A DNA stretch of 41,333 bases from a virus. Positions within the stretch are counted from its first letter, which is position 1, and each line of letters begins with the position of its first letter. The stretch spans positions 1-41,333 of the IMG/VR virus record IMGVR_UViG_3300030328_001105; one strand, given 5' to 3'. Both the position numbers and the translations under genes were made by a program. Below, piece after piece: positions 1-41,333 of the stretch. The notes beneath the pieces were generated by a model. The model searched no databases. It had not been told where the DNA came from and was given only the letters and a program-made list of their open reading frames with translations.

Positions 1-2
1 AT

Positions 3-401
3 GCTATTATAAAATCAACAGCACAAGGAAATGCTAATTCAGATTTAGTAGCTGGTGATTGGGATAGTCTAGATTTCAGCACTTTATATGCTGGAAGTTC
101 TACGACATATTGGCCTGACACAAATACTGTAAGTCAAATAAGTTTAAATTCAAATGCGGTAGCTGCATTTAGTACAGGTTATTTGAAAATTTGTATTGTG
201 TGGTATATGGATTATTCTAATACAGCTCCTTTATCAACAGGAAATTATTATGCAAGACAAAATTTTTCTTATGTTCCAAGGATTAATTTTGATGCTACAG
301 CTGCTGGATATGGTAATGATATTATAGGTGTTTCTAGTAGTGATATAGGTTCAGTAATAACAGTTGCGTCTGCAGATATAGGTTCAATTATAGGAGTTTA
401 A
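3..401 (+). CDS. C-terminal end of a probable tail/fibre-type virion protein (5' truncated)
   Basis: The reading frame is open from the left edge of the window, so the true start lies upstream and only the last 132 residues are visible. The segment is rich in Ser, Thr, Ala, Asn and Tyr, has no long charged helix, and looks beta-structured. It ends with short degenerate repeats of the form I-x-x-V-x-S-x-D-I-G-S (IGVSSSDIGS, ITVASADIGS, IIGV). Similar C-terminal tails occur on fibre or appendage proteins of marine phages; that comparison is from memory. The stop is followed after 17 bases by the next start, in the same transcription direction. The function is an inference. A generic structural protein is equally possible. 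Confidence 0.6.
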   Translation, partial: AIIKSTAQGNANSDLVAGDWDSLDFSTLYAGSSTTYWPDTNTVSQISLNSNAVAAFSTGYLKICIVWYMDYSNTAPLSTGNYYARQNFSYVPRINFDATAAGYGNDIIGVSSSDIGSVITVASADIGSIIGV

Positions 402-418
402 TAATAAAATTAAATAAT

Positions 419-670
419 ATGGCAAATAAATATGAATTACAAATAATAGATGTAATAAAAGAAGAAAATAAAATAATTCGTGTAGATTATAAATATAAAG
501 CTTACAATGAATTAAATCAAATGGCTTTTGTAAAAGGAAGTAAGAACATAGGTGAAAAAGATAAATTAGAAGATGTATCTTTAGAAGAATGGTTACTTAA
601 AAAAATTAAAACAAAAGAACAAAAAAAATTAAAAGAATTACTAGGTCAAAAAGTAGATTTATCTAAATAG
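419..670 (+). CDS. Small charged hypothetical protein
   Basis: An 83-residue lysine- and glutamate-rich protein that I do not recognise. The N-terminal half alternates hydrophobic and charged residues (YELQIIDVI, KIIRVDYKYKAY), consistent with beta strands. The C-terminal half is a predicted basic helix (EEWLLKKIKTKEQKKLKELL). There is no signal peptide or membrane segment. The ATG follows a TAAATAAT leader, the A/T-rich context seen before most genes here. It sits between a probable fibre protein and a small unknown gene, so a role as a small virion accessory protein is possible but unsupported. Confidence 0.65.
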   Translation: MANKYELQIIDVIKEENKIIRVDYKYKAYNELNQMAFVKGSKNIGEKDKLEDVSLEEWLLKKIKTKEQKKLKELLGQKVDLSK

Positions 671-706
671 TAAATTACACTTAAAACCCGTAATAATAAT
701 AATATA

Positions 707-717
707 CCCGGCTCGGG
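707..717 (+). other. Short GC-rich hairpin between two small genes
   Basis: CCCG-GCT-CGGG forms a perfect 4-bp stem with a 3-base loop in an otherwise AT-rich 85-base gap (671-755). The stem is short and no T-run follows, so it is at best a weak terminator or RNA processing structure. It is listed because it is one of few GC-rich patches between genes. Confidence 0.3.
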
Positions 718-755
718 AAGAGCAACAACCAAATATAAACTTTAAACCAAAAATT

Positions 756-1043
756 ATGACGTTTTATTATCAGACTAGAACGTGGAATAGTCAACCACAA
801 ATTTCAGAAGAAACCATTAACCTTTGGAAACATCTTTCAGAAAAAAAGAACTGGAGAATAACCCAATTACCTAACGGTTTTTATCAAACTGAATACCAAG
901 ATCCAAATGAAGATACTTGGAACGACGTGACCCGTAGAGAAACTATTGAAGGAGCAGAAGCTGCTATTGACGGATCAGTAGAGCATTATGCTAAGAAATT
1001 AGAATACATAAGCGGACCAAAAGTCGTAAAAACCTTTAAATAA
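756..1043 (+). CDS. Small conserved-looking hypothetical protein
   Basis: A 95-residue protein of unknown function. It is rich in aromatic residues: FYYQTRTWNSQ at the start, then NLWKHLSEKKNWRI and NGFYQTEYQDPNEDTW. An acidic helix (RRETIEGAEAAIDGSVEHY) and a basic tail (GPKVVKTF) follow. This looks like a compact folded domain with a buried Trp/Tyr core and no membrane segment. The start is an ATG behind AAAAATT, the standard context here. Unlike its neighbours it contains several GAC, ACC and AAC codons. It lies directly before groEL, separated only by an AAATT repeat leader, and may share its transcript. I cannot assign a role. Confidence 0.65.
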   Translation: MTFYYQTRTWNSQPQISEETINLWKHLSEKKNWRITQLPNGFYQTEYQDPNEDTWNDVTRRETIEGAEAAIDGSVEHYAKKLEYISGPKVVKTFK

Positions 1044-1045
1044 TT

Positions 1046-1066
1046 AAATTAAATTAAATTAAATAC
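1046..1066 (+). repeat. AAATT tandem repeat leader upstream of groEL
   Basis: Three AAATT units followed by AAATA fill the gap between the preceding stop and the groEL ATG. Partial copies of the same unit precede the starts at 8808 and 27196. Bacteroidota translation favours A-rich, unstructured leaders over Shine-Dalgarno pairing, so this is probably a translation-enhancing leader. Simple slippage of AT-rich DNA is the alternative. Confidence 0.5.
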
Positions 1067-1067
1067 T

Positions 1068-2615
1068 ATGATTGTAAAAAATCTAAATTTTGGTAGTGAT
1101 GCCAGAGACAAAGTATTTAAAGGTATAGAAAAACTCACAAATGCTGTTAGCTCCACACTAGGAGCTAGCGGTAAATGTGTTATTTTAGAAGATGCGCAAG
1201 GAAATCCAATAATAACAAAAGATGGTGTTACAGTTGCTGATTCAATTATACTTTTAAATCCTGTAGAAAACATGGGTGCTACTTTATTAAAAGAAGCAGC
1301 AAGAAAAACAGTTAAAGAAGCTGGAGATGGTACAACGACAGCAACAATTTTAGCACACGCAATACTTAAACATGCTTATAAAGTGTTAGATAAAAGCAAT
1401 ACAAGAGAGATTAAAGAAGGTATTTTATCTGCTACAAAAAAAGTAATTAAGTATTTAGAAGAAACATCTGTTCCAGTATCTGGTAACATGATTGATCAAA
1501 TAGCTACTATATCTACAAATAATGATTCTGATTTAGGTGGATTAATAGCTGATGCTTTTAGAGAAGTTGGCGAAACTGGAGTTGTTATTATGGAACCATC
1601 TAATTTAGGTGAAACAAAAGTCGAAATTGTAGAAGGAGTAGAATATCATAAAGGCTTTTGTCATGGTGAATTTATCACTAATAAAGATAAAACAACAGCT
1701 GAACTAGAAAATCCTCTAGTATTGCTAATGGATTCCAAGATAGATTCTATTAGACAAATTCAACCTGTACTAGAACATGTGATAAAAAATAACAAAGCTT
1801 TATTAATTATTGGAGAAGTAGAACCTGGTGTATTATCTGCTCTAGTGATGAATAAGAAAAAAGGAAATATAAAAATTAATGTTATAGATCCTCCTGCGTA
1901 TGGACTAAGAAGAAAAGAAATATTTAATGATCTTTCTTTATTAACTGGAGCTACTGTTATAAATGAAGACTTAGGAGATGATTTAAGTACTATAGAAATT
2001 GATTATTTAGGAGTTTGTTTAAAGTCTATATCAACTCAAGATCAAACTATTATAAGAGTTGATGAAACTTCTGACGAAGTTAATGAGATAATAAAGAAAA
2101 TTAAAAAAGATCTTAAGAAAAAAAATAAAGCCCATATACAAGTGGGATTAGAAAAAAGATTAGCTAGATTAAGCGCTAAAGTTGCAATTGTAAAAATTGG
2201 CGCTAACTCTGATATTGAATTAAAAGAAAAACAAGACAGAGTTGAAGATGCTATTTGTGCTACTAAAGCTGCAATTAAAGAAGGCATAGTTTCAGGAGGG
2301 GGAATTGCGTTATTAAACGCGGCGTTAAATATAGATGAAGACAATATAGGAGAGAAAATCCTAGCTACAGCTATATTAACTCCATTTAAAATAATACTAG
2401 ATAACGCTGGATTAAATAAAATAACATTACCTACAGAAGAAGGTGTAGGTGTTGATGTGGTTACAGGAAATATGGTAAATATGATAGAGCATGGTATTAT
2501 TGATCCACTACTGGTAACTAAAAGCGCTTTAACTAATGCAGCTTCTGTAGCCGCAACTATTTTATCAACCGATTGTGTAATTAATAATGTAAGAGTAGAT
2601 GAGAGCAATAGGTAG
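1068..2615 (+). CDS. groEL: Phage-encoded GroEL-type chaperonin
   Basis: A 515-residue group I chaperonin; cellular GroEL is about 548. ATP-site residues are intact and almost in register with E. coli: Asp52 in ITKDGVTVA, Asp87 in AGDGTTTATILA, and Asp394 in RVEDAICAT (E. coli Asp398). The SGGGIALLNA segment follows. The apical domain has the LLIIGEVEPGVLSALVMN substrate/GroES-binding region and a GLRRKEIFNDLSLLTGATVI block. The protein ends in VDESNR and lacks the Gly-Gly-Met tail of cellular GroEL. That missing tail, the short length, and the phage genes on both sides argue for a phage gene rather than host contamination. Its end overlaps the groES start by 17 bases, implying coupled translation. 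The probable role is folding the phage capsid or its very large virion proteins in the host cytoplasm. Confidence 0.95.
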   Translation: MIVKNLNFGSDARDKVFKGIEKLTNAVSSTLGASGKCVILEDAQGNPIITKDGVTVADSIILLNPVENMGATLLKEAARKTVKEAGDGTTTATILAHAILKHAYKVLDKSNTREIKEGILSATKKVIKYLEETSVPVSGNMIDQIATISTNNDSDLGGLIADAFREVGETGVVIMEPSNLGETKVEIVEGVEYHKGFCHGEFITNKDKTTAELENPLVLLMDSKIDSIRQIQPVLEHVIKNNKALLIIGEVEPGVLSALVMNKKKGNIKINVIDPPAYGLRRKEIFNDLSLLTGATVINEDLGDDLSTIEIDYLGVCLKSISTQDQTIIRVDETSDEVNEIIKKIKKDLKKKNKAHIQVGLEKRLARLSAKVAIVKIGANSDIELKEKQDRVEDAICATKAAIKEGIVSGGGIALLNAALNIDEDNIGEKILATAILTPFKIILDNAGLNKITLPTEEGVGVDVVTGNMVNMIEHGIIDPLLVTKSALTNAASVAATILSTDCVINNVRVDESNR

Positions 2616-2859
2616 AAATTTAGTTATAGAAAAAATTGAACAAGGTACTAAACAAACCGAAGGTGGTTTATTATTAGCAGAATTACATAGAGATGATGTA
2701 AGATATATTAAAGCTAAGGTATTTACAGTAGGTGAAGAAGTACAAGGTGTTAAAAAAGATGATATAATCTATTATGACAAACATGCAGGTCATATAATAG
2801 AGTTTAAAGATAAAACATTTAATGTAATAAAATCACAAGATGTGGTTGTTGTTTTATGA
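2599..2859 (+). CDS. groES: GroES-type co-chaperonin
   Basis: An 86-residue protein; cellular GroES is about 97. It starts RNLVIEKIEQG, matching the conserved N-terminal strand, and continues into a mobile-loop-like segment KQTEGGLLLAEL. There, the Gly-Gly-Leu-Leu-Leu resembles the hydrophobic tripeptide that docks on GroEL. It ends IKSQDVVVVL, like the terminal strand of GroES. It overlaps groEL by 17 bases and the next gene by 4 (ATGA), so translation is probably coupled through all three. The order groEL-groES is opposite to the usual bacterial groES-groEL. A role as lid of the phage GroEL is likely. T4 gp31 is a functional precedent for a phage GroES. Confidence 0.9.
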   Translation: MRAIGRNLVIEKIEQGTKQTEGGLLLAELHRDDVRYIKAKVFTVGEEVQGVKKDDIIYYDKHAGHIIEFKDKTFNVIKSQDVVVVL

Positions 2860-3320
2860 AAAAGCTAGAGGCGTCAGATATTAAAGATCTGAAATTGCTG
2901 CAACATTACCGTATAATACGCAAATGGGCTTCCAAAAACAACAGCCTTCTTGAAGCAGATCTAGAATTGTTAATATATCTAGACTGCATTGATTTATTTA
3001 CAAAAAATGACTTTGAAAAAGGAGTATATTCTTATAGTTGGGATAATAGAAGATGGAGTAGATTAATAAAAGGCGAATGGATAAAAGTGTGGAGAAATAG
3101 AAATAGAACTACACAAAAATACAATATTTATCAAGTTTCTTTTAAAGGTAAACAACTTATTAATAGAATATACAAAATAATGCTAGGAAATGAAAAAATA
3201 CCCACAAGTATTAGAAGAAACAAAATAATGAAAGGTAATTCTTATATGAACAAGGTATTAACAAAAAGTATTCTAGAAGTAAATAAAGATATTATAAAAA
3301 ATAAAAATTATGAATCGTAA
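2856..3320 (+). CDS. Possible winged-helix (MarR-like) protein
   Basis: A 154-residue basic protein that starts in an ATGA overlap with groES. The N-terminal half is helical (LKLLQHYRIIRKWASKN, then ADLELLIYLDCIDLF). A Trp-rich segment follows (YSYSWDNRRWSRLIKGEWI), then RTTQKYNIYQVSFKGKQLI and NRIYKIMLGNEKIP. The pattern of helices, basic wing-like turn, and 'Y-x-V-S-x-K-G-K' strand resembles winged-helix domains in marine phage proteins sometimes labelled MarR-like. The C-terminal 40 residues are a lysine-rich tail. It could be a transcription regulator or a DNA-binding virion component. The fold is inferred by eye only. Confidence 0.5.
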   Translation: MKKLEASDIKDLKLLQHYRIIRKWASKNNSLLEADLELLIYLDCIDLFTKNDFEKGVYSYSWDNRRWSRLIKGEWIKVWRNRNRTTQKYNIYQVSFKGKQLINRIYKIMLGNEKIPTSIRRNKIMKGNSYMNKVLTKSILEVNKDIIKNKNYES

Positions 3321-3840
3321 ATCTGCTTTCAAACAGTTAATAAACAACCCAAGCAATGGTGGATATTCTTTTACCACAGCTGCAGATACATATATGCAGA
3401 CTGGTCTTGGTGGGGGTGAAGCAGGTAAATCTCAAGCATATAGAGATGCTAAATTAGCTAGATTGAGACAAGATCCTGAGTATGTTGCCAAGGAAAGATT
3501 AGCAAAAATTGGTAGTTTTAGATTAAATCAGTATAATAGACCAAGTACTGAAGATACTGAAAGTACTAGTCAATATATGAGAGATATTGCGGGTTATAAT
3601 CAAGATACAGGTGTTACTGTTTATAATCAACAAAGATCAGATAACCCAGAATTTAATGTAAGTGGTTTAGCTTATAATAATTTAGCAGGTGGTATTAATA
3701 ACCCTCCTCTATTAGGTCAACCATCTGATGTTCTGAATGATCAATCAAATGTAACAAATAATTTATTTTCTAATCAAGCTGTGGATAATATGTTTTCAAC
3801 AACTCCCGAAACTAGATTAGAAGATACAATGATGACATAA
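3310..3840 (+). CDS. Asn/Gln-rich hypothetical protein
   Basis: A 176-residue protein of low complexity. It is rich in Asn, Gln, Ser and Thr and looks largely disordered from about residue 70 onward. Only the region around residues 33-75 (GGGEAGKSQAYRDAKLARLR, then VAKERLAKIGSFRLNQY) looks helical. There is no signal peptide, no membrane segment and no catalytic motif. The start overlaps the preceding gene by 11 bases and sits in the AAAATTATG context. The neighbouring small genes look like virion accessory proteins, so a minor structural or internal protein is plausible. I do not recognise the family. Confidence 0.55.
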   Translation: MNRKSAFKQLINNPSNGGYSFTTAADTYMQTGLGGGEAGKSQAYRDAKLARLRQDPEYVAKERLAKIGSFRLNQYNRPSTEDTESTSQYMRDIAGYNQDTGVTVYNQQRSDNPEFNVSGLAYNNLAGGINNPPLLGQPSDVLNDQSNVTNNLFSNQAVDNMFSTTPETRLEDTMMT

Positions 3841-3864
3841 TAACAACAACTAAAACAAAAACAA

Positions 3865-4086
3865 ATGCAAAGCAAAAAATATGATCCAGCAATGGAAAGA
3901 TTAAAACCAGGAAGTAAGGTTGGTATAGTTGGAGAATCTCATATATGGGATGGGCCTCTAGATCAAGTTGGTAGACCACATGGTAGTGGATCTAGTTCTG
4001 GTATCACAGGAATGGAAGTATTAAAAGCACCAATAAAATACAATCCTTTAAATGCTGTATTGTGTGCTAATGGTAAAAAATATTAA
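3865..4086 (+). CDS. Small Gly/Pro-rich hypothetical protein
   Basis: A 73-residue protein of unknown function. It has a basic N-terminus (MQSKKYDPAMERLKPGSK), a glycine- and histidine-containing middle (GESHIWDGPLDQ, then RPHGSGSSSGITG), and a short C-terminus with one Cys. There is no membrane segment or recognisable motif. It begins after an AACAACAACTAAAACAAAAACAA leader. That CAA-rich leader type recurs before the genes at 4910 and 5339, suggesting the three are expressed in a similar way. Confidence 0.5.
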   Translation: MQSKKYDPAMERLKPGSKVGIVGESHIWDGPLDQVGRPHGSGSSSGITGMEVLKAPIKYNPLNAVLCANGKKY

Positions 4087-4097
4087 AATAAAAGAAA

Positions 4098-4628
4098 ATG
4101 AGCAAGTATATAAACGCAATAAAAGTTATTCCTAGTGATACTATTAATATACCTTTACCAGGTGTATTAGATAGTGGAACTAGTACAGCAGGTGCTGGAG
4201 CTGGTGAAATAGAAGATACAGGCGCTAATTGGACTAACGCTAAAACAAATGTTGCTAGTCCAGCGGGATACAATATTAGTCCAGGAGATGTAGTATACGA
4301 TACTACAGATTCAACAGTATCTGAAGTAAATTATGTTGAAAGCGATACAGTTATTCAAATAAGTAATAATGATTTTCAAGGAGTTACACATGGTTATAAA
4401 ATATATAAAGGTAATAAAGGTGGTTTTGAAGGATTTGATTTATTAGTTGGAGCTGCTCCAGGTGGAGATGTTACAGTTGTTACAATAGAGGGTGACGAAG
4501 TAGTTATTCCTCAAGCGGCTATGACTGTTGGAAGTATTTTAGAATTAGCAGTAATAAAAGTTAAAGCTAGTACACCAGCAACAAACGCAAAATTCGTAGC
4601 TTTAAAATTACAATCACAAATTAATTAA
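4098..4628 (+). CDS. Probable beta-rich virion structural protein
   Basis: A 176-residue protein composed mainly of Gly, Ala, Ser, Thr, Val and Ile, with few charged residues. Segments such as NISPGDVVYDTTDSTVSEV, ESDTVIQISNND and VTVVTIEGDEVVI alternate hydrophobic and polar residues, as expected for beta strands. Gly/Ala-rich turns (STAGAGAGE) lie between them. The ending NAKFVALKLQSQIN resembles the edge of a beta sandwich. This composition is common among capsid decoration or head-fibre proteins. No enzymatic motif is visible. Position among small genes upstream of a strong terminator fits a late structural protein. A tail component is the main alternative. Confidence 0.6.
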   Translation: MSKYINAIKVIPSDTINIPLPGVLDSGTSTAGAGAGEIEDTGANWTNAKTNVASPAGYNISPGDVVYDTTDSTVSEVNYVESDTVIQISNNDFQGVTHGYKIYKGNKGGFEGFDLLVGAAPGGDVTVVTIEGDEVVIPQAAMTVGSILELAVIKVKASTPATNAKFVALKLQSQIN

Positions 4629-4630
4629 TT

Positions 4631-4888
4631 ATGTCTAGATTTTCAACACCATTTTTACATAAATCACCACTTAAAGAATCTTTATCAGAAATAAGAGAAA
4701 AACCGGGTATGAGTAATGCGGGTAAATATCCAGATGTTGCAGCAGATGATTTTGCTGGACCACACGGAACTTATCCTATTAACACTATTGAAAGAGCAAG
4801 ATCAGCTTTATCATTAGCTCATAATGCTTCTAATCCTGAAGCTATTAAAGCTAAGGTGTATGCTAAATACCCTTCATTAAAACAATAA
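4631..4888 (+). CDS. Small protein with a YPI...KAKVYAKYP domain (DUF6582-like)
   Basis: An 85-residue protein starting two bases after the previous stop. The N-terminus reads MSRFSTPFLHKSPLKES, a short tag of a type seen on many small marine Bacteroidota phage proteins. The C-terminal half has FAGPHGTYPINTIERARSA, then a helix and EAIKAKVYAKYPSLKQ. That Tyr-Pro-Ile, Arg-Ala-x-x-Ala, Lys-Val-x-x-x-Tyr-Pro pattern resembles the short domain called DUF6582 in phage proteins, as I recall it. The domain has no assigned enzymatic function that I know of. A small virion or head-associated role is likely. Confidence 0.6.
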   Translation: MSRFSTPFLHKSPLKESLSEIREKPGMSNAGKYPDVAADDFAGPHGTYPINTIERARSALSLAHNASNPEAIKAKVYAKYPSLKQ

Positions 4889-4909
4889 CAACAACAAAAA
4901 CAATAAATT

Positions 4910-5275
4910 ATGGAAAAAGGACAAGCTGGAGAATATTCCGGCAACTCAAAATGGGCACACAAACATTACATGGAAAATTCAATTCATGATTTTGAAACAG
5001 GTCACCCTGTCGCTGGTAAATACGAAGCTGAAAGAGCTTCTGCTTTTAAACAAAGAATGGATGATGAATTTTTATCACCCGTTGATGGATCAGATCAAAA
5101 TTTAGACAATTCAGCTGAAAGAGCATTTGAAAATAACTATGGTATGTCAGCTGCAAGAATGTCAGCATTAAAAAATAGATATTCAAAAGAACCAATTGAA
5201 GTTCCACCTGTAAATTTCCCCAAATACGAAGAGGCGGGATCACCAAGAAGAAAAAAGAAACCATATGAAAAATAA
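4910..5275 (+). CDS. Hydrophilic hypothetical protein
   Basis: A 121-residue charged protein with no membrane segment. It has His-rich and aromatic helical stretches (SKWAHKHYMENSIHDFETGH), an Ala/Glu helix (GKYEAERASAFKQRMDDEF), and a basic tail (SPRRKKKPYEK) that could contact nucleic acid. The start is AAATTATG behind a CAACAACAAAAA leader. The function is unknown. The position within a run of probable virion accessory genes suggests an internal or scaffold-associated protein, but nothing in the sequence proves it. Confidence 0.55.
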   Translation: MEKGQAGEYSGNSKWAHKHYMENSIHDFETGHPVAGKYEAERASAFKQRMDDEFLSPVDGSDQNLDNSAERAFENNYGMSAARMSALKNRYSKEPIEVPPVNFPKYEEAGSPRRKKKPYEK

Positions 5276-5338
5276 CAGTAAGAGAGCTGTATAAAACTCA
5301 AGTCAAACATAACATTAACAAAACAAAACAACAACAAA

Positions 5339-5785
5339 ATGGCAAAATTTGTAAAATTTAAAATTGAAAACAATACTGCAATTGGTAACCCAGGTGGAGA
5401 TTTAGCTAGAGATGTTTTAGTAAATGTGGATCACATTGAAAACATCGAAGATAATATCACTGGAGGTGGTGCTTATACAGTAATTGTAACTTTAAGAAGT
5501 GGATTAGCTCAGTATGCATCAACATTTGCTGATGGAACTGCAACTTCAGTTGCTGGTAGAATATTAACTTTAAAAGTTTCTAAATCTAGCGCAACTTTAG
5601 TAAATCCTGATGCGGTTACAGTTAAATCTAATATGCCTTCTCAATCAATTGTTAGAGCTTTAACAGCAAACCCAGGTGGTGTAGCTGCAACTGCTCAACT
5701 AGCTTTAGATGGTGGTGGTGTAAGAGGTACAGATGACCAAATGTATTGGAATAGTGCTGTATTTTCAACAGACAACACTTTATAG
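5339..5785 (+). CDS. Probable capsid decoration or head-fibre protein
   Basis: A 148-residue, Gly/Ala/Val/Thr-rich protein with beta character. It begins MAKFVKFKIENNTAIGNPGG. A strand pair follows (VLVNVDHIENIED, AYTVIVTLRSG), then an Ala/Thr-rich segment and a conserved-looking AQLALDGGG turn. Short proteins starting with Met-Ala-Lys-Phe and built this way are frequent as abundant virion proteins in marine phages; this is from memory. The 63-base leader is CAA/AAC-rich and free of Shine-Dalgarno sequence. The gene is followed within 20 bases by the strongest terminator hairpin of the window, consistent with a highly expressed late gene. Confidence 0.6.
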   Translation: MAKFVKFKIENNTAIGNPGGDLARDVLVNVDHIENIEDNITGGGAYTVIVTLRSGLAQYASTFADGTATSVAGRILTLKVSKSSATLVNPDAVTVKSNMPSQSIVRALTANPGGVAATAQLALDGGGVRGTDDQMYWNSAVFSTDNTL

Positions 5786-5804
5786 TAAGTAACTAAAACA
5801 TATT

Positions 5805-5836
5805 CCCCGTGTGTATACGCGGGGTATTGTTTATTT
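5805..5836 (+). terminator. Rho-independent terminator
   Basis: Positions 5805-5824 fold into a GC-rich hairpin. CCCCG pairs with CGGGG, and the stem extends inward with T-G, G-C and T-A pairs to a 4-base loop. The T-rich run TATTGTTTATTTTAAT follows directly. This is the only structure in the window with the full stem-plus-U-tract layout on the plus strand. It closes the block of small structural genes ending at 5785. Confidence 0.8.
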
Positions 5837-5848
5837 TAATCAAATTAT

Positions 5849-6007
5849 ATGAAACACGAAGGATTAGGGGATACAATAGATAGTATAACATATTATACAG
5901 GCATAAAACATTTAACAATATTTATTACTGGTTTATTTGGTTTACCTTGTGGTTGTGAAGCTAGAAGAAAGTATCTTAATAAACTTTTCCCATATAAAAG
6001 AAAATAA
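5849..6007 (+). CDS. 52-residue Cys-containing small protein
   Basis: A short gene beginning MKHEGLGDTIDSITYYTGIK and ending CGCEARRKYLNKLFPYKRK. The arrangement is an acidic 'GLGDTI' start, a Thr-Gly-Ile-Lys helix, a central hydrophobic stretch (HLTIFITGLFGLP), and a Cys-Gly-Cys-x-x-Arg-Arg motif before Leu-Asn-x-Leu-Phe-Pro-Tyr. I recall this as a recurrent tiny protein in phages, with no known function. The two Cys could bind a metal or form a disulfide. It starts 25 bases after the terminator hairpin and its stop is two bases before the next ATG. The compact, motif-rich sequence supports a real gene despite the size. Confidence 0.7.
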   Translation: MKHEGLGDTIDSITYYTGIKHLTIFITGLFGLPCGCEARRKYLNKLFPYKRK

Positions 6008-6009
6008 TT

Positions 6010-6339
6010 ATGGCTTTTAAACTTAATAATCCACCTTATCAGGTAGATAATACTCCAATATATCAAGTTCATGATATGGACAAAGATACTATGGGTATTG
6101 CTAATATGAATGGCGGTATTACAGTTGATAAAGATTTACCACCACATATAAAAGAAGATGTTATAAGACACGAAAAAGTTCATGTATTACAGATGAAAAG
6201 AGGTGACTTATCTTATGATGATGATTGTGTTTGGTGGAAAGGTAAATGCTGGCCTAGAGATGAAATGGATGAGGGTAATAAAAATTTACCTTGGGAAAAC
6301 GAAGCATATACACATGGAAATATGTTTAAATATTCGTGA
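6010..6339 (+). CDS. Small HEXXH zinc-metallopeptidase-like protein
   Basis: A 109-residue protein carrying IRHEKVHVLQ, with His54-Glu55 and His58 forming an HEXXH zinc site. A downstream Glu98 in PWENEAY could be the third ligand, as in gluzincin-type minimal peptidases. Conserved-looking Trp and Cys residues lie between (DDCVWWKGKCWPRDEMDE). There is no signal peptide, so it acts in the cytoplasm or in the virion. The N-terminus MAFKLNNPPYQVDNTPIYQ resembles that of the protein at 6715. Possible roles are maturation cleavage of virion proteins or an action during entry. The family is recognised by motif only. Confidence 0.65.
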   Translation: MAFKLNNPPYQVDNTPIYQVHDMDKDTMGIANMNGGITVDKDLPPHIKEDVIRHEKVHVLQMKRGDLSYDDDCVWWKGKCWPRDEMDEGNKNLPWENEAYTHGNMFKYS

Positions 6340-6372
6340 TTATATAATTAAATAATAATTAAATCAAATATA

Positions 6373-6711
6373 ATGAAAAATTTTTTTATAATAGCATTTA
6401 TGCTATTAACTACATTGACTTATAGTCAAGATAAATTTATAGGGGAATGGACTTCTAATGGATTTGCTACAGATATGACAATAGAAGTAGTAGATAATAA
6501 ATTAAATATTGAATGTATTAGTTCAACTTCTTATAAACCTTTAGAAACAACAAATGTTGTTTATAAAAATAATAAAATAACTCTAAATAATTATTTTAAA
6601 CCTAATAATTGGAGTTCTAAAAAAACAATAGAATACAAGAACAAAGACACGTTATTGGTTACTGTATCAAGTAAAATTGGAGTATATAAAATAGCGTATA
6701 TAAAAAAATAA
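6373..6711 (+). CDS. Secreted or periplasmic small protein with signal peptide
   Basis: A 112-residue protein with a classical signal peptide: MKN, a hydrophobic core FFIIAFMLLTTL, then TYSQ with probable cleavage before Gln-Asp. The mature part starts DKFIGEWTSNG and is beta-rich (TIEVVDNKLNIECISS, KIGVYKIAYIKK), resembling small lipocalin-like or immunity-type beta domains. Export from a flavobacterial cell is unusual for a phage structural protein. It could alter the infected cell's envelope, for example by superinfection exclusion, or be a host-derived cargo gene. The ATG has an A/T-rich leader. I do not recognise a specific family. Confidence 0.65.
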   Translation: MKNFFIIAFMLLTTLTYSQDKFIGEWTSNGFATDMTIEVVDNKLNIECISSTSYKPLETTNVVYKNNKITLNNYFKPNNWSSKKTIEYKNKDTLLVTVSSKIGVYKIAYIKK

Positions 6712-6714
6712 ATT

Positions 6715-7392
6715 ATGGCTTTTAAAATGAGATACCAGGGTGCTGCTCGTCAAATGACTGCTCCTCTATATCAAAGACAAACATCGACAAATGTTTCTAC
6801 TGGTGAGTCTGTAGTTAAATATGACGAAAGAGGTAATAGAATTGTTAGTACACCTACAACAACTACTACTACAACTTCTGGTTATACGATTCCAGCTGTT
6901 GAAGCGCCTAAACCAACACAACCAAAAGAGATGGAAGCGAATGCGTGGACTGAGTGGAAAAAAAATAACCCTGAAGAATACAAAAGAAGATTACAAGAGA
7001 AGAAGAACAATCCTCCAAATCCTCCAACTCCTCCTAATCCAGTTCCAACTGGTGGTGTCACGCCTGGTGGATCAACTCCTGGATCTAGTGGTGATGGAAG
7101 TCCGGCGATAGTAGTGCCAGATCAAGTAGATTCAAATACAACTTGGGCTTCGGTTTCTGAAGCGCCACCAGTAAATTATAGTACAGGTGAAAATACACAA
7201 GTAGTTAATACTAGTAAGAGGAAAAAAGGTTTTAAACCATTTAAATGGACCAAGGATTTAAATATAAGATTTCCAAAAATCAGGATTGGTAAGCTAGGTA
7301 TTGGTAATGCATTGTTTGGAGCGAGAGGAATTCTTAATCCAAGAATGTGGGCTAATTGTAAAGGTGGTGGTTGTATGAGAAACCCGAGGTAA
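6715..7392 (+). CDS. Pro/Thr-rich low-complexity protein with CKGGGC tail
   Basis: A 225-residue protein. It has a short N-terminal tag (MAFKMRYQGAARQMTAPLYQ), a poly-Thr stretch (about residues 47-54) and a charged helix (WTEWKKNNPEEYKRRLQEKK). A Pro/Gly-rich hinge spans about residues 98-130. The C-terminus is very basic, beginning SKRKKGFKPFKWTKDL, and closes with CKGGGC and MRNPR. The basic end and Cys pair could bind nucleic acid or metal. The architecture (tag, flexible linker, basic end) suits an internal virion protein, but that is inference. Confidence 0.55.
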   Translation: MAFKMRYQGAARQMTAPLYQRQTSTNVSTGESVVKYDERGNRIVSTPTTTTTTTSGYTIPAVEAPKPTQPKEMEANAWTEWKKNNPEEYKRRLQEKKNNPPNPPTPPNPVPTGGVTPGGSTPGSSGDGSPAIVVPDQVDSNTTWASVSEAPPVNYSTGENTQVVNTSKRKKGFKPFKWTKDLNIRFPKIRIGKLGIGNALFGARGILNPRMWANCKGGGCMRNPR

Positions 7393-7414
7393 CTAATAAA
7401 TAAATAATAATAAA

Positions 7415-8083
7415 ATGGGATCATTAAGACACGGAAAAATGGAACAAGCTGGCGCTAGAAACGGCTTAAAACAAACAAGAATATCTAGTAGAGAACCTTT
7501 AAAACAAACATATGGAAATAGAAATTTCAAATCAACTGAAATAGCACAAGGTTTTGAAAATTATGATGCGCATAGAGCGAATGAGTTAGCAAGTTTTAGT
7601 AAAGAGCAACTAGAAGCTATGAAGCACAGTGATACGAGTGTCGTACATACGGATTTTAATAAAAATAAACTTGCTTTAGTTTCAGGAACAAAAACGACCC
7701 CTAAAAAAGGTGATATTAGTGGTGGTTTTCCAACTGATAGTCCAGTTATACCAAAAAACTCAGCTACTGCTTCTACATATACTGTCACTAATACAGTTGA
7801 TCCTAGTTTAAATAGAAGTGTTGACCAATCTCCACCAAAATTTGAAGTTCCTTTATCAGATTTTCAAGGAGACGTTCAATTGTCAAATAGAAGACCAGGT
7901 GCTAGTGGTGTTACTAAAGTTGAGACGTTTTTTAAACCAACTGATGTTTGGAGATGGGTTAGAGACAAATTTGGGCAGACCAAAAAAACAAATGAACAGC
8001 AAATTTCAAAATTAGAATTTGATGTTAATCAAAGAAAAGTTGATGCTTGGAATAAAAGAAGGGCAAGAGAAGAAAACAATTAA
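7415..8083 (+). CDS. Hydrophilic hypothetical protein
   Basis: A 222-residue polar protein with no membrane segment. The first third is basic with helical parts (RANELASFSKEQLEAMKHSD). The middle is Ser/Thr/Pro-rich and probably disordered. The end is helical and strongly charged (TDVWRWVRDKFGQTKK, then VDAWNKRRAREENN). It follows another low-complexity protein with a basic end, and the two may have related roles. The stop and the next ATG are two bases apart. Not recognised. Confidence 0.55.
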   Translation: MGSLRHGKMEQAGARNGLKQTRISSREPLKQTYGNRNFKSTEIAQGFENYDAHRANELASFSKEQLEAMKHSDTSVVHTDFNKNKLALVSGTKTTPKKGDISGGFPTDSPVIPKNSATASTYTVTNTVDPSLNRSVDQSPPKFEVPLSDFQGDVQLSNRRPGASGVTKVETFFKPTDVWRWVRDKFGQTKKTNEQQISKLEFDVNQRKVDAWNKRRAREENN

Positions 8084-8085
8084 TA

Positions 8086-8298
8086 ATGAAAACATCTACT
8101 TTAGGTTATATACACGATAGTCCTGATGTAAATAATAAACAAAATATAATTCAAGGTAATCACATTACAATGAAAGGTGTTGAGTTTAAAGTTTTAGGTA
8201 CAGATGATAGGGGTTATACAAAAATAATGTATCCTGGATATGACTATGTTTTTCCAGGCGCTAAGTATGTAATAGAAAAACCATTAAAAAATGTCTAA
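8086..8298 (+). CDS. Small conserved phage protein (DSPDVNN...YPG.DY.FPG type)
   Basis: A 70-residue protein with a compact beta pattern: GYIHDSPDVNNKQN, then IQGNHITMKGVEFKVLGTDD, then TKIMYPGYDYVFPGAKYV and EKPLKNV. I recall the combination 'SPD-x-N-N', 'I-T-M-K', 'V-L-G' and 'Y-P-G-x-x-Y-x-F-P-G' as a recurrent tiny protein near the holin and terminase genes of Bacteroidota phages. Its function is unknown. It overlaps the holin gene by 8 bases, so the two are probably translated together. Confidence 0.7.
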   Translation: MKTSTLGYIHDSPDVNNKQNIIQGNHITMKGVEFKVLGTDDRGYTKIMYPGYDYVFPGAKYVIEKPLKNV

Positions 8299-8746
8299 AA
8301 AGAAATTTAAAGATACAACAGTTGGACAACTTTTGTTTGGTGCTGCTTCAGTTATTAATCCCACATTAGGGAACGTCTTACAAGGTGTTACTTCACCTAA
8401 AGAAGCTATTGCAGCTATAACAAAATCAGATGCTTCTTCTGATGATAAAATAAAATTACAACAAATAATATACGAACAACAGAATAAAGAAATACAAGCT
8501 ATCACATCAAGATGGCAAGCAGATTCTATGTCAGATTCTTGGATGTCTAAAAATGTACGTCCATTAGTTTTGGTGTGGTGTATTGTTGTATTTTCTTTTG
8601 CAGGTATATTAGATAGCGTTGAAACTGTACCTTTTCACATAAACGCTACATGGAACGATACTTTTGAGAAAGTTATGATGGCGGTTGTTTTAGCCTATTT
8701 CGGTGGACGAAGTGGTGAAAAAGCAGCTAGTATATTTAAAAAGTAA
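8291..8746 (+). CDS. Holin of the 3TM type
   Basis: A 151-residue membrane protein. It has an N-terminal amphipathic segment (QLLFGAASVINPTLGNVL), then an Asp/Lys-rich linker and the signature TSRWQADSMSDSWMSKNVRP. Two hydrophobic segments follow at about residues 90-108 (LVLVWCIVVFSFAGIL) and 126-138 (VMMAVVLAYFGG), and it ends SGEKAASIF. The Arg-Trp-x-Ala-Asp...Asp-Ser-Trp...Ser-Lys-Asn-Val-Arg-Pro signature is that of the 3TM (gene transfer agent-like) holins as I know them. Holins permeabilise the inner membrane and release the endolysin; the M15 peptidase at 40219 is the natural partner, although 32 kb away. Confidence 0.8.
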   Translation: MSKKKFKDTTVGQLLFGAASVINPTLGNVLQGVTSPKEAIAAITKSDASSDDKIKLQQIIYEQQNKEIQAITSRWQADSMSDSWMSKNVRPLVLVWCIVVFSFAGILDSVETVPFHINATWNDTFEKVMMAVVLAYFGGRSGEKAASIFKK

Positions 8747-8753
8747 AAACACA

Positions 8754-8771
8754 AGTTATTAAGTGATAACT
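8754..8771 (+). other. Inverted repeat in the holin downstream gap
   Basis: AGTTAT and ATAACT are perfect 6-base arms around a 6-base loop, eight bases after the holin stop. The stem is AT-rich and no clear T-run follows, so termination would be weak. An operator-like site or a processing hairpin are alternatives. The rest of the gap (to 8807) is a TAAATT-type leader for the next gene. Confidence 0.3.
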
Positions 8772-8807
8772 ATATAGAGCAATAAATTAATTAAATTAAA
8801 TAAAATT

Positions 8808-9068
8808 ATGGAAACAAAAATTAAAAAAGAACAATTAGAATTAATACAAAAACAACAAGTTGAAGTTAACGACGCTTTAAGAAGTTTAGGTGTTTTAGAA
8901 ATGCAAAGAAACGGAGTTGTAAAACAAGTTTTTGACAAGCAAGAAGAAATAGAAAAAACTAAACAAGAATTAGAGAAAGAATATGGAAAGGTTAACATCA
9001 ATTTATCTGATGGTACTTATTCACCAATAGAGGAAGAAATTGTAGAAGAAAAAGAAAGTGGCAAGTAA
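8808..9068 (+). CDS. Small coiled-coil protein
   Basis: An 86-residue protein dominated by one long charged helix. It runs from KIKKEQLELIQKQQVEV through GVLEMQRNGVVKQVFDKQEE to EIEKTKQELEKEYGK, a heptad-like pattern typical of coiled coils. The end, VNINLSDGTYSPIEEE, is a conserved-looking acidic tail. No catalytic motif is present. Similar short coiled-coil proteins lie just upstream of terminase genes in related phages; I recall no proven function. The last bases overlap the GTG start of the next gene by 11, pointing to coupled translation. Confidence 0.65.
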   Translation: METKIKKEQLELIQKQQVEVNDALRSLGVLEMQRNGVVKQVFDKQEEIEKTKQELEKEYGKVNINLSDGTYSPIEEEIVEEKESGK

Positions 9069-9285
9069 TATTAGAAAAATTAGTATTGGTTCTGATTATA
9101 AAAATGATGCTATGCATTACTCTATAGGCCAACAAGTCTATGGAGGACATGAAATATCTCACATTCTTTTAGATGAATCAGACAAGTCTTATAATATACA
9201 TATAAAGAAAAACAATGAGGTGTTGCCTTGGAAGAAGTTTAATTCTAACATGGCAATATCTGTTGAGTATGATTTAGAGTATTAA
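9058..9285 (+). CDS. Small conserved Bacteroidota phage protein, GTG start
   Basis: A 75-residue protein beginning (M)ASNIRKISIGSDYKNDAMHY from a GTG codon. The N-terminal block and the ending WKKFNSNMAISVEYDLEY look like a conserved unit. I recall close relatives, with the same 'S-N-I-R-K-I-S-I-G-x-D-Y-K-N-D-A-M-H-Y' opening, upstream of terminase in marine Bacteroidota phages. That memory is why the GTG is preferred over the internal Met of DAMHY. The function is unknown. It overlaps both neighbours (11 bases upstream, 1 base downstream), so it belongs to a tightly coupled run leading into the terminase genes. Confidence 0.75.
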   Translation: MASNIRKISIGSDYKNDAMHYSIGQQVYGGHEISHILLDESDKSYNIHIKKNNEVLPWKKFNSNMAISVEYDLEY

Positions 9286-9890
9286 TGAAAAGTTTATACG
9301 ACTTCATAGTTAAACCTGTAGGAAAAGAATATGATAACACTATATTAATTGGTGATAAAAAAGTTATATTAAATACAAAAATTGAAAGTTTTAAATTTGT
9401 AAATAATATTGCAGAAGTAGTAAATACTCCAGCAGCTTTTAAAACACCTATAAAAAAAGGTGATTTAATAGTTATTCACCATAATGTGTTTAGAACTTTT
9501 TACGACATGCAGGGTAAAAAGAAAAAAAGTAGATCTTCTTTTATAGAAGGTTTATATTTTTGCTCTTTAGATCAAATTTATTTATATAAAAATAAAGACA
9601 AATGGTTGGCTTTTGGTGATAGATGTTTTATAAAACCTTTAAAATCAAAAAGCAAATTAAACGTTGAAAAAGAACAAAAACTTATAGGTATATTAAAAAT
9701 AGGTAATAGTTCCTTAGAAGCGCTAGAAATAAACGAGGGAGACTGTGTGGGATATACTCCATACGGGGAATATGATTTTATCATAGACAAAGAGCGTTTA
9801 TATTGTATGAAATCAAATGATATTGTTATAAAGTATGGAAGTAAAGAAAACCAAACAGAGTATAATCCAAGCTGGGCAAGTAGCGGTTAA
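9285..9890 (+). CDS. GroES-like fold phage protein
   Basis: A 201-residue protein starting in a TAATG overlap. Two successive blocks each look like a GroES beta barrel. The first block is DFIVKPVGKEYDN, then IAEVVNTPAAFKTPIKKGDL and VIHHNVFR. The second is DRCFIKPLKSK, then LIGILKIGNSSLEALEINEG and DCVGYTPYGEYDFIIDKERL. The pairing of 'F-I-V-K-P' with 'K-K-G-D-x-V-x-x-H' and 'F-I-K-P-L' with 'N-E-G-D-x-V-G' is the reason for this call. It ends YNPSWASSG. Related proteins in this genomic place are sometimes annotated as co-chaperonin GroES. It lacks an obvious mobile loop, so it may be a structural relative. It is distinct from the canonical groES at 2599. Confidence 0.6.
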   Translation: MKSLYDFIVKPVGKEYDNTILIGDKKVILNTKIESFKFVNNIAEVVNTPAAFKTPIKKGDLIVIHHNVFRTFYDMQGKKKKSRSSFIEGLYFCSLDQIYLYKNKDKWLAFGDRCFIKPLKSKSKLNVEKEQKLIGILKIGNSSLEALEINEGDCVGYTPYGEYDFIIDKERLYCMKSNDIVIKYGSKENQTEYNPSWASSG

Positions 9891-10110
9891 AGAGTTAATC
9901 AAAGTCGCTAAAGAACCAATTATTGAGTTTGGACCAGATATTTCCGCTGATAGATTAAAAAATGCAGCAGCAACTAAAAAGCTTGCTATATTTGATGCTT
10001 TTGAAATATTACAAAGAATACAAGAGGAAGAAGATATGTTAAATGATAAACCTAAAGAAGTTAAAGAAGAAAGAACTTTTAGAGGTTTTGCAGAAGGAAG
10101 ATCTAAGTAA
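9835..10110 (+). CDS. Probable terminase small subunit
   Basis: A 91-residue protein immediately upstream of, and overlapping, the large terminase by one base (TAATG). It has an N-terminal helix (SIIQAGQVAVKELIKVAKE) and a central helix (RLKNAAATKKLAIFDAFEIL) continuing into RIQEEEDML. It ends in a conserved-looking RTFRGFAEGRSK. The size, helical content and location fit the DNA-recognition subunit that starts packaging. No helix-turn-helix is obvious by eye, so position carries most of the weight. The start overlaps the preceding gene by 56 bases. The first usable ATG keeps the whole helical domain. Confidence 0.6.
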   Translation: MEVKKTKQSIIQAGQVAVKELIKVAKEPIIEFGPDISADRLKNAAATKKLAIFDAFEILQRIQEEEDMLNDKPKEVKEERTFRGFAEGRSK

Positions 10111-12332
10111 TGTACGAGCAAAGTTTATATAAAATATTACCTAAATATATAGATTCTAAAACTCTTAAAAAAAAGAATAGATATAAAAAATGGGAATATG
10201 GCTATAATGAAGAATATGATTTTATAGTTATAAGTCGTGATGGTACTGTAGGAGATGTATACGAAATACAAAATTTAAAAATAGCTTTACCCGCTAAACC
10301 TAAAGAAATTATAGATTTAGGGGATAAATGGGTGAAAGTAGAAATAGATAAACAATTATCAAGAATAAAAACTGTTTTTGATTGGGAACAATACCCAAAT
10401 GATTTTAAAGAAAAATGGTATGACTATATAGATAATGAGTTTAATAGAAGAGAACAAGGTTTTTGGTTTAAAAACAATGGAAAACCCACGTATTTAACTG
10501 GAACTCATTACATGTATTTACAATGGAGTAAAATTGATGTAGGAGCACCTGATTTTAGAGAATCAAATAGATTGTTTTTTCTTTTTTGGGAAGCATGTAA
10601 AGCTGATAATCGTTGTTATGGAATGTGTTATTTAAAAAATAGACGTTCTGGTTTTTCATTTATGGCTTCAGGAGAAGTAGTAAACATGGCAACTATTTCT
10701 AGTGATAGTAGATATGGTATATTATCTAAATCTGGACCAGATGCTAAAAAAATGTTTACAGATAAAGTAGTACCAATATCAGTTAATTATCCTTTTTTCT
10801 TTAAACCGATTCAAGATGGTATGGATCGACCTAAAACAGAATTAGCATATAGAGTACCAGCTTCTAAATTTACAAGACGTAATATAACATTAACATCAGA
10901 AGAAGCTTTTAAACAAGAACTACAAGGGTTAGATACAACTATTGACTGGAAGAATACTGGAGATAATAGTTATGATGGTGAAAAATTAAAACTATTAGTA
11001 CATGATGAGAGTGGTAAATGGGAAAGACCTAATAATATTTTAAACAACTGGAGGGTTACAAAAACCACATTAAGATTAGGTAGTAGAATTATAGGTAAGT
11101 GTATGATGGGATCTACTAGTAACGCTTTGGATAAAGGTGGTGATAATTTTAAAAAATTATATTATGATTCAGATGTTACACAAAGAAACAGCAATGGACA
11201 GACTCGCTCGGGATTATATAGTTTGTTCATACCTATGGAATGGAACTACGAAGGATACATTGATTCTTATGGCTTACCTGTCTTCGACACTCCAAAAAAA
11301 CCCACAGAAGATCCGCATGGTTTAAAGATAAAACAAGGTGTTGTTGAATATTGGCAGAATGAAGTAGATGGTTTAAAGCAAGATCAAGACGGTTTAAATG
11401 AATTTTATAGACAATTCCCTAGAACAGAAGAACACGCGTTTAGAGATGAAGCTAAATCATCTTTATTTAATTTAACAAAAATATACGAGCAAATTGATTG
11501 GAACGCTGATTTAAAAAACAGTAATGTAATAACACAAGGAAATTTTTACTGGTTAAATGGTGTTAAAGATACTCAAGTAATATTTACACCTCATAATAAT
11601 GGAAGATTTTTTGTTTCATGGGTTCCACCAGTGGAACTCCAAAATAAAGTAACAGTAAAAAGAGGTTTAAAATATCCAGGAAATGAACATTGTGGCGCTT
11701 TTGGATGTGATAGTTATGATATATCAGGAACAGTAGACAGTAGAGGGTCAAATGGTTCTTTACATGGTCTTACTAAGTTTAGTATGGAAAATGTACCACC
11801 TAATCATTTCTTTTTAGAATATATAGCTAGACCACAAACTGCCGAAATATTTTTTGAAGATGTTTTAATGGCGTGTATATTTTATGGAATGCCAATACTT
11901 GCTGAAAATAATAAACCTAGGCTTTTATATTATTTTAAAAGAAGAGGTTATAGAGGTTATTCTATGAATAGACCAGATAGAATTTATAACAAACTATCTG
12001 TTACAGAAAGAGAAATAGGTGGAATACCTAATTCTAGTGAAGATATTAAGCAAGCTCATGCAGCTGCTATTGAATCTTATATAGAAGATTATATAGGATT
12101 AAAGCCAGATGGTGATTATGGAAATATGTATTTCCAAAGAACATTAGAAGATTGGGCTAAATTTAATATAAATAATAGAACAACACATGATGCTTCTATT
12201 AGTTCAGGTTTAGCTATCATGGCTTGTAACAAGAACAAGTACAGACCAAATCCTATAGTTGAAAGAAAAGTTTATGATTTAGGATTTAAAAAATACAACA
12301 ACAAAGGATCAATGTCAAAAATAATTCAATAA
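10110..12332 (+). CDS. terL: Terminase large subunit (packaging ATPase-nuclease)
   Basis: A 740-residue protein. The ATPase half has a deviant Walker A (NRRSGFSF, Arg178-Gly181), a Walker B (KLLVHDESGKW, Asp299-Glu300) and a coupling motif (MMGSTSN, residues 332-338). The C-terminal nuclease half shows Asp534 in FGCDSYD as the first metal ligand and Asp694 in TTHDASIS as a late acidic residue, as in RNase H-fold terminase nucleases. It docks on the portal vertex and pumps DNA into the prohead. The start overlaps the small terminase candidate stop, and the portal start follows directly on its own stop, so packaging genes are translated as a block. The length and order match crAss-like phages. 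Confidence 0.93.
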   Translation: MYEQSLYKILPKYIDSKTLKKKNRYKKWEYGYNEEYDFIVISRDGTVGDVYEIQNLKIALPAKPKEIIDLGDKWVKVEIDKQLSRIKTVFDWEQYPNDFKEKWYDYIDNEFNRREQGFWFKNNGKPTYLTGTHYMYLQWSKIDVGAPDFRESNRLFFLFWEACKADNRCYGMCYLKNRRSGFSFMASGEVVNMATISSDSRYGILSKSGPDAKKMFTDKVVPISVNYPFFFKPIQDGMDRPKTELAYRVPASKFTRRNITLTSEEAFKQELQGLDTTIDWKNTGDNSYDGEKLKLLVHDESGKWERPNNILNNWRVTKTTLRLGSRIIGKCMMGSTSNALDKGGDNFKKLYYDSDVTQRNSNGQTRSGLYSLFIPMEWNYEGYIDSYGLPVFDTPKKPTEDPHGLKIKQGVVEYWQNEVDGLKQDQDGLNEFYRQFPRTEEHAFRDEAKSSLFNLTKIYEQIDWNADLKNSNVITQGNFYWLNGVKDTQVIFTPHNNGRFFVSWVPPVELQNKVTVKRGLKYPGNEHCGAFGCDSYDISGTVDSRGSNGSLHGLTKFSMENVPPNHFFLEYIARPQTAEIFFEDVLMACIFYGMPILAENNKPRLLYYFKRRGYRGYSMNRPDRIYNKLSVTEREIGGIPNSSEDIKQAHAAAIESYIEDYIGLKPDGDYGNMYFQRTLEDWAKFNINNRTTHDASISSGLAIMACNKNKYRPNPIVERKVYDLGFKKYNNKGSMSKIIQ

Positions 12333-14741
12333 ATGAAAATATATACTAATTCAAATAGTGCTTTTCCTAGTCAGGTAGTACCAGATATGGAAAAAGCTTC
12401 GTGGGAGTATGGGTCTCAAGTAGCGTCCGCTATTGAAACTGAATGGTTTAATCAAGGTAGAACTAAGGGCAATAGATACTTAACTAGTTGGAATAACTAT
12501 CATCATCTTAGATTATATGCTAGAGGTGAACAACCAGTTCAAAAATATAAAGATGAATTATCTATTAATGGTGATTTATCATATCTTAATTTAGATTGGA
12601 AGCCTGTACCTATTTTATCTAAATTTGTAGATATAGTTGTTAACGGTATATCTAGTAGAGAATTTGATATTAAAGCTTTTGCACAAGATCCTGAGTCTGT
12701 TAAAAAAAGAACAGAATACGCAAATGCAATTGCTCAAGATATGTTTGCTCAAGATCAGATTAAAAAAGTAAAAAATCTATTTAATATAGACGCTTCTCAA
12801 TCTGAAATACCAGCTGATCAACTTCCTAAAACTATGGAGGAATTAGAACTTCACATGCAATTGTCATACAAGCAAAGTATAGAAATTGCTGAAGAAGAAG
12901 CTATTACTACTACTCTAGCAAAAAATAAATGGGAATTAACTAAGAGAAGATTAAACGAAGACTTAGTTGTATGTGGTATTGCGGCTTGTAAGACAAGTTT
13001 TAATAAATCTAATGGTATAACTGTAGATTATGTAGATCCAGCTTATTTAATATATTCTTACACAGAAGATCCAAATTTTGAAGATATATATTACGTAGGT
13101 GAAGTTAAATCTATTACAATACCTGAATTAAAGAAAGAATTTCCTAATATTTCAAACGAAGAATTACAGCGTATTCAAGAAATGCCTGGTAATAGACAAT
13201 ATATTACAGGTTGGGGTAATTATGATAACAATACTGTTCAAGTTATGTATTTTGAATATAAGACATATATGAATCAAGTATTTAAATTAAAGCAAACTGA
13301 AAACGGATTAGAAAAAATAATTCAAAAAACAGATGAATTTAATCCTCCTCCTTCAGATACTTATAATAGAGTTTCACGTAGTATAGAAGTTTTATATAGT
13401 GGGGCAAAAGTATTGGGTACTGATACAATGCTTAAATGGGAATTAGCTGCAAACATGACACGACCATCAGCTGATACTACTAAGGTAGAAATGAATTATG
13501 CTATATGTGCTCCAAGAATGTATAAAGGTAAAATTGAATCACTAGTAAGTAAATGTACAGGATTTGCTGACATGATTCAATTAACTCATTTAAAAATGCA
13601 ACAAGTTTTAGCTAGAATGGTGCCAGATGGAGTGTTCTTAGATATGGACGGGCTTGCTGAAGTTGATTTAGGTAATGGTACCAATTATAATCCAGCTGAA
13701 GCATTGAACATGTATTTTCAAACTGGTAGTATTGTGGGTAGATCTTTAACGCAAGATGGCGAATTAAATAGAGGAAAAGTTCCTATTCAAGAATTAAACT
13801 CTACTGCTGGTGGAGCTAAATTACAAAGTCTTATACAAACTTATCAATATTATTTACAAATGATAAGAGATGTGACCGGATTAAACGAGGCTAGAGATGG
13901 TAGTATGCCTGATAAAGACGCGTTAGTAGGTTTAGCTAAAATGGCGGCTAATCAATCAAATATAGCAACTAAACATATTAATCAATCTAGTTTATTTTTA
14001 GCATTAAGAATATGCGAAAATATAGCTTTAAAATTAGTAGATGTTTTAGCTTTTCCATTAACACATAATTCTTTAATAGAAAGTATATCTTTATATAATG
14101 CACAAACACTAGCAGAAATTAGTAATTTAAATCTCCATGATTTTGGAATATTTTTAGAATTAGAACCAGATGATGAAGAAAAAGCTATGTTAGAACAAAA
14201 TATTCAAATAGCTTTACAAGCACAAGGTATTGATTTAGAAGATGCTATTGATATAAGGCAAATAAAAAATCTTAAACTTGCTAATCAAATGCTTAAGCAA
14301 AGACGTAAGAAAAAAATAGCAAGAGATCAAGCTCAACAACAACAAATTATTCAAGCTCAAGCCCAAGCAAATGCTCAAGCTTCTGAAGCAGCGGCTGTAG
14401 CTGAGGTTCAAAAGAATCAAGCTATTACTGAAGGTAAGGTTCAAATAGAAAATGCTAAATCACAATTTGAAATACAACGTATGCAAACAGAATTGCAGGT
14501 TAAACAGCAATTAGCAGCACAGCAATTTCAATATGACTTACAGTTGGCACAAATAAAAGTAGGAGCAGAAGGAACTAAAGAAAAAGAAATAGAAGATCGT
14601 AAAGATAAAAGAGTTAAATTACAAGCAACTCAACAAAGTGAACTAATAAATCAAAGACAGAATAATTCAGGTCCTATTGATTTTGAAGGTCAAAACAATA
14701 ATTTAGGTATAAACATACAAGAGTTAATGCCTAAAATTTAA
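12333..14741 (+). CDS. Portal protein
   Basis: An 802-residue protein directly after TerL. It shows the portal layout: an N-terminal helical wing (WNNYHHLRLYARGEQPVQKY), then VPILSKFVDIVVNGIS, an Asp/Tyr-rich core (GITVDYVDPAYLIYSY) and a helical stem region (IQTYQYYLQMIRDVTGLNEAR). The C-terminal 120 residues, from about 650, are a Gln/Ala-rich coiled coil (RDQAQQQQIIQAQAQANAQ) that probably forms the barrel or crown inside the head. The dodecameric portal is the DNA channel and head-tail connector. The length and motif order resemble crAss-like portals. The next gene follows after 22 bases. Confidence 0.9.
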   Translation: MKIYTNSNSAFPSQVVPDMEKASWEYGSQVASAIETEWFNQGRTKGNRYLTSWNNYHHLRLYARGEQPVQKYKDELSINGDLSYLNLDWKPVPILSKFVDIVVNGISSREFDIKAFAQDPESVKKRTEYANAIAQDMFAQDQIKKVKNLFNIDASQSEIPADQLPKTMEELELHMQLSYKQSIEIAEEEAITTTLAKNKWELTKRRLNEDLVVCGIAACKTSFNKSNGITVDYVDPAYLIYSYTEDPNFEDIYYVGEVKSITIPELKKEFPNISNEELQRIQEMPGNRQYITGWGNYDNNTVQVMYFEYKTYMNQVFKLKQTENGLEKIIQKTDEFNPPPSDTYNRVSRSIEVLYSGAKVLGTDTMLKWELAANMTRPSADTTKVEMNYAICAPRMYKGKIESLVSKCTGFADMIQLTHLKMQQVLARMVPDGVFLDMDGLAEVDLGNGTNYNPAEALNMYFQTGSIVGRSLTQDGELNRGKVPIQELNSTAGGAKLQSLIQTYQYYLQMIRDVTGLNEARDGSMPDKDALVGLAKMAANQSNIATKHINQSSLFLALRICENIALKLVDVLAFPLTHNSLIESISLYNAQTLAEISNLNLHDFGIFLELEPDDEEKAMLEQNIQIALQAQGIDLEDAIDIRQIKNLKLANQMLKQRRKKKIARDQAQQQQIIQAQAQANAQASEAAAVAEVQKNQAITEGKVQIENAKSQFEIQRMQTELQVKQQLAAQQFQYDLQLAQIKVGAEGTKEKEIEDRKDKRVKLQATQQSELINQRQNNSGPIDFEGQNNNLGINIQELMPKI

Positions 14742-14763
14742 ATTAATCATATAATATTTTATC

Positions 14764-16002
14764 ATGTCAGAAACACAAAAAACAAATGAGCCTGTTAAAC
14801 AGGAAGGTGACTTTAAAATTAAATCAAAGAAACCTAAAAATTTAGGACACATGAGTAGTAACGAACCTCTCAAAGTAGATTTAACTAAACCAGAAGCAAC
14901 TGGTGAGGTTAAACCTGAGGTAATTAAAGCTGATGTGCCAAAAGAAGTAATTAATAAAGAAGAAGACAATGCCATTCGTATCGGAGAAACAGGAGAGGTT
15001 CCTGAAGGAAAACAAACCGGAGATTTGGTTGAAGTGGAAGAACAAGTATCAGAGCCCAGCTCCACTACTGAAGAATTTACACCGATCCAAGAAGTAACCG
15101 AAGAAGAAGAAAAAGAAGTAGAGGAAATTAAAAAAGAAATTGTTGAAGCTAAAAGAGACGAACAAGTTCTAGGAAAACCTTTACCTGAAAATATTGAAAA
15201 ACTAGTTTCATTTATGGAAGAAACTGGTGGCACTGTAGAAGATTACGTTGCTTTAAATAAAGATTATTCTAAACTTGACAACTCTCAAGTTTTAAAAGAA
15301 TATTACATAAAATCTAAACCACATCTTGATTTAGAAGAAATTGCTTTCTTAATGGAAGATAATTTTTCTTTTGATGAAGAAGTGGACGAACCGCGAGATA
15401 TTCGTAAGAAAAAACTCGCGTATAAAGAAGAAGTTGCAAAAGCTAAACAGTATTTAGAAGGTTCTAAGCAAAAATATTACGATGAGATCAAGTTGAGACC
15501 AGGCGTAACGCAAGAACAACAAGAAGCGTTAAGTTTTTACGACCGTTACAAACAGCAGCAAGAAAATGCTCAACAACTACACGGTGACTTTAGAGATAAT
15601 ACCAAGAAGCTCTTTAGCAAAGATTTCAAAGGTTTTGATTTCGAAGTTGGGGATAAGAAGTTTAGGTATGGAGTTAAAGATCCTGTGAAAGTTGGCGAAA
15701 CCCAAGTAGATGTACAAAATTTTATTGGTAGATTCAGTAATGAAGAAGGTAAAATTGTAGATCCAGCTGGGTATCATAAGGCAATGTACGCTGCAATGAA
15801 TGCTGATAAAATCGCTCATCATTTTTACGAGCAAGGAAAAGCTGATGGTATAAAAAATATCATTGACAATTCTAAAAATCCAGCTAAAGACGCACCTAGG
15901 CAAGTCGCCGATGGAAATGTGTTTATAAATGGATTAAAAGTAAAATCGATTAGTGGATTGGACTCAACAAAACTTAGAATTAAAAAAAGAAAATTTAACT
16001 AA
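14764..16002 (+). CDS. Probable scaffold protein
   Basis: A 412-residue protein between portal and capsid genes, the usual place for a scaffold. The first ~130 residues are highly acidic, Pro/Thr-rich and disordered (VPEGKQTGDLVEVEEQVSEP, then TEEEEKEVEEIKKEIVEAKR). The rest is charged and helical (RKKKLAYKEEVAKAKQYLEG). It ends in a very basic tail, LRIKKRKFN, which could bind the capsid protein or DNA. There is no catalytic motif, so a scaffold rather than a protease. It probably guides prohead assembly and leaves before or during packaging. The spacing to the capsid gene is 16 bases. Confidence 0.7.
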   Translation: MSETQKTNEPVKQEGDFKIKSKKPKNLGHMSSNEPLKVDLTKPEATGEVKPEVIKADVPKEVINKEEDNAIRIGETGEVPEGKQTGDLVEVEEQVSEPSSTTEEFTPIQEVTEEEEKEVEEIKKEIVEAKRDEQVLGKPLPENIEKLVSFMEETGGTVEDYVALNKDYSKLDNSQVLKEYYIKSKPHLDLEEIAFLMEDNFSFDEEVDEPRDIRKKKLAYKEEVAKAKQYLEGSKQKYYDEIKLRPGVTQEQQEALSFYDRYKQQQENAQQLHGDFRDNTKKLFSKDFKGFDFEVGDKKFRYGVKDPVKVGETQVDVQNFIGRFSNEEGKIVDPAGYHKAMYAAMNADKIAHHFYEQGKADGIKNIIDNSKNPAKDAPRQVADGNVFINGLKVKSISGLDSTKLRIKKRKFN

Positions 16003-16018
16003 TTAAAGATTAAAAATT

Positions 16019-17497
16019 ATGGCTTTAAGTCCTCAATTCGGGAGTATTACTCCTTCGCAAGGTCAGCAAATTTTGCAATCTAACTATTTAAGCTTTACTG
16101 GTGGTGCTAATGATTTTGCACAACAATATTTACCAGAATTATATGAGCAAGAAGTTGAAAGATATGGTAATAGAACTTTATCTGGATTCTTAAGAATGGT
16201 TGGTGCAGAAATGCCTATGACCTCTGACCAAGTAGTTTGGTCTGAACAAAATAGACTACACATTGCATACGATAACTGTACATCTGCGTCTGGTGCGGGA
16301 ACAATTACTATTCCTGTTACAGCTGCTGGTGCTGCAACTCCAATCGTAAACGTTATTTCTCCAGGTGCTACTATCGTTGTTATGGATGCTTTTGGTAACG
16401 AAGCAAAATGTTTCGTTAGAGAATCAGACACAAGATTAGCCGGTGGTGGTGGTAACCCAGGTCGTTTAGTTGTAGAACCTTATGGTTTTGCTAACTTAGC
16501 TGCTGCGGGTATAGCTGATGGTGCTGCAAAGAAAATCTTCGTTTATGGTTCTGATTTCCAAAAAGGAACAGCTACAGGTAACGCTGCTGTAGGTAATAAT
16601 GTCTACGCTGCTGCAAATAACCCTATGGTTACTGTAGATCCTAACTTTACTCAATATTCTAACTCTCCTATTATCATTAGAAGTCAATATACTATCAATG
16701 GTTCTGACACTGCTCAGATCGGTTGGGTAGAAGTTGCTACTGAAGATGGAACTGGAGGTTACCTTTGGTATCTAAAAGCTGAGTCTGAAACAAGACTTAG
16801 ATTTGAAGATTACCTAGAAATGGTAATGGTAGAAGGTGAGTTAAGTGCAGGTGGTCCTGGTGGTTTAACTGGGCAAACAGCTGGTACTCAAGGTTTATTC
16901 TCTGCTATTAACGCTAGAGGTAATGTTGAGGTTGGTTTTACAGCTGCTGCTGGAATCGATGCTTTTGATGCAATTCTTAAAAACCTTGACACTCAAGGAG
17001 CTATTGAAGAAAATATGTTATTCTTAAACAGAGCTACTGCTTTAGATTTTGATGATATGTTAGCTTCTATCTCTGGAGGTCCTGTTGGTGGTGTTGCTTT
17101 TGGATTATTTGAAAATTCAGAAGAAATGGCACTTAACTTAGGTTTCTCAGGATTCAGAAGAGGTTCTTATGACTTTTACAAAACTGATTGGAAATACTTG
17201 AATGACGCTTCTACAAGAGGTGCTATGACTGGTCCTGCTTCTATTGAAGGAGTATTAGTTCCTGCAGGTACATCTACAGTTTATGATCAGATTTTAGGTA
17301 CTAACATTAGAAGACCTTTCTTACATGTAAGATATAGAGCTTCTCAAGCTGACGATAGACGTATGAAGTCTTGGTTAACTGGTTCAGTAGGTGGTGCTTT
17401 CACTTCATCTTTAGATGCTATGGAAGTAAACTTCTTATCTGAAAGATGTTTAGTAACTCAAGCTGCTAATAACTTTGTATTATTCAAAGGAATCTAA
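16019..17497 (+). CDS. Major capsid protein
   Basis: A 492-residue protein. The N-terminal block LPELYEQEVERYGNRTLSGF, then LRMVGAEMPMTSDQVVWSEQ, is characteristic of crAss-like phage capsid proteins. The remainder is Gly/Ala-rich and beta-containing, with a late basic segment (RRPFLHVRYRASQADDRRMK). It builds the icosahedral shell. Codon choice differs from its neighbours: by hand count, Asn is AAC about 17 times against AAT 12, and Phe is split about evenly between TTC and TTT, where neighbours use mostly AAT and TTT. This suggests selection for efficient translation of the most abundant protein. The start is AAAATTATG. A hairpin follows the stop. Confidence 0.93.
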   Translation: MALSPQFGSITPSQGQQILQSNYLSFTGGANDFAQQYLPELYEQEVERYGNRTLSGFLRMVGAEMPMTSDQVVWSEQNRLHIAYDNCTSASGAGTITIPVTAAGAATPIVNVISPGATIVVMDAFGNEAKCFVRESDTRLAGGGGNPGRLVVEPYGFANLAAAGIADGAAKKIFVYGSDFQKGTATGNAAVGNNVYAAANNPMVTVDPNFTQYSNSPIIIRSQYTINGSDTAQIGWVEVATEDGTGGYLWYLKAESETRLRFEDYLEMVMVEGELSAGGPGGLTGQTAGTQGLFSAINARGNVEVGFTAAAGIDAFDAILKNLDTQGAIEENMLFLNRATALDFDDMLASISGGPVGGVAFGLFENSEEMALNLGFSGFRRGSYDFYKTDWKYLNDASTRGAMTGPASIEGVLVPAGTSTVYDQILGTNIRRPFLHVRYRASQADDRRMKSWLTGSVGGAFTSSLDAMEVNFLSERCLVTQAANNFVLFKGI

Positions 17498-17506
17498 CAT
17501 TTATAT

Positions 17507-17555
17507 AAGGTTGGGGCGTCAAAAAGCTATGCTCAAAAAGGCGCCCATATACCTT
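17507..17555 (+). terminator. Hairpin after the capsid gene, probable (partial) terminator
   Basis: An interrupted inverted repeat: AAGGT (17507-17511) pairs with ACCTT (17551-17555) and GGGCG (17514-17518) with CGCCC (17542-17546), separated by small bulges. The loop contains the mini-palindrome AGC-TAT-GCT. An AT-rich stretch follows, without a long T-run. It lies in the 82-base gap after the capsid gene. It may lower read-through into tail genes or stabilise the 3' end of the capsid mRNA. Confidence 0.6.
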
Positions 17556-17579
17556 TAACTTATTTAATTATATTATATC

Positions 17580-18344
17580 ATGGAAAAAAAGAAAATAACT
17601 CAACCTGAAGGTTGGGAAATAAAAGATAGAAATTACTATTTAACTGGTAATGCTTCTCCATTAACTTTTACTATACCTAGTAGACATACAAAAAAACATC
17701 CATTACTTTGGTTTGATGAAGAATTAGGAGCTCAACGTGAATTACGTTATGCAACTAATCAGTCTTCGGTATTTGTAGATGAACAAAAAGGTGAAGCTAC
17801 AATGGGTCATATAACATTTAAAGACGGCATATTATCTGTTCCAAAACAACAACAGAATTTACAGAAAATGCTTTCCTTGTATCACCCATTAAAAGGACAT
17901 AGATACAAAGAGTTATTACCTCAAAAAATAGCTATTGATGAATTACAGTATTTAGAGTATGAAATAGCTGCGTTAAACGCTGCTAAAGATATGGATGTAG
18001 ATCAAGCTGAAGCTATTTTGAGAGTAGAAATTGGTTCTCAAGTCACAAAATTAAGTTCAAAAGAAATAAAAAGAGATTTATTATTATTTGCTAAGCAAAA
18101 TCCTCAATTATTTGTGGAATTAGCTAATGATGAAAATGTAATGTTAAGAAATTTCGGTATTAGAGCAACGGAAGCTAATATAATATCATTATCTCAAGAT
18201 CAAAGAGTATTTACTTGGTCTAGTAATGGAAAGAAATTAATGACAGTACCATTTGATGAAAATCCCTATTCTGCTTTTGCTGCTTTCTTAAAAACAGATG
18301 AAGGAGTTCCAGTATTTAAGTCAATAGAGAAAAAACTTAAATAA
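17580..18344 (+). CDS. Conserved capsid-adjacent virion protein of unknown function
   Basis: A 254-residue protein. The N-terminus is beta-like (YYLTGNASPLTFTIPSRH, then PLLWFDEELGAQRELRYATN). The middle is helical (QLYLEYEI-type segment, AALNAAKDMDVDQAEAILRV, SSKEIKRDLLLFAKQNPQL). The end reads NFGIRATEANIISLSQDQRV, FTWSSNGKKLMTVPFDENPY and SAFAAFLKTDEG. I recall relatives with this same 'asp-glu-asn-val...lys-leu-met-thr-val-pro' pattern next to the capsid gene in Bacteroidota phages. It is a probable head or head-completion protein. It sits alone between two hairpins, so it may have its own transcript level. Confidence 0.7.
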   Translation: MEKKKITQPEGWEIKDRNYYLTGNASPLTFTIPSRHTKKHPLLWFDEELGAQRELRYATNQSSVFVDEQKGEATMGHITFKDGILSVPKQQQNLQKMLSLYHPLKGHRYKELLPQKIAIDELQYLEYEIAALNAAKDMDVDQAEAILRVEIGSQVTKLSSKEIKRDLLLFAKQNPQLFVELANDENVMLRNFGIRATEANIISLSQDQRVFTWSSNGKKLMTVPFDENPYSAFAAFLKTDEGVPVFKSIEKKLK

Positions 18345-18353
18345 CATGTAATA

Positions 18354-18388
18354 TTAATATTGGGCTCGTTCACTCGGGCCCATATTAA
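18354..18388 (+). terminator. Strong 14-bp hairpin between head and neck genes
   Basis: TTAATA pairs with TATTAA, one T is bulged, TGGGC pairs with GCCCA, and three further pairs (one G-T) close a TTCACT loop. The stem is the longest in the window. The plus-strand sequence after it is A-rich (AAATAAAAATAAT), not T-rich, so it is not a classic terminator in the direction of transcription. The T-run instead lies on the minus-strand side. RNA processing, 5'-end protection of the ring-protein mRNA, or termination of antisense transcripts are possible. Confidence 0.55.
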
Positions 18389-18403
18389 AATAAAAATAAT
18401 AAA

Positions 18404-19354
18404 ATGGCAATAAACGTAGATCAAGTTTATAAAACAGTCTTATTGATTATAAATAAAGAACAAAGAGGTTATTTAACTCCAGATGAGTTTAATAAATTAG
18501 CTACTCAAGTTCAATTAGAAAAAATAGACACATATTTTGAAACTATAAATCAACAAATGCGTGTGCCTCAAAACGATAGTGAATATGCTAATCGTTATAA
18601 AAGTGTACAAGAAAAATTAGATACTTTCAAAACAATAGGTACTTGTACATATACCGCACCGGTTGGTGCAACACCTGGTTATTTTTCGCCACCATCATCT
18701 TCAGGAGTGGCTAGTGGAACACAACTTTTATCTTCCGCTAATGGCCAAATTTCATTTCCTCTAACAACAATTACACAAGCACAAGTAGAGCAAAGTAATG
18801 TTACAGTAACTTACTTAGGCGCTGCTTATGCTAATTATAATATAACAGGAGGTAACTTTAATTTAACAGCAGGTGCTTTAGCTACTGGTGCCGCTAATAA
18901 TATTGTAATAACTTTATATCCTAAAAATTTCTATAAATTAGGAACGGTATTTTATAAAGATGACAGAGCAGTAGAACCTATACAAAGAAATGAATTAGCC
19001 ATGCTTAATATGTCTCCTATAAGTAAACCTACAGATTATTTTCCTGTTTATTTATATGAAGGATTAAAAGGAGTATCTGATAAAAAAATTATAATATATC
19101 CACAGACTATAAATGCAAGCATACAAGCTTCTTATATAAGAAAACCAGCGGATGTAATGTGGAATTTTACCTCTACAGCAGGATATTATGTATATAATCC
19201 AACAACATCGGTTAATTTTGAGCTAGATGACACAGAGCAAACAGATGTTATATTACAAATACTTTTATATGCTGGAGTTGTTATAAAAGATCCACAAATA
19301 GTTCAAGCTGCTTCTCAAGAAATAGCTATGGAAAAACAAAACGAAATAATATAA
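18404..19354 (+). CDS. Neck/ring-type virion protein with inserted beta domain
   Basis: A 316-residue protein. The N-terminal block NKEQRGYLTPDEFNKLATQV, then a helix with YANRYKSVQEKLDTF, resembles ring proteins at the head-tail neck of crAss-like phages. A beta-rich segment at about residues 79-170 (VTVTYLGAAYANYNITGG, then NNIVITLYP) appears inserted before the core resumes with GTVFYKDDRAVEPIQRNELA. The C-terminal part ends in a helix of DDTEQTDVILQILLYAGVVI type. It probably stacks on the portal and takes part in closing the channel. It is 6 bases from the next gene, with which it likely forms a structural unit. Confidence 0.65.
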   Translation: MAINVDQVYKTVLLIINKEQRGYLTPDEFNKLATQVQLEKIDTYFETINQQMRVPQNDSEYANRYKSVQEKLDTFKTIGTCTYTAPVGATPGYFSPPSSSGVASGTQLLSSANGQISFPLTTITQAQVEQSNVTVTYLGAAYANYNITGGNFNLTAGALATGAANNIVITLYPKNFYKLGTVFYKDDRAVEPIQRNELAMLNMSPISKPTDYFPVYLYEGLKGVSDKKIIIYPQTINASIQASYIRKPADVMWNFTSTAGYYVYNPTTSVNFELDDTEQTDVILQILLYAGVVIKDPQIVQAASQEIAMEKQNEII

Positions 19355-19360
19355 TAACAA

Positions 19361-20632
19361 ATGGCAATACAACCACCTAGCGACGGACTCATAACTGAAA
19401 ATGCACAACAGTATTATCAAGGCTCACAAGGGTTTAGAGGTAACAATGCGAACGATCAGAATCAAGAATTTACAACAAGTTTTGATACTGATTTAATATT
19501 GGGTAGTTCTACAAGCTGGAATCCTTCAGACAACGATTATGGTTTAAATAATTTTAAAGTATATACAAGTGTGAGTGGAGCTGCTGGATCATGGTCAGAA
19601 TGGACTACACAATTAGAAGTAACTAATGGTAAAACTATTAAATTAGTAGCTGCTCCAGGTGCAAACGCGTTTATAGTTGTTCAACTTAAAATATTAACTG
19701 GGGGTAAATATGGTAATACAGAAGCACAAAAAGCTTATGGACAAGAAGTAGAAGATAATTATGGTAGTTATCAATATGTTAAACTAAATGATATAGTAAG
19801 TAATTTTTTAATTGGTTATGTGGGAGAACAAAAAGTATTACCAAGTGTAAAAAGAACTGATGTTATTTTTCATGCAAAAAGAGCTTTACAAGAATTTAGT
19901 TATGATACATTAAAGAGTATTAAGTCCGCTGAATTAAGTGTTCCAGCTTCATTAACATTACCACTACCACAGGATTTTGTAAATTATGTACGTATGTCTT
20001 GGATAGATGTGTTAGGTGTTAAAAGAATTATATATCCAGCAAACAATTTAACTATTAGTCCTTATTATACTCAATTACAAGACTCAGAAGGTATACCAAC
20101 ACAAGATCAATGGGGTAATGATGTTGAAGGGACACCTATCACTCAAGATAGATGGCATACTGCTAATGATAGATTTATTAATGGTAACTTTAATACTAAC
20201 GATTGGACTAATGATATGTGGGCTTATAATTGGGATTACACTGGTGCTTGGCAAGGTGCTAGTTGGGGTCAATTATATGGTAATGAACCTCAATATTCTC
20301 AAGTTAATGGTTGGTTTAACATGAACCAAAGAGAAGGTAAAGTTTCTTTTTCAAGCAATTTATTAGATAAAATGATAGTTTTAGAATATTTATCTGATGG
20401 TTTAGCTTATGATTTAGATAGTAGAGTTCCTAAATTAGCAGAAGATGCTATATATTCTTATATACTATATTCTATAGTTTCAACAAGAGTTAATCAACCG
20501 GAGTATATGGTTCAAAGATTACGTAGAGAAAAAAGTGCTAAACTAAGAAATGCAAAAATTAGATTATCTAATATTAAACTTGACGAAATAGTACAAGTAA
20601 TGAGAGGAAAATCTAAATGGATTAAAAATTAA
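19361..20632 (+). CDS. Tail stabilisation / ring protein (P22 gp4-like position) with inserted beta domain
   Basis: A 423-residue protein. The core has YVKLNDIVSNFLIGYVGEQK, then VKRTDVIFHAKRALQEFSYD and PASLTLPLPQDFVNYVRMSW. It ends QRLRREKSAKLRNAKIRLSN. This block pattern is that of the crAss-like tail-stabilisation or ring proteins placed directly below the portal. About residues 37-115 look like an added beta domain (NNFKVYTSVSGAAGSWSEW, then APGANAFIVVQLKILTGG). A second Asn/Trp-rich stretch (residues ~265-315) follows the core. It probably anchors the long tail protein encoded next, whose start is two bases after this stop. Confidence 0.7.
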   Translation: MAIQPPSDGLITENAQQYYQGSQGFRGNNANDQNQEFTTSFDTDLILGSSTSWNPSDNDYGLNNFKVYTSVSGAAGSWSEWTTQLEVTNGKTIKLVAAPGANAFIVVQLKILTGGKYGNTEAQKAYGQEVEDNYGSYQYVKLNDIVSNFLIGYVGEQKVLPSVKRTDVIFHAKRALQEFSYDTLKSIKSAELSVPASLTLPLPQDFVNYVRMSWIDVLGVKRIIYPANNLTISPYYTQLQDSEGIPTQDQWGNDVEGTPITQDRWHTANDRFINGNFNTNDWTNDMWAYNWDYTGAWQGASWGQLYGNEPQYSQVNGWFNMNQREGKVSFSSNLLDKMIVLEYLSDGLAYDLDSRVPKLAEDAIYSYILYSIVSTRVNQPEYMVQRLRREKSAKLRNAKIRLSNIKLDEIVQVMRGKSKWIKN

Positions 20633-20634
20633 AT

Positions 20635-23600
20635 ATGGCAGAAATTAAAAATAGTTTTATTGGGTCTAAAATGAACAAAGACCTTGATGAAAGACTAATA
20701 CCTAGCAACGAGTACAGAGACGCTTTAAACGTAGCAGTATCTAGATCAGAGGGAAGTGACGTTGGTTCATTAGAGGCTATTTTAGGAAACATAAAGAAAG
20801 TAACCCTACCAACTAAAGAAAAAATTATTGGTCATTTAGTAGACGAATCTAATAACGTTGTCTATTATTTTACTACAGATTTTACTCCCGCTACAACTAC
20901 TGAAGAAATTGCATCAAACAATAAGTGTACTATATCTATGTACAGCGCATCTAGTGGTAATTCTAGTGTTTTAGTTAGTGGTTATTGGTTGAATTTTTCT
21001 ACTACATCCAGAATGAATGGTGTTAGTTTAATTGAAAACTTATTATTTTTTAGTGACAATAGAAATCAACCAAGAAAAATAAATGTAACAACAGCGGCTA
21101 GTGATCCTAATTATTATTTTAATGAAGATCAAATCTCTGTAGCTAAATTTGCTCCATATAAAGCACCAGAGTTTGTAAACTTAAGATCAACTAATCAATT
21201 AAAGCCATCTACGATGAGCGATGCTAGCGATCCTTTGCAAACTGAAATAGGTGTTAGCACATATTCTTCTGTTAATTTAGATGTTTCTACTTATAAAAAT
21301 GGAGATGCAATTCCTAGAGCTCAAACTCCTGCTGAATGGACTACATTTAATAATAATCAACAAGGCGCTTGGTGTTATTATGATAATGATTTAGCAAATG
21401 GAGTTGTTTACGGAAAACTCTATAATTATTGGGCTATTGCAGACACAAGAGGTTTAGCTCCTAATGGTTTTTCTATTATGAGTTCTGCTGATTGGACAGA
21501 TATAACTGACGCTACTGGAACCCCAGCAACTAGATTAAAATCTCAAGAATTATGGGATGCAAATCCTGGAACTGATACAACTGGTTTTGATGCTTTACCA
21601 GCTGGTTTTAGAGAGCATACTGCAAATGTAAATGCTTTTCAACAATTAACAACAAAAACAAGATTTTGGACTAGTGAATCTTTAGTAGCGGGTAAAGGTA
21701 AATATGTAGAGATGGTTAGTACTGCTCAAACATTAACTCAATCTGCATCAGGTGATGAGGCTTTACCTATTAATGGATACTCAGTAAGATTAAAAAGAAA
21801 TGCTGGTTACAATGGATGGAATGGAGATCCTGATTATTTAACTGATAAATTTGTAAGATTTAGTTATAGATTTAAATTTGATGATAACGAGTATTCAGTT
21901 ATAGCTCCATTTAGTCAAGATGTTTTTATACCACAACAAGAAGGTGAATTTTTAAATGAAGACGAAACGCAGGCTTTTGTTACAACTGTTGTAGGATTTA
22001 TGCAAAATTCTGTTAACAATGCTGTTTTAAATATTGAATTACCTAGCTTAAATATATTACAAGATTATAAAATTAAAGCTATTGATATAATATTTAAAGA
22101 ATCGGATACACAAGCATATCAAGTTTTAGAATCAGTAACAGTAGACAGTAGTTTTATAAGTGATTTAAATAATACTAATATTTTTCAATACGAGTATCAA
22201 TCAACGCTACCTATAAAGACTTTACCTGCCACAGAAACAACTAGAGTTTTTGATAAAGTTCCTGTAACTGCTCGTGCTCAAGCTACTTCTGGTAATAGAA
22301 TAATGTATGGTAATTATGTAGAAGGAAAAAGCGGTCAATCTGGGTTAGATTATTTTGTAGATGTTGCAGATAAAAATAATATTGTATACACAGAATATCC
22401 ACAACATTCTTTAAAACAAAATAGAAATTATCAAGTAGGTGTTGTTTTAGCAGATAAATTTGGTAGACAAACCGATGTTATATTATCTAATTATGATAAT
22501 TTATTAGATGCTAATGGTAATCCTCAACCTGGCTCTAATGTTTTTAGCGACTATAATACTGTAGGTTTTAACGAGGATGTTCCTGCTTGGAATGGTGATG
22601 GTTTAAGAATAAATTTTAACAGTATAATACCTGAATCTGTTAACGCTAACAATGTATCGGGTTATCCGGGAGCATATGCGGTTGGTAATTATTACACTAT
22701 AACTACTGGTTCTTTAAATTATCCAATATTCTTTAGAGATTGGTCTACACAAGAAATAACAGCTATAGCCAACCAAAACGTATTTGATTTTACAGGTTTA
22801 GTTTATGCAGATATTGCCCCAACTAGTAATACGTTTAATGTTTATAGAAATCAAAACGAGGGTTGGATTAAATTAACATTGACAACAGATTATTTAGTTA
22901 CAGACAATGGTGGAAAACCAAGAGTCACATTAAAAGGACCTGTTACTTCAACTAATTTAACATCTTTAATAACACAAAACACTGCTAACGGTACAAATGG
23001 TGATTACACAGGTATAGTTGGCACCACAAGTGGCTTTACTACTAATTCAGCTACTGGTACCGGCGTTGCCATAACAGTTACTATAGCTGGTAATGCCGCT
23101 ACAGCTGTAGTTGTTACAGCAGATGGTAGTGGTTTTTTACCAGGTGATAAAATTATAGTATCTAACTCAGTTATTGGTGGTAGCGCTAATGTTGAAATAA
23201 CATTAAATGCTGCTAGCTTGGGTTCTACCAACGTAGGTGATGTGATAAAAGCAGAATTATTATATACTACAAATAATTATTATAAATATACAACTGGTAC
23301 AACAAATGCTGCACAGCCTTTATTTGCAAATTTTGCTACTACTTATCAAGACTTTTTTGCAGTAGGAAAATCTTTACCTGGAAAATATATAGATTATACA
23401 ACAATAAAATCTGTAACACCTAGCGGAAACCCTGTAGTTTCTGTATCACTTTACACTGATTATGAAGTTGCAGAAAAATATTTATTTGATCAAACCGGAA
23501 CAGGTAGACCTGAACCAGCTTTATTAATAGCTGATCTACCTAGAATATATGCTACTTATGATATTAATGTAGATGGGTTTTATAGTTATAGAATAGGTGT

Positions 23601-25812
23601 AAAACAAAAACAACAAGATTATTATAATGTATATTTACCTGGGATTGTTAATGGTTATCCAATACAAGGTGAAACTAAAGAATTAGGCGAAACAGCTTTT
23701 GTTACTCTTATAAGTGATAATATTAATAAAGTTCCAAGAAATTTACAAGACGTAGGTCCTTTACAAAATCAATTTACAAGTGATATTAAATTATTTGGTA
23801 GAGTTACTAATACGGTAAATAGTACTAGTAATCCTAAGTATTACAATACTCAGTTTGATCCTTTATCATCACCTGATTCTGTTAATTTAGTTGGTACTGT
23901 AAAAGATGTTTTTCCTGGTGTTGCAGATGCCCCATCAAATCCAGGTAATATAGAGTCTAACTGTATATATGATTATAATACTAAGCCTTATATTGCAAAA
24001 ATTGCAACTCAAAAAACTATAGGAATCCCTGAAACAGCTTATAATAACCCATCAGGATCATATCCATATCCTGGAAACATGGGATTAGCTGTTTATGAAA
24101 CTTCTCCTTTTGTTTCTCAATTAGAGTTGTTTTACGAAGCAACTACAACAGGATTAATATCAGATCTTAATTATGATATACAAAATATAGCTACAGGTAT
24201 AAATGGTATTAGTGTAACATATCAAGAGTTTAGTGAGGATTATGCGACTGGTACAAGAGTAACAGAAGATTTCTTTCCTTTATCAGGTGGACAAATTGTT
24301 ACTACTGCTACAGCAGAATTAATAAGTATTTTTAATTATAATTCTACTCCTCCTCATGATTTAAATTTAATTAATTACGCTGAAGGTGGGAATCAAAAAT
24401 TTAATTTATTACCAGGTTCACAAACTGGAAGTTATTATATAGCTACTACAGATACTTTTTATGCTGGTGGACCTAGTGAACCAGATTTTTACACTCAATA
24501 TGCTGGTAAGTTTTTAGTTACAATTAAATACACTGAAGCGAGTGGTGAAACAGTAAATCAAACAATGGTTTTACAATTAACTAATGCTAAGCCAGTTGCT
24601 ACACCAGGGTTTCCTCCGATGTTAGGTCCTAGTCCAGGTAGTAATGCTGTTCTTTATAATCAAAACACTTCTCCTCAAGGTTATAATGGTAGTGCAACTC
24701 CAGCACCATCATCAACTAATGCTGGTAACTCATCTAATGCCACTTTTGATCCAGGTAATGGTTTTGGTTGGAGTGTTGTAGAAGCAAGAAAATATTTAGG
24801 ATCATCTGCTAACCCACAAACAGTATGGACAACATATATGACAGGTGCTGGTTATCCAGTTAAATTAACTAATTCTGGTGTTGTAAATGGTAGTGCGTTA
24901 AGATTTGAAATGTCTTCTAATGGAACTAATGGGATTCAGCAGGGTTATAGATATGAAATAGATCTGCAGCTTACTGATACTTCAGGCGCTGTTATGGATC
25001 AAGTATTAACTGTTAGTTGGAGTTTAGGTGTAACAACATTTTCTAATGTAGTTTCTGCTGCTTATACAAGTGGTACTGGTTATACTACTAATGATACAAC
25101 AATGGTGTCTAATGCAAACATGTCATCTAGTAACACGACTGGATTATATCCTAGATTTATAGGTCAATTCCAAAACTGGTCAGATTCAACTCAACATTTA
25201 TATGCGAGATTAAAATGGACTAGTGGAACCAACAATGGTTTTATAGTAAGAGCGGGTAATGTAACGTACGCGGATACATTTAATGGTGGTAATCAAAATA
25301 TTGGTGAAAGATTAGATACAAGTACTGGTGGATTAGTAGCAGCAACTCAAATTGCCTCATCAACTAGTGCAGGTGAATATTGGATTAAAATAGCCCAGCT
25401 TGATGGATTTATGGTGGGACTAACAACTCCTCAAAAAAATACACAATTAAATGCTGGTGTTAGACCTGGCCAAAAGAATTTAGGTGGTTTAGGAACTTTA
25501 CCAGTTTATGATTATAAAAATTGTGCTTTAGTTAATTTTGCTATTAGTATTGAAGGTGCAGCGCCTGCAAATAATGCGGTTCTACCTCCTAACGTGAGAA
25601 ATAGTTTATCAGGTTATAGTGGAGTTCAATTACAATTATGGTATAGTACGACTAGTCAGGTACCGGGATCAACAGCACCTCCAAATGCTACTCAAATATC
25701 CAGTACACAAACACCTGCTTTACCGTTTTACCCAGCTACTGTTAATCAAACAAACTTTGCGGTTTCACCTACAGCAACTGGAACAAGTGCATCTCAAGGT
25801 CCAATTAGTTAA
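20635..25812 (+). CDS. Very long tail (muzzle/tube-type) protein with FISUMP-type insert and adhesin-like C-terminus
   Basis: A 1725-residue protein. The N-terminus MAEIKNSFIGSKMNKDLDER is the conserved opening of the large tail protein in crAss-like and marine Bacteroidota phages. Residues ~217-388 form a FISUMP-like domain: GDAIPRAQTPAEWTTF, QQGAWCYYDNDLANGVVYGK, YNYWAIADTRGLAPNGF, then FWTSESL and NGYSVRLKR. The phage core resumes at GDPDYLTDKFVRFSYRFKF. Residues ~787-860 carry a Gly/Thr/Val repeat of the kind common in marine phage appendage proteins. SQLELFYEATTTGLISDLN (about 1162-1180) marks the end of the core. The remaining ~540 residues are Ser/Thr/Asn/Gly-rich, beta-structured and possibly receptor-facing. 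The adjacent 446-residue gene looks like its continuation. Confidence 0.75.
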   Translation: MAEIKNSFIGSKMNKDLDERLIPSNEYRDALNVAVSRSEGSDVGSLEAILGNIKKVTLPTKEKIIGHLVDESNNVVYYFTTDFTPATTTEEIASNNKCTISMYSASSGNSSVLVSGYWLNFSTTSRMNGVSLIENLLFFSDNRNQPRKINVTTAASDPNYYFNEDQISVAKFAPYKAPEFVNLRSTNQLKPSTMSDASDPLQTEIGVSTYSSVNLDVSTYKNGDAIPRAQTPAEWTTFNNNQQGAWCYYDNDLANGVVYGKLYNYWAIADTRGLAPNGFSIMSSADWTDITDATGTPATRLKSQELWDANPGTDTTGFDALPAGFREHTANVNAFQQLTTKTRFWTSESLVAGKGKYVEMVSTAQTLTQSASGDEALPINGYSVRLKRNAGYNGWNGDPDYLTDKFVRFSYRFKFDDNEYSVIAPFSQDVFIPQQEGEFLNEDETQAFVTTVVGFMQNSVNNAVLNIELPSLNILQDYKIKAIDIIFKESDTQAYQVLESVTVDSSFISDLNNTNIFQYEYQSTLPIKTLPATETTRVFDKVPVTARAQATSGNRIMYGNYVEGKSGQSGLDYFVDVADKNNIVYTEYPQHSLKQNRNYQVGVVLADKFGRQTDVILSNYDNLLDANGNPQPGSNVFSDYNTVGFNEDVPAWNGDGLRINFNSIIPESVNANNVSGYPGAYAVGNYYTITTGSLNYPIFFRDWSTQEITAIANQNVFDFTGLVYADIAPTSNTFNVYRNQNEGWIKLTLTTDYLVTDNGGKPRVTLKGPVTSTNLTSLITQNTANGTNGDYTGIVGTTSGFTTNSATGTGVAITVTIAGNAATAVVVTADGSGFLPGDKIIVSNSVIGGSANVEITLNAASLGSTNVGDVIKAELLYTTNNYYKYTTGTTNAAQPLFANFATTYQDFFAVGKSLPGKYIDYTTIKSVTPSGNPVVSVSLYTDYEVAEKYLFDQTGTGRPEPALLIADLPRIYATYDINVDGFYSYRIGVKQKQQDYYNVYLPGIVNGYPIQGETKELGETAFVTLISDNINKVPRNLQDVGPLQNQFTSDIKLFGRVTNTVNSTSNPKYYNTQFDPLSSPDSVNLVGTVKDVFPGVADAPSNPGNIESNCIYDYNTKPYIAKIATQKTIGIPETAYNNPSGSYPYPGNMGLAVYETSPFVSQLELFYEATTTGLISDLNYDIQNIATGINGISVTYQEFSEDYATGTRVTEDFFPLSGGQIVTTATAELISIFNYNSTPPHDLNLINYAEGGNQKFNLLPGSQTGSYYIATTDTFYAGGPSEPDFYTQYAGKFLVTIKYTEASGETVNQTMVLQLTNAKPVATPGFPPMLGPSPGSNAVLYNQNTSPQGYNGSATPAPSSTNAGNSSNATFDPGNGFGWSVVEARKYLGSSANPQTVWTTYMTGAGYPVKLTNSGVVNGSALRFEMSSNGTNGIQQGYRYEIDLQLTDTSGAVMDQVLTVSWSLGVTTFSNVVSAAYTSGTGYTTNDTTMVSNANMSSSNTTGLYPRFIGQFQNWSDSTQHLYARLKWTSGTNNGFIVRAGNVTYADTFNGGNQNIGERLDTSTGGLVAATQIASSTSAGEYWIKIAQLDGFMVGLTTPQKNTQLNAGVRPGQKNLGGLGTLPVYDYKNCALVNFAISIEGAAPANNAVLPPNVRNSLSGYSGVQLQLWYSTTSQVPGSTAPPNATQISSTQTPALPFYPATVNQTNFAVSPTATGTSASQGPIS

Positions 25813-25844
25813 AAAATAAAAAAAACAAGTAATAATAAAAGTAT

Positions 25845-27185
25845 ATGCCGGCTATAGTTCAAATAAAATATTATAATACTTATATATTAAAAAGACGGTC
25901 AACACTTGCTCAACCAAATTATAATTGGTATGTGGAAGAGTCTAGAATAAGAGGTGGTTATAATAATACACAAACAGGTTTAGCACCTAGAGCATTTTTA
26001 GTATCTGAAGAAAACCTACAGCAATCTTTAGGTAATTCTATTATTTACTCAGGAGTATTTAATTCTAGAACTGGTACTAATCAATCAAATGTTTTTCCTT
26101 CAGGACAAGATATAACTAGATCAGTAGATCCAGGAAAGGGTACTATACAAAAGCTATATGCTGAAAATACAAACTTAACTATATTTCAAGAGCGAAAAGT
26201 AAATAGAGCTTTAGTAGATAAAGATGCTGTTTATACAGCTGAGGGACAACCTATTACCACTAGTTCTAATTTAGTTATAGGACAAGTTCAACCTTACGCG
26301 GGAGAATTTGGAATATCTACTAATCCAGAATCATTTGCAGTTTATGGATATAGAAAATATTTTACTGATGCAGCTAAAGGAGCAGTGTTAAGATTGTCTC
26401 AAGATGGTATAACAGAAATATCTAACTACGGTATGTATGATTACTTTAGAGATAAACTTGGAGTTTTAGCTTCAGGTGATGCTGTAGGTGCTTGGGATAT
26501 ACATCAAAAATCTTATGTACTTTCATTACAACCCGCATCAGAAGGTAAATCACAGTTGTATGAAAACGAAACGTTATATTTTGATGAAAAAATAAATGGG
26601 TGGTCAGGTAGAATGAGCTTTAGTCCATGTGATATGTTTAGTGTTCAGAACAAGTTCTTTAGTGCTTATTATGAGCAGGGTAGTAGTCACAATGGTTTAT
26701 ACGAGCATTACTCAACAGATGTAAATAGAGCTAATTTTTATGGTACACAATATGATTCTACTGTAACTAGTGTATTTAATTTACAACCATCGTTAATAAA
26801 AAACTTTCAAACTATTAATTATGAAGGTGGTTCGGGTTGGGAAATGGAAAGCTTTGTAACAAATGGAACAGGTGGTGATCCAAATACAAATCAATATACA
26901 AATGAAGACTCTGCTAATGCTATTGGTAAATATGTAATGCCAACAACTTTAGCTGATTTAGAGAGCAATTATTTAAAGAATGAATTTAAAAAGAAAGAAG
27001 ATAAATATTTTGCTAATCTTATAAATACAACTAGTTTTACTCAAGGCGAAGTACTTTATGGTAAATCTATGTCAGGAGTTAAAGGCTATTTTGCAACAGT
27101 TACAATGAGAGCACCGAACACAGCTACATCAGGTTCTAACGAATTATTTGCTATCAGCACTAATTTTAAAGAATCTTCCTATTAA
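25845..27185 (+). CDS. Second part of the tail (muzzle-type) protein system
   Basis: A 446-residue protein. It begins PAIVQIKYYNTYILKRRS and soon reaches WYVEESRIRGGYNNTQ, then LIYSGVFNSR-type text (SIIYSGVFNSRTGTNQSNVF), DITRSVDPGKGTIQKLYAEN, FQERKVNRALVDKDAVYTAE and FGISTNPESFAVYGYRKYF. This looks like the rest of the phage core found together with the preceding protein, here translated as its own chain. Beta-propeller or tail-tube structure is likely. No catalytic motif is seen. The start lies 32 bases after the previous stop, behind AAAAGTAT. It is probably assembled with the 1725-residue protein into the distal tail. Confidence 0.65.
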   Translation: MPAIVQIKYYNTYILKRRSTLAQPNYNWYVEESRIRGGYNNTQTGLAPRAFLVSEENLQQSLGNSIIYSGVFNSRTGTNQSNVFPSGQDITRSVDPGKGTIQKLYAENTNLTIFQERKVNRALVDKDAVYTAEGQPITTSSNLVIGQVQPYAGEFGISTNPESFAVYGYRKYFTDAAKGAVLRLSQDGITEISNYGMYDYFRDKLGVLASGDAVGAWDIHQKSYVLSLQPASEGKSQLYENETLYFDEKINGWSGRMSFSPCDMFSVQNKFFSAYYEQGSSHNGLYEHYSTDVNRANFYGTQYDSTVTSVFNLQPSLIKNFQTINYEGGSGWEMESFVTNGTGGDPNTNQYTNEDSANAIGKYVMPTTLADLESNYLKNEFKKKEDKYFANLINTTSFTQGEVLYGKSMSGVKGYFATVTMRAPNTATSGSNELFAISTNFKESSY

Positions 27186-27195
27186 ATTAAATTAA

Positions 27196-27606
27196 ATGAA
27201 TGAATTAAATTTACGTCGATTAAATGACGATGATTACGATATGCTAGTTTCTTGGTGGAATTGGTGGCCTGGATGGGCTGCACCTCCTAGAGATTTTTTA
27301 CCTGATAATGGTAAAGGCGGTTTTATGGTAGAAAAAAACAACATACCGATCTGTGCTGGATTTATCTATCAAACTAATTCTGAAGCAATTTTATTAGAGT
27401 TTATTATATCTAATCCAAATTATAGAGATACAGATAGAAAAGACGCGTTAGAATATTTAATAGTAGGATGTGAAAAAATATGCAAAGAAGCAGGAAAAAA
27501 ATATATGTTTACCATGGGTAGACACAAAAGTTTAATAAATATACATGAAAAATTAGGGTGGCACGTAGATAAAAGACCATCACATGAAATAGTAAAAACA
27601 ATATAA
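27196..27606 (+). CDS. GNAT-like acetyltransferase domain protein
   Basis: A 136-residue protein with the GNAT strand-helix order: LRRLNDDDYDMLVSWWNWWP, GGFMVEKNNIPICAGFIYQT, an acidic central strand AILLEFIISNPNYRDTDRKD, the CoA-binding helix region ALEYLIVGCEKICKEAGKK, and a final YMFTMGRHKSLINIHEKLGW. The classical Gln/Arg-x-x-Gly-x-Gly/Ala loop is degenerate (N-Y-R-D-T-D-R). That may mean altered CoA binding or a structural role. It sits in the middle of virion genes, so it may modify a virion or host protein, or be a small non-enzymatic component. The leader is TAAATTAAATTAA. Confidence 0.6.
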   Translation: MNELNLRRLNDDDYDMLVSWWNWWPGWAAPPRDFLPDNGKGGFMVEKNNIPICAGFIYQTNSEAILLEFIISNPNYRDTDRKDALEYLIVGCEKICKEAGKKYMFTMGRHKSLINIHEKLGWHVDKRPSHEIVKTI

Positions 27607-27609
27607 ATT

Positions 27610-28386
27610 ATGGCAGCAGCAACAACAGTGGCATTAGTAGGCGCGGGTGTATCAGCAATAGGTGGTGCAGTCACGGCTAATCAAGCTAAAAAAGCAGCAG
27701 GAAGAGCAGGAAGAGAAGCCGCTCGTGCTAGAGCTGAGATGAATAGAATAAGAAACTCAAGACAAGCAATTACAAATCCTTATGCGGGTGTTACAAATCT
27801 ATCTGGTCTAGCTAAAGACTTAAGCGATATGGTTAGTAATCCTTTTAGTAATTTAGGAGTTGCTACACAAGCTGCTGAAATAAAAATGGAACAATCAGAT
27901 ATAGCTCTTGCTAACACGCTAGATAGATTAGCTACTACTGGTGCAAGCGCTGGTGGCGCCACTGCTTTAGCTCAAGCTGCTTTAGCTTCTAAAAAAGGTG
28001 TGGCTGCTACTATTGAAAATCAAGAAGCTGAAAATCAAAAATTAGAAGCTCAAGGTCAACAACGTATGGAGATGTTACAAATGCAAGAAGCTGCTAGAAT
28101 ACAAGGTATACAACTTTCTGAAGGTGCTAGAGTACAAGGATTAAAAGGTCAAGGTGAACAATTTATGATGGGTCTTAAAGAACAAAGAAGTCAAGCTGAT
28201 TTAGATTATGCTGCAGGAAAAGAATCACAAGCTATGGCTAATCAAGCAGCTGCGAATCAAGCTCAGGCAGCAGCTTGGGGAAGTGCAATTAGTGGAATGG
28301 GCCAAAGTATAGCTGGGGCTTTTGCACCTACTGGATCTGGTTCCACTGGAGATACAATAACTAATTATTACATGGGAGAAGGATAA
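27610..28386 (+). CDS. Probable internal virion / DNA-injection protein
   Basis: A 258-residue Ala/Gln/Gly-rich protein. A hydrophobic N-terminal segment (VALVGAGVSAIGGAVTA) could insert in a membrane. A long helical region follows (KKAAGRAGREAARARAEMN, then AEIKMEQSDIALANTLDRLA and ATTGASAGGATALAQAALAS) and a Gln-rich coiled coil. It ends in a Gly/Ser tail with TNYYMGEG. The pattern of membrane-active N-terminus plus helices resembles ejection proteins of podoviruses. The motif 'NPYAGV...NPFSNLGVATQAAE' recurs in marine Bacteroidota phages as I recall. It is placed directly before two larger likely internal proteins. Confidence 0.65.
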   Translation: MAAATTVALVGAGVSAIGGAVTANQAKKAAGRAGREAARARAEMNRIRNSRQAITNPYAGVTNLSGLAKDLSDMVSNPFSNLGVATQAAEIKMEQSDIALANTLDRLATTGASAGGATALAQAALASKKGVAATIENQEAENQKLEAQGQQRMEMLQMQEAARIQGIQLSEGARVQGLKGQGEQFMMGLKEQRSQADLDYAAGKESQAMANQAAANQAQAAAWGSAISGMGQSIAGAFAPTGSGSTGDTITNYYMGEG

Positions 28387-28389
28387 ATT

Positions 28390-30003
28390 ATGGGATATAG
28401 AAATCAACCAATTATAGAAGACTTTTACGGTGTCAAAACATTTGCTGCATCGATGGGAAAAGGCGTTATAGATTTAGCTGCTGGTATAAGTGCTTTTACA
28501 GCTGCTAGAGAAGCGCAAAGAAAAATCGCAAAGAAAGAAAACGAAGAGTTTGGAAAACTAGTTGGTTCTGCTACTATTAGACAGAACGAAATATTCATGG
28601 GTTTAAAAGAAAAAGAATTCCCAGGGTTAGATCCAGATTTAATGACACAAGCTATATCAGAAATTGAAGCAGGAATGTATGGTCCTGATGGATCTATAGC
28701 TGCAGAAGCTGCTTTAAAAAGTGGTAAACTTAATCAAAAAGAAAGAAAAAAATATACAGATATACTTAATAACTGGAATTTAAAAGTAAATAATTTTACG
28801 ACAGATGCTGCTTTAATGTTAACTGATAAAGAAGATTATGGTAAAGCTATAAAAGATTTAGATAATTATTATTTTCAAGGGAGTAATCCTATGGAAAAAA
28901 ATGTTAGTTATCTTGCTGCTAGCACAGTATATGGTCACGCATTACCCGCTGGTGTAACATTAGTTAAAAGAAAAAAAGATGGGAGAAATGTTAGTTTTAC
29001 CTATAGTATTAAAAATAATAATCCCATATTTAAAGATTTAGTTGATTTTGAAAAATTAAAAGAAGATCCTAAAAATCCCGGTTTTAAACTTTTAACTTGG
29101 AATAGAGATTTAGCTACTTGGAATGGTAATTTTGTAGATAAAATAGGTATTGAAACTCCTGATTATAACAAAGAAGGTTTAGAATCAGGTGTATTACAAA
29201 AAAATAATAGAGGTGGATCTGAAATAGGACCTCAATTTCAACACATGCTACTGGGTAAGACAGAAGAAAACGACGATCAGATTGTTACAACTGTTGATAC
29301 ATGGGTTAATGTAGATGGGTTTAAAAAAGCAATGTCTCCTTTTACCGATATGCACGCGGCTGATATATGGGAAGAGTTAAAATTAAATGAAGAGTCTGCT
29401 CTGGCTTATTTATCAAAACATTTAGAAGCTTCAGGAGTAAATTGGATGCAACAATATGTTAATGGAACATTGACAAAGGAGGATATTGTGGGGGAATATA
29501 AAAAGCTTGTTGATGAAAACATGTTAAGTAAGTTTGGTTTAAGAGAGGGTGATGAAACTAATGGGTTGAAATTAGAGAAAAGAAAAATAACTCAAGATGA
29601 AATAGATCAATTAAAAGATGCTAAGGTTCCTGGTTCTGATCAATTAGTAGCTGATACTGATCAATATTTTTATAGAGATCAAAAATCGTCTAAAAATACT
29701 TCTAATGTTTCAGAAATTGCTTCTTATCGAGCTACTAATAGATCTAAATTAAATGATTCCTCATCTACAATGAATGTTATGGGACAAAAAAGTAGTATAG
29801 GGGCAACACCAAAAAGAATGATTAAATGGGATGCCGCTAACAAATCATGGGTTCCTTATGAATTTATAAGCGTAAGAACAAGTGGTGATGGAGTTTCTAC
29901 AAGTGGAACTGGTCAATGGAGAGCTGTACCTATGTCGGGTCCTGAGCTTGGTGGTATAAACGCTAAAGATAAGAAATCTTTTAGCACGTGGTTAGGTTAT
30001 TAA
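28390..30003 (+). CDS. Probable internal virion (cargo) protein
   Basis: A 537-residue protein with no recognisable enzymatic motif. An N-terminal hydrophobic/Ala-rich segment (SMGKGVIDLAAGISAFTAAR) is followed by charged helices. Later blocks include GPQFQHMLLGKTEENDD and MHAADIWEELKLNEESALAY. The C-terminal 100 residues are Ser/Thr/Lys-rich and probably flexible. It starts two bases after the preceding stop, in AAATTATG context, and precedes the giant gene. This order (ejection-type, middle, giant) is what I would expect of virion cargo proteins packaged with DNA. A tail-associated role is the alternative. Confidence 0.6.
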   Translation: MGYRNQPIIEDFYGVKTFAASMGKGVIDLAAGISAFTAAREAQRKIAKKENEEFGKLVGSATIRQNEIFMGLKEKEFPGLDPDLMTQAISEIEAGMYGPDGSIAAEAALKSGKLNQKERKKYTDILNNWNLKVNNFTTDAALMLTDKEDYGKAIKDLDNYYFQGSNPMEKNVSYLAASTVYGHALPAGVTLVKRKKDGRNVSFTYSIKNNNPIFKDLVDFEKLKEDPKNPGFKLLTWNRDLATWNGNFVDKIGIETPDYNKEGLESGVLQKNNRGGSEIGPQFQHMLLGKTEENDDQIVTTVDTWVNVDGFKKAMSPFTDMHAADIWEELKLNEESALAYLSKHLEASGVNWMQQYVNGTLTKEDIVGEYKKLVDENMLSKFGLREGDETNGLKLEKRKITQDEIDQLKDAKVPGSDQLVADTDQYFYRDQKSSKNTSNVSEIASYRATNRSKLNDSSSTMNVMGQKSSIGATPKRMIKWDAANKSWVPYEFISVRTSGDGVSTSGTGQWRAVPMSGPELGGINAKDKKSFSTWLGY

Positions 30004-30020
30004 TCAAGATTTAAATTTTT

Positions 30021-33000
30021 ATGAAATATATAGATCCAAATACAGGTAGAGAATACACTGAAGAGGAATTACTAGAATTAGCTGGTGATATGCCTTTGCA
30101 AGATTATATTGCTGAAAAAGGATACACGCAATTAATAGAAGAAGTTAAACCAGTTGTAGCAGAACAACCGGATTTTCAAACAGCCACTGCAAGCGAGGGT
30201 GCAGATGTAGTGGCGGACATACCGGAAGCACCCGAGAATACGGCTTTAGATTTGGAAAATATTTCTTTGGAATCAGCTACAGAGAGTTATCTTGCGGCAA
30301 CGGAAGATCCTGCGTATCAAATGCTAAAGCAAGCTGAAAAAGAATTAAAAGATTTTAATGAAGGTATAGATTATAATTGGGGTCCTAGTAAAAAAGATTT
30401 AGCACAAAGAAAAAAATTAGAAAACGAAGTTGAAGCGCAAAGAAGAAAACTAGCTGGATCAAAAATAGATTTTGATGTACCTGAAACTTGGGTATCTAAA
30501 TCTCAATCTGAGGTTATTAAAGCTCTTAGAAGAGAATTTCCGGGTATTGTATTTGAAGAAACTGGAGCTCAAATTTTAGGTAATTTTGGTAATGCAATAA
30601 CAGCTAATTTAGGAGGTGAAGAAATAGAACTTGATTTAGTTGATTGGGGTAATGCTTCTGAAAAAGAAAAAAAGGAATTAGTAGAAAATTTCAAAAAAAT
30701 TGAGAGTTGGGATCAAGTTACAAAAGCTAATGATATAGCTTTACAAGGAGCTTTTTCTGGTATAATGGATCCTATTAAAGATGGTATAATACCTGCAGAT
30801 GAATTTAACAAAGCTATAAAAGATTCAGGTTACCAACTAGTAAAAGCTCAAGGAGCAGCGTTTGCTTACGATCTTATAAAAGATGGAAAGATTGTTGCGT
30901 CAACTTATGAAGATGCGGGTTATGCGCCTAGAGGAGTTAAAACTATTGTTGATGGTGATGGTATAGAAAATTATATTAGAGAGAATTTTACAAAAGAAGA
31001 AGCTTTAAAAGCTAAATCAGTGCTTTATCCTTATTTAAAAACTTTCGCAGAAGAAAAACAAGTTAAAGTTGATAAAAATATAGCGGCTTTAAATAAAAAA
31101 TTCGAAGACAATCCTGAGGAGTTTTATAAACAAGATATTTGGGATACACAGCTTCAAAATTATCTTGAAAATTTAGCTACACAAGGAGCTATACAAAAAG
31201 AAGAAATACCTGTAATTTTAGAACAAATTAAGAACAATATTAATGTAAATTCATCGTTAGATAAAATAGCTAAAGGTTTAGTTGGCCCAGAAGGTGAAAC
31301 TGGTTTTAATAGTTACACTGAATATTTAATGTCTTGGCATGGAAACAATGAAACTTCTTTAGGTATTTCACAGCAAGCTGATGCTGAAAAATATGCTGTT
31401 CAAATATTAAGAGATGCTATAAATCTTGAGCTTGATTTTGAAGACCCTTATAATCCAGCCGCTAGTTTTAATGATACACAAAAAGCACTATTAAACGCAG
31501 CGTTAGATCAACATTTACTTTACAATTTAGAAGATAGAATTGCAAGAGAAAACGAGACAATAGCTGAACAGATATTGTATGATAAACCTGCTAAAGAAAG
31601 AGAACTTATTAGACTAAGTTTAATGATGGAGCAGGTAGAACCAGATGCTATTAGAGATGAATTAAAAAAAGACGGTGAGTTAATTAAAAATTATAATAAT
31701 ACTATAACTGATATTACATTAGGCGAATTTGAAAGGGTCCATAATAATATAAAAAGTATTCCAGGTTTAGGATTAGAGTATAATATAGATCTTGGTGAGC
31801 AAAAAGATTTTTTTGGAGAAAGTATACTTCCTACTTTTAGAATAACAAGATTACCAGATCCTGAAGAGATTACTGAAGAAGATTATAAAAAATTATTACA
31901 AGCAGAGTCAGATTTATATAAATTAAATCTTACTTTAAATAATCTACGTGAAGACTATATCACTAGTGTTGGAAATTATGTAAATAATTTAACAGAATTA
32001 GAGGTATCGGTAGGTGAAAGATCAATAGTAAAAGAAACTAAAGATGGTAAAAAACAGGTTATAGATGTATTAGGTCTTTGGGACGACATCAATAAGGAAT
32101 ATGATTTACCTGATTTATTAGCTGATGATTTCGGAAACGCATCATCTAGAATAATATTATCTGTACCCACATTGTTTGGTAGTGAAGGAGCAATGTTAAA
32201 AGAACAAAGTATTGCTGGAAAAGAATTGAATATGATGTCTATGGGTACTTATGATGATCCAACAGGTGGTGGTTGGACATGGGGATTAAGAACTTTTAGT
32301 ACTCAATCACCAAATATATTATTAGCAATTGGTACTGGTGCTACAGGTAATGCGTTAACAAAAAGTAGTGGTATAGTAAAAACAGCTATTGGTACTACAT
32401 TTGGTATTACATCGGGTACAGATTCATATAGAAGATTAACTATACAAAGGGATTTGTTAGAAGATGCTAAGAAGCAAAAAGAAATGCTTCAAAACGCTTG
32501 GAATGAAGGTATGGTTAATACATTCGAATATACGCAGGGTATGCTAGATGCTGAGAAAGCTATAGCAATGTATGATATGAGTAATGATCAGATATTTGGA
32601 GCTTCTCTTTCTACTGGTATTATAGAGGGAACAGTTACTAGATACATTGGTACGTCTAATAATACAATGAAATTCTTAGGTGATATTAAAGGTTTAGGAC
32701 CTATTAATGTTGTAGATGTATTGTTTAAAAGCGGTTGGAGACAAACCGGTATGTACGGATTAGAATGGACTAAAAGGGTTGGTTTAGAAGTATTAGAAGA
32801 AGAAATAATATATGCAGGTACTCAAGGTATAAGTGAAAGTTTAATACTAGAAAGAGATGCTGATTGGAGTCAATTTGATGACACGGCTATGGTTACTTTA
32901 GTAACAGCTGGTGTTTCTAATGGTACAGGAGTTGGTATATCTGGTATAAAAAATTATTATGCTGGTAAAAAGTTTATGACAGAGGTTAATGAAGCTTCAC

Positions 33001-36000
33001 AGGGAATTGTAGAAGCTATGACAGCTTTGTCAGCAGATCCAGCAAGAGCTGATGAATTAACTGCTTTGATTCAAGAGGAATTGAAAAAGATGAGTTTAGC
33101 TGATAGTTCTTTAGGTGCTGATATATTAGCTAGTGGTGCAGAAAATGTGGCTAAGCTAGTAGGTTTAGAGATAGAGAAAAGAAGACAGTTAGAAGAAGCT
33201 GGTGTAACCCCAGATATGAATGAGCAACAAAAAGCTGATCAAATAAAAAAATATAAAGAAGAAAATTTAACTACTGAAGAAGCAAAAAGGTTTGATGAAA
33301 GAGCTAATAGTATTGAATCACAAATAAATTCTATAAAAGAAGGCGAAAAGAATTATGATAAAGCTGAAGAATTATTAGGGGGAGCTGGAAGAGAAGCTAA
33401 AAATAGATTAAATGAAGCTGATGAGTCATGGAATGCTAACATGAGTAAAAGAGAAGAGGTTGGTAGACTTATAGAGGAGATACATCGTATGACTACGGAG
33501 ATGTATATAAACAAGGCTAAACAAGATCCTAATAATGAAAAAGAATGGAATAGATTACAAGAGGAAAATAAAAAATTAAATTTTGGTAGAGAAGGTTTTC
33601 CATATCATGGTCCATTAACAGAAAAAGGAATAAAAGACAAGTGGCTTGAGCAAAGAGGTAAACATGATATGATAATGTCGGCTGGTATAGTTACTCTTAT
33701 GACTGATGTTGAAACTAATCTAAGGAGATTAATGGGTCAGGATATTACTAGAAATTTAGAAGTTATAGTAATACCAGAAATAGAAGATCAACAAGCTTAT
33801 TTAGCAAAACTTGCTACACAAGGTCTTATTGATGAAAAATCTATACCAGAGATGATGAAGGGTATAGCGCAAAACGGTAATGGTTTTATTGTTGGTAATA
33901 AATATATTGTAACTACAGAAGAACAAAGACAAGACGCAATAGATAATAGAAATTATAGAAAAGGTGTTGTTCTTTATCATGAGTTTGGTCATGCTGTAGA
34001 TGATTCTTATTTTAGAAATGAAGAAGAGAGAAATGTTTATGCTATTAATTTGTATAAAGGATTAGCTAAAAGTTATCCAGAAGTACACATAAAAGCTAAA
34101 GAAATCGTAGACCTTGCACATCCTGAAGATGCAGGGAAAGCTTGGGAAGATACTAGTCAAAAATACAAAGATGAATATGTTAGAGAAGCTCAAACCGTTG
34201 CTTATATATTTGCTCAAAAAGACAAATCATATAAAGCAATAGAAGATTCTTATAAAGAAGGTTTATATTCTAAAATTAAAAATAGAATTTTTGATCAAGC
34301 TATTAACACTGAGAAACGTGCTTTAAGTTACATGTTTGGTAATAACGCTGCTTTTAGAGGAGGTGAAATGACTGCTAAAGTTGGTAAAAGATTAGGTCAA
34401 AAAGGTATTGGATCTGAAAAATATAATAAAGACACAGGAATAAAAAATTCTAAAGAAATAGCTGATAATCTTAATAAAAAATATAAAGATTTAAAAAATT
34501 ATAAACCTATTACAGGAAAAGAAGTAGAAACTATGGTAAGCAAAGTTGCTTCAAGAGCTTTTAGTAGGTTTGGATTAGGAGTTCCTTTTAATATAAGACA
34601 AGCTTATTACGATAAAGCTAGATTTATAAGTCATGCAAAAAGTAAATTACAGGAAATTGCTACTCAATGGAATCCAACGTTGGGTGCGTTTGATAGTTTT
34701 ATGGCTAATAGAGGTATGCAAAGAGCAAATAAGTTTGTTTCTGAATTAGGTGTACCAGATTCTAGAATTAAAACTGAAAGAGCTGATGAAGCAAAATTAG
34801 ACACAAGAACATCTAAAGTAACTACAGAAGGCGAATTAAAAGAAAGAGCAAAAAGAGAAGCAAAAGAAGAGACTCCTCCTTTAACTGATAGATTAATAGG
34901 GAAAAGAAAAAAAGAAGCTTTAGAAAAAGTTGGACAACGTTTATTAAAAGAAATAGGATATAAATTACCTGTATATAATGTAGATAAAACTGTTAAACAA
35001 AAAACAAATTTTATAAGTCAATTAAGTAAAAATCTCCAACTTGGTTTTAAAGATATGATTGATTTTATGGGTGCTAGAAATAAAACAGTAGATGAATATG
35101 ATCAATGGTTAACTGATAACTACACTACTCTTCTTGGACCAAATGGATTAACAACAACATACTTAGCTAAGGCTTTTCCTGAAGCAGTAGAAAAATACGT
35201 AAATGGTATGGGTTGGGTTAGATATGCTGATTGGAAAGGTAGAACTAAAGGTTCTAAACCGGGGCAAATTGATTTCTATAAATCTACTGACGAGGGTCCA
35301 TTAGCTGGAAGTACAGCTGGAAACCAAAAAATACGTAGAGTAAAAGATATAAAAAATACAATACCTTTAGCAAAGTTTAAATCTAAGTACATTAAGTTAA
35401 GTACTAATGCAAAAGGCGAACAAGTATTAAAAATACCTCAAATGCCAACTGAAGGATTAGCTAAACAGTTAGTTCAAGAGATGGGATTAGATATTTTTAG
35501 AAAAGAAATTAGTAAAGAAACTAGTGAAATAAAGGATAAATTTTTAGAAAGACAAAAGTTATTTGGTGCTGATGTATTAGATAATTATGTAGAACAGTTA
35601 ATATATGATGTTGAAAGGCCTGGAATTAAAAATAGTTTAGCTTTAATTTCTCAAGATGAAAAGAAAATTACAGCTTGGTTTGAAAAGCGATTTGATTTTT
35701 ATAAAGAATTACAAAACCTTATGCAGTCAGATGATTATATACTAGCGTCTGCTTCTAAACAAAAAACAATGTTAAAGAATGCTCACAAGGCGGTGTATGG
35801 TGATATATTTACTAAAGATGAACACGAAGGCGTTGCTACTCAATTTGATAGACTTTTAGTAAACTTAAAGAAAGATCCATTTGTGTTTAGAAGATTAACT
35901 AATGAGTTGTCTTATGATGAGTACATGGATCTTATAGTAACATCTGCAAGTAAAGCAGATGATCTTCAGTCAATTAGAAATTATACTGATGCTACAAAAG

Positions 36001-39000
36001 CTGTTGGTGATTTACTTGGTGATAAAGTTGTAATGCAAGCAGCAAGGGATTTTATTGTAACTAATTTTTATAAAAAATTAAAAAATAAATATGGTCATCG
36101 TGATGCATTAGATATGATGGTTGCTTTTGGAGCATCTACCTTTAGTAATGGTTCTTATAAATTTGGTGCGTTTAAAGTAGATGAAAACGGTGCTCTTGTA
36201 GAACATGGAACGTCTAGCAATAGAGCTGCTATACTTGGTAATCAAGATGATATTTTAAGAATTATACAAAAAATAGATCCTAATGTTGTAAGTATACAAG
36301 ATAAGGTTATTATATTTAAAGAACCTGTTACATGGACAGATACTGTAATTGAAGAGGGAGAGGTTAAAAAGAAAAAAATTACTGGTACAAGTAGAAAAGT
36401 AAATATAAATACCAGTGCAGATGTAAAAGCTAGTCACTTAAAAGATAATGTTAATTATGCGAATGAAAAATTCACTGCAAATATGGCGTGGAATTTTACA
36501 GTAACATTATTAGAGAGTTTAAAAAGTGAGGATGCTAATATGCAGGCATTAATACTTGGTGTTGCTAATGGTTCAGCTAATAGTTCGCTAAGACTTGCTG
36601 CTCCAGTTTGGGGTAGATCTACAGTATTACCAAATGGTACAAACCTAAGAATAGATGTAAAAGATGAAAAAGGTAATCAAGTATACAAAACAGAAATAAA
36701 AGAAGTAATAGATAAAGATGGAAATGTTAAGGAAGTAAAAGTATTTAAACGTGATAAGAAAGGTAATAAAATTAAAGAAACAGAACCAGCTTATCGATAC
36801 GAACATGCTGTTCCTGCTAGGGTAGTTCTATATTTAATGTACCAAAATATAATTAAAGGAGATAAAAGAATAAATTTAGATTTATTAAAAGATGATTATA
36901 GAGTAACTATAATTCCAATTAAAGAAATGGATAATATACTAAGTGATCAAGGTTTTACTAAATCTATGTTAGCTGGGTATATACCTGGAAAACAAGAATG
37001 GTGGAAAAGATATTATAATATATTTACGAAAGGTAGAATACCATTTGCTTTACAATCTTATGAAGATTCAGATAATAAAATAGGTGTAGAATTTGAAAAT
37101 TATTATAACACTATAAACAAGAGCGTTGTTAAAGCTGATTCTCAATTAACTATAGACTTTGATAACAATGCGGATATAGCGATGTCAAATGCTAGAGATT
37201 CTAACAAATACTCTCAAGATGTAAAGAAAATTAGAATATTTGATTTTGATGATACATTAGCTAGAACCAAAAGCAAAGTTATTGTTAATATGCCTTATGG
37301 CCTTCCAATGACAAAGGAGATGTTAGCAGAAGCTGAAAGGTTAGTAGGTAAACCAATACCTGGAAAGCCTTATGATAATATAGTTAATAATCCTTCAGGT
37401 GATCTTTCTAATTTAAAAGGAGTATCACAGATACAGTTTATGGCTAGTAACCTGCTTGATAGATATGACCTAGAAACAGCTAAACAAGAAGTTGCTAAAA
37501 AATATGGTAAAACATTTAAAATTACTGCAACAGAATTTGCTAGAGATTCTGCAAAGTTAGAAGCTGAAGGTGCTACTTTTGATTTTACAGAATTCAGTAA
37601 AGTTATTGATGGTAAAAAAGGACCATTATTTAAAGTTGCTAAAACAATACAGGATAAAAGAGGGTCTGAAGATATATTTGTTTTAACAGCTAGACCTCAA
37701 GATGCTGCGAAACCTATACAAGAGTTTTTAGCTTCTATGGGTTTAAATATACCTTTAGAAAATATAACTGGTTTAGAAGATGGTAGTCCAAAAGCTAAAG
37801 CTGATTGGGTTATTAACAAATACGCGGAAGGTTATAATGATTTTTATTTTACTGATGATGCTTTTAAAAATGTTAAAGCTGTTAAAGATGTGTTTGATGT
37901 ATTAGATGTTAAATCTAAAGTTCAACAAGCTAGAGTTAAGTTTAGTCAAGATTTAAACATTGAGTTTAATGAAATGATTGAACGAAATAAAGGTATAAAA
38001 AAAGACGCAAGATATTCTCAAGTAGTAGCTCAAAGACTAGGTAAAAACAAAAAGAAATACCAATTCTTTATACCTCCTTCAGCAGATGATTTTGAAGGAT
38101 TAACATCATACATGTTTGCGGGTAGAGGTAAGCAAGGTGAAGCTGACCAAGCTTGGTTTGAAAAAGCTTTAATACTTCCATATGTAAGAGGTGTAGCCGC
38201 TATAGAGAGAGCTAAACAACAAGTTTCTAGTGATTACTCTACATTACAAGCTGGTTTTCCTAAAATAAGGAAAAAATTAAATAAGAAAATACCTGGTGAA
38301 CAATATACTTATGATGAAGCTGTTAGGGTTTACTTGTGGAATAAAGCAGAATATGTAATACCTGGAATTAGTAAAAGAGATCAAGCTAAACTAGATAAAA
38401 TAGTACGAGAAGATCCTGATTTACAATCATTTGCTGATGGGGTATTATTAATCACCAAACAACCATTATACACACCTCCTCAAAGACATTGGCAGGGTAC
38501 AACAATTACTGGAGATTTAAATTCATTAACTACAAATATTAATAGACAGAAATATTTAAAAGAATTTATTGATAATGTAGATGTAATATTTAGTGAGGAA
38601 AATTTAACTAAAGTAGAAGCTATTTATGGAACTAGAGTTAGAGAATCTTTAGAGAATATTATTACTAGAATGAAAACTGGTAGTAATAGGGTGAGTGGAG
38701 GAAAATATGATAGACAAGTAAACTTGTGGAATGATTGGGTGAATAGATCTGTTGGTGCTATTATGTTTATAAATAGAAGATCTGGTTTACTACAGTTAAT
38801 ATCTACAATAAACTTTATAAACTGGAGTGATAACAATCCTATTAAAGCAGGTGAAGCATTCTTTAATCAGCCGCAATTTTGGAAAGACGTAGTATTTATA
38901 TTTAATTCTGCTAAATTAAAACAAAGAAGATCAGGTTTAAAAGGTGATATAAATGAGCAGGAAATTGCAGCTGCAGTAAAAGGAAGTACAGATAAAATGT

Positions 39001-40235
39001 CTGCTTTTGTAGCTTGGTTGCTTAAAAAAGGTTTTATATTTACTCAAATAGCAGATAGTATAGCAATATCTACAGGTGGTGCTACTTTTTATAGAAATAG
39101 AATAAATACATATAAAAAGCAAGGTTACAGTACAAAAGATGCGGAAGCAATGGCTTGGGAGGATTTTTCTAGAATTTCAGATAAATCACAACAGTCAGCA
39201 GATCCAATGATGATTTCGCAACAACAAGCTGGTGTGCTTGGTAGGTTTATATTAAATTTCCAAAATACACCAATGCAGTATACTAGATTAATGAAAAAGG
39301 CTGGATTAGATATAATTAATAATAGAGGTGATTTAACAACCAATATTTCTAAAATATTATATTATGGTATGGTTCAAAACTTTATATTTACAGCTCTTTC
39401 AAACGCGTTGTTTGCTTTAATACCTGGGTTTGATGATCCAGATGATGAAGAGCTTACAGAAGAAGAGCAAATAGAAAAGTATGGGAAAGTATTAGTATAT
39501 AAGCAAGAGAAAATAATCCACGGTATGTTAGATACTATTTTAAGAGGATCTGGTGTAGCAGGTGCAGTAATAGCTACAATTAAGAACACTTATAGAAGAT
39601 ATGTTTTTGAGGAAGGTAAGGGTTATAATGCAGATCACGCGTACACTTTGATTGAAGCTTCTAATTTATCTCCAGTATTAGGATCTAAGCTTAGAAAAAT
39701 ATATGCTGCTATAATGACTAAAAAGTTTGAAAAAGATGTAATAGCAGAAAGAGGGTATGATGTTACTATAAACGGTAGATTTCAATTAAGTCCTTCTTAT
39801 GATGTAGCAGGTCAATTAGCTTCAGGTTTATTAAATATACCAATGGATAGATTAGTAGCAGAAATAAATGCTGTTACAGAAATGTTAGATTCAAGAAATA
39901 CAATTTATCAAAAATTAGCTTTAGGTATGGGCTGGAGAACATGGGATGTTAATGCGAAAATTGAAGAGCATGACCTTATTAAAGCTGAAGGTAAAGAAAG
40001 AAGGAAAAAAGAAGGTATAGAAAAAGCAAAGAAAACTAGAGCTGAAACTAATAGAAAAAAGAAAGCAGCTAAGAAAAAAGAAAAAGAAATAGAAGAGAGA
40101 AGAAGAGCTTCATTATCATATGAAGAAAGAGAAAGAGAAGATAGATTAAAAGATAGCTTACAAAATGTAAAAATAAATAAACAAATTGAAGAAGCTTTCA
40201 AAAAATTAGATAGTTTATATGGAACCGATTTCTAA
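30021..40235 (+). CDS. Giant multidomain (polyvalent-type) protein, probably virion-packaged
   Basis: 3404 residues, one quarter of the window. Domains in order: an acidic N-terminus (1-80); a helical region containing SEVIKALRREFPGIVFEETG (about 164-183); a Gly-rich hydrophobic stretch (~763-805, NILLAIGTGATGNALTK) that could be membrane-active; a zinc-peptidase motif YHEFGHAVDD (His1320-Glu1321, His1324, with candidate Glu1385/1389); long Lys/Glu helices; a HAD phosphatase-like domain (Asp2408-x-Asp2410-x-Thr2412 in FDFDDTLART, Thr2556 in LTARP, Asp2612-Asp2613 in FTDDAF); and a C-terminal module (from ~2690) with WQGTTITGDLNSLTTNINRQ, a hydrophobic segment near 3111-3136 and a Lys/Glu/Arg-rich tail. 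This mix matches the 'polyvalent protein' concept: enzymes delivered with phage DNA to counter host defences. It overlaps the M15 peptidase gene by 17 bases. Confidence 0.8.
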   Translation: MKYIDPNTGREYTEEELLELAGDMPLQDYIAEKGYTQLIEEVKPVVAEQPDFQTATASEGADVVADIPEAPENTALDLENISLESATESYLAATEDPAYQMLKQAEKELKDFNEGIDYNWGPSKKDLAQRKKLENEVEAQRRKLAGSKIDFDVPETWVSKSQSEVIKALRREFPGIVFEETGAQILGNFGNAITANLGGEEIELDLVDWGNASEKEKKELVENFKKIESWDQVTKANDIALQGAFSGIMDPIKDGIIPADEFNKAIKDSGYQLVKAQGAAFAYDLIKDGKIVASTYEDAGYAPRGVKTIVDGDGIENYIRENFTKEEALKAKSVLYPYLKTFAEEKQVKVDKNIAALNKKFEDNPEEFYKQDIWDTQLQNYLENLATQGAIQKEEIPVILEQIKNNINVNSSLDKIAKGLVGPEGETGFNSYTEYLMSWHGNNETSLGISQQADAEKYAVQILRDAINLELDFEDPYNPAASFNDTQKALLNAALDQHLLYNLEDRIARENETIAEQILYDKPAKERELIRLSLMMEQVEPDAIRDELKKDGELIKNYNNTITDITLGEFERVHNNIKSIPGLGLEYNIDLGEQKDFFGESILPTFRITRLPDPEEITEEDYKKLLQAESDLYKLNLTLNNLREDYITSVGNYVNNLTELEVSVGERSIVKETKDGKKQVIDVLGLWDDINKEYDLPDLLADDFGNASSRIILSVPTLFGSEGAMLKEQSIAGKELNMMSMGTYDDPTGGGWTWGLRTFSTQSPNILLAIGTGATGNALTKSSGIVKTAIGTTFGITSGTDSYRRLTIQRDLLEDAKKQKEMLQNAWNEGMVNTFEYTQGMLDAEKAIAMYDMSNDQIFGASLSTGIIEGTVTRYIGTSNNTMKFLGDIKGLGPINVVDVLFKSGWRQTGMYGLEWTKRVGLEVLEEEIIYAGTQGISESLILERDADWSQFDDTAMVTLVTAGVSNGTGVGISGIKNYYAGKKFMTEVNEASQGIVEAMTALSADPARADELTALIQEELKKMSLADSSLGADILASGAENVAKLVGLEIEKRRQLEEAGVTPDMNEQQKADQIKKYKEENLTTEEAKRFDERANSIESQINSIKEGEKNYDKAEELLGGAGREAKNRLNEADESWNANMSKREEVGRLIEEIHRMTTEMYINKAKQDPNNEKEWNRLQEENKKLNFGREGFPYHGPLTEKGIKDKWLEQRGKHDMIMSAGIVTLMTDVETNLRRLMGQDITRNLEVIVIPEIEDQQAYLAKLATQGLIDEKSIPEMMKGIAQNGNGFIVGNKYIVTTEEQRQDAIDNRNYRKGVVLYHEFGHAVDDSYFRNEEERNVYAINLYKGLAKSYPEVHIKAKEIVDLAHPEDAGKAWEDTSQKYKDEYVREAQTVAYIFAQKDKSYKAIEDSYKEGLYSKIKNRIFDQAINTEKRALSYMFGNNAAFRGGEMTAKVGKRLGQKGIGSEKYNKDTGIKNSKEIADNLNKKYKDLKNYKPITGKEVETMVSKVASRAFSRFGLGVPFNIRQAYYDKARFISHAKSKLQEIATQWNPTLGAFDSFMANRGMQRANKFVSELGVPDSRIKTERADEAKLDTRTSKVTTEGELKERAKREAKEETPPLTDRLIGKRKKEALEKVGQRLLKEIGYKLPVYNVDKTVKQKTNFISQLSKNLQLGFKDMIDFMGARNKTVDEYDQWLTDNYTTLLGPNGLTTTYLAKAFPEAVEKYVNGMGWVRYADWKGRTKGSKPGQIDFYKSTDEGPLAGSTAGNQKIRRVKDIKNTIPLAKFKSKYIKLSTNAKGEQVLKIPQMPTEGLAKQLVQEMGLDIFRKEISKETSEIKDKFLERQKLFGADVLDNYVEQLIYDVERPGIKNSLALISQDEKKITAWFEKRFDFYKELQNLMQSDDYILASASKQKTMLKNAHKAVYGDIFTKDEHEGVATQFDRLLVNLKKDPFVFRRLTNELSYDEYMDLIVTSASKADDLQSIRNYTDATKAVGDLLGDKVVMQAARDFIVTNFYKKLKNKYGHRDALDMMVAFGASTFSNGSYKFGAFKVDENGALVEHGTSSNRAAILGNQDDILRIIQKIDPNVVSIQDKVIIFKEPVTWTDTVIEEGEVKKKKITGTSRKVNINTSADVKASHLKDNVNYANEKFTANMAWNFTVTLLESLKSEDANMQALILGVANGSANSSLRLAAPVWGRSTVLPNGTNLRIDVKDEKGNQVYKTEIKEVIDKDGNVKEVKVFKRDKKGNKIKETEPAYRYEHAVPARVVLYLMYQNIIKGDKRINLDLLKDDYRVTIIPIKEMDNILSDQGFTKSMLAGYIPGKQEWWKRYYNIFTKGRIPFALQSYEDSDNKIGVEFENYYNTINKSVVKADSQLTIDFDNNADIAMSNARDSNKYSQDVKKIRIFDFDDTLARTKSKVIVNMPYGLPMTKEMLAEAERLVGKPIPGKPYDNIVNNPSGDLSNLKGVSQIQFMASNLLDRYDLETAKQEVAKKYGKTFKITATEFARDSAKLEAEGATFDFTEFSKVIDGKKGPLFKVAKTIQDKRGSEDIFVLTARPQDAAKPIQEFLASMGLNIPLENITGLEDGSPKAKADWVINKYAEGYNDFYFTDDAFKNVKAVKDVFDVLDVKSKVQQARVKFSQDLNIEFNEMIERNKGIKKDARYSQVVAQRLGKNKKKYQFFIPPSADDFEGLTSYMFAGRGKQGEADQAWFEKALILPYVRGVAAIERAKQQVSSDYSTLQAGFPKIRKKLNKKIPGEQYTYDEAVRVYLWNKAEYVIPGISKRDQAKLDKIVREDPDLQSFADGVLLITKQPLYTPPQRHWQGTTITGDLNSLTTNINRQKYLKEFIDNVDVIFSEENLTKVEAIYGTRVRESLENIITRMKTGSNRVSGGKYDRQVNLWNDWVNRSVGAIMFINRRSGLLQLISTINFINWSDNNPIKAGEAFFNQPQFWKDVVFIFNSAKLKQRRSGLKGDINEQEIAAAVKGSTDKMSAFVAWLLKKGFIFTQIADSIAISTGGATFYRNRINTYKKQGYSTKDAEAMAWEDFSRISDKSQQSADPMMISQQQAGVLGRFILNFQNTPMQYTRLMKKAGLDIINNRGDLTTNISKILYYGMVQNFIFTALSNALFALIPGFDDPDDEELTEEEQIEKYGKVLVYKQEKIIHGMLDTILRGSGVAGAVIATIKNTYRRYVFEEGKGYNADHAYTLIEASNLSPVLGSKLRKIYAAIMTKKFEKDVIAERGYDVTINGRFQLSPSYDVAGQLASGLLNIPMDRLVAEINAVTEMLDSRNTIYQKLALGMGWRTWDVNAKIEEHDLIKAEGKERRKKEGIEKAKKTRAETNRKKKAAKKKEKEIEERRRASLSYEEREREDRLKDSLQNVKINKQIEEAFKKLDSLYGTDF

Positions 40236-40683
40236 AAACATTACATACGCCGAGGCAATACATTCGCAAACCGCGAAAAGAAGGTGTATAGATAACACAC
40301 CTAATCCTACACAGGTAGAAAACATGAAAGTGTTAGCTGAGAAAGTATTTGAACCATTAAGAGAATGGGTTGGTGGACCTATAAAAGTTAATTCGTTTTT
40401 TCGTTCGCCAGAGCTTAATGAAAAAATTGGTGGGTCTAAAACCTCACAGCATTGTAAAGGTCAAGCAATTGATATAGATGATGTTTATGGATTTAAAACT
40501 AACGCTGAAATGTATAATTGGATTAAAGAAAATTTAGATTTTGATCAAATGATCTGGGAGTTTGGTACGGATATGAATCCAAACTGGGTACATATATCAT
40601 ACGTATCAGAAGAAGATAACAGAAATAGATGTCTAAAAGCTTATAAAGACGAATACAATAAAACAAAATATAAAACAATATAA
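40219..40683 (+). CDS. M15 family peptidase, probable endolysin
   Basis: A 154-residue zinc peptidase with the Ser-x-His-x-x-Gly-x-Ala-x-Asp signature: Ser76, His78, Gly81, Ala83 and Asp85 (SQHCKGQAIDID), and the third ligand His125 in WVHIS. The preceding FFRSPELNEKIGGSKTS is also typical of the M15_3 (peptidoglycan D-Ala-D-Ala or L-Ala-D-Glu type) group. It cuts peptidoglycan peptides at the end of infection. No signal peptide is present, so it needs a holin such as the 8291 product. The ATG lies inside the end of the giant gene (17-base overlap). A tail-associated entry lysin is a less likely alternative. Confidence 0.88.
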   Translation: MEPISKNITYAEAIHSQTAKRRCIDNTPNPTQVENMKVLAEKVFEPLREWVGGPIKVNSFFRSPELNEKIGGSKTSQHCKGQAIDIDDVYGFKTNAEMYNWIKENLDFDQMIWEFGTDMNPNWVHISYVSEEDNRNRCLKAYKDEYNKTKYKTI

Positions 40684-40685
40684 TT

Positions 40686-40964
40686 ATGTGGAAATTAACA
40701 AAACAATACTGGAAAGACATGTGGAATCATTTATGGAGTAAAACATCTATAGATGAAAAAGCTGTTGAAACCTTAAAAGAAATCAAAAGAAGATATAAGC
40801 TTACAAGTAAAGAACTAGCTGATGTAGGTAATGCTTTAAAACAAGTTGGAAATCAACTAGGTGATATTGATGATGCATTAAAAGGTAAGAAAAGAAAAGG
40901 TAGAAAAACAAACATGGGTAAAAATGCTCAAAACCCAATAAACATGGGCAATTCTAAAAAATAA
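40686..40964 (+). CDS. Small basic helical protein
   Basis: A 92-residue protein beginning two bases after the endolysin stop. The N-terminus MWKLTKQYWKDMWNHLWSK is Trp-rich and amphipathic. A helical core follows (DEKAVETLKEIKRRYKLTSK, then ELADVGNALKQVGNQLGDID), then a Lys-rich tail (LKGKKRKGRKTNMGKN). I recall 'K-E-x-K-R-R-Y...N-Q-L-G-D' small proteins next to lysis genes in Bacteroidota phages. The amphipathic Trp helix could associate with the membrane, and it might assist lysis, but this is inference. Confidence 0.65.
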   Translation: MWKLTKQYWKDMWNHLWSKTSIDEKAVETLKEIKRRYKLTSKELADVGNALKQVGNQLGDIDDALKGKKRKGRKTNMGKNAQNPINMGNSKK

Positions 40965-40972
40965 AAAAAATA

Positions 40973-41333
40973 ATGAAAAAATTATTAGCTCTATTATTAT
41001 TGATAACTTTTTCTTTTCAAGCTCAAGAAAAGAAAAAACTCTTTAAAGATTTTTTTAAGTACAGTACTCTTTATGTGTCTGGAGATATTAAAAACTCAAA
41101 AGAAAATGCGCCAAGCTATTTTGTAAGAACAAATCCTAACGGAAGTTTATACGATGTACCTGTTGTAGTGGATGGAACTGATTACTATGATTATGATTAT
41201 CGTTATGGTTTTGGTATTCGTAAGATCGCGAGATTTGATTACGAAATAAAGGGTAAACAATACTATGATGGGACTGAATCTAACGTGGCTATGACAGCTC
41301 CTAATTCAGCTATTAAAGGTTTTGAATATGTAT
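40973..41333 (+). CDS. Secreted or envelope protein with signal peptide (3' truncated)
   Basis: The first 120 residues of a gene running off the right edge. The N-terminus MKKLLALLLLITFSFQAQEK is a clear flavobacterial-type signal peptide, with probable cleavage near QAQ-EK. The mature part starts KKKLFKDFFKYSTLYVSG. It continues with an aromatic, acidic strand-rich region (TDYYDYDYRYGFGIRKIARF, then DYEIKGKQYYDG). I recall proteins with 'F-K-Y-S-T...G-I-R-K-I-A-R-F-D-Y-E' in marine Bacteroidota phages. The function is unknown. Export to the periplasm or outer membrane, or use as a virion protein passing the envelope, are the options. Confidence 0.75.
   Translation, partial: MKKLLALLLLITFSFQAQEKKKLFKDFFKYSTLYVSGDIKNSKENAPSYFVRTNPNGSLYDVPVVVDGTDYYDYDYRYGFGIRKIARFDYEIKGKQYYDGTESNVAMTAPNSAIKGFEYV

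Follow-up and report, generated by a model that had tools for sequence, protein, structure and literature searches.

A probable giant ejection protein of a marine podovirus with zincin-like and HAD-type domains

Giant ejection proteins and polyvalent proteins of phages

The giant virion RNA polymerase of the Schitoviridae, gp50 of phage N4, is a protein of about 3500 residues that ends the cassette gp52-gp51-gp50 and contains no cysteine. In its reported structure an HExxH domain precedes a large helical domain for which no structural relatives are known, and the same paper names gp51 and gp52 as the partner ejection proteins (PMC12633501). Size and synteny are the usual means of matching ejection proteins of the gp50 type (PMC8954989). 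In T7 and in P22, gp16 comes third among three adjoining ejection proteins and is the largest; it is likewise free of cysteine and has weakly hydrophobic segments. The polyvalent proteins (Iyer et al. 2017, PMC5512222) are very long, multidomain proteins with a zincin hub and helical parts of unknown function. Their metallopeptidase core is built of three strands, an N-terminal helix and two C-terminal helices, and exchange around a constant chassis has been described for them (PMC5512222). The same paper contains neither the word 'haloacid' nor 'phosphatase', and a HAD phosphatase is not mentioned in it.

The window analysed here is a whole viral sequence record of 41,333 bases, and one of its genes encodes a protein of 3404 residues, P0001, that can be compared with each of these systems. 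Like N4 gp50, P0001 has a length of this order, ends a cassette, lacks cysteine and carries an HExxH domain ahead of a large all-helical C-terminal domain. The gene order 258-537-3404 (in residues) parallels T7 gp14-15-16 and N4 gp52-51-50. Unlike gp50, P0001 contains no RNA polymerase motif and has a slot for a HAD or another enzyme instead. Since neither this motif nor any sequence similarity to N4 gp50 was detected, P0001 is regarded as gp50-like in delivery and not as a virion RNA polymerase. It differs from gp16 of T7 and P22 in being two to five times longer and in its additional zincin and HAD domains, and no lytic transglycosylase was found in it.

P0001 resembles the polyvalent proteins in its length and its multidomain build, with at least two enzymatic domains in one chain around a zincin hub, as judged by conserved motifs only, and with helical parts beside them. 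The ART-like domains of some P0001 relatives also resemble the content of polyvalent proteins, whereas the PNK/zeta-type kinase of other relatives differs from the protein-kinase type found there (PMC5512222). No curated polyvalent domain (LPD, ART-PolyVal) gave a sequence match in P0001 (Pfam). As the link runs through architecture and fold comparison only, P0001 is said to work like a polyvalent protein and is not a proven member of the class. An earlier note on this DNA had proposed an undescribed entry or anti-defence device. The word 'undescribed' holds only in part, since the architecture fits two classes already on record, the giant ejection proteins of podoviruses and the polyvalent proteins of phages; entry is well supported and an anti-defence role is plausible.

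The gene, its family and its cultured relatives

P0001 is encoded in one unbroken frame, with a computed mass of 384.7 kDa and a pI of 5.5:

30021 to 40235, plus strand: P0001, probable giant ejection protein, 3404 residues, no cysteine (open reading frame, full-length relatives, cysteine count)

Full-length relatives from IMG/VR align with P0001 from the first to the last residue at an overall identity of 48-74%. In the comparison with the nearest relative, L001, there are 660, 435 and 1068 substitutions at codon positions 1, 2 and 3, respectively (3275 codons), and this excess at the third position indicates a selected protein. By its frame and these alignments, the gene is intact and its family conserved. 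Neither Pfam nor PHROGs gave a significant family match, and a sequence-profile search of the PDB returned chance matches only, such as designed miniproteins for the peptidase profile. The earlier observation that long stretches of the protein match nothing that can be named is therefore true for Pfam, PHROGs and PDB sequences, yet no module of the family is better conserved than residues 2640-3404, which cover one such stretch.

The gene is the last and largest of three adjacent genes and lies downstream of the portal, capsid and tail genes. A scan of IMG/VR with the C-terminal module (residues 2640-3404) found at least 573 stretches that encode it. The loci retained are the best 80 of a longer list, are biased towards members like P0001, and were counted without correction for relatedness. 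Across these loci the upstream order is a tail protein, a protein of about 440-680 residues, often one of about 137, one of about 240, one of about 350-600 and then the giant, which occupies the position of the third ejection protein throughout the loci inspected. In the loci among the matches listed the giants measure about 2200-3400 residues; in the members aligned the N-terminal half is variable, and identity to P0001 over the C-terminal module is 39-84%. Two giants, those of L034 (4207-12205) and L021 (7574-14036), are split by frame changes for which sequencing error and decay are indistinguishable; the break in L034 lies inside the HAD domain just past motif I.

Searches of named phages by tblastn with residues 1-2493 and with the C-terminal module gave no match, so cultured relatives were reached only through synteny and profiles. 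The genes for portal and terminase and those of the capsid region have clear relatives in the Flavobacterium elemo phages, in Manatee Spring phage MW202828 and in Cellulophaga phage phi38:1. All of these have a large gene at the place of P0001, labelled structural in elemo and phi38:1; for the 'structural protein' of phi38:1 the notes of the record cite similarity only. A profile made from 17 diverse family members matched phi38:1 gp101 with E 1e-21 and elemo gp72 with E 6e-13 (database size Z = 1e5) and found nothing significant among reversed decoys. Both gp101 (1691 residues) and gp72 (3757 residues) share with P0001 the syntenic position, the absence of cysteine and homology over the N-terminal and Gly-rich regions; unlike P0001, they have no HAD domain and no match to the C-terminal module. 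Phage phi38:1 retains only about the N-terminal half of the giant in the profile comparison, and its gp101 is absent from a list of methylated virion proteins. Most likely, the phage that encodes P0001 is a marine podovirus with structural genes like those of flavobacterial phages.

The C-terminal module was also found on contigs (L117-L124) binned with Alphaproteobacteria, Aliivibrio, Woesearchaeota, Caldiserica and Cryomorphaceae MAGs, which are probably misbinned phage contigs. As such contigs, from mixed metagenome bins, are the only ones on which the genome scan finds the module, the scan gives no indication of the host. Elsewhere in the window, a GroEL homologue (1068-2615) is 37-38% identical to the GroEL proteins of MW202828 and phi38:1, the open reading frame next to it (2599-2859) matches the chaperonin-10 of MW202828, and a larger, separate GroES-like gene (9285-9890) precedes the terminase gene. 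An endolysin gene with the appearance of an M15-type peptidase (40219-40683) overlaps the end of the P0001 gene by 17 bases at its start.

The cysteine-free trio

Two smaller genes precede that of P0001:

27610 to 28386, plus strand: putative first ejection protein, 258 residues, no cysteine, at the position of T7 gp14, P22 gp7 and N4 gp52 (position, profile, hydrophobicity)
28390 to 30003, plus strand: putative second ejection protein, 537 residues, no cysteine, at the position of T7 gp15 and N4 gp51 (position, cysteine count)

The 258-residue protein has a hydrophobic N-terminus rich in glycine and alanine (Kyte-Doolittle mean of 1.69 at residues 3-21) and matches phi38:1 gp99 by profile (E 4.5e-5); the 537-residue protein gave no family match. 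The three proteins together contain no cysteine in 4199 residues, about 21 being expected from the rest of the window. The Fisher p values for this depletion, 8e-8 against the rest of the window and 3e-5 against the other virion genes, are descriptive, since homologous sequences are not independent. The trios of elemo, phi38:1 and phi19:3 are also devoid of cysteine. Among the matches listed, which were filtered only for identical C-terminal stretches, 63 of the 76 family giants have no cysteine, and the maximum is 4. Per 1000 residues, the family has 0.17 cysteines in the giant, 0.29 and 0.06 in the two genes upstream of it and 13.2 in the downstream genes.

The signature was derived and checked on seven characterised podophages, T7, P22, N4, SP6, P-SSP7, phiKMV and epsilon15 (L110-L116), the ejection proteins of the last four having been chosen by annotation and position. 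Their ejection proteins contain 7 cysteines in 17,623 residues against 178 in 23,837 residues of the other virion and packaging proteins, or 0.40 against 7.47 per 1000 residues (p 6e-34, again descriptive). Cysteine is completely absent from N4 gp50, gp51 and gp52 (3500, 644 and 150 residues), P22 gp7, gp20 and gp16, T7 gp15 and gp16, SP6 gp35-37 and phiKMV gp35-37. T7 gp14 and the first protein of P-SSP7 have one each, and the pattern is less clean in epsilon15, where gp14-17 together have five. The reason is likely to be that such proteins cross the oxidising periplasm unfolded, and would do so without forming disulphides. No account of ejection proteins avoiding cysteine turned up in the literature searched, which does not mean that there is none. 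Near-absence of cysteine is possibly a general marker of ejected proteins.

As the trio is cysteine-free in the same way as characterised ejection proteins, P0001 reads as the third, giant ejection protein. Its identification as the third and largest ejection, or internal virion, protein of a marine podovirus is given a probability of about 0.78. Delivery together with the DNA, suggested earlier from the neighbouring genes, is now well supported by the cysteine-free trio in ejection-gene order, the podovirus synteny and the distant homology to phi38:1 gp101 and elemo gp72.

The zincin-like domain

The middle of P0001 contains a putative peptidase:

33738 to 34220, plus strand: zincin-like metallopeptidase core, residues ~1240-1400 (conservation; predicted strands, HExxH helix and Glu helix)
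33978 to 33992, plus strand: HEFGH, residues 1320-1324 (motif, conservation)
34185 to 34187, plus strand: E1389, in the next helix, a candidate for the third zinc ligand (alignment column E180, prediction)

The HEFGH motif, already reported in the earlier note, is confirmed within the single 3404-residue frame and is conserved among the relatives. Of 75 non-redundant giants among the matches listed, 70 have HExxH. The motif is conserved among domains that share only 12-64% identity. In an alignment of 15 sequences (A5), H1320, E1321 and H1324 are invariant and E1389, 65 residues past H1324, is nearly so. The predicted order of elements, with three strands, the HExxH helix and the helix of E1389, agrees at moderate confidence with the metallopeptidase core of polyvalent proteins. 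The structural model of the domain has a low mean pLDDT of 63, its Foldseek search of the PDB gave no significant match and no zincin, and the profile matched M48 weakly (E 0.34). Without a zincin from Foldseek, the assignment stands as motif-level evidence, and the conservation of the motif supports a zincin-like metallopeptidase at residues ~1240-1400. HExxH is present in elemo gp72 and missing from phi38:1 gp101. Five giants of about 2180-2340 residues (L078, L082, L084, L103 and L024) have neither HExxH nor HAD and form a natural test group for a core role free of enzymes.

The HAD domain and the exchangeable slot

A second putative enzyme adjoins the C-terminal module directly on its N-terminal side:

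37227 to 37940, plus strand: HAD-type phosphatase domain in the exchangeable slot, residues ~2403-2640 (motifs, conservation, profiles)
37296 to 37502, plus strand: insertion inside the HAD domain, residues ~2426-2494 (alignment; absent from L001-L006)

The location of a HAD domain at residues 2408-2613, as first noted, is borne out, and its four motifs (DxDxT, S/T, K and DD) are all present in P0001. All 54 intact HAD copies among the matches listed have D2408, D2410 and T2412 (motif I), T2556, K2593, D2612 and D2613, and this complete retention speaks for an active enzyme. The profiles matched only weakly: E was 0.016, below the cut-off, with Pfam Hydrolase, and 5.5e-5 over a partial stretch with phrog_415, 'polynucleotide kinase', a match that bears on a possible likeness to the phosphatase domain of a polynucleotide kinase 3'-phosphatase (T4 PseT-like). 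A model of the HAD domain and C-terminal module (mean pLDDT 61, pTM 0.34) shows alternating strands and helices in the HAD part. Foldseek found no significant match for it in the PDB, with HAD phosphatases among the weak matches (probability 0.10-0.25). For peptidase and HAD alike, motif conservation thus favours the earlier assignments, but structure prediction did not yield a confident fold.

These motifs bear on a further explanation, that P0001 is an ordinary long structural protein of the tail or tape-measure type in which the enzyme motifs are decayed or coincidental. The missing curated family match and the poor fold predictions are compatible with such a protein, whereas the HAD catalytic residues intact in 54 of 54 listed copies, the HExxH retained in highly divergent domains and the cysteine present in the adjacent tail gene (1725 residues) speak against it, which makes it the least probable of the explanations considered.

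The slot occupied by the HAD domain in P0001 holds a P-loop kinase in L052 and L067 (best matches AAA_33 1e-14, Zeta_toxin 1e-11 and phrog_505, polynucleotide kinase, 7e-12) and an ART-like domain in L063 (ART-PolyVal E 0.003, 18.7 bits against a curated cut-off of 31.2). In L074, L065, L056 and L019 a sequence that is ART-like by eye, with no significant profile match, is nested in the HAD domain between motif I and the cap. The insertion of about 69 residues in P0001 sits at the same site; by eye it does not look ART-like. By these comparisons the payload slot before the C-terminal module is exchangeable, its predicted occupants being phosphatases of the HAD type, kinases of the polynucleotide/zeta type and ART-like domains. 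Among the matches listed the HAD domain is absent from 20 giants, about a quarter, and as HExxH is missing in 5 of 75, the core role depends on neither activity. L054 contains a HAD remnant (9095-10003) that has lost motif I and kept the stretch around motifs III-IV, apparently a decaying payload.

A search of BFVD with the model of the HAD domain and C-terminal module found four family members, one of them named UDP-N-acetylglucosamine kinase, and phage proteins named ART-PolyVal or polyvalent-associated/LPD at 10-14% identity; since the model is of low confidence, the polyvalent matches are supportive only. Together with the swapping of HAD, PNK/zeta-like kinase and ART-like domains in the slot, and with the proposal that polyvalent proteins are early-phase effectors processed by their zincin (PMC5512222), these Foldseek matches would suit a P0001 that is mainly an injected polyvalent effector of anti-defence or host takeover, riding with the DNA and taking no structural part in the ejection channel. 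This is judged unlikely, because many relatives keep the core without any slot enzyme, phi38:1 keeps just about the N-terminal half, the position of the third ejection protein is constant, and PADLOC found nothing in P0001, neither defence nor counter-defence homology.

Other regions of P0001

Three further conserved regions were recognised:

32283 to 32975, plus strand: conserved region rich in glycine and weakly hydrophobic, containing the motifs IIEGxxT and QxxSE, residues ~755-985 (alignment, hydropathy)
34458 to 34955, plus strand: conserved W/FDP...F..[FY] module, residues 1480-1645 (conservation; resemblance to sigma-70 region 2 weak and unproven)
37938 to 40232, plus strand: all-helical C-terminal module, residues 2640-3404, most conserved part of the family (alignment, IMG/VR scan, model)

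The Gly-rich region is the part of P0001 best shared with phi38:1 gp101. The best Kyte-Doolittle means over 19 residues are 1.17 (958-976), 1.18 (2993-3011), 1.47 (within 3115-3139) and 1.34 (3169-3187); the membrane-like segments of the earlier note thus exist, but their hydrophobicity is marginal and there are more than the two it had counted.

The module at 1480-1645, which has counterparts in L102 (7046-7633) and L063 (6470-6970), raises the question of whether P0001 starts phage transcription in place of the N4 virion RNA polymerase, for instance by acting in a sigma-like manner on the host RNA polymerase. N4 gp50 matches P0001 in size class, position and cysteine-free state, the module of one relative has a sub-threshold sigma70 match (TIGR02937, E 0.02), and hhalign aligns the motif with sigma region 2. 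The hhalign probability, however, is just 5%, and 0.3% with the P0001 alignment; the module profile gives no match in 53 of 75 relatives among the matches listed; and motif B of single-subunit RNA polymerases, present in N4 gp50, is missing in P0001, which has no Pfam match. A role in transcription is accordingly considered very improbable. P0001 as an RNA polymerase was rejected on the missing motif B and the lack of a match to N4 gp50, and residues 1480-1645 as a sigma factor, with one sub-threshold match and an hhalign probability of at most 5%, are a weak lead at most.

Proposed mechanism

As the third ejection protein, P0001 would be packed in the head together with its partners of 258 and 537 residues. 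After binding of the phage it would be threaded through the narrow tail, unfolded or loosely folded, and would refold in the envelope and cytoplasm after passage. The 258- and 537-residue proteins may build the trans-envelope channel, and two parts of P0001, its Gly-rich region (755-985) and its helical C-terminal module, would probably serve as inner-membrane anchor and DNA guide. The zincin-like domain most likely cuts the delivered polypeptide itself and so would free its parts. The HAD domain would then be an enzymatic payload set free at or into the cytoplasm; as a first guess, it would be a phosphatase with nucleic-acid ends or nucleotides as substrates. More tentatively, the family may constitute a cysteine-free injection chassis with one swappable payload enzyme (HAD, PNK-zeta or ART, sometimes nested), which would be freed by the zincin and would repair nucleic-acid ends or modify host targets at the onset of infection as a counter-defence.

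Significance

Neither Pfam nor PHROGs has a name for the gene family, which is present in hundreds of marine phage genomes. Should the proposed reading prove true, podophages beyond the N4 group eject giant multi-enzyme proteins in which other enzymes replace the RNA polymerase, and the exchangeable slot would provide a list of early effectors for testing one by one. In the seven podophages, the cysteine signature told ejection proteins apart from the other virion proteins, although sequence similarity among the ejection proteins is mostly lost. A cysteine-free signature could therefore help to find delivered proteins in uncultured phages.
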